IMG/VR virus record: IMGVR_UViG_3300027759_002220
Location: 1 to 31,288 of that record
Source of the DNA: a virus
Reading direction: 5' to 3' (one strand)
DNA: 31,288 nucleotides
Below the pieces are notes generated by a model, which had not been told where the DNA came from, made no database searches, and saw only the letters and a list, made by a program, of their open reading frames with translations. This document shows, in pieces, positions 1-31,288 of the stretch. The position numbers and the translations under genes are program-made. Positions within the stretch are counted from its first letter, which is position 1, and each line of letters starts with the position of its first letter.

Positions 1-1298
1 GTTCGAATACTCGATTTTGTTGGCATCGCAAATATAATGTTATGCAAATTCCTAATATTAATACCAGTGCTAAAAGTCCCAAAAGAAGCCACAATAATAG
101 CATCGTTTTCTATCTCCATAATTTTTCGTATTTCTTCACGGTCAGTAGTTTCTGTACCGCCATAAACAAAGAATATTTTTCTATTGCCAATATTCTTGGT
201 GTCCTTTATCATATCATACAGGACACGGCCATGTTTGTCAACCATTTGAAAGAGTATAAGAGTATTTTTACCTAAGCTAACTGCAAGATTCTTAATGAAT
301 TTATTTCTTGTTTCGTGTGTAATAAGATACTCAATTTCTTCTTGGTATGTTTTATCTTTTAACTTCAAACATTCTTCATCGGTATGTTTTAAAACTAAAC
401 ATTTAATTTCAAAATTTGAAAGTTGCTGTTTATCAATAAGTTCTTTCGTTGAGATTACTTTTTTTACAGAACCAAATAAACCTTCTAATACCAGTTTGTG
501 TGTTTTTGTTCCATCTAAAGTACCAGTAAGACCAATACGGTATTTGGCATTGATACAAGATGTAAGAATGGTGGTGAGTGATTGTGCCTTGAATAAATGT
601 GCTTCATCGCCTATAATATATTCAAATTGGTGGAAGTATTCTTTTGGCATCTTGTAAAGAGATTGCCAAGTGGAGATTATTAAATCTTTATCAGATTCTT
701 TTTCTTTGCCTTGGTAAATACGGTGAACATTGGTCATCTCACCATCATTATAATCACCAAAGTCGGAATATAATTGTTCAACCAAAGAAGTGGTTGGAAC
801 AATAACAAGGCCTTTAAGGTTTTGATATTTGTGTAACTGTTGGAAGATTAGATAGATGATAAGAGATTTGCCAGATGCCGTTGGAGAAACTAACAACGCT
901 CGGCGTTTCTGCATGGCATGAATAAAGGCATCCAACTGATGTTCTCGTACCTCAATAGGATCACCACGAGAATGTATCTTTAATTCTTCAGCAAACTTCT
1001 TGGCATGATATAAAGAAAACTCATCTTCAAAATCCAAATTGTTTTGAATTTCATAACTGTAGTTTCTTTCTTTACAGAATTCTTCAATGTAGTTTAATAA
1101 TCCAGTGTAAATGGTATTATTGCGTAAATCAAACAGGCGTATCTTGCCGTCCCATATACGATTACGATATGCCGGAACAAACTGATAACCTGGAACAAAA
1201 AATGTAAAAAACTCCGATAGCTCTTTGGCTACGTGCTTTTCACATTCTATTTTTGCATAGACTTCATTCACTTTAGAAATTATTATATCATTGTCCAC
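1..1298 (-). CDS. uvsW: UvsW-like DEAH-box helicase (3' end cut by window edge)
   Basis: Superfamily 2 DNA/RNA helicase of the T4 UvsW type, which in T4 remodels branched recombination intermediates and ends origin-dependent replication. I translated it by hand because it has no ATG start. About 432 residues are visible (T4 UvsW has about 500). Seen: an N-terminal UvsW-type domain (about 1-95, with NRIWDGKIRLFD), Walker A SPTASGKS (138-145), DEAH (231-234), motif III-like GLTGTLDG (256-263) and the start of helicase domain 2 with FGTFSTGINIRNLHN near 406-420. The chosen start is GTG at 1298-1296, with TTG one codon upstream as the alternative; GGGAG lies 7-10 bases upstream (1313-1309). The start overlaps the end of uvsY by 11 bases, which suggests translational coupling. 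The reading frame is open to base 1, so the C-terminus lies outside the window. Confidence 0.94.
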   Translation of the reverse strand, partial: MDNDIIISKVNEVYAKIECEKHVAKELSEFFTFFVPGYQFVPAYRNRIWDGKIRLFDLRNNTIYTGLLNYIEEFCKERNYSYEIQNNLDFEDEFSLYHAKKFAEELKIHSRGDPIEVREHQLDAFIHAMQKRRALLVSPTASGKSLIIYLIFQQLHKYQNLKGLVIVPTTSLVEQLYSDFGDYNDGEMTNVHRIYQGKEKESDKDLIISTWQSLYKMPKEYFHQFEYIIGDEAHLFKAQSLTTILTSCINAKYRIGLTGTLDGTKTHKLVLEGLFGSVKKVISTKELIDKQQLSNFEIKCLVLKHTDEECLKLKDKTYQEEIEYLITHETRNKFIKNLAVSLGKNTLILFQMVDKHGRVLYDMIKDTKNIGNRKIFFVYGGTETTDREEIRKIMEIENDAIIVASFGTFSTGINIRNLHNIIFAMPTKSSIR

Positions 1299-1722
1299 CA
1301 ATAAATTTCTCCCATGATATAAAGTCCCTTAATTGCCAAGTTCTTTGTTTCAATTCATTCATAATAGATTCAATGACCGATACACATTCTTCATGGTATA
1401 CTTTCTTCTCTAACATTTTAATTAAATCTGAATCGCCTTCCAGATAGGCACTAATGTCCGATTTCAATACAAATGAAAAAGGTTGCCATCCATGTTCTTC
1501 CAATTCTTCTTGGCTCATTCTGCCAGAATAATACTCAATCTTTACCTTACGCATACGCAGGTAATCAAAGTGTGCCTTTTTGGCCGCAATCTTGTGTTTG
1601 GTGAGAATGGAAAGATATTTGTTGTGTAATACCGGAATACGGAGAAGTTCTTTGCCAGGTTCCGTCTGGTCAATCTCTACATCTTTTTCCCAATGTTTAA
1701 GTACTTGCTCTAATGTTTCCAT
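1288..1722 (-). CDS. uvsY: UvsY-like recombination mediator
   Basis: 144 residues (T4 UvsY: 137). In T4, UvsY loads the UvsX recombinase onto gp32-coated single-stranded DNA. Seen: a helical, charged protein with a central basic run and the core KVKIEYYSGRMSQEEL, which resembles the T4 core ARLDYYSGRGDGDEF, and a C-terminal helix ending RDFISWEKF like the T4 tail. It lies directly upstream of, and overlaps, uvsW, a pairing common in T4-like phages. It is the first gene after a sigma70-type promoter (1753-1781), so it is probably expressed before the late structural genes. No strong Shine-Dalgarno sequence is visible before the ATG. UvsX and gp32 are not in the window. Confidence 0.9.
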   Translation of the reverse strand: METLEQVLKHWEKDVEIDQTEPGKELLRIPVLHNKYLSILTKHKIAAKKAHFDYLRMRKVKIEYYSGRMSQEELEEHGWQPFSFVLKSDISAYLEGDSDLIKMLEKKVYHEECVSVIESIMNELKQRTWQLRDFISWEKFIGGQ

Positions 1723-1752
1723 AATATAATAAAAAAGTTATTTTAAAGTTTT

Positions 1753-1781
1753 ATAATAACACAAATATGTTATTTTGTCAA
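1753..1781 (-). promoter_or_regulatory. sigma70-type promoter for uvsY-uvsW
   Basis: On the minus strand TTGACA (1781-1776) is followed by a 17-base spacer and TATTAT (1758-1753). That is a perfect -35 with optimal spacing and a -10 one base off TATAAT. It sits in the 61-base gap between the tail-tube-family gene and uvsY, and the expected start is near 1746. All other promoter candidates in the window have the T4 late form, so this one marks a separate, earlier-expressed unit. Confidence 0.8.
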
Positions 1782-1783
1782 GC

Positions 1784-2314
1784 TTAAACTGGTATAAAAT
1801 TGTAGTAATCGTATTGAAATGTTACTGTGGAATACATGATATCATCAGCCGACATTTTAGTATCAAAAACAATGTCTGCCAGCATGACTGGAAATGCATT
1901 AATAAACTGAACCCGTATGGTTGGATTGTTTAAGTTATTTAATACAGTTAAAGTGGCATCTGAATATGAACTTTCAGGTGTTTGTTTATATTGGTTTTGT
2001 AGTGCTGCCAACCTTTTTCTTTCCTCAAAGCTCTCTGGAGAGGCGATGGACCGCATCCAAGAGTATATATTCTGCCATGTTTCTAACTTCTCATCTACGG
2101 CAAAATCAACGTTTAACTGGTTATACATTATCTTATTACCAGGAGCAAATATGTCCAACGTTGGAGTAAACAATGGTGCCTGTCCTAGATTAACTCCAGG
2201 TAGATTTACTGATTGGCAGAAATACTGAACCGATCCAATCCTGTCAAATGTAAGAATATACTTTGACGCTTGAAGATAATTTGTATTCTGGGGGATTCTT
2301 GTAAGTGCTGTCAT
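1784..2314 (-). CDS. Tail-tube-family protein (gp19/gp54-type fold; possibly gp3-position tail completion protein)
   Basis: 176 residues. The region with YFCQSVNLPGVNLGQ, then the LNVDFAVDEKLETWQNIYSW stretch, and a C-terminal VTFQYDYYNFIPV strand resemble the T4 gp19 tail-tube family, which also includes tube initiators such as gp54. It is clearly different in sequence from the main tube protein at 9619-10161, so it is a second family member, perhaps an initiator or terminator of the tube. From memory, many marine T4-like phages carry tail completion gene 3 between gene 23 and uvsY, and T4 gp3 has about this length, so a gp3 role is an alternative. The gene follows a terminator and a late-type box directly abuts the ATG; no Shine-Dalgarno sequence is visible. 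Confidence 0.75.
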   Translation of the reverse strand: MTALTRIPQNTNYLQASKYILTFDRIGSVQYFCQSVNLPGVNLGQAPLFTPTLDIFAPGNKIMYNQLNVDFAVDEKLETWQNIYSWMRSIASPESFEERKRLAALQNQYKQTPESSYSDATLTVLNNLNNPTIRVQFINAFPVMLADIVFDTKMSADDIMYSTVTFQYDYYNFIPV

Positions 2315-2319
2315 ACGTT

Positions 2320-2327
2320 TATTTAGG
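2320..2327 (-). promoter_or_regulatory. Candidate late promoter (CCTAAATA)
   Basis: CCTAAATA on the minus strand lies 5 bases before the ATG at 2314. T4 late promoters place this box at -13 to -6, so the predicted transcription start falls on the A of the ATG itself. The box is a two-base variant of TATAAATA and its closeness to the start codon is unusual. Confidence 0.45.
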
Positions 2328-2331
2328 TGAT

Positions 2332-2354
2332 AAAAAAACCGCCCTAAGGCGGCT
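2332..2354 (-). terminator. Rho-independent terminator after the methyltransferase
   Basis: Read on the minus strand, AGCCGCC-TTAG-GGCGGTT forms a GC-rich stem (with one G.U pair) and runs straight into seven T residues. It begins 4 bases after the stop codon of the methyltransferase at 2359-3012 and should isolate it from the tail-tube-family gene downstream. Confidence 0.85.
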
Positions 2355-2358
2355 TATT

Positions 2359-3012
2359 TTATTTCCAAATCATCCAACAACCTTCATTTTTATGATGGTC
2401 AGGATCATCTCTCATGGAAATAATTGAATTTTTATCAATACCCATTTCATCACAAAATTGGTATATTCCGTTTCTTACCGTATTTACACCACGGTCATCG
2501 GTAAACCAATCGTGACCAGAAAAAACACCACCTTTTTTAACTTTAGGCCAGTAGTTCATACAATCTTGGTAAACCGATTTATGGGAATGATTTGCATCAA
2601 TAAAAATCCAATCCAAAGAATCATTTTCAATAAAATGGTGGCCTGTTTCTGAAGGTTTTTTAATTAAAACTACTTTGTCTTTATTTTTATTATCGGGACT
2701 ATTCAATTTGTCCAAAAAAGTTTCACCAACACTTTGCATCATTTTACCATCCATGTGGCCCCATGGACAATCATCTGCATAATCTTTGTATTCGTCCCAT
2801 TGGTCAACGGCATAATATTTGGTAATTCTTGGAACTTTTTCCATCATATGAAACATATTTGTACCAAAAGCAACACCCACTTCTGCAGCAACAATATCAC
2901 GGTCTAAGGAGTTTAATACTTTAATGAAGCCAGAAGAACTTTCTCTTTCAAAGATGTCTGGACTAGCTAACCACTCAGCATAAGATTTATAATAATACGG
3001 ATCAGTAAACAT
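2359..3012 (-). CDS. Class I SAM-dependent methyltransferase (Methyltransf_24-like)
   Basis: 217 residues. Seen: a glycine-poor motif I AAEVGVAFGTN (near 43-53), acidic residues in YYAVDQWDEY (strand beta2), DWIFIDANHSHKSVYQDC (motif with IDA.H) and a GGVFSGHDW strand, the pattern of the class I methyltransferases often found in glycan and surface-modification clusters. The substrate is unknown. I chose the ATG at 3012 because AAAGGA lies 7 bases upstream; a TTG 8 codons earlier has no such support. The gene sits alone between the major capsid gene and a tail gene and is bracketed by two terminators, so it looks like an inserted cargo gene. I saw no clear promoter for it; TATAAT at about 3053-3058 lacks a convincing -35. 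Confidence 0.85.
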   Translation of the reverse strand: MFTDPYYYKSYAEWLASPDIFERESSSGFIKVLNSLDRDIVAAEVGVAFGTNMFHMMEKVPRITKYYAVDQWDEYKDYADDCPWGHMDGKMMQSVGETFLDKLNSPDNKNKDKVVLIKKPSETGHHFIENDSLDWIFIDANHSHKSVYQDCMNYWPKVKKGGVFSGHDWFTDDRGVNTVRNGIYQFCDEMGIDKNSIISMRDDPDHHKNEGCWMIWK

Positions 3013-3073
3013 AATAATTTCCTTTAAAAATAACAAAAAAATACTTCTTACTATTATATATGTAACAAAAAAA

Positions 3074-3095
3074 AGAGACCACCGAAGTGGTCTCT
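3074..3095 (-). terminator. Strong UUCG-loop terminator after the major capsid gene
   Basis: On the minus strand AGAGACCAC-TTCG-GTGGTCTCT forms a perfect 9-bp stem with the extra-stable UUCG tetraloop and is followed by eight T residues. It lies 32 bases after the stop of gene 23. A smaller hairpin (GTCCT/AGGAC, about 3103-3120) sits between. The position fits a stop for the very abundant capsid transcript. Confidence 0.93.
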
Positions 3096-3126
3096 CTAAA
3101 TGTCCTTCTTGTCGAGGACTTTTTGA

Positions 3127-4473
3127 TTACATCAAGTTCTTAACGCCGAACAAACGATAGTACACGTTTCTACGGGCTTGTAACTTGCCATCATCTGGAT
3201 ATACACCAGAAGCACCATTAGAGAATGGGTTAGCAACCATGCCGTAACGGGTCTTGAATCCAATCTTTGGTTGGAATGTGTACTGGTCTACTGCACGAAC
3301 CATTTGGAGAGGAACGTATGGGCAATAGAACAAACCAGCGTCATATGGGCTCGAACCTTTGTAACCAATCGTTACCAATTCTTGGTTGCTTGTGTAGCCA
3401 CCAAAATATGGGTCGATGTATACTTTGATACGGCCATGTAACAGACCAGCAAATGTATTACCTGTGTCGTCTACTTGCAAATCTGATTGTAGAGCAGGAG
3501 TGTATGAAAGAACACCAGCCATAGCCATTGCAGATGCTACGTCTGAGGATACGATCAATACGTTACCTTTACCTCTACGAGTTTGCTTGGCAATCACGTT
3601 AGCGTCACGCTCAATTTGGAAAATCAAACCTTTAAAGCGCTCAACTGACCAACGGCCGTTAGAGTCTGTATCAAGGTCGAAATAACCAGCGGTAGTTGTA
3701 CCATACTGAGCACCAGCAACAGCACAGGTGTAGATTGTACGGATAACTTCACGGTTAATTTCAGAGAGGATTTCTGTAGACAGAATGTTTGACAATTCTG
3801 TTTCAGCATCAAGACCATGAACTGCTTTCAAGTCTTGTGCGAGTTCTAAAGAATACTCAGCCTTTAGAGCACGGGATTGTGCCGTTACAGTAACTTTCTC
3901 AATAGAGAAGGCCATCTGTTGGAATTGCTTGGTGTAGTCTGTATCTGTACCAAGAATCTCAGCGTTAGCTGTAGGCATTGCAATACCGGATGTGGTTGCG
4001 TTGCCAGTAGGATCTTGGAAGTTTGTGGAAAGGTCAGCTGCACGGGTTCCTTGGAAACCATAAGGATTATTTCCGGAGAATGAACCAGAGAATACCGTAT
4101 TAGCTTCGTTGTAGAATGCTTCTGTACCAGTTTGACTTGCGTAACGTGCACGCATTGCAAAAATCAAACCTGTAGGACCAGTCATTGGCTGAACGCCAGC
4201 AACGTCATAAGCGATTAGATTTGGCAAAGCACGGCGTACTAATGAAATCAAGATAGGATCAAAATTGCTGATAGCAGATCCAGTAATGTTGGCAGGAGTG
4301 GAACCACCAGTGGCGGTCTCATTCAAAGCTTGACGGTCTTGATTCATAGCTTGTTGTTGATTCTCCAAAACAAGGGCTGTAACAGCTTTCTTGTAAGGAT
4401 CGGTAATCGATTCGAGCTCAGGATGCTCGAGTACCGGTTGCCACTTTTTTTGTAGTTCTTCTGTTAAATACAT
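3127..4473 (-). CDS. 23: Major capsid protein (T4 gp23 family)
   Basis: 448 residues with the T4 gp23 layout. Seen: a helical N-terminal propeptide (about 1-52), then FDPILISLVRRALPNLIAYDVAGVQPM, the conserved entry to the HK97-like fold; KVTVTAQSRALKAEYSLELAQDL in the middle; and near the end the VVSSDVASAMAMAG and PYVPLQMVRAVDQYTFQPKIGFKTRYG regions typical of the family. A likely prohead-protease site is after LNE (50-52), matching the LxE/IxE rule known for T4 gp21; mature protein would then start at TATGG. AAGGAA precedes the ATG. The gene follows scaffold and protease genes and ends in a strong terminator. No gp24 vertex paralogue is present next to it. Confidence 0.97.
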   Translation of the reverse strand: MYLTEELQKKWQPVLEHPELESITDPYKKAVTALVLENQQQAMNQDRQALNETATGGSTPANITGSAISNFDPILISLVRRALPNLIAYDVAGVQPMTGPTGLIFAMRARYASQTGTEAFYNEANTVFSGSFSGNNPYGFQGTRAADLSTNFQDPTGNATTSGIAMPTANAEILGTDTDYTKQFQQMAFSIEKVTVTAQSRALKAEYSLELAQDLKAVHGLDAETELSNILSTEILSEINREVIRTIYTCAVAGAQYGTTTAGYFDLDTDSNGRWSVERFKGLIFQIERDANVIAKQTRRGKGNVLIVSSDVASAMAMAGVLSYTPALQSDLQVDDTGNTFAGLLHGRIKVYIDPYFGGYTSNQELVTIGYKGSSPYDAGLFYCPYVPLQMVRAVDQYTFQPKIGFKTRYGMVANPFSNGASGVYPDDGKLQARRNVYYRLFGVKNLM

Positions 4474-4507
4474 TTTATAGTTCCTTTTTTTATGTATTAT
4501 AGGTTAA

Positions 4508-5773
4508 TTACTTAACCAAAGTTTGTGAAATGGTTTTTGAATAAAGATCCATCATTGGGTCGGCCGAAGCAACTGACTTCTTTTCTTCCTCAATTTGGAC
4601 TTCATCGTCTAGTGAAGAATTGTCTGCAACTTTAACATCCGATTTGAAATATGATTCTTTCAAAGTTGTAAGTTTAGAAGCAAATTCTTCCTCAGTAGTA
4701 AATTCCACACCCTCTGCGAGTGATTTTAATTTTTCTACTTGAGTTTGGGGTAAGCCTTCACACGCTGTGTAAATGGCTTCAATTTTTTTCTGTTCGTTTA
4801 ACTCTTTGGTTAACTCGACACCTTTATTGATTTGTTCATTAAGAGCAGATTCAAGTTCATCAACCTTATCGGTCAATTCACCAATAACATCAACCTTGTC
4901 GGCAGGAATATCGATATAGTGCTCTTCAAACAAACCTTTAAGACCAGTAATAAAGTCTTCCACGATTTCAGCACGGAGGCCTTTTTCAATGGCGATTTCA
5001 TTTTCTTTCATCCACTCCTCAACCATGTAGTTGAGATAGTCATCAACCTTAGCGGCCAAATCTTCTTTGATTTCTTCTACTGCGGCTTCAAATTGTTCTT
5101 GCAAAGCAACTTCGGCTTCAGCAATAACTTCTTCAGCACGAGCAATAACGGCAGCTTCAAAAATTGTGGAAGCTTTTTGAACAAATTCTTCAGAAAGGTT
5201 CTCACCAGATAAAAGAGCGTCTAAATCTTCTTTTATTTTTTCTTTTTTCATCATTTTTTTAATCATGGCTTTATCTTCTTTCTCATCTTCGTGGCCTTCT
5301 TCTTTTTCTGCTTCAGCGAGAACTTCTTCATCAGATTCAGTTTCTTCGCCATAAGATTGGAATGTGGCACCAGGATTGGCTTGCATTGTTTGTTTTGGTT
5401 TGATACCGGGTTTACGGTCACGGATTGTTTCGTAAGAATCTGCACCACCTTGAACATCGGCTTCTTCAGCATTCTTTTCTTCTTGTGGCTGACCTTTGAG
5501 TTTCTTCATTGGCTCAGAACCTACAGGAGGTGTTGCACCAGGAGGTGTTGCTGTAGGAACACCTTTTGTTGGTGTGGGACCAGCATCGCTTGTTTTGGTA
5601 ACTTTCGTACCAATTTCGCCAGCGTCTTTGGTGCCGTAACCAACCGACAAGTTTAATTTCTGTGGTTTATCTTGACCACTTGCTTTGGACGAAATGTTTG
5701 AATCAAACGTTTCTTTGGCACCTTCACCAACCAAAATTTGCTTAGCGGCTTCGGACAGATTAAATTTTTTCAT
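4508..5773 (-). CDS. 22: Prohead core scaffolding protein (T4 gp22-like, long form)
   Basis: 421 residues, longer than T4 gp22 (about 270). Very acidic and helical, with Lys/Glu-rich stretches and long predicted coiled coil from about 170 to 360 (repeated EAE, EEIKEDL and DELESALNEQ patterns). The N-terminal 130 residues are Gly/Pro/Thr-rich and low-complexity, an extension not in T4. Several LxE-type sites could serve the gp21 protease. It lies between the protease and the major capsid genes, the expected place. The ATG at 5773 has AGGAG upstream, and a consensus late promoter TATAAATA (5803-5810) lies just before it. The assignment rests on position, charge and helix pattern more than on close sequence identity. 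Confidence 0.88.
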   Translation of the reverse strand: MKKFNLSEAAKQILVGEGAKETFDSNISSKASGQDKPQKLNLSVGYGTKDAGEIGTKVTKTSDAGPTPTKGVPTATPPGATPPVGSEPMKKLKGQPQEEKNAEEADVQGGADSYETIRDRKPGIKPKQTMQANPGATFQSYGEETESDEEVLAEAEKEEGHEDEKEDKAMIKKMMKKEKIKEDLDALLSGENLSEEFVQKASTIFEAAVIARAEEVIAEAEVALQEQFEAAVEEIKEDLAAKVDDYLNYMVEEWMKENEIAIEKGLRAEIVEDFITGLKGLFEEHYIDIPADKVDVIGELTDKVDELESALNEQINKGVELTKELNEQKKIEAIYTACEGLPQTQVEKLKSLAEGVEFTTEEEFASKLTTLKESYFKSDVKVADNSSLDDEVQIEEEKKSVASADPMMDLYSKTISQTLVK

Positions 5774-5802
5774 TTTGAAAAATCTCCTTGATTTATATTG
5801 GA

Positions 5803-5810
5803 TATTTATA
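5803..5810 (-). promoter_or_regulatory. Consensus T4 late promoter TATAAATA (scaffold/capsid)
   Basis: TATAAATA on the minus strand, exact T4 late consensus, in the short gap between genes 21 and 22. The expected start is near 5797, giving a leader of about 24 bases with AGGAG before the scaffold ATG. It should drive genes 22 and 23 up to the terminator at 3074-3095. Confidence 0.85.
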
Positions 5811-5811
5811 T

Positions 5812-6456
5812 TTAAAGTTTTTTCATGAAGTTTTCAAAAATGTGCAGACTTACTTCCTCGATTTCTCTACGTGAAGCTTGGCGGATTTGTTGTACCGCCT
5901 GAGAGTATTCGACCTCGGTCCAAACACCATTGACTAACATCCATTCTTTACCTTCCATAATACCTTGTACAAACGCACCAGGTGCAGAAGGATCTGCTAC
6001 AATATCTGCCGCTGTGGCTAGATAAAAATCGGGCTGAACGACATTAACTCCATTGACATTCTTTAATGAGCCCATACCTCTTGAAGATACACCTAACTGA
6101 GCACCGCCTTCAATAAGACTTCTGGCGATATTGCCCATAGGTGTATCTAAAATCTTTGCTTTACCAATCCATGTATTACCATCTTCTCTTAATGATGTAA
6201 TCATATGTGATACACGGTCTAGATTGATACTTGGTGTTTCAGGATGCCCCAATTCACCAAATGCACGATGTTTATTAATGTATTCTTCTGTATATCGAGC
6301 AACCTCTTTTTTCATGGTGTTGTATTCATACAAACGACCATTACGGTTTTTCTTCTCCGCAACTAAAAAAGGACCCTCGATATGCAAAGATTTTTTGCCA
6401 TCGGCTTCTTCTACCAAGTAACTAACTGTTTCTGTAATTTCTTTAATGAGTTTCAT
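5812..6456 (-). CDS. 21: Prohead protease (T4 gp21 family)
   Basis: 214 residues, about the T4 length. Serine protease of the herpesvirus-like assemblin fold that matures the prohead by cutting scaffold and capsid proteins. Seen: EGPFLVAEKKNRNGRLYEY (27-45), the catalytic His in GELGHP (His71), the catalytic Ser in GVSSRG (Ser124 or Ser125) and a downstream DIVADPSAPGA segment, all family hallmarks. The C-terminal tail ends in a helix likely removed by self-cleavage. The ATG directly follows the stop of the small basic gene upstream, and the scaffold gene follows, the canonical 68-21-22 order. Confidence 0.96.
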   Translation of the reverse strand: MKLIKEITETVSYLVEEADGKKSLHIEGPFLVAEKKNRNGRLYEYNTMKKEVARYTEEYINKHRAFGELGHPETPSINLDRVSHMITSLREDGNTWIGKAKILDTPMGNIARSLIEGGAQLGVSSRGMGSLKNVNGVNVVQPDFYLATAADIVADPSAPGAFVQGIMEGKEWMLVNGVWTEVEYSQAVQQIRQASRREIEEVSLHIFENFMKKL

Positions 6457-6873
6457 TTATAACCCCATTGCACTTCTTCGTCTTAAAGACACTTTTCTTT
6501 TTCTTAGTGCCTGTCTTAATTTAGCACGTCTTTTAAACTTAGACCTTCTTGATGCCATTTTACGGTTTCTACGTTCAACAGGTGACATACGAACTAACTT
6601 GCCACCTCTTGTTGTATAACCTTTTACTGCTGACAACTTTTTACGTCTTTGTATCTTCCCACCCCGAATGCGAACACGAATCATCTTTGTTCGGCCCATT
6701 TTCATAATATTGGCTTCTTCCAATTCATCTAAGTCAATATCAAACATCTCTAAAGCCATATCTTCTTTGACATCAGTTAAAGCGTCATCTGTTAATTCAT
6801 CAAGCCTTTCATCTAATATTCTTTTGGCTTCGATTAAATTATTAGATAGAAGAGCATCAATAAAATTTTTCAT
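6457..6873 (-). CDS. Small prohead-core-like protein with a very basic tail (gene 68 position)
   Basis: 138 residues with two contrasting halves. Residues 1-55 are acidic and helical (FIDALLSNNLIEAKRILDER then Asp/Glu-rich), a pattern similar to the start of T4 gp67/gp68 core proteins. Residues 60-138 are extremely Arg/Lys-rich (for example RRSKFKRRAKLRQALRKRK), suggesting nucleic-acid binding or electrostatic pairing with the acidic scaffold. The start overlaps the stop of the gene before it by one base (TAATG), and it ends immediately before the protease gene. Position and length (T4 gp68 is about 141 residues) suggest a gene 68 equivalent, but I cannot show homology. Confidence 0.6.
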   Translation of the reverse strand: MKNFIDALLSNNLIEAKRILDERLDELTDDALTDVKEDMALEMFDIDLDELEEANIMKMGRTKMIRVRIRGGKIQRRKKLSAVKGYTTRGGKLVRMSPVERRNRKMASRRSKFKRRAKLRQALRKRKVSLRRRSAMGL

Positions 6874-7421
6874 TATGGTTTCAGACCATATGTACCATAG
6901 TTAAATGCTGCTGGATCATTAAACTGACCACGCTGATAATATTCGTTTTCTTTTCTCAATTCTAAAATAATTGTGTAACTTGAATTGGCTGTTTGTCCAC
7001 GAGTCTGGATTCCAATATCTCCATTTGTGTTTGCAATTGATGAAACATTAGGATTCTTAATTGTAATCCAATTTCCATTACCATCATATTCACCATTGCC
7101 TTGCATAAAGACAATTGGTGTGCCAGAGTTTGCAAACACACTTATTGAATTTGCCCAATATAATTGAACGTCACCAGCTTGACCGTCAGTATCATACCAA
7201 ATACGATTAATATTCAAACCATAATAAGGTTTTGCTGTATTACTTGCACTCAATATGGAACGTAAAGGAACATTGTTTGCATCTAAAGCACCATACAATG
7301 TATTGGCTGCAATTCTGGCCACATTATTTTCTTGACCAGTTCCATCAAAAGCACCAGTCAATTTAATGACAGCGTGTTGAGTGTCGTCTTTTAAAACTTG
7401 ATATGAATATATATTTGCCAT
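6873..7421 (-). CDS. Uncharacterised beta-rich virion-type protein in the prohead block
   Basis: 182 residues, no function recognised. Composition is Asn/Gly/Thr-rich with alternating hydrophobic residues, as in beta-sandwich structural proteins; YGLNINRIWYDTDGQAGDVQ and LYWANSISVF are the most patterned parts. No signal peptide or membrane segment. It lies between portal and protease genes, co-oriented and coupled by a one-base overlap to the basic protein downstream, so it is probably a late virion protein, perhaps a capsid decoration or vertex protein. That role is inference from place and composition only. Confidence 0.6.
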   Translation of the reverse strand: MANIYSYQVLKDDTQHAVIKLTGAFDGTGQENNVARIAANTLYGALDANNVPLRSILSASNTAKPYYGLNINRIWYDTDGQAGDVQLYWANSISVFANSGTPIVFMQGNGEYDGNGNWITIKNPNVSSIANTNGDIGIQTRGQTANSSYTIILELRKENEYYQRGQFNDPAAFNYGTYGLKP

Positions 7422-7433
7422 TTTTTATCCTAG

Positions 7434-7646
7434 TTAATCTTCTGTCGATGACCATTGCATCGCAGTGTATGGTACGGTTACATATTTATTAATTTTATCC
7501 ACATAATATAATGCCACTCTTTGGCCATCCGGAAACTGGCGAATTGATTTTCTCCGCATAATTAAAACCGCTGGCGGATCCATTTGAGATTCTTTTTCAT
7601 CTCTACCAGGCAAATACGGTGAACGTAATTCTTTAAGTGTTTTCAA
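7434..7646 (-). CDS. Small conserved-looking protein of unknown function
   Basis: 70 residues. N-terminal half is charged and proline-containing; the C-terminal half reads as a compact beta hairpin (RQFPDGQRVALYYVDKINKY followed by VTVPY). No catalytic motif seen. It overlaps the end of the gene 67-like frame by 14 bases and precedes the 182-residue virion-type protein, so it belongs to the prohead operon. I recall similar short proteins near the portal gene of other T4-like phages but cannot name a family with confidence. Confidence 0.6.
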   Translation of the reverse strand: MKTLKELRSPYLPGRDEKESQMDPPAVLIMRRKSIRQFPDGQRVALYYVDKINKYVTVPYTAMQWSSTED

Positions 7647-7854
7647 CTTCTGTTTCCTGTTGTTCTATTTCGGTCTGTGAATCTTCTTGATCCACTTCTT
7701 GTTGTGGTGCAATTAAACTGTGTGCAATCTCTTGTTTCTTTGCTTCAATATGATCTGTTACTTTATCGTGAATTGCCGAATACAAAGCATTGCGGAACTC
7801 TACGCCGTTATCATCTTGTGCAAAATCAATAATCTGTCTTGTTGCGTCTGTCAT
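7633..7854 (-). CDS. Prohead core protein-like, gene 67 position
   Basis: 73 residues. N-terminal helices (IDFAQDDNGVEFRNALYSAI, then HDKVTDHIEAKKQEIA) followed by a Gln/Glu-rich acidic tail. T4 gp67 is a similarly small acidic core component encoded directly after the portal gene, which is the position here. The stretch ALYSAIHDKVTDHIE looks like small core proteins of other T4-like phages. TGGAGA lies before the ATG, and a consensus late promoter (7874-7881) overlaps the portal stop just upstream. Assignment is by position, size and acidity. Confidence 0.65.
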   Translation of the reverse strand: MTDATRQIIDFAQDDNGVEFRNALYSAIHDKVTDHIEAKKQEIAHSLIAPQQEVDQEDSQTEIEQQETEVENT

Positions 7855-7873
7855 TTTTTAATCTCCAATTCAA

Positions 7874-7881
7874 TATTTATA
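7874..7881 (-). promoter_or_regulatory. Consensus T4 late promoter TATAAATA (prohead genes)
   Basis: Exact TATAAATA on the minus strand; its internal TAA is the stop codon of the portal gene. Expected start near 7868, 14 bases before the gene 67-like ATG with TGGAGA in the leader. It should drive the prohead block through gene 21. Confidence 0.83.
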
Positions 7882-9550
7882 ATATTCGCTTTAATTTTAC
7901 CAATGTATTAGTTTCTTCTTTAACACTTGATTTGGCCGCTGCTTGTTGTGCCATTTCTGCCTCATGTTCTTGGTCTAACGGATGTTGTGGTTGACCTGGT
8001 ACTTGCGACATCATTTGTGCCTGTGCCACGTCATTTGTTACACCAACTGGCAATCCAAGACCTGCTTCTTTTTCTTCGTCCATCTCAATTTGCATCTCTT
8101 TGATATCATCATCGTTTAGACGGAGAACATTTCGTTGAATCCAAGATTGTGAGAAATAACGACCAGTATATGGATCTATTGTTGCCAACAGAGCCAATCT
8201 TTCTTTCATTAATTCGGCATCTTTAAGTTCAGTAAAGTTATTATCTTTAATAAAGTCATAGTGAATATAGGTTCTAAAATCGTCCCATTCTTGGTCTGTA
8301 CAAATACCTTTTAATACACATTGTACTCGTAACGCTTGGTCAAATAAGTCAGAGAACTTGTTGCGCAATCGGTCTACAAATTTAGCAAACTTTAATTCGT
8401 CACGGGTAATCTCATTGGTACGACCGAGAGAAAAACCAGATGTTTCTGGATTTAAACGTGATACAGGAACGTTTAGTGCCTTGTATAGTTTCTTTTCAAA
8501 GTATTTGACATCTTCTAACTCACCTAAATTTTGACCGCCAGGCAATGTGGTAATCTCTGTGCCTTTACCACCTTCACGGCGGGGTAACCAGAAATCTTCC
8601 ATCATTGATAAAAATTTACGGTCATCACGAACTTCACCTGTGTTGGCATCATATACAAGTTTGTTCTTATACTTGACCATAATATCACGGAGATATTGTT
8701 CTGCTTTTAACTTAGGTAAATTACCTACGTCAATGTAGAAAATACGGCGCTCAGGTGCACGTGAGATACGATAGATGACAGTTGCATCTTCAATCATACG
8801 TAACTGATTAAGTGGTTTAATTGCTTTGTGTAGATATGATAGAACTACGGCCCGGCGAGAATCCATTAAACCAGAAACAACAGAAATAATAGAATCTGTT
8901 GTAATTCGTACACCCACGGGACCAAAATTAGAAGAAGCACCAGTATTAATTTTATCGTTGTAAAGATAGTATTCATTAATTACTTTCATAATTTCTGTGC
9001 CGGTACGTTCATCTTTTGTTTTTTTCATTTCACGTATTTTACGTAGTTTACGTGGATCAACGTATCGTAATTCTTTAACACCTTCCATAGGTTTGGTTTG
9101 GTCCACTATGATGTGGTAAAATAGGCGACCATCAACATAGTACCTACGGAAGATATCTTGTGCCATATTTTTATAATTCAAAAGTTTCATTACTGTTTCG
9201 AACTCTGATTTAATGGCATTTTTAATTTTGTCTGGTTGTTTTAAATCATCCAATACGATTTGAAGAATCTTACCATCATCATCTTGGCAGATTGCTTCAC
9301 CAACAATATCATCAATTGCTGATTCAATTTCTGGTTGCATAGACATCTCACGATAACGTGAAATAAGTTCTACATCATTTTTTGCTGTGCCGTCTAGGTC
9401 AACATATGTTCCATAATAAGCGGCTGAGGTAATTGTGAGAGCGCCATCATCATTTGATGGGGGCGTAAAAGATTGTTGCACCGTTTGATCTTCTTCGACC
9501 TTATTTCGTGCAATTGTAAAACCAAAAAGAGAGAATTTATTAGCTGCCAT
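7877..9550 (-). CDS. 20: Portal vertex protein (T4 gp20 family)
   Basis: 557 residues (T4 gp20: 524). Twelve copies form the portal at the special capsid vertex through which DNA is packed. Seen: ELISRYREMSMQPEIESAID (61-80), then RISRAPERRIFYIDVGNLP (261-279), then LVYDANTGEVRDD, SMMEDFWLPRREGGKGTEI and TLPGGQNLGELEDVKYFEKK, a run that matches the T4 portal order closely. The last 50 residues are Gln/Ala-rich and poorly conserved. It follows the tail tube gene after a small hairpin and precedes the prohead core genes. GGAAT lies about 11 bases before the ATG. Confidence 0.96.
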   Translation of the reverse strand: MAANKFSLFGFTIARNKVEEDQTVQQSFTPPSNDDGALTITSAAYYGTYVDLDGTAKNDVELISRYREMSMQPEIESAIDDIVGEAICQDDDGKILQIVLDDLKQPDKIKNAIKSEFETVMKLLNYKNMAQDIFRRYYVDGRLFYHIIVDQTKPMEGVKELRYVDPRKLRKIREMKKTKDERTGTEIMKVINEYYLYNDKINTGASSNFGPVGVRITTDSIISVVSGLMDSRRAVVLSYLHKAIKPLNQLRMIEDATVIYRISRAPERRIFYIDVGNLPKLKAEQYLRDIMVKYKNKLVYDANTGEVRDDRKFLSMMEDFWLPRREGGKGTEITTLPGGQNLGELEDVKYFEKKLYKALNVPVSRLNPETSGFSLGRTNEITRDELKFAKFVDRLRNKFSDLFDQALRVQCVLKGICTDQEWDDFRTYIHYDFIKDNNFTELKDAELMKERLALLATIDPYTGRYFSQSWIQRNVLRLNDDDIKEMQIEMDEEKEAGLGLPVGVTNDVAQAQMMSQVPGQPQHPLDQEHEAEMAQQAAAKSSVKEETNTLVKLKRIL

Positions 9551-9581
9551 ATTGTGTTATTCCAATTCAAAAAAGCATAAT

Positions 9582-9603
9582 GAGAGAGACCGTGGCCTCT
9601 CTC
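9582..9603 (-). terminator. Probable terminator hairpin between genes 19 and 20
   Basis: On the minus strand GAGAGAGGC-CACG-GTCTCTCTC makes a 9-bp stem (one G.U) with a four-base loop, in the 68-base gap after the tail tube stop. The T run (TTTTTT) starts 7 bases after the stem, so termination may be partial. Confidence 0.6.
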
Positions 9604-9618
9604 GTAAAATAAAATAAA

Positions 9619-10161
9619 TTAACTTGTTGTATCTGTTTCCCACCATTGATATGCGAATGTTACTGCGTATTCTTCAATAGTGTCATTAGAACCCCAATCT
9701 AAATCAATGGGGGCCAGATCAAGAGGATACAAACCAACAAATTTGTAAGTTTTCAATGTGTCGCCAGTTTTTCCATACTGTGTAACTGTTGCATCTACGG
9801 TATAACCCGATGGACCAGATGCAGCACCGGTACGAACATTACCTGCGTGACTATTAATACCGTTCATCCACGATTCTAAAGCTTTACGAATTGTGAAATC
9901 TTCGTCATTAATAATCTGTAATGTCCAGTCAGTAAATGTACGATTGCCGGCAAATTTTAGTTCACGGCCAAAGTAATACAACGGTACTTGGCCAATTGTT
10001 GAACCAGGCAACTGAGCAGTTTTGGCCATAAATGTGACTTTCTGTCCTGCTGCAGTACTATTTTCTGCAATTGTTGGAAAAGTGAGCGTGACTTGAAATA
10101 GATTGGGACGAGCACCGTCACCAATCAGATTTGCTCTAAATTCTGCTACGTTGAATGCCAT
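9619..10161 (-). CDS. 19: Tail tube protein (T4 gp19 family)
   Basis: 180 residues (T4 gp19: 163). Polymerises into the inner tube of the contractile tail. Seen: ANLIGDGARPNLFQVTLTFP at the N-terminus, FMAKTAQLPGSTIGQVPLYY (central tube-fold motif with LPG) and GRELKFAGNRTFTDWTLQII, then DFTIRKALESWMNGINSHAG and a C-terminal TFAYQWWE strand, all typical. It lies between the sheath and portal genes as in T4, has its own late-type box (10185-10192) and AGGAG before the ATG, and a hairpin follows it, all consistent with high, separate expression. Confidence 0.95.
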   Translation of the reverse strand: MAFNVAEFRANLIGDGARPNLFQVTLTFPTIAENSTAAGQKVTFMAKTAQLPGSTIGQVPLYYFGRELKFAGNRTFTDWTLQIINDEDFTIRKALESWMNGINSHAGNVRTGAASGPSGYTVDATVTQYGKTGDTLKTYKFVGLYPLDLAPIDLDWGSNDTIEEYAVTFAYQWWETDTTS

Positions 10162-10184
10162 TCTTTTCTCCTATATCGTTGAAT

Positions 10185-10192
10185 TATTTATT
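10185..10192 (-). promoter_or_regulatory. Late promoter (AATAAATA) for tail tube gene
   Basis: AATAAATA on the minus strand, one base off the T4 late consensus, overlapping the last two bases of the sheath stop codon. Expected start near 10179, about 18 bases before the tube ATG with AGGAG in the leader. Confidence 0.65.
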
Positions 10193-11909
10193 AGAACTGC
10201 CCAACGACTTCAGTAAAATCAACACCAGTTCTTACTGCAACAAAGTTCAACTGGATAAAGTTGATGGACCGAGCAGGTTTGATATAGATGTCACCAACAA
10301 ACTGATTAGAATCAATAACTTGAGCTGTATTATTTGTTGTATCACAAACAACACGGAAGTCATAGATACCACGGCGACCTTGAACATCACGAAGAAACGG
10401 TGTTACTAATGCCACAAACTGAGCACGAGTAAATTCATCGTTAAATTCAAACAATGAATACTTAGCAGCTTGAGCAATTGTTTTTTCTAATGTAATAAAC
10501 AATCTACGAACATTAATACGGTCAAAAGCTGAAGGTTTGTTTTGTAGTGTTTTATCGCCATAAAGAACAGTACCGCTTCCTGGAACTGATATAACTGGAT
10601 TTACACCAACAGAATATAAACTATCTCTTTCTGTTTGATTTGGGTTAAAAGTTAAACGAATAACATTTTTAATAAATCCACGATTTAAACCAGCAGGTGA
10701 ATACCAAGGATCTCTAACACTATCAGTATACACACAAAGACCAGCAATATCACCATTTAATGGAATATAACGATACTTGTTATTGTATTTGTCAAATGTA
10801 TATTTGTAACCAGAATCGGCAACTGCATATGAAGTTGAACGATTCAATGAAGTCAACCAAGTTTGTATGTTAGTAACTTCATTACCAGATTGGTTAATAA
10901 CTGCTGAACTTGGTGGTGAAATGAATGCTACACAATCTTTACGATAATTTACCACGTTGTCAATAACATATTGTTGAACAACTGTATTGGCATTACCAGT
11001 CAACACTAAATTAATGTCTGTGGCATCTGCATTAGAAAATTGGTCATATGATGTTATTAAGTTAGCATTTGATGGATCTTCATAAGCACCATTACGCAAA
11101 CTAAATGTTCTAGGAACAACTGTACCAATTGATGCATAAGTTAAATTATTAGCATATGGTAGATTCCATGTAGATATAGTATTTGCATAATCTACAGGAT
11201 CAACAGCGTAAATATATTTTGAATTATTAAATATTTTTTGTTTATAGTAATTTGAATTACCATTTTCATCTGTAGAATTAAATGCTTTAGAGATATATGG
11301 GTAAGTTTCTAAAACAGAATTTTTTGTTCCTGTAAACAAACCGCCCGTATCAATAACAATAATATGCATTTCATCATTTGCTGAACCTGCGGCTGAGGCT
11401 TGTACAGAAGTTCCTGGAGCACCAGAAAAATATGAAGTACAAACAACACCATTTGCTGTCCAACCAGTAAAGTTACTAGCGTCAGCGACAGATATTGTTA
11501 AAGAGTTACCAATAGCACCAGCATATCGTGCCATAAAAGGACCAAAATAATTATTATTATCATTGTTTAAATAACTAAATTCAAATGTTGCATCATTACC
11601 AACTAAAAATGGTAATGTAGATGTGTTGGCTTGAGCATTTTTTGTATTTGATCCAGCAGACCGAACAATTCTTAAATTATTTCCATAAGCTAAAAATGAT
11701 GCAGCTGTAAAAAATGAAACAGCTGTGTTATTATCTGGTTCACCAAATCTAGCAACAAGATCAATCTCACTAGATATATTGATACGTCTATTGATTGGCC
11801 CCCAAACAAAAGGACCAGCAAATGCACCGGCTGTAGTTAGTACTGAAGGCACGACTGTGGTTAAGTCAACTTCAGAAACACTTACGCCTGGAGAGATTTG
11901 AAATGCCAT
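10191..11909 (-). CDS. 18: Tail sheath protein (T4 gp18 family)
   Basis: 572 residues (T4 gp18: 659). Forms the contractile outer sheath. Seen: SPGVSVSEVDLTTVVPSV and AFAGPFVWGPINRRINISSE at the N-terminus, both sheath hallmarks; a variable Asn-rich middle part (about 100-300); and the conserved C-terminal core with KNVIRLTFNPNQTERDSLYS, GVNPVISVPGSGTVLYGDKT and INVRRLFITLEKTIAQAAKY. The shorter length suggests smaller surface domains than in T4. A late-type box (11963-11970) and AAGGAGA precede the ATG. Tube gene follows directly. Confidence 0.96.
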   Translation of the reverse strand: MAFQISPGVSVSEVDLTTVVPSVLTTAGAFAGPFVWGPINRRINISSEIDLVARFGEPDNNTAVSFFTAASFLAYGNNLRIVRSAGSNTKNAQANTSTLPFLVGNDATFEFSYLNNDNNNYFGPFMARYAGAIGNSLTISVADASNFTGWTANGVVCTSYFSGAPGTSVQASAAGSANDEMHIIVIDTGGLFTGTKNSVLETYPYISKAFNSTDENGNSNYYKQKIFNNSKYIYAVDPVDYANTISTWNLPYANNLTYASIGTVVPRTFSLRNGAYEDPSNANLITSYDQFSNADATDINLVLTGNANTVVQQYVIDNVVNYRKDCVAFISPPSSAVINQSGNEVTNIQTWLTSLNRSTSYAVADSGYKYTFDKYNNKYRYIPLNGDIAGLCVYTDSVRDPWYSPAGLNRGFIKNVIRLTFNPNQTERDSLYSVGVNPVISVPGSGTVLYGDKTLQNKPSAFDRINVRRLFITLEKTIAQAAKYSLFEFNDEFTRAQFVALVTPFLRDVQGRRGIYDFRVVCDTTNNTAQVIDSNQFVGDIYIKPARSINFIQLNFVAVRTGVDFTEVVGQF

Positions 11910-11962
11910 TTTATTATCTCCTTGAATATGATGTTATATTGGCAATTAAGATACCATACGAA

Positions 11963-11970
11963 TATTTATG
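11963..11970 (-). promoter_or_regulatory. Late promoter (CATAAATA) for tail sheath gene
   Basis: CATAAATA on the minus strand in the gap between genes 17 and 18. Expected start near 11957, giving a leader of about 48 bases that ends with AAGGAGA before the sheath ATG. Confidence 0.72.
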
Positions 11971-11981
11971 AAAGGCCATAT

Positions 11982-13661
11982 TTAGAGATTCCTCATGGCA
12001 TCTTTAATAAATTGTGAATATAATTCTGAACCATCAGCAACTTCCCACAAATCTCCGTCCATATTTTCATATCTAGCACTTAGGCCATCATCGATAATTG
12101 GAGCCGGAAGAACTTCTTCATCTAATTGATTCATATTTTCTAACTGAATCTGTTTACGAATATCATGGTTTACGATGTCTTTAAAATACTTTTGTGTTGC
12201 CAACCAACCAAAAAGTACCAAAGTCATTACTAAATCATCATTATTGTCATCTTCGGCCGCAAATGATGTTTTGCTAGCCACAAAAGTTGTCAGTTCTGAG
12301 ATGGTATCAAAATCTGGAATCAACAACTTATCACCTTCAATCAATGTTTTTAAATTGGAACAACCAATTCTTTTGACCGCCACAGACATTTTAAGTCCCA
12401 TCTGTATGCCTCGGCCAAATCCACTATGTAACTGCTGTGGTTTTTTATTTCCTGTAAATACTTTCCAAAGATTCTCATACTCTAAATCTTGGTGTATAAT
12501 GTCTGCCACCTGTGGATTGTTATTAATTTCAACTAAAATGTAGGCATCATTATAGTACCGAGCGGCATTATGAATCACCGTAGGAAATAATATGGGTGAA
12601 ATAGAAGAACTTTTATACACCGCCACCTGTCTATATGGTGTTGATGAAATATCAAATACAGAAAATGCTGAGCAATCCAGATTACGACCTTCTGATACGT
12701 CCACGGTGATACAATACAGATGGTCTTTGGTAGTTTCATCGTCACCTTTAACTGGATGTTCATAGATTATCATCTTATCATGGTGCGCAATTGGCGGACT
12801 GTAGGTCATCTTCTGTAACTTGGTACCAGAAATAAGAGTATTCGTAGAACCTAGAAACTCAGTTTCAAACTCCTGTCGGAACTGGTGTTCAGAAGTATTA
12901 CGAATCGTTTCTTCTTTCCAATTCTCATCACGACCTGGTACCATCGACCAGTGTACCTCAAACGGCACATAGTTGTTTCGTTTATTGATGGCATCTGTCC
13001 ATATCTTATAGAACAAATTCATACCATTAGGTGTAGAAACAATAATAATCTTTGTTTTAGTACCAGCAGTAATAACAGGATAAACTGAGGTAAAGAATTC
13101 TGTGGCAATATTAGATGGCACGAAAGCAAACTCATCTAAGAACACAATGTTAAACGAACCAGAACGAGCCGCTGAAGAAGATGTTGAAGAAGCAATAATC
13201 ACAGAACCATTCTCTAGTTCTACACGACCTTTGTTCCACTCAACGACACCTTGCTGTAACCACATAGGCAGATTCTCATAGGCCAATTGTAACTTACCAA
13301 GAATGCCACGAGCCGTTTCACCACGGTTGGCCAGAACAGCGATAGATTGTGCATCTTGAAAGAGTATTGTCCAGAGAAGATATGCCACCGTGGTAGTCGT
13401 TTTACCCACCTGCCGTGGACATTTCATAATAGTAAAACGATTATTATGAAAAGTTCGTATCATGTCCTGCTGAAAATCATACATTTTAAAATCAGTTACA
13501 CCTTCATCTAGTGTAATAATTTTAATGTATTTGGCAAAATAGATAGGATCCCTAGAACATTTGATATATTCATCAACTTGTTCTTGGGTAAAATTGACTT
13601 GAACTCCTACTCGTTTAAGTAGGGGGTTATCACGGTAACTTTCTTTATTCTTTGCCGGCAT
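11982..13661 (-). CDS. 17: Terminase large subunit (T4 gp17 family)
   Basis: 559 residues (T4 gp17: 610). Packaging motor with N-terminal ATPase and C-terminal nuclease. Seen: Walker A-like CPRQVGKTT (81-89), Walker B with catalytic Glu IVFLDEFAF (172-180), coupling motif IIIVSTPNG (205-213), and three nuclease acidic residues in the expected order: Asp321 in VDVSEG, Glu378 in LVEIN and Asp475/476 in NNDDLVM (compare T4 Asp401, Glu458, Asp542). No intein or homing insertion is visible. The start overlaps the small terminase by 17 bases. The portal partner is encoded about 2.4 kb downstream. Confidence 0.98.
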   Translation of the reverse strand: MPAKNKESYRDNPLLKRVGVQVNFTQEQVDEYIKCSRDPIYFAKYIKIITLDEGVTDFKMYDFQQDMIRTFHNNRFTIMKCPRQVGKTTTTVAYLLWTILFQDAQSIAVLANRGETARGILGKLQLAYENLPMWLQQGVVEWNKGRVELENGSVIIASSTSSSAARSGSFNIVFLDEFAFVPSNIATEFFTSVYPVITAGTKTKIIIVSTPNGMNLFYKIWTDAINKRNNYVPFEVHWSMVPGRDENWKEETIRNTSEHQFRQEFETEFLGSTNTLISGTKLQKMTYSPPIAHHDKMIIYEHPVKGDDETTKDHLYCITVDVSEGRNLDCSAFSVFDISSTPYRQVAVYKSSSISPILFPTVIHNAARYYNDAYILVEINNNPQVADIIHQDLEYENLWKVFTGNKKPQQLHSGFGRGIQMGLKMSVAVKRIGCSNLKTLIEGDKLLIPDFDTISELTTFVASKTSFAAEDDNNDDLVMTLVLFGWLATQKYFKDIVNHDIRKQIQLENMNQLDEEVLPAPIIDDGLSARYENMDGDLWEVADGSELYSQFIKDAMRNL

Positions 13662-14073
13662 TGTTCTTTAGTAGTTTGCTGAGTTCAGATGTTGAACCAA
13701 CAAAAATAGCCTTATCAATATTGGTATTATTAGTTTCTTTTTTAATACCTTCCATTTCACGCATCTCTTTTTGTATTTTTAATAATCTATCATTGGCTTC
13801 GGTCATATTTTTTAATAGACCAGAATACACCTCAAATGCTCTTGGGTGTTGGCCAGCTTTAGCAATATTGAGTATTTCTTCCATGGCTTCTTTGCCTTGG
13901 TCAATAATACCTTGTAGATTTTCTTTTGATTGCTGATAAGCATCATTTAAATCTTGTTTAATATCTGCTTCATTATACTTAGTGGTCACTACAGGCAAAG
14001 GAGTATTTTTTTCTTCTTTTACCGTAGGCGTCACATCAAATATTTTTTCCATGTTTTTTTCAAACTCATTCAT
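13645..14073 (-). CDS. 16: Terminase small subunit (T4 gp16 family)
   Basis: 142 residues (T4 gp16: 164). Regulates the motor and helps recognise DNA for packaging. Seen: the central coiled-coil segment HPRAFEVYSGLLKNMTEAND followed by RLLKIQKEMREM, which matches T4 SPRHMEVFATLMGQMTTTN and HKDMKDI, and the C-terminal AIFVGSTSELSKLL, matching T4 TVFMGSPTELMDEI. It overlaps gene 17 by 17 bases. It starts 1 base after the stop of the glycine-rich gene, so the glycine-rich gene appears to have been inserted into the 15-16 junction. Confidence 0.92.
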   Translation of the reverse strand: MNEFEKNMEKIFDVTPTVKEEKNTPLPVVTTKYNEADIKQDLNDAYQQSKENLQGIIDQGKEAMEEILNIAKAGQHPRAFEVYSGLLKNMTEANDRLLKIQKEMREMEGIKKETNNTNIDKAIFVGSTSELSKLLKNNAGKE

Positions 14074-14074
14074 A

Positions 14075-14575
14075 TTATATTACCGTTTCATTAATAGCAC
14101 TTAAATCGCCTGTAGATGGAAATGATCGACCGGTGCCCCAAATAATTCGAACGGCTCCTGATCCTCCTGATCCTCCAGCTTTTATCGTGTCATCTTCATC
14201 CGCCGATCCTCCTCCACCATATGTGCCTCCACTAGCTGGGAGTGCACCGTCTGAACCTCCTGCTGTTCCTCCAGAACCTCCTTGGCCACCGGCCGGTATA
14301 GTTCCACCTATACCGCCAGCTCCGGATGATCCTTCACCAAATAATCCTACTCCTCCTCCGGCTGCAGCGCCATTGGATCCTACAGACCCACCACCTGCAC
14401 CTCCTCCAGTTCCAGCAAGTCCGTTACGAGTTGTGTTACCTGCTTGTGCGCCTGCGCCTCCGTTTCCAGAATAACCTGCGGCACCACCACCGCCACCAGG
14501 TGCTGCATTAAAAGACGCATTTCCGCCCAAACCACCTGTCTCCACCACTTCTTTGAGTTCCGGATGATGTTCCAC
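14075..14575 (-). CDS. Glycine-rich adhesin-like protein, C-terminal fragment (after frameshift)
   Basis: Second half of a glycine-rich gene. Useful coding sequence begins near 14536 with TGGLGGNASF; the upstream 12 or so codons of this frame (from a GTG at 14575) look like out-of-frame noise. The protein is then almost pure Gly/Ala/Ser/Asn loops (GGGG, GGSGG, GGTYGGGG), ending with SGGSGAVRIIWGTGRSFPST, a terminal beta motif common at the end of phage glycine-rich tail proteins. Similar glycine-rich loop domains act as receptor-binding tips in T-even phages. It is one reading frame away from the upstream fragment at 14508-15011 and overlaps it by 68 bases. Confidence 0.7.
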   Translation of the reverse strand: MEHHPELKEVVETGGLGGNASFNAAPGGGGGAAGYSGNGGAGAQAGNTTRNGLAGTGGGAGGGSVGSNGAAAGGGVGLFGEGSSGAGGIGGTIPAGGQGGSGGTAGGSDGALPASGGTYGGGGSADEDDTIKAGGSGGSGAVRIIWGTGRSFPSTGDLSAINETVI

Positions 14576-15011
14576 CTAAACCTCCGGTATTGGGTTGGTC
14601 TATTCCAGATGCACCTGAAGCTAATCCTCTGCCACCTCCACCAGCAAAAAGTAGAGCAGTGCCAGTTCTTTGTATTTCGGAATTTCCTCCGGCTGTGCCA
14701 TTTGTTATATTATTTGCGCCGCCAGTACCACTTGCACCAACAAAAATATTGAGTGTTTCTCCTGGCGTAACCGCAAAAGATCCATAAACAAGGCCTCCTC
14801 CACCACCGGCAGCACCAGCACGTGCTGCTCCTGATCCTGCTGCACCGCCACCACCGCCAACACAGAGAGCGGAAACAGAAGTTATACCTTCTGGCACAGT
14901 AAATGAATATGTTCCCGGAGTCGTGTAACGAATGCCGGCAGTTGGATTTGCAGCCGTTTCAATTATAAAATTTATTCCATTACCAAAAGAAATACCTTCA
15001 CCTATATTCAT
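14508..15011 (-). CDS. Glycine-rich adhesin-like protein, N-terminal fragment (before frameshift)
   Basis: 167 residues. An N-terminal FIIETAANPTAGIRYTTPGT lead-in, then YSFTVPEGITSVSALCVGGG, the typical opening strand of phage glycine-rich domains, then poly-Gly loops and AVTPGETLNIFVGASGTGGA. The last 11 residues (RSGGDRWFGRKCVF) lose the glycine pattern and the frame stops at 14508. Skipping one base near 14535-14541 restores an unbroken glycine-rich frame into the next fragment, giving a product of about 310 residues. GAGGAAAA precedes the ATG. It lies between genes 15 and 16, where T4 has nothing. Likely a tail or fibre tip protein; the role is inferred from composition. Confidence 0.7.
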   Translation of the reverse strand: MNIGEGISFGNGINFIIETAANPTAGIRYTTPGTYSFTVPEGITSVSALCVGGGGGAAGSGAARAGAAGGGGGLVYGSFAVTPGETLNIFVGASGTGGANNITNGTAGGNSEIQRTGTALLFAGGGGRGLASGASGIDQPNTGGLGGTSSGTQRSGGDRWFGRKCVF

Positions 15012-15024
15012 TTAATTTTCCTCA

Positions 15025-16020
15025 TTATATCGTATTTGGAAATTCTCTTATTGTGGTGGTATATGTATAATCAACATTGGCGTTAGCGCTGTTAGCTGTG
15101 GTAGGATTAGGCACAACAGTAATTGTGGCCATCTTCTGTGCTGGTACAACGTAAGAAGTAAACTGATAATTTGAATTTGTTTTTGTACCTATAATACGTG
15201 CATCAGATACAAAATTACCTTGTATATTGGTTAACTGTAATATATTATTTTCCCAAAAAACAACACGGCCAGATGCCGTAGATTCTTGGGCTGAATAACC
15301 TTGATATACAATTTCACCCGTTTGATACGTTCCTGTGCCGGTATTGGCCATATTAAATTGAACAATATCAGTTGATGAAATATCATTAAATATATTCGTA
15401 ATTGAAGTTCTAATTTGACCCGTTTGTGTGGTTTTACCAAACACATAACCTTTAACAGTAAAACTTAATGTCCAAATAATCATACGAGTTTCGGATTCTT
15501 TATCGCCTTCATAAACAATGTCGTGTGATGTACTGTTTAATACAACAGGTATTTCTTTAACAATACCCATTTCAGGAATTAAATTTAATTTAATTGTATA
15601 ATCTGGCGCAAAGAATGGTAAAATGTGTTCAATAATTTGTGTACCATCTTCTATATTTCGTACATAGATGTAAAGATTAAAATCAAAATTGTATGGTACA
15701 GGATTATATTGTGAAATTAATCCACCAGTTGTAGATGCAAATTGTTTAAAATTAGTATTTTGTTTACGAGAAGAATCGTAAGAAAGACCGGCCATTTCAA
15801 ATGACATTCTTGGTAATGCTATTTGAATTTTTTTATTTAAAATAGGATCATCTTCTAAACGTTTTACATATAATTCTTTTGTTGCATATACAATAGGCAC
15901 AAGCATTCGTTCTGCTTCGGTTAAATCTGGATTGTAACGAACTAAAGTAATGTTGTTGAATAAGTTACCAAACCCAACAACCATTTTTCGAATGATTCGG
16001 TGATATGTCGTATTGGCCAT
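15025..16020 (-). CDS. 15: Tail sheath stabiliser / tail terminator (T4 gp15 family) with extra C-terminal module
   Basis: 331 residues (T4 gp15: 272). Caps the tail and joins it to the neck. Seen: RIIRKMVVGFGNLFNNITLV, VPIVYATKELYVKRLEDDP, ALPRMSFEMAGLSYDSSRK, GGLISQYNPVPYNFDFNLYI and QIIEHILPFFAPDY, all matching T4 gp15 in order. After about residue 225 comes a module not in T4 (YQTGEIVYQGYSAQESTASG to IIGTKTNSNYQFTSY, about 230-290) that resembles the end of the gp14 homologue next door. Start overlaps the gp14 stop by one base (TAATG). Confidence 0.93.
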   Translation of the reverse strand: MANTTYHRIIRKMVVGFGNLFNNITLVRYNPDLTEAERMLVPIVYATKELYVKRLEDDPILNKKIQIALPRMSFEMAGLSYDSSRKQNTNFKQFASTTGGLISQYNPVPYNFDFNLYIYVRNIEDGTQIIEHILPFFAPDYTIKLNLIPEMGIVKEIPVVLNSTSHDIVYEGDKESETRMIIWTLSFTVKGYVFGKTTQTGQIRTSITNIFNDISSTDIVQFNMANTGTGTYQTGEIVYQGYSAQESTASGRVVFWENNILQLTNIQGNFVSDARIIGTKTNSNYQFTSYVVPAQKMATITVVPNPTTANSANANVDYTYTTTIREFPNTI

Positions 16021-16913
16021 TAAATTTCTCCAAACGGATTGGTTTCAGAGAAATCTATAATTGCGTCTGCTTGAGTGTTAATATATTTGTTGTCATAACT
16101 TTCATTGTAAGAGTTGTCTAATTGTGGATCATATGAAGTTAACCTATAACGTGCATTGCTTGATGCGCCAATAATTACAACATTATTTGTAAACTCGCCA
16201 GAAATATTGCTAACAAACAATGAATTTGAGGCTGGTAACCAAGATTGCACAATAGCCACAGAAGTTGCATTGGCTTGAGTTTGGTCTGCGGCCTGATATA
16301 CTGTTTCGTTTATTATATAATTATTTGCATTACCAGTTTTTGCGCCAGTAACTAACTTAATCATATAACCAGAATTTTCAACAATCGTATCAATATCTTC
16401 AATACCAGTGTCAATGATTTCTTGAGCATACTTAAATTTCTCAAGGCGCAACTCATAAAAATATGGTTGTTTTCTACCAAGAGTATGAAAATCTTTTGCT
16501 TGTTCAGTAAATGTTATTTCGAACAATTCACCAGTACCATTTAAGAATGGCACATAGACCAAATCACCTTCTCTTGGTCGTGTGAACGTATTTTGTGGAA
16601 CTCGTTGTTGAAATGTCCTGCGAGAAACAGATACCGTCACCACATTTTTAATTTCTAAACCAAACTTAGAAAAAAACTCTTGTTGACCTTGGTAATCCAT
16701 TACATCACCAGAAAGATACATCTCTAATGGAAAAGCTGCTTTAAATTTCTTAACTGGATCTTCACCGTATAATATATCTCTATCTGATGGATTATCGATA
16801 GGCAAATAGAATGCATCAAAACCCATGATTTGCATGGATTCAACAATTAGATCCTCTATTACTCTTTGTTCAGCAGTAGAGTTGTAGTTATTAAAATATA
16901 CACTTGTTGGCAT
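16020..16913 (-). CDS. 14: Neck protein (T4 gp14 family) with C-terminal module shared with gp15
   Basis: 297 residues (T4 gp14: 256). Neck protein that closes the DNA-filled head before tail joining. Seen: TAEQRVIEDLIVESMQIMGF then DAFYLP, KKFKAAFPLEMYLSGDVMDY, EFFSKFGLEIKNVVTVSVSR and PREGDLVYVPFLNGTGELFE, the arrangement of gp14 proteins from marine T4-like phages. Residues about 198-261 (NYIINETVYQAADQTQANAT to GASSNARYRLTSY) form a module that is also at the end of the gp15 homologue. One base separates it from gene 13. Confidence 0.9.
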   Translation of the reverse strand: MPTSVYFNNYNSTAEQRVIEDLIVESMQIMGFDAFYLPIDNPSDRDILYGEDPVKKFKAAFPLEMYLSGDVMDYQGQQEFFSKFGLEIKNVVTVSVSRRTFQQRVPQNTFTRPREGDLVYVPFLNGTGELFEITFTEQAKDFHTLGRKQPYFYELRLEKFKYAQEIIDTGIEDIDTIVENSGYMIKLVTGAKTGNANNYIINETVYQAADQTQANATSVAIVQSWLPASNSLFVSNISGEFTNNVVIIGASSNARYRLTSYDPQLDNSYNESYDNKYINTQADAIIDFSETNPFGEI

Positions 16914-16914
16914 A

Positions 16915-17688
16915 TTAGTTCATCATAAATTCTAATGGAGCACCATATTCATTTTGCATTTCGGTTTCTAATTTTTCAATTTCACCGACTGCTTCTTCAT
17001 AAATTTTGTCACCATTTAATGTGACACCACCTGGCAGTTGTAAGCCAGAAAACTTTTTGAGGTTGTTTCCCCATGTTCGTTTGAATAATGCCGTAGTATA
17101 TTCTTTTAACCATCGGTCATTCCATACTCTATTGTAAGTTGTGGCATCAATACACGCATAACATTCGGCAACTACAATTGTGCCAGCCGGTGCTTCGGAT
17201 GCTCCCCATGCCCAATCAATAAAGAGTTTTTTCATGTGTCTTTGGAAACGAATAGGAACTTCTCCACTAAACAATAACTCCAATGAACGTAAATGCTGTT
17301 GAGTTAAGGTATAATTGACGTATGATGCGGAGGTAAAGTCGTAGAGTTCATTTAAACGGAGTTGATACCGCAGGTCGAACATATTAATAGTTGCCTGAGA
17401 ATCTTGGACTGGGAAAATACGAGTAACGCCAACAATGTCCAAAGGAACATTGGCAGAATCTAACACATTGGTTAAATCCAAATATTGATTATTGACATCG
17501 GTATCCGTAACCCTTCGGACATAATAGATTTTTTGGAGACCATCAAAGTGGTAGTCTTGCCAATACTGAACGGCATCATCTATTCTATCTTCTAACTGGT
17601 CATCATCAATGTTGATTTCAATGACTGGAAACCCTAATCGTCTGAGGCAATATTCTTTTAGTGATTGTCTGCTGGTTACTGCTGGCAT
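16915..17688 (-). CDS. 13: Neck protein (T4 gp13 family)
   Basis: 257 residues (T4 gp13: 309). Head-closure/adaptor protein. Seen: SLKEYCLRRLGFPVIEINID, DDQLEDRIDDAVQYWQDYHF, a helical adaptor start typical of gp13, then IFPVQDSQATINMFDLRYQL and the C-terminal TTALFKRTWGNNLKKFSGLQ, LPGGVTLNGDKIYEEA pattern shared with gp13 and other head-tail adaptors. It opens the neck/packaging operon: late box CATAAATA (17710-17717) and a full AGGAGG lie upstream of the ATG. Confidence 0.9.
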   Translation of the reverse strand: MPAVTSRQSLKEYCLRRLGFPVIEINIDDDQLEDRIDDAVQYWQDYHFDGLQKIYYVRRVTDTDVNNQYLDLTNVLDSANVPLDIVGVTRIFPVQDSQATINMFDLRYQLRLNELYDFTSASYVNYTLTQQHLRSLELLFSGEVPIRFQRHMKKLFIDWAWGASEAPAGTIVVAECYACIDATTYNRVWNDRWLKEYTTALFKRTWGNNLKKFSGLQLPGGVTLNGDKIYEEAVGEIEKLETEMQNEYGAPLEFMMN

Positions 17689-17709
17689 AGTATCCTCCTA
17701 ATATAGAGG

Positions 17710-17717
17710 TATTTATG
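17710..17717 (-). promoter_or_regulatory. Late promoter (CATAAATA) for the neck/packaging genes
   Basis: CATAAATA on the minus strand; its TAA is the stop codon of the DUF2061 gene. Expected start near 17704, with a 15-base leader containing AGGAGG before gene 13. It separates accessory-cassette genes from the conserved virion genes. Confidence 0.75.
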
Positions 17718-17973
17718 CCTTGCCCCATTTAACTTTATTCCATATTCTTTCATGGCACCAGTAAATAAAAGGTTTAACCACCATTTCCGTGGCACCAATT
17801 CCAAGAGAAACTATTATTTTACCCGTAATAATATAAGAAATAATAATGGTGGTTAAAGTACCACAACATCTATAACTATAAGCTTTAACCAAACTTCTTA
17901 TAGGAGAATCACCATTATTTAAGGCCCAGCTCTTTACGAATCTTTGTGGCAGAGATTGAATGTATTTCATCAT
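17713..17973 (-). CDS. DUF2061-type small membrane protein
   Basis: 86 residues. Seen: SPIRSLVKAYSYRCCGTLTT, then two hydrophobic segments (about 37-52 and 54-70), then VVKPFIYWCHERIWNKVKWG. This is the DUF2061 signature (RS.VKA..WR..GT..T, TG, G..E...K...Y..HER.WN..KWG). Function is unknown; in bacteria, DUF2061 genes are, as I recall, often near sulfate-assimilation genes such as cysC/cysD. I chose the first of two adjacent ATGs (17973), with AGGAAA just upstream. It overlaps the end of the kinase/nucleotidyltransferase gene by 59 bases, so the two are translated together. Confidence 0.82.
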   Translation of the reverse strand: MMKYIQSLPQRFVKSWALNNGDSPIRSLVKAYSYRCCGTLTTIIISYIITGKIIVSLGIGATEMVVKPFIYWCHERIWNKVKWGKA

Positions 17974-18751
17974 TAAATGTTTCCTGTTCAATTTTGTAAC
18001 CCACATCACGACCATAGGTAATATTCACAATGTTTGGCACCACTTGAATTTCATATTGTCCTTGATAGAGTGGATCCAAATCTCGTTTAATATAAGATTT
18101 AACTTGTTCAATGGCAAAAGGATTAGAACCTTGCCATCCTTGGCAGTCACGGATTTGAATAACCACTTGGCCAGTTTTGGCAATGGCTCGGTCAAACAAT
18201 GCTCGATGACCTTCATGCCATGGCTGCCAACGACCTAACATTTGAACAGTTTCTTTTTTCCAATCAAATGTTGGCCGCCTACGATTCTCAATAATATGAT
18301 TACCAATAAACTCAGCCCATTTTTCAGCATTCTGTTCGGTCACACGGAAGTCATACACCTCTGGTGGTATGAAAGCTTTATTGGTATCTTCAAAACGACC
18401 TTTCTCAATGGTGTCCATCCAAATAGTCCAATCTGCTTTAAAATTGTTTCTCATTTCAATTAATGGTGCCACAAAATCACAGATAACATAATCACCGCCA
18501 GCCTCTAAAGCAAACTGTGCCATTCTTAACGACTGACGAATACGGCCAGCATCTGAAAAATCCCAATCGTTATACTTCTTACGAACTTCATCAGCATTAA
18601 ACCAAGTTACTTTGGCATCAAAACCTGTGAGTGGTAACATTTCTGCAAACGTATCAGAAGTTGTACCATTTTTTTCAAGGTATTTTTTTAGTGCTTCTGC
18701 CATAAATGTTTTGCCTGAACCAGGTAATCCCATAATCAAAATCTTTTTCAT
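17915..18751 (-). CDS. Fusion: APS-kinase-like P-loop kinase + HxGH nucleotidyltransferase
   Basis: 278 residues in two domains. Residues 1-155: P-loop kinase with GLPGSGKT (8-15), NADEVRKKY (52-60), DFSDAGRIRQSLRMAQ (64-79) and GDYVICDFVAP (86-96). This follows the adenylylsulfate (APS) kinase layout (GLPGSGKS, D.DEVR, DR..NIRR, VI.AFISP), which makes PAPS. Residues 168-278: cytidylyltransferase-like fold with GRWQPWHEGH (HxGH 179-182), NPF (210-212) and ISATKIR (266-272), like archaeal NMN adenylyltransferases. The start ATG has GGAAT upstream; earlier in-frame TTG lacks support. Known possibilities are PAPS or activated-sugar synthesis, or NAD metabolism; the true substrates cannot be read from sequence. 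Confidence 0.8.
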   Translation of the reverse strand: MKKILIMGLPGSGKTFMAEALKKYLEKNGTTSDTFAEMLPLTGFDAKVTWFNADEVRKKYNDWDFSDAGRIRQSLRMAQFALEAGGDYVICDFVAPLIEMRNNFKADWTIWMDTIEKGRFEDTNKAFIPPEVYDFRVTEQNAEKWAEFIGNHIIENRRRPTFDWKKETVQMLGRWQPWHEGHRALFDRAIAKTGQVVIQIRDCQGWQGSNPFAIEQVKSYIKRDLDPLYQGQYEIQVVPNIVNITYGRDVGYKIEQETFNDEIHSISATKIRKELGLK

Positions 18752-18761
18752 TTGTATTCCT

Positions 18762-19499
18762 TTATTGAGGTTTGCATAATAAATTATTTCCAACTACTAT
18801 GTAATCATACTCATACTGATTTAAAAATTGTTTAATATCGTCTATAATAGTTTTTCTATTATCACAATGTTCAACAAATATAATAGGTAAATGTTTTTTA
18901 ATTGTGTTGGAACTTCCAATTAAAACATCCAAATCCATACCTTCCACATCTATTTTTAATAAGTGTACTTTAGGTATATTATAGTGTTCTAAAAACCAAT
19001 CAATTGTGTGTATGTCAACAACAACTTTATTGTTTGTTTTTTCAGTAATAATATCTTCTATTAAACTGAAAGTACCAAAATCATTTTTTCTAAAGTAATT
19101 AGGTTCTTCAAATTCAATCTTAGTGTTTTCTTTACCTAGTCCAATGTTGTGTGGATAAACATTATAGAGATTGTTTATAGAAGCATTTCCACACAGCATT
19201 TTAAACACTTCTCTTTGAGGTTCAAAAGAATATATTTTTCCTTGAGGAAAGGCTTTAGCCATCCAAGTTGTAAATGTTCCTATATTGGCACCAATATCAA
19301 ATACTACAGGTTCAGAAAATTCTTTGATTGACTCGTAGCAATTAAATGCTTCTATTGTTGATGTATTTCCATGATCCAGTAACCATTGGCCATGACCAAC
19401 TTGGTTATCATTGCAATCAAAACGATTTACAATCATTAAGCCATGGTCACAGCTTAACAACACGTTGCGGTGAACTTTATCACCTACATTAAAGACCAT
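18762..19499 (-). CDS. FkbM-family methyltransferase
   Basis: 245 residues. SAM-dependent O-methyltransferase. Seen: motif I VVFDIGANIGTFTTWMAKAF (65-84), acidic loop IYSFEPQREVFKML (89-102) and KIDVEGMDLDVLIG (182-195), the defining trio of FkbM proteins, which in bacteria often methylate sugars of surface polysaccharides or natural products. The N-terminal 60 residues with HGQWLLDHGNTSTIE are like other surface-glycan FkbM members. One base separates it from the upstream methyltransferase; its stop precedes the kinase ATG by 10 bases. Substrate unknown. Confidence 0.9.
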   Translation of the reverse strand: MVFNVGDKVHRNVLLSCDHGLMIVNRFDCNDNQVGHGQWLLDHGNTSTIEAFNCYESIKEFSEPVVFDIGANIGTFTTWMAKAFPQGKIYSFEPQREVFKMLCGNASINNLYNVYPHNIGLGKENTKIEFEEPNYFRKNDFGTFSLIEDIITEKTNNKVVVDIHTIDWFLEHYNIPKVHLLKIDVEGMDLDVLIGSSNTIKKHLPIIFVEHCDNRKTIIDDIKQFLNQYEYDYIVVGNNLLCKPQ

Positions 19500-19500
19500 T

Positions 19501-20103
19501 CTATTCTTTCAACTTTTTAAAAGCTACTTGAAAAGAATCTGGTAAATGTATCAATTCTATTTTATGCCAATTACATTGTATAAACATTTCAATACCCATT
19601 CTTGGTGAAAGTTGTACAGGAGCACTACCATGTTCATCAACAAGTTTCCAACCTATAGAATCATCACACAGCATTACTCCGCCTACTGGCAGTAATCTCC
19701 AAGATAATACCATATCTTCAAGCACAGCAGCAGATGTATGGTCACCATCAACAAAAATAAATTCAGCTGTTTCTTTTTGATGAATTAAATCAACTAAAGC
19801 TTCACAACTATATTTGTTAATGTATGTTACATTGCCTACACACTTGCTTAAATTATATTCAAACGTTCTTTTAATTGTTTTAAAATCAAAACTTGGATTA
19901 TCATTTAATGTGGTATGTGGATCGATGGCATATATTTTAAATTTATCATTGTGTATTTTACCAAACTCTGAAACCCAAAATGTGGTTATTCCTTCAAAAC
20001 AACCAATTTCTATCATTGTATTTGGTACACCAAATTTCTCAAATAAAAATTTAATATTGGTTTGAGTTCTTTCTTTACCCATATCGACTGTCGAAATATA
20101 CAT
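19501..20103 (-). CDS. Class I SAM methyltransferase (Methyltransf_24-like)
   Basis: 200 residues from the ATG at 20103. Seen: MIEIGCFEGITTFWVSEFGK (motif I, 30-49), FKIYAIDPHTTLND (acidic beta2), EFIFVDGDHTSAAVLEDM with the (V)DGDH motif, and LLPVGGVMLCDDSIG. This layout is similar to the methyltransferase at 2359-3012 (IDANHSHKSVYQD, GGVFSGHDW), but identity is low. The start is uncertain: no clear Shine-Dalgarno sequence precedes the ATG, which lies 1 base after the stop of the upstream gene; an in-frame TTG at 20133 would add 10 residues. Substrate unknown; context suggests a glycan or glycoprotein. Confidence 0.85.
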   Translation of the reverse strand: MYISTVDMGKERTQTNIKFLFEKFGVPNTMIEIGCFEGITTFWVSEFGKIHNDKFKIYAIDPHTTLNDNPSFDFKTIKRTFEYNLSKCVGNVTYINKYSCEALVDLIHQKETAEFIFVDGDHTSAAVLEDMVLSWRLLPVGGVMLCDDSIGWKLVDEHGSAPVQLSPRMGIEMFIQCNWHKIELIHLPDSFQVAFKKLKE

Positions 20104-20104
20104 A

Positions 20105-20713
20105 TCAATTATTTTTTTTGTGCCAATCAGCAAATCTTCCTGGCTTATGCACTCTGATAAAAATATTTACACTCTCACAGACATTTGCCATAGTATTTAA
20201 ATTAATATCCATTTGTTTTGGTGCTAGCATACCATCTTGCTGTTGTTGTAACCAATAGCCAACCATATTATAAGTTACATCATAAACTTCTAAATCTACG
20301 TCATGGTATAATCCAAATGTACTATCGCTTAATTTTTTAGCAATAGATTCAAAGTTAACTTTTTGGTCAAACATTTTAAAAGTTTTGGCAGTCAATGGCC
20401 TAACATGGGTGTAATCGTCCCAAAACAAATCACACCGATGATGTGGTACATTAATAAACCACTCTGCTTGGTCTGCACTAACTCGATACATTTCTTTAAT
20501 AACATTAGTAAAGACTTTTGGATCTTGACCTAAATGTTCTAAAATATTATCTGCTGTAATTTTTTCAAAGAAGTTATCTTCGTATGGCCATGGTGTTTTT
20601 TCAAAATCTAATACTTCATCAGGATTACATTTTGCTTCTACATCCACATTCCAATGGTCATTTATTTTTTTAAAACCACAACCCATGTTTAATTTTTTAT
20701 TTTCTGGTGTCAT
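20105..20713 (-). CDS. Class I SAM methyltransferase (Methyltransf_11/UbiE-like)
   Basis: 202 residues from the ATG at 20713, which has AAAGGA 7 bases upstream (an earlier in-frame codon lies inside the sulfotransferase gene). Seen: KKLNMGCGFKKINDHWNVDV (motif I with the acidic residues), FFEKITADNILEHLGQD (motif II with the D.LEH pattern) and EMYRVSADQAEWFINVPHHR. This pattern is common in small glycan-cluster methyltransferases. The gene starts 15 bases after the sulfotransferase stop. Substrate unknown. Confidence 0.87.
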   Translation of the reverse strand: MTPENKKLNMGCGFKKINDHWNVDVEAKCNPDEVLDFEKTPWPYEDNFFEKITADNILEHLGQDPKVFTNVIKEMYRVSADQAEWFINVPHHRCDLFWDDYTHVRPLTAKTFKMFDQKVNFESIAKKLSDSTFGLYHDVDLEVYDVTYNMVGYWLQQQQDGMLAPKQMDINLNTMANVCESVNIFIRVHKPGRFADWHKKNN

Positions 20714-20727
20714 AATATATCCTTTTA

Positions 20728-21525
20728 TTAAATCCAAGCGTTCCAAAATATTTCACGATTATATTGTTCGTAAATATCAAGCCCAAGATACTCAACACAA
20801 TTGACTGTGGTACGGTCAAGTGCTGGCTTAATTTTATGTAAGTTAGGTAAGCCAACTGCCAAATCATTATAATTTTCTGTTTGAATAATCTTTTCAAAAT
20901 CATGTTCAAATTTTGGTAACTCTAAAAATTCATAGATACGTTTAGTTTGGCTCTTTGGACTATTACAGAAACGATTGTAATCAATAAAAAGAAAACGATC
21001 CAAATAACCCATAGTAATTGCATCTTTAATATTTCTGTGAGATAAACCCATTGGACCTTCAGGACCAGCATAAAAATATGCTCTTGAAGCAATATTAGAT
21101 CCTTCTCTTAGAGTTGAATCTGCTTTGGTAAAAAACAAAGGATTTTCTTTTCTAAGCTTTTCAAAAGAAGTTAATATTTCGGCTGGGTTTCTAACACAAA
21201 CAATAATTTTAACTTTGCGATTCAAAATTGCTTCAACTTGTGGCAACAATGGAATCCATCCACGGTCTTTATCAACAATAATAGGTTTATCGATATGAGA
21301 ATAATATCCTTGTAATACTGATTTTAAAACTCCAACTTTGGCTTCTGTATTATTATATTCTTGATTTGTTTCCATACTTGACCAAGAAGCATTAATGCTA
21401 CCAAATATAGAAGATAAAGAACTTACGGATTCTCCGTGTACTTTTGGATTTTGTTTAAGTATATTTGTTATGAGAGTGGAACCTGATCTTGGGAGACCTG
21501 CCACAAAGTGTATGGTTTTTTCCAT
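20728..21525 (-). CDS. PAPS-dependent sulfotransferase family protein
   Basis: 265 residues. Sulfotransferases move a sulfo group from PAPS to hydroxyl or amino groups. Seen: the 5'-phosphosulfate loop GLPRSGSTLI (10-19) at the N-terminus and the 3'-phosphate motif VCVRNPAEILTSF with Arg112 and Ser120 eight residues apart, the same spacing as the PAPS-binding Arg/Ser pair of known sulfotransferases. VDKDRGW (84-90) may contribute a catalytic Lys. Length is typical. GAAAGG precedes the ATG, and a late box (21576-21583) lies upstream. It heads the block with methyltransferases and the APS-kinase-like gene, so a linked sulfation role is plausible. The acceptor is unknown. Confidence 0.88.
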   Translation of the reverse strand: MEKTIHFVAGLPRSGSTLITNILKQNPKVHGESVSSLSSIFGSINASWSSMETNQEYNNTEAKVGVLKSVLQGYYSHIDKPIIVDKDRGWIPLLPQVEAILNRKVKIIVCVRNPAEILTSFEKLRKENPLFFTKADSTLREGSNIASRAYFYAGPEGPMGLSHRNIKDAITMGYLDRFLFIDYNRFCNSPKSQTKRIYEFLELPKFEHDFEKIIQTENYNDLAVGLPNLHKIKPALDRTTVNCVEYLGLDIYEQYNREIFWNAWI

Positions 21526-21575
21526 GATTACCTTTCAGTTTAAAATTATAAAATCAAGATTTGACGCTTGTTATT

Positions 21576-21583
21576 TATTTATG
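21576..21583 (-). promoter_or_regulatory. Late promoter (CATAAATA) for the sulfotransferase/methyltransferase block
   Basis: CATAAATA on the minus strand; its TAA is the stop codon of the TPR-glycosyltransferase. Expected start near 21570, leader about 44 bases ending with GAAAGG before the sulfotransferase ATG. It suggests that the decorating enzymes are made late, together with virion proteins. Confidence 0.7.
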
Positions 21584-22640
21584 CGCTTATTTTTTCAACT
21601 TTTTCTTTTTTATTTTTTTTGGGAAACATTTCTTTTAGTTCATTAGAAACTTTTTGAAAAGTATTTGTCCAATCTCCAAACTTAGTTTGCCTAAAAACTT
21701 TGGTTGTATTTTGATACCAAGGACTATGATCTCCTCCATATGCCCAAACATGATATGGGAGTATTGGTACAATTACCCAAGTCGGCTTTCCCATTGCAGA
21801 AGCTAAATGAGCAATACTGGTACATGACGTAATAACTAAATCTAAATTAGCAATACATGCGGCCGTATCTTCCCAAGAAATTATTAAATGCTGAAGGTCT
21901 ACAATTTTTTTAGGCAATTCTTTTATATCTGTATCTCTTTGTAAACTAAAAAATTGTATATGAGGAAAATCTTTATGTAAATCAATTAATTTTTGCGCAG
22001 GAAAAATACGAAACTGTTGATGTTCAAAAAGAGGACTGCCGCTCCAACGAATGCCAACTTTTATTTTTTCTGTGTTTAACATTGTTTTCCAAAGATCCAC
22101 ACTTTCATTTTTGGCAAAAAGGTAAGGCTCATTTGGTAAATTATCAAACTCATGGCCAAATAACCAACTAGCACTAAATCCTGGAATCCAAAAATCATGA
22201 TGTGTTTTAGATACCTGATCTAAAGTAATACATTCTTTAACGCCTGGAATTCGTAGAAAAAGTGGATGCAAAGATTTTTCACAACACATAATACATTTAC
22301 CGCCTCGTTTCCAAATTTCTGTGGCAAATCTTGCATAAATTATTTGGTCACCAAAACCACATTCCATATTTAAAATGACAGTCTTGCCTTTTAAATCACT
22401 TTGATCCCAAATTGGCTTAGTAGTGTTAATTTTACCACTACCATAAACTTTGAGTGCTCGTCCATTTTCAAGGCATTGAAATCCTTCTTGTAATTTTCCT
22501 TGATTAATAAGAAACCATCCACGATTAAATTTTGCTTTTGGATCTGTAGGATCTAAAGCTTCCAATTCTTCAGCCAATTTCCAAGCTTCTTCAAATCTTC
22601 CTCTTATCATTAAATTTAATTGCTGATCAATCAAATGCAT
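21579..22640 (-). CDS. TPR-containing glycosyltransferase (GT9/OGT-like)
   Basis: 353 residues. Seen: two TPR-like helical pairs (about 1-65: GRFEEAWKLAEELEALDPTD then KFNRGWFLINQGKLQEGFQC), then a GT-B type catalytic part: GKTVILNMECGFGDQIIYAR (GT9 N-domain, GDQI.YAR), KVGIRWSGSP (beta strand entering the C-domain), and DLVITSCTSIAHLASAMGKP followed by TWVIVP, the nucleotide-sugar binding end of heptosyltransferase/OGT-like enzymes. TPR plus GT resembles protein O-glycosyltransferases, so a protein acceptor is possible. I chose the ATG at 22640 with AGGAG 7 bases upstream. It starts 48 bases after the stop of the giant RCC1 gene, its likely partner by position. Confidence 0.85.
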   Translation of the reverse strand: MHLIDQQLNLMIRGRFEEAWKLAEELEALDPTDPKAKFNRGWFLINQGKLQEGFQCLENGRALKVYGSGKINTTKPIWDQSDLKGKTVILNMECGFGDQIIYARFATEIWKRGGKCIMCCEKSLHPLFLRIPGVKECITLDQVSKTHHDFWIPGFSASWLFGHEFDNLPNEPYLFAKNESVDLWKTMLNTEKIKVGIRWSGSPLFEHQQFRIFPAQKLIDLHKDFPHIQFFSLQRDTDIKELPKKIVDLQHLIISWEDTAACIANLDLVITSCTSIAHLASAMGKPTWVIVPILPYHVWAYGGDHSPWYQNTTKVFRQTKFGDWTNTFQKVSNELKEMFPKKNKKEKVEKISA

Positions 22641-22672
22641 AATCAAACTCCTATAAAATAATTAATCAAATA

Positions 22673-22680
22673 TATTTAGT
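22673..22680 (-). promoter_or_regulatory. Candidate late promoter (ACTAAATA) for the TPR-glycosyltransferase
   Basis: ACTAAATA on the minus strand, in the 48-base gap after the RCC1-repeat gene. Expected start near 22667, leader about 27 bases with AGGAG. The form is a CTAAATA-type variant of the T4 late box, as at 2320-2327. Confidence 0.5.
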
Positions 22681-22688
22681 AAAGCTTT

Positions 22689-25600
22689 TTATGAAATTCC
22701 AAAGGTATTAAAAGTCCTCGCACTCACAACAGTCCATGATCTAGATCCTATTTGAACTGGACTGGATTTGCTAATATTTGTACCATCTCCTAACTGGCCA
22801 TAATTATTAGAACCCCATGTAAATAGTGTACCACCAGAACGAATAGCTGCTGAATGATTAAACCCCGTAGATACAGCAGTCCAAGAACTGGATCCTATTT
22901 GTACTGGACTGGAACTATTGGTAGTTGTACCATCTCCAAATACACCAGCATTTACACCCCATGCAAATAATGTTCCACCAGAATTAATGGCTAATGTTGA
23001 ATTCAGTCCACCAGCTACAGCAGTCCATGAACTGGATCCTATTTGTACTGGACTGGATTTATTGATAACTGTACTATCTCCTAATTGACCACCATTATTA
23101 AGACCCCATGTAAATAGTGTACCCCCAGAACGAATAGCTGCTGAATGAGTTGCACCTAAACCTACAGCAGTCCAAGAACTGAATCCTATTTGTACAGGAC
23201 TGGATTTATTGGCAGTTGTACCATCACCTAATAATCCATAATTACCAGCTCCCCATGTAAATAGTGTGCCTCCAGATCTAATAGCTGCTGAATGAAACCG
23301 GCCGCCAGACACAGCAGTCCATGAACTGGATCCTATTTGGACTGGACTGTTCTTACCAACACTTGTACCATCTCCTAAACGACCATTGGCGCCATATCCC
23401 CATGCAAATAATAATCCATCAGAACGAATGGCTAATACATGAAAATCACCAGCAGCTACAGCGGTCCATGAGCTAGATCCAATCTGTACTGGACTGGATT
23501 TACCGGTAAACGTACCATCTCCTAATTGGCCGTCACCATTTTGTCCCCATGTAAATAATAATCCATCCGATCTAATAGCTGTTACAAAACTACTAGAACC
23601 AGCAGACACAACAGTCCATGAACTAGACCCAATTTGTACTGGACTAGAAATGTTTGGTATATTATTGTTTCCTATTTGTACTGGACTGGATCTAGTAGTC
23701 TGTGTAATATCTCCTAATTGGCCAGTAGTATTTCCACCCCATGTAAATAATAATCCATCAGAACGAACAGCAGTTGTATGAGAACCTCCAGCAGCTATAG
23801 CAGTCCAAGAACTGGATCCTATTTGAACTGGACTGGATTTGCTAACAGCTGTACCATCTCCCAATCGGCCCGTAGCACCAGCACCCCATGTAAATAGTGT
23901 ACCCCCAGAACGAATAGCTGCTGAATGAGTTGCACCAGCAGTTATAGCAGTCCATGAACTGGACCCAATTTGTATTGGAGAAATTATAGAGTTTTGTATA
24001 GTGGCCACCAGTACCGGACTAGACTTGGTAGTAGTTGTACCATCTCCTAATTGACCATAACTATTAAACCCCCATGTATATAGGGCGCCACCAGAAAGAA
24101 CACCAGTTGTATGAAACTGTCCAGCAGCCACAACAGTCCAAGAACTGGATCCTATTTGTACTGGACTGGATCTATTGGTAGTTGTATCATCTCCTAAACG
24201 GCCAGAAGAATTAACACCCCATGTAAATAATGTACCACCAGAAAGAATGGCTGCTGTATGTTCACGACCAGCAGCTACAGCAGTCCATGAACTGGATCCT
24301 ATTTGAACTGGACTGGACTTGGAAACAATTGTATTATCTCCTATTTGTCCATAAGTATTGAGGCCCCATGCAAACAACGTACCGCCAGAACGAATAGCTG
24401 CTGTATGAGAAGCGCCAGCAGCCACAACAGTCCATGAGCTAGATCCTATTTGAACTGGAGAATTTGTTTCAGCTGCACCTGCAATGTTTCCAACTACTAA
24501 TGGACTGGATTTAGCAACAACTGTGTTATCTCCTATTTGTCCATAATTATTATATCCCCATGTAAACAGAGTGCTGCCAGACCGAATGGCTGCTGAATGA
24601 AGCCGGCCCAAAAAATCACCTACAGCAGTCCATGAACTGGATCCTATTTGAACTGGACTGGATCTATTGGTGGTTGTACCATCTCCTAATTGACCTTGAC
24701 CATTAAAACCCCATGTAAATAGTGTACCACCAGAACGAACAGCTGCTGTATGTCTGTAACTGGCAGATACAGCAGTCCAAGAACTGGATCCTATTTGTAC
24801 TGGACTGGATCTATTGGTAGTTGTACCATCTCCTAATGCACCATATTGATTACGTCCCCATGTAAACAATGTACCGCCAGAACGAATAGCAGTTGTATAA
24901 CTATAACCAGCAGCCACAACAGTCCATGAACTGGATCCTATTTGAATTGGATTAGGATTTTCATTAAGTGAAACACTCCCTCCTACCACAACTGGACTGG
25001 ATTTACTGGTAGTTGTATTATCTCCTAATTGGCCAGATAAATTAGACCCCCATGTAAACAAAAAGCCATTTAAACCAGCACGAATAACACCTGAATGAGC
25101 TCCTCCAGCGCTTACAGCAGTCCATGAGATGGATCCTATTTGTACTGGACTGGATCTATTGGTAGTTGTACCATCTCCTAACTGACCAGCAGAATTAGAA
25201 CCCCATGTAAATAATGTACCACCAGAACGAATGGCTGCTGTATGAGTACCGCCAGCAGCTACAGCAGTCCATGAACTGGATCCTATTTGTACTGGACTGG
25301 ATCTATTGGTACCAGAAGTACCATCTCCTACTTGTCCATTATTATTAGATCCCCATACAAACAACGTACCACCAGAACGAATAGCTGCTGTATGAATACT
25401 TCCAGCAGATACAACAGTCCATGAACTGGATCCTATTTGTACAGGACTGGATTTAGCGGTACCAAGTCCTCCCGTACCATCTCCTAGTTGGCCTTCAAGA
25501 TTACGTCCCCATGTAAACAAAGTACCACCAGACCGAATGGCTACTGAATGAGTACCTCCAGCAGATACAGCAGTCCAAGAGCTGGATCCTATTTGTACAG

Positions 25601-28600
25601 GACTGGATTTATTGGTAGTTGTACCATCTCCTATTCCACCATAACCACCATAACCCCATGTAAATAATGTACCGCCAGAACGAATAGCCATTAGTGTTTT
25701 ACCAGCAGATACAGCAGTCCATGAACTGGAACCTACTTGTACTGGACTGGAACTTGGTGAAGGAGCGGTGCCATTTCCTAATTGGCCTTGACCATTGTAT
25801 CCCCATGTAAATAATGTTCCACCAGAACGAATAGCTGCTGTAGTAGCACCAGCACTTACAGCAGTCCATGAGCTAGAACCTATTTGAACTGGACTGGATT
25901 TATCAGTAATTGTGCCATCTCCTAATTGGCCATTACCACCACTTCCCCATGCAAACAATAAATTATCAGAACGAATAGCCATTGTATGGTTAAATCCAGC
26001 AGACACAATAGTCCAACTGTATAAATCTATACTTGTACCTAATTGACCATAATCATTACGTCCCCATGTAAACAAGGTGCCACCGGAACGAATAGCAGTT
26101 GTATGTTCACGACCAGCAGATACAGCAGTCCATGAACTGGATCCTACTTGTACCGGACTGGATTTATTAACAGCTGTACCATCTCCTAATTGGCCAGCAC
26201 TACCAAGTCCCCATGCAAATAATAATCCATCAGAACGAATGGCTGCTGTATGACTAAAACCGCTAGATACAGCAGTCCATGAACTGGATCCTATTTGAAC
26301 TGGACTGGATTTACTGATAATTGTACCATCACCTAATTGGCCATTAGTATTATATCCCCATGCAAATAATAATCCATCAGAACGAATAGCTAATGTATGT
26401 GTAAATCCAGCAGATATAGCAGTCCAAGAACTGGATCCTATTTGTACAGGACTCGATTTAGCGGTAGTTGTATTATCTCCTAATACACCCCCTTGATTTC
26501 TGCCCCATGCAAATAATAATCCATCAGAACGAATGGCAGTTGTACGATCCCATCTAGAAGATACTACGGTCCAACTAAATGTTTGTGTAAAAAGAGTTGT
26601 TCCTAGTTGGCCAACATTATTAGTTCCCCATGTAAACAAAGTACCACCAGACCGAATGGCTGCTGTATGGTAACGACCAGCAGCTACAGCAGTCCATGAA
26701 CTGGATCCTATTTGAACTGGACTGGACTTGTCAACAGTTGTATCATCTCCTAATTGACTTTGATTATTACGTCCCCATGTAAACAAAGTACCGCCAGACC
26801 GAATAGCTGCTGAATGACCACTCACAAGTGCAGATCCAGCAGCTACAGCAGTCCATGAACTGGATCCTATTTGAACTGGACTGGACTTGGAAACAGTTGT
26901 ATTATCTCCTAATTGACCAAAACCATTACGTCCCCATGCAAATAATAATCCATCAGAACGAATAGCTAATGTATGAAATTGACCAGTAGCTACAGCAGTC
27001 CATGAACTGGATCCTATTTGTATTGGTTTTTTTTGATTAAATTGTGTACCATCTCCTAACTGGCCATAAGTATTACGTCCCCATGCAAATAATAATCCAT
27101 CAGAACGAATGGCTGCTGTATGAGTACCACCAGCAGCCACAACAGTCCAACTCATCAACTCTGAAAATACAGTTGTTCCTAATTGACCATAAGTATTAGA
27201 ACCCCATGTAAATAGTGTACCACCAGAACGAATAGCTGCTGAATGATTATTTCCAGCAGATACAGCAGTCCATAAACTAGCTCCAATCTGTACTGGAGAA
27301 CTGAAAGACTCTAAAGCATTATTTCCAACTGTTGTAGGACTGGAGTTAGAAAAAGCTGTACCATTTCCTAATTGACCACTAGTATTGCCTCCCCATGTAA
27401 ATAGTGTACCACCAGAACGAATGGCTGCTGAATGAATTCGGCCGGCCGATACAGCAGTCCATGAACTGGACCCTATTTGTATTGGCAAAGATGTGCTTAT
27501 AGCATCTGTTCCTAATTCACCAGCAATATTATTTCCCCATGTAAACAAAGTACCACCAAAACTAATAGCTGCTGTATGTCTGTAACCAGCAGCTACAGCG
27601 GTCCATGAGCTAGATCCAATCTGTACTGGACTGGATCTATTGGTAGTTGTACCATCTCCTAATTGACCAACAGTATTTCCCCCCCATGTAAATAATAATC
27701 CATCAGAACGAATGGCTGCTGAATGAGTTGTACCAGAGCTTACAGCAGTCCATGAACTGGATCCTATTTGTACTGGACTGGATTTACTGGTAGTTGTACC
27801 ATCACCTAAACGACCACTGGTGTTATAACCCCATGTAAATAGTGTACCACCAGAACGAATGGCTGCTGTGATATATGTACCAGCAGCTACAGCAGTCCAT
27901 GAGCTGGATCCTATTTGAACTGGACTGGACTTGGAAACAATTGTATTATCTCCTATTTGGCCACTAGTATTGCCTCCCCATGCAAATAATGTTCCACCAG
28001 AACGAATAGCAGCTACATGAGTAACACCAGCAGCTACAGCAGTCCATGAACTGGATCCTATTTGTACTGGACTGGATTTACTGGTAAACGTACCATCACC
28101 TAATTGGCCATTAAGATTAAGACCCCATGTAAATAATGTACCTCCAGAACGAATAGCAGCTACATGGGTAGCACCAGCAGCTACAGCAGTCCAAGAACTA
28201 GATCCTATTTGTACTGGACTGAATTTGCTAATAATTGTACCATCTCCCAATTGACCTTGACTATTATTTCCCCATGCAAATAAATAACCGTCTGAGCGAA
28301 TAGCAACTGTAAAACTCATATTACTGCTAGAAGATACAACAGTCCAACTTGATAGAGATGTGACAAAACTATTACCAGTGCCTATTGTACCATAAATATT
28401 TCTGCCCCATGTAAATAATAAACTATCAGAACGTATAGCAGCTGTATGTGTAAATCCAGCAGCTACAGCAGTCCATGAACTGGACCCAATTTGAACTGGA
28501 CTGGATTTGTTAACAGTTGTATTATCTCCTAACTGGCCATAAGTATTAAAACCCCATGCAAATAATGTTCCATCAGAACGAACAGCAGTTGTATGAGAAC

Positions 28601-29045
28601 CTCCAGCAGCTACAGCAGTCCAAGAACTGGATCCTATTTGTACTGGACTGAAACTATTGGTAGTTGTACCATCTCCTAATGCACCATATTGATTACGTCC
28701 CCATGTAAACAATGTACCATCGGAACGAATGGCTGATGTGTGGTAACGACCAGCAGTTATGGCAGTCCATGAGCTAGATCCAATCTGTACTGGACTGGAT
28801 TTGTCACTGGATGTATTATCTCCTAATTGGCCAAAAGTATTACGTCCCCATGCAAATAATAAACTATCAGAACGAATGGCTGCTGTATGTGCAAAACCAG
28901 CAGACACAACAGTCCAACTAAATGTTTGGGTTGAAAAAACATTTCCTAATTGGCCAGCATTATTACGCCCCCATGCATATAAAAATTTATTTGAAACAGA
29001 TGAATCAGAACTTGATTTGGCTAAAAGTTGTTCAATCAATAACAT
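22689..29045 (-). CDS. Giant RCC1-repeat beta-propeller protein (putative tail fibre/adhesin)
   Basis: 2118 residues: a 21-residue leader (MLLIEQLLAKSSSDSSVSNK) and then nothing but 42 RCC1-type repeats to the stop; my repeat lengths add up exactly to 2118. The standard unit is 49 residues (LFTWG.N..GQLGDGTT..KSSPVQIGSSSWTAV.AG..H.AAIRSGGT). RCC1 repeats are beta-propeller blades, seven per ring, so the count would fit six rings. No catalytic domain, signal peptide, membrane segment, trimerisation tip or chaperone domain is visible. It lies in the distal tail gene group, one codon-step after a tail-assembly-chaperone-like gene (TAAATG junction), so a fibre or receptor-binding role is the best inference. 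Ser and Thr are very frequent, making it a candidate target for the adjacent glycosyltransferase and sulfotransferase. Confidence 0.9.
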   Translation of the reverse strand: MLLIEQLLAKSSSDSSVSNKFLYAWGRNNAGQLGNVFSTQTFSWTVVSAGFAHTAAIRSDSLLFAWGRNTFGQLGDNTSSDKSSPVQIGSSSWTAITAGRYHTSAIRSDGTLFTWGRNQYGALGDGTTTNSFSPVQIGSSSWTAVAAGGSHTTAVRSDGTLFAWGFNTYGQLGDNTTVNKSSPVQIGSSSWTAVAAGFTHTAAIRSDSLLFTWGRNIYGTIGTGNSFVTSLSSWTVVSSSSNMSFTVAIRSDGYLFAWGNNSQGQLGDGTIISKFSPVQIGSSSWTAVAAGATHVAAIRSGGTLFTWGLNLNGQLGDGTFTSKSSPVQIGSSSWTAVAAGVTHVAAIRSGGTLFAWGGNTSGQIGDNTIVSKSSPVQIGSSSWTAVAAGTYITAAIRSGGTLFTWGYNTSGRLGDGTTTSKSSPVQIGSSSWTAVSSGTTHSAAIRSDGLLFTWGGNTVGQLGDGTTTNRSSPVQIGSSSWTAVAAGYRHTAAISFGGTLFTWGNNIAGELGTDAISTSLPIQIGSSSWTAVSAGRIHSAAIRSGGTLFTWGGNTSGQLGNGTAFSNSSPTTVGNNALESFSSPVQIGASLWTAVSAGNNHSAAIRSGGTLFTWGSNTYGQLGTTVFSELMSWTVVAAGGTHTAAIRSDGLLFAWGRNTYGQLGDGTQFNQKKPIQIGSSSWTAVATGQFHTLAIRSDGLLFAWGRNGFGQLGDNTTVSKSSPVQIGSSSWTAVAAGSALVSGHSAAIRSGGTLFTWGRNNQSQLGDDTTVDKSSPVQIGSSSWTAVAAGRYHTAAIRSGGTLFTWGTNNVGQLGTTLFTQTFSWTVVSSRWDRTTAIRSDGLLFAWGRNQGGVLGDNTTTAKSSPVQIGSSSWTAISAGFTHTLAIRSDGLLFAWGYNTNGQLGDGTIISKSSPVQIGSSSWTAVSSGFSHTAAIRSDGLLFAWGLGSAGQLGDGTAVNKSSPVQVGSSSWTAVSAGREHTTAIRSGGTLFTWGRNDYGQLGTSIDLYSWTIVSAGFNHTMAIRSDNLLFAWGSGGNGQLGDGTITDKSSPVQIGSSSWTAVSAGATTAAIRSGGTLFTWGYNGQGQLGNGTAPSPSSSPVQVGSSSWTAVSAGKTLMAIRSGGTLFTWGYGGYGGIGDGTTTNKSSPVQIGSSSWTAVSAGGTHSVAIRSGGTLFTWGRNLEGQLGDGTGGLGTAKSSPVQIGSSSWTVVSAGSIHTAAIRSGGTLFVWGSNNNGQVGDGTSGTNRSSPVQIGSSSWTAVAAGGTHTAAIRSGGTLFTWGSNSAGQLGDGTTTNRSSPVQIGSISWTAVSAGGAHSGVIRAGLNGFLFTWGSNLSGQLGDNTTTSKSSPVVVGGSVSLNENPNPIQIGSSSWTVVAAGYSYTTAIRSGGTLFTWGRNQYGALGDGTTTNRSSPVQIGSSSWTAVSASYRHTAAVRSGGTLFTWGFNGQGQLGDGTTTNRSSPVQIGSSSWTAVGDFLGRLHSAAIRSGSTLFTWGYNNYGQIGDNTVVAKSSPLVVGNIAGAAETNSPVQIGSSSWTVVAAGASHTAAIRSGGTLFAWGLNTYGQIGDNTIVSKSSPVQIGSSSWTAVAAGREHTAAILSGGTLFTWGVNSSGRLGDDTTTNRSSPVQIGSSSWTVVAAGQFHTTGVLSGGALYTWGFNSYGQLGDGTTTTKSSPVLVATIQNSIISPIQIGSSSWTAITAGATHSAAIRSGGTLFTWGAGATGRLGDGTAVSKSSPVQIGSSSWTAIAAGGSHTTAVRSDGLLFTWGGNTTGQLGDITQTTRSSPVQIGNNNIPNISSPVQIGSSSWTVVSAGSSSFVTAIRSDGLLFTWGQNGDGQLGDGTFTGKSSPVQIGSSSWTAVAAGDFHVLAIRSDGLLFAWGYGANGRLGDGTSVGKNSPVQIGSSSWTAVSGGRFHSAAIRSGGTLFTWGAGNYGLLGDGTTANKSSPVQIGFSSWTAVGLGATHSAAIRSGGTLFTWGLNNGGQLGDSTVINKSSPVQIGSSSWTAVAGGLNSTLAINSGGTLFAWGVNAGVFGDGTTTNSSSPVQIGSSSWTAVSTGFNHSAAIRSGGTLFTWGSNNYGQLGDGTNISKSSPVQIGSRSWTVVSARTFNTFGIS
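22692..28982 (-). repeat. Tandem array of 42 units, mostly 147 bp, encoding RCC1 blades
   Basis: In-frame tandem repeat inside the giant gene. Unit length is 147 bases in about half or more of the copies; short units of 39-45 codons (numbers 1, 5, 13, 17, 21 from the N-terminus) lack the SSPVQIG part, and long units of 62-64 codons (12, 28, 31, 34, 36) have a duplicated, altered PV.VG segment. A block close to gcagtccatgaactggat (plus strand) recurs with few changes in most units, as does the following cctatttg. Differences concentrate in three short loops per unit. Such DNA identity points to recent expansion or gene conversion and also makes the region prone to assembly error. Confidence 0.95.
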
Positions 29046-29546
29046 TTAATTTTGTAATTCTAATGATGGCCAATTGACTTGATTAATATTGGTAATTTCA
29101 TTCTCTGAATATACTTGTACAATATCTCTAAGAGATTGTCTATAAACTATCCATTTATTTTTTGTAATTTCATCAAATTTATTTTGTACGTCTTGTAACT
29201 GAGTCCAATCTGAATCAATTAATAATTTATTTCTTCTACTTCTCAGTTCTTCTATAAATCTATATTTTAAAGTAGAGAATTCTTCAACAGGTTCTGGTTG
29301 TCTTTCAGTTATAATACTACTTTCTAAAACATCATTTTCTCTAATTTCATAATTATAACCACTTACATAATGGGTTAAATCATTCCACGTTTCACTTTGC
29401 TTAGTTACAGGATACCAACCTACGGTTTTTAAAAAAGGCAAATCATCAGCAGCCAAATTTAGTCCGCTTACATTTCTCCAATTATTAGGTAGTAAGTCAT
29501 ACTGACCCGTAATCTCATTATTTTCTATGTGTACCCAATTTGCCAT
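29046..29546 (-). CDS. Tail fibre assembly chaperone-like protein
   Basis: 166 residues. The C-terminal half (about 90-160) has the layout of phage tail-fibre assembly chaperones: LRSRRNKLLIDSDWTQLQDV, then NKWIVYRQSLRDIVQVY and a terminal INQVNWPSLE, matching the R..LL..SDWTQL.D...., W..YRQ.LRD pattern. The N-terminal part has Trp-rich short motifs (LLPNNWRNVSGLNL, LKTVGWYPV). Such proteins help fold fibres encoded beside them, and this gene ends with TAA immediately before the ATG of the giant RCC1 gene. It is therefore a candidate folding factor for that protein; that link is inference from adjacency. Confidence 0.78.
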   Translation of the reverse strand: MANWVHIENNEITGQYDLLPNNWRNVSGLNLAADDLPFLKTVGWYPVTKQSETWNDLTHYVSGYNYEIRENDVLESSIITERQPEPVEEFSTLKYRFIEELRSRRNKLLIDSDWTQLQDVQNKFDEITKNKWIVYRQSLRDIVQVYSENEITNINQVNWPSLELQN

Positions 29547-29558
29547 TTTTAATATCCG

Positions 29559-30164
29559 TTATTTGCTGTCTACCATAGAAGCAACACCTCTCCAGTTTGT
29601 ACCACCGTCATCTGTAATGAATGTTAACACATCAACACCAGCTGCTGTAAGAGATGGTGCTGTACCTCCAGGCCATTTGACTGCCGAAGGCCAAGTTAAT
29701 GCAGCAGATCCTCCATTAGTCAATTCTAAAACAAAACCAATGGCTGCAGGAGATGCAATTGGATTAGAAAACACCCAAGTTGTAACACCTGCTACAGTTG
29801 CTGATACATAATTACCTAAACTTAAATCTATGGTTCTAGTACCAGAACCAGATCCTAATACGTTATGAGTTGTGCCATAATAACTAATAGTTCTATTATT
29901 GTTTATATATGGAGAACCCAATATAGAATATGAATTTGCAGATACAGTACCGGCACTAGAGATATTACCAATACTGGAAATATTATTTGTTACGATTTGT
30001 GAATTGTTTAATAAAACTTCTACGTTGGTGACTTGTGTGCCACCAACAGGTAAAGTTTTGAAAAGCCGATTTGATGTTGGGTCATACACCTCATCACCGA
30101 GCCTTTGGCCGTTGATTGTGGTGTTTGCCGATACTACATGCCGAATATAATCCCGAGAGGACAT
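29559..30164 (-). CDS. Small fibre-type virion protein
   Basis: 201 residues from the ATG at 30164, which has AAGGGGAA upstream and lies 10 bases after the stop of the larger structural gene (an earlier in-frame start lies inside that gene and is less likely). Seen: an N-terminal RDYIRHVVSANTTINGQRLG linker, SNRLFKTLPVGGTQV, Ser/Asn-rich repeats (SSIGNISSAGTVSANSYSI), and a C-terminal GFVLELTNGGSAALTWPSAV, KWPGGTAPSLTAAGVDVLTF, TDDGGTNWRGVAS, the very common phage beta module at the end of short fibre or hinge-type proteins. Precise position in the virion unknown. Confidence 0.8.
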   Translation of the reverse strand: MSSRDYIRHVVSANTTINGQRLGDEVYDPTSNRLFKTLPVGGTQVTNVEVLLNNSQIVTNNISSIGNISSAGTVSANSYSILGSPYINNNRTISYYGTTHNVLGSGSGTRTIDLSLGNYVSATVAGVTTWVFSNPIASPAAIGFVLELTNGGSAALTWPSAVKWPGGTAPSLTAAGVDVLTFITDDGGTNWRGVASMVDSK

Positions 30165-30174
30165 ATTATTCCCC

Positions 30175-31288
30175 TTAAGCTTGTGCCTCTGTCCAACTGA
30201 TACGAGCGTTAATTGAATTTGTTGTAACCGCAGTAACGTTAGTTGCAACAACTGTAATCATATCAGGTCCATCAGGGTAGACGTTTGCATTGGTACTAGG
30301 CACGTTTAGTGAATTACCACCACCTAAAATAGAATTACCAATATCTCGAACTAAGTCCAAAGGAGCATCAGTCACACCTGGTGTTGTTGTAAAGAAACCA
30401 TAGATATCTTCACCGCCAGAAATTGTTTGTCCTACTGTATGAAATGCTACTTGTGATAAACTTGAACCACCAGCATTAACAAATGTTCCGCCAGACAAAC
30501 GGCCATTTAATCGCAATGTAATCAAAAATGTCATACCTGATCCGGTGCTGTAAGCGTCAATTCCTCGCAATACCATCTGCATACGATTAACAATTTCACG
30601 TTGTCCTAACAAACCAGATAAACCACTATCTACCGAAGGTGCTATTCGAATTGTAATTAACGGCTGAACTGCATTAGCTCCAATGTTGGAAATTGTTGTT
30701 CTCATACCAGCAACGAACACGAAAGATTTATCGTCATCAAAACGGCCATCCATAATCACAGAAGAACCCCAATGGCTAATTGTTGATGCTTGACCTGGTG
30801 AAAAAGATTCAACCAATGTTGGTGCTGTTGCTGAGAATGGAAATGTGGTTGCTGTAGAAGTACCTAATGCAATACCGCCAGTATTGGCAGAATTACGTTG
30901 TAGGCCAGTAAATGTTGTTTGTGTTTTACCAGTGTAGTAAATATATTCAATTGCACCACCAGCAGAAGATGGTGCAGATATCGCTAACACACCGACTGGT
31001 GGGAATAACGTGGTATCATTAACTGACATTGTTAATGCACCAGCGGCCAATGTTGACGATAAAAATGTTTTAGCAGGAAGTGTATTGGTTTCATAACGAG
31101 CCGGTAAATTACCAGAACGCATGTAAGCTTCTGTGTTAACATTGTTATTTGGCATACGATGACAGTAGAATACTTCACCCCGAGTATTTTTAAAACCAAA
31201 ACGAATTGCGCCAGCACCATACCAAGTAAAGTCAATATAGAACATTTGCATTTTAGTCAAATCTAAATTATATAAACTTGCTCCTGTA
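30175..31288 (-). CDS. Large virion structural protein, 5' end cut by window edge
   Basis: At least 371 codons are visible and the frame is open to the last base, so the N-terminus lies beyond the window; the TTG at 31258-31260 is only an internal codon candidate. Seen: FYIDFTWYGAGAIRFGFKNT, EVFYCHRMPNNN then EAYMRSGNLPARYE, a recurrent motif set in large baseplate or tail structural proteins of marine T4-like phages as I recall, followed by a beta-rich Gly/Ser/Thr region (GAIEYIYYTGKTQTTFTGLQ) and a C-terminal DMITVVATNVTAVTTNSINA then RISWTEAQA. No enzyme motif. It leads the distal tail gene group. Confidence 0.75.
   Translation of the reverse strand, partial: TGASLYNLDLTKMQMFYIDFTWYGAGAIRFGFKNTRGEVFYCHRMPNNNVNTEAYMRSGNLPARYETNTLPAKTFLSSTLAAGALTMSVNDTTLFPPVGVLAISAPSSAGGAIEYIYYTGKTQTTFTGLQRNSANTGGIALGTSTATTFPFSATAPTLVESFSPGQASTISHWGSSVIMDGRFDDDKSFVFVAGMRTTISNIGANAVQPLITIRIAPSVDSGLSGLLGQREIVNRMQMVLRGIDAYSTGSGMTFLITLRLNGRLSGGTFVNAGGSSLSQVAFHTVGQTISGGEDIYGFFTTTPGVTDAPLDLVRDIGNSILGGGNSLNVPSTNANVYPDGPDMITVVATNVTAVTTNSINARISWTEAQA

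Follow-up and report, generated by a model that had tools for sequence, protein, structure and literature searches.

The strongest direct precedent for an RCC1 role in phage tails comes from the Pseudomonas phages PollyC and Ppr_SeaP3 (T7-like) and Littlefix (N4-like), in which an otherwise tail-fibre-like protein ends in a C-terminal RCC1 propeller. PollyC and Littlefix belong to different phage families and share the same host. In Synechococcus phage BUCT-ZZ01, the protein UTS52180.1 (annotated as a BNR repeat protein) has 14 RCC1 units, that is two propellers only, behind the leader MKTSLLFGGKDISN. Small single-propeller RCC1-like proteins are found in the jumbo phages GAP32, phAPEC6, 121Q, and PBECO4, and the one from Cronobacter phage GAP32 (GAP32_001, gp1) was detected in virions (PMC5259590). 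Arabidopsis UVR8, a plant signalling protein and UV-B photoreceptor with a Trp triad, is a single 7-bladed RCC1 propeller.

The window analysed here is a stretch of 31,288 nucleotides from a lake-water phage (IMG/VR record IMGVR_UViG_3300027759_002220). Its RCC1-array gene starts with ATG and lies on the minus strand, a detail not given in the first-pass annotation. Cutting the protein at the LFTWG motif gave a 21-residue leader followed by 42 units of 39–64 residues, with lengths that sum exactly to 2118; the composition proposed in the first-pass annotation, including the lack of any other domain, is therefore correct. The PF00415 profile matches the array frame 42 times and has no match in 14 control genomes, while Pfam returned E = 0 for both PF00415 and PF25390 with repeats above the curated cut-off. 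A chance origin of the 42-unit array is excluded. Units were tallied by block counting; counting with a cyclic profile inflated the total to 42.9, since it scored loops bearing a second SSP motif as two units. Since the gene is 100% identical in two further IMG/VR contigs with phage flanks (L009, L010) and its GC3 (0.18) is the same as in the sheath, chaperone, and downstream genes, it is native to the phage. The presence of the same gene in three contigs and the matching GC3 rule out a bacterial contaminant, and scanning bacterial and archaeal genomes with a pattern returned only three distant matches (24–28%) with other unit lengths. Nothing useful came from scans for Rfam families, tRNAs, or promoters.

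Table 1. Features of the RCC1-array locus; positions refer to the window and residues (aa) to the array protein.
Feature	Residues	Position	Strand	Basis
RCC1-array gene, 42 units parsed as six 7-blade rings	1–2118	22689..29045	−	ORF, PF00415 matches, bracket parse
Leader MLLIEQLLAKSSSDSSVSNKF, candidate docking peptide	1–21	28983..29045	−	
Ring Z (base), first piece: strand C of the closing blade, at the N-terminal end	22–34	28944..28982	−	bracket parse
Ring Z, second piece: protein C-terminus, completing the ring together with the N-terminal strand	1800–2118	22692..23648	−	bracket parse
Ring A, piece 1	43–222	28380..28919	−	bracket parse
Ring A, piece 2	582–623	27177..27302	−	bracket parse
Ring A, piece 3	1688–1792	23670..23984	−	bracket parse
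Ring B, contiguous, inserted in ring A	232–574	27324..28352	−	bracket parse
Ring C, piece 1, inserted in ring A	632–815	26601..27152	−	bracket parse
Ring C, piece 2	1528–1681	24003..24464	−	bracket parse
Ring D, piece 1, inserted in ring C	824–1003	26037..26576	−	bracket parse
Ring D, piece 2	1364–1519	24489..24956	−	bracket parse
Ring E, contiguous, inserted in ring D	1010–1355	24981..26018	−	bracket parse, AlphaFold2
Tail assembly chaperone (PF16778, Phage_tail_APC), directly upstream of array, no gap		29046..29546	−	
Short tail-fibre protein (PHROG tail fibre), C-terminus NWRGVASMVDSK		29559..30251	−	
Large virion structural/fibre protein, C-terminal part (phrog_5838), cut by window end		30175..31287	−	
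Downstream partner, N-terminal TPR-like and C-terminal glycosyltransferase-like; adjacency to array conserved		21579..22646	−	

Like the Pseudomonas phage proteins, the array would be a tail protein built with RCC1 propeller repeats, and its RCC1 region matches phrog_4219, the family of RCC1-tipped tail fibres that includes PollyC gp12. Those proteins carry about one C-terminal propeller behind an ordinary fibre N-terminus, in contrast to the 42-unit array with its proposed nesting. The T7-type tail fibre N-terminal domain (PF03906) gave a weak Pfam match in PollyC and Ppr_SeaP3 and none in the window protein, in which neither Pfam nor PHROGs showed a recognised N-terminal virion-attachment domain; only the leader precedes unit 1, and its MLLxExLLxK pattern recurs in relatives. 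The BUCT-ZZ01 protein has RCC1 units 51% identical to those of the array and occupies the same slot, after a tail fibre and a chaperone and before a TPR-GT-like gene. The jumbo-phage proteins are about 16–18% identical to ring E, and those of GAP32 and PBECO4 were found as structural matches to it.

The position after a chaperone-like gene of the tail group, noted in the first-pass annotation, holds, and the order fibre–chaperone–array–TPR/GT is kept in dozens of contigs as well as in the cultured cyanophage BUCT-ZZ01. Within this conserved slot the array itself diverges rapidly: among the five closest relatives its identity is 60–64%, against mostly 85–96% for the flanking genes. Orthologous units could not be traced between close relatives (about 69–72% DNA identity at any register). 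The eight most variable columns per blade are the same in seven arrays. Their dN/dS is 1.4–4.9 versus 0.1–0.4 in the frame, values that compare paralogous blades, whose synonymous sites are fairly saturated, and that apply to columns first picked on the window's own array. The residues of the UVR8 dimer, D96, D107, R146, E182, W285, and R286 (PMC5091643), map to these variable columns. Divergence is thus faster than in the neighbours and falls at exposed positions, the pattern of a receptor-binding protein.

The conserved slot, the fast divergence, the variable residues at UVR8-interface sites, and the RCC1 ends of tail fibres elsewhere together make a virion adhesin the best reading. We consider it probable that the protein serves a T4-like freshwater phage as an adhesin or receptor-binding appendage on the virion surface, with its 42 blades arranged in six recursively inserted 7-bladed propellers; a fast-evolving, surface-binding virion appendage is the most likely role. 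Of the “new kind of fibre or receptor-binding protein” in the first-pass annotation, the part that concerns a tail fibre or receptor-binding function has the best support, from the chaperone slot and the RCC1-ended fibres, whereas “new kind” is weakened because phage RCC1 proteins are known.

The protein may instead decorate the virion along the tail or capsid, binding surfaces loosely or holding glycans, with no specific receptor-binding tip. The adjacent TPR/GT-like gene, the sulfotransferase and FkbM methyltransferase genes also near the array, and a Ser plus Thr content of 28% would suit such a decoration, as would the hair-like appendages on some RCC1-bearing jumbo phages (PMC7247149); phage CBB is hairy yet lacks the GAP32 RCC1 gene (PMC5259590). 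The extreme variation of array length among relatives, the concentration of changes at the binding face and not at Ser/Thr sites as such, and the tail type of the adjoining chaperone make this unlikely. Rather less probable still is a non-virion intracellular factor acting, for example, in DNA condensation, as the RCC1 name suggests, along with a PHROG assignment to “DNA, RNA and nucleotide metabolism”. Although the window protein is basic (pI 10.0) and DNA ordering was proposed for the phAPEC6 RCC1 proteins (PMC7247149), net charge is not conserved among arrays (about +2 to −2 per 100 residues, with pI down to 5.3 in L046), which disfavours a conserved DNA-binding role. The slot among fibre and chaperone genes, the diversification of the variable columns but not of the frame, the RCC1 propellers that end tail fibres elsewhere, and the one in the GAP32 virion also speak against such a factor.

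The loops between the 42 blades follow a simple grammar. Five units have a short inter-blade loop with one strand missing and five have a long loop with one strand extra. Written as opening and closing brackets, they read 1( 5( 12) 13( 17( 21( 28) 31) 34) 36), which is balanced and divides the array into six rings of exactly seven blades each. As every opening loop is without the SSPVQIG strand and every closing loop has two, the closing loop makes good the strand that was missing. For the window, L027, or L037, balanced 7-blade rings arose in none of 300,000 random bracket placements. The rule works on about a dozen related arrays of 14–49 units: rings of exactly seven were parsed in the window, L013, L027, L032, L035, L037, L042, L045, L047, L063, L066, and L089, with L015, L040, L056, L084, and L085 proving too divergent to parse automatically. 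All 22 segments directly inside one bracket pair measure 342–351 residues, and the unit count is divisible by seven in 30 of 34 well-resolved complete ORFs. The other four (L039, the second array of L045, L055, and one S-SRM01 paralogue) are one blade short and could be real or collapsed assemblies. These regularities suggest that the array comprises six complete 7-blade propellers and that most of these are split by another propeller inserted into them.

Six propellers strung in series from seven consecutive units each, with short and long loops as unrelated variation, would also explain 42 = 6 × 7, and L021 and L057, which have few marked loops, may include serial rings. As a description of the window array this is very improbable: the unusual loops, at the units listed above, are not seven apart, and cuts at every seventh unit land in ordinary loops at 8, 15, 22, and 29. 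Nor does a serial arrangement account for strand-lacking loops that are each paired later with a spare-strand loop, or for bracket rings that all sum to seven in independent arrays.

Structure prediction agrees with the parse at the level of one ring. AlphaFold2 folded ring E into a closed 7-bladed propeller with 28 strands (7 × 4; pLDDT 93.7, pTM 0.91), and the model superimposes on UVR8 with a TM score of 0.93 and 1.7 Å rmsd, so that for ring E seven repeats are predicted to close into a propeller of 4-stranded blades. UVR8 and ring E also share the seam at which the chain starts and finishes. UVR8-type GWRHT motifs and the Trp triad were not found: columns 38/39 varied, with no Trp listed among 23 standard units. 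A prediction for ring D with ring E nested in it (706 residues, 10-row alignment) had no confidence (pLDDT 39.9), and the three-dimensional nesting therefore rests on sequence.

In the proposed recursive arrangement, a whole propeller would sit in an inter-blade loop of another. Base ring Z, closed by the N- and C-terminal strands, would carry ring A; ring A would carry B and C, C would carry D, and D would carry E, giving a branched tree of disks. The leader MLLIEQLLAK may dock the base ring onto the tail or baseplate, aided by the adjacent tail chaperone. The eight variable positions per blade fall on the side through which other RCC1 propellers bind, and could present a different binding surface on each disk. 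That a diversity-generating retroelement switches or diversifies the protein is hardly credible and was rejected, for although the hypervariable codons occupy fixed columns and many of them read NNT, seven relatives of 99–212 kb contain no reverse transcriptase (PF00078), variation spans 42 units, far past a normal variable region, and codons such as CAA, GGA, and GAA misfit a single AAY template.

One propeller interrupts another in DDB1-type proteins too, an insertion that is single-level and fixed; such proteins are not known to show recursion or a variable tree. A literature search on nested propellers and RCC1 fibres, with most subscription journals outside its reach, did not find this architecture described. 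The recursive nesting, absent from the first-pass annotation, appears to be the real novelty of the locus. On balance, we favour the view that these proteins are recursively nested propeller trees, any gap between two blades of a ring being able to take in another entire seven-blade ring, with close relatives differing in branching and in the number of rings (about 1 to 12). Such a tree would combine several binding heads in one evolvable protein, to which the neighbouring enzyme may add glycans, and would be a previously undescribed way to build large proteins.

If the nesting holds, the array clearly exemplifies domain-within-domain insertion over several levels, with a rule that can be read from the sequence as balanced brackets and exactly seven blades per ring. 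For phage biology, it provides a testable and widespread candidate adhesin family, classed in databases with DNA metabolism; BUCT-ZZ01, with Synechococcus elongatus PCC 7942 as its host, offers a culturable system for testing it.

The gene encodes, as the first-pass annotation had counted, a 21-residue leader followed by 42 RCC1 units of 39–64 residues with no residue left over, and a PF00415 search bore this out with 42 matches in the ORF frame and none in 14 control genomes. As a genome fragment of a T4-like virus, the window encodes major capsid, scaffold, portal, sheath, terminase and neck proteins, UvsY and a helicase; its capsid protein is closest to that of Methylophilales phage Melnitz (64.5%), and also to those of Pelagibacter phages Mosig and HTVC008M. 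A bacterial contaminant as the source of the array is ruled out, since two further IMG/VR contigs carry the gene at 100% identity with the same phage flanks. From related contigs and cultured relatives, we infer that the virus came from fresh water. A split ORF elsewhere in the window is a frameshift in the contig, either real or from assembly; contigs L009 and L010 have a single 312-aa ORF of 939 bases at that site.

Coordinates of the array, its neighbours and the features of compared viral contigs (L-numbers)
Sequence	Position	Strand	Feature
Window	22689-29045	-	RCC1 array, 2118 aa
Window	21579-22646	-	355-aa gene directly after the array; kept in >40 contigs
Window	17915-21525	-	Between fibre and neck genes: sulfotransferase (PF00685), two or three methyltransferases (FkbM type PF05050, Methyltransf_24), kinase/cytidyltransferase-like gene
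Window	14075-15011	-	937 bases holding ORFs of 167 and 166 aa that overlap
L011	20954-21529		HNH homing endonuclease-like ORF starting MKHKHHIIPKHAGG, between gp13 and gp14 genes; absent from window
L055	3508-6552		Array; unit count one below a multiple of seven
L045	6491-9700		Array; unit count one below a multiple of seven
L039	1285-6549		Array; unit count one below a multiple of seven
L085; L090	5906; 5400	+	Phage RCC1 protein, 4384 aa, leader MLLEKWLL

The array gene abuts that of a tail assembly chaperone (PF16778) on its upstream side; also upstream are genes for a short fibre protein and a virion structural protein. The 355-aa downstream protein, used as query against viral contigs, gave 45 loci. 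Where the contig includes the upstream gene, this neighbour mostly encodes an RCC1 array and as a rule comes immediately after a chaperone gene. Cultured Synechococcus phage BUCT-ZZ01 has the same gene order with an array of 14 units, and L011, which carries the homing endonuclease-like ORF, is a close relative of the window phage. Array N-termini are of two types: in the loci read by eye, a short MLLxExLL leader pairs with chaperones like MANWVHIENNE, and an ~80-aa segment starting MPTTSFRVSGxDLDTLFEPIG with chaperones like MTVYANLVDGEIKGVYDLLPK. The 355-aa protein has a TPR-like N-terminus and C-terminal glycosyltransferase-like motifs (WSGSP, TSIAHLASAMGKP), its Pfam matches falling under the cut-off; because of this resemblance and the 28% Ser+Thr of the window array, it may possibly glycosylate the array. 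The genes between fibre and neck are a possible glycan-modifying cassette.

Unit number is quantised in sevens. Among 34 complete ORFs with nearly every unit recognised, not all of them independent, 30 hold 7, 14, 21, 28, 35, 42 or 49 units, and the four exceptions (6, 20, 20 and 34) are each a multiple of seven minus one. Close relatives whose downstream gene is 91–95% identical to that of the window differ in the multiple (14, 35, 42, 49). L039, a sibling of L037, lacks 62 aa, which is as long as a closing-loop unit; the assembly may have collapsed here, or one ring may truly have six blades. In the 4384-aa protein ~83 units were detected, and it probably has 84 (12 × 7).

Loop lengths show how the sevens are arranged. 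An ordinary loop, from the GQLG turn to the next SW strand, has ~16 residues and one SSPVQIG strand; window units 1, 5, 13, 17 and 21 bear short loops (6–10 residues, without this strand), and units 12, 28, 31, 34 and 36 long ones (29–31 residues, with two). Reading short loops as opening and long loops as closing brackets gives 1( 5( 12) 13( 17( 21( 28) 31) 34) 36), a balanced parse with six levels (rings) of seven units each: A within base ring Z, B and C within A, D within C, and E within D. Five opening and five closing brackets placed at random are balanced in 17% of cases, and all rings are multiples of seven in 0 of 300,000. With the same fixed rule run automatically, every ring has seven units in L013, L027 (49 units, seven rings), L032, L035, L037, L042, L045, L047, L063, L066 and L089. 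L011, L029 and L030 parse into multiples of seven too, and their single level of 14 units is accounted for by two serial rings that meet at unit 26. L012, with variant loops, was parsed by eye as 1( 4( 7( 14) 18) 22). All 22 segments directly within one bracket pair measure 342–351 aa. In the parse, ring Z closes in the usual propeller manner, one of its blades combining the N-terminal strand with the C-terminal ones.

An alignment of these 22 segments served as AlphaFold2 input for ring E, and the model (pLDDT 93.7, pTM 0.91) has exactly 28 strands. Its best PDB matches are structures of the Arabidopsis propeller UVR8 (TM 0.93 across the full length), followed by HERC, RPGR and RCC1 domains. 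Since the UVR8 chain also starts at the SAG strand and stops after the P-x-x-I strand, the seam where the phage rings open and close, the inserted ring is predicted to be a complete conventional propeller. The direct test of nesting, modelling rings D and E together with E inserted in D, gave a model of no confidence, so it is from the sequence, which constrains it tightly, that we infer the nested topology.

Phage RCC1 proteins are already catalogued (PHROGs 4219, 7220 and 16766), and BFVD contains large ones of uncultured Caudovirales. All three PHROGs carry the category DNA, RNA and nucleotide metabolism, yet PollyC gp12, a member of phrog_4219, is tail-fibre-like. New here are the unit counts in steps of seven, the bracket grammar, the proposed recursive nesting over several levels and the rapid tree turnover, of which we found no description in the literature searched.

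Within a unit, columns 6, 8, 9, 17–19, 38 and 39 vary strongly and the remaining frame is conserved to the codon level; six other arrays likewise have these columns, which were picked on the window array, among their most variable. Between paralogous units, dN/dS is 1.4–4.9 at the variable columns versus 0.1–0.4 in the frame, which shows relaxed or diversifying change and not a precise rate because synonymous sites are fairly saturated. UVR8 residues D96, D107, R146, E182, W285 and R286 lie in the dimer interface or next to it (PMC5091643) and align to columns 8, 19, 6, 39, 38 and 39, respectively, which places the variable columns on the interaction face. Across the five closest relatives, identity to the window is 60–64% for the array, 91–95% for the downstream gene, 93–95% for the sulfotransferase and 86–96% for gp13; the array units match about equally well whatever the register.

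A conserved DNA-condensing protein fits poorly, because the net charge of the arrays runs from basic to acidic. Our preferred reading is an adhesin or receptor-binding appendage of the virion. Pseudomonas phages PollyC and SeaP3 each encode a protein that matches tail-fibre families over its N-terminal half and has the RCC1 region as its C-terminal half; the PollyC gene lies between those for an internal virion protein and packaging, as does T7 gp17. The C-terminal ~470 residues of the 1365-aa tail protein of Littlefix are 35% identical to PollyC's. Littlefix (N4-like) belongs to a phage family other than that of PollyC (T7-like), and both were isolated on one Pseudomonas strain; the RCC1 fibre end that they have in common suggests an exchanged receptor-binding tip.
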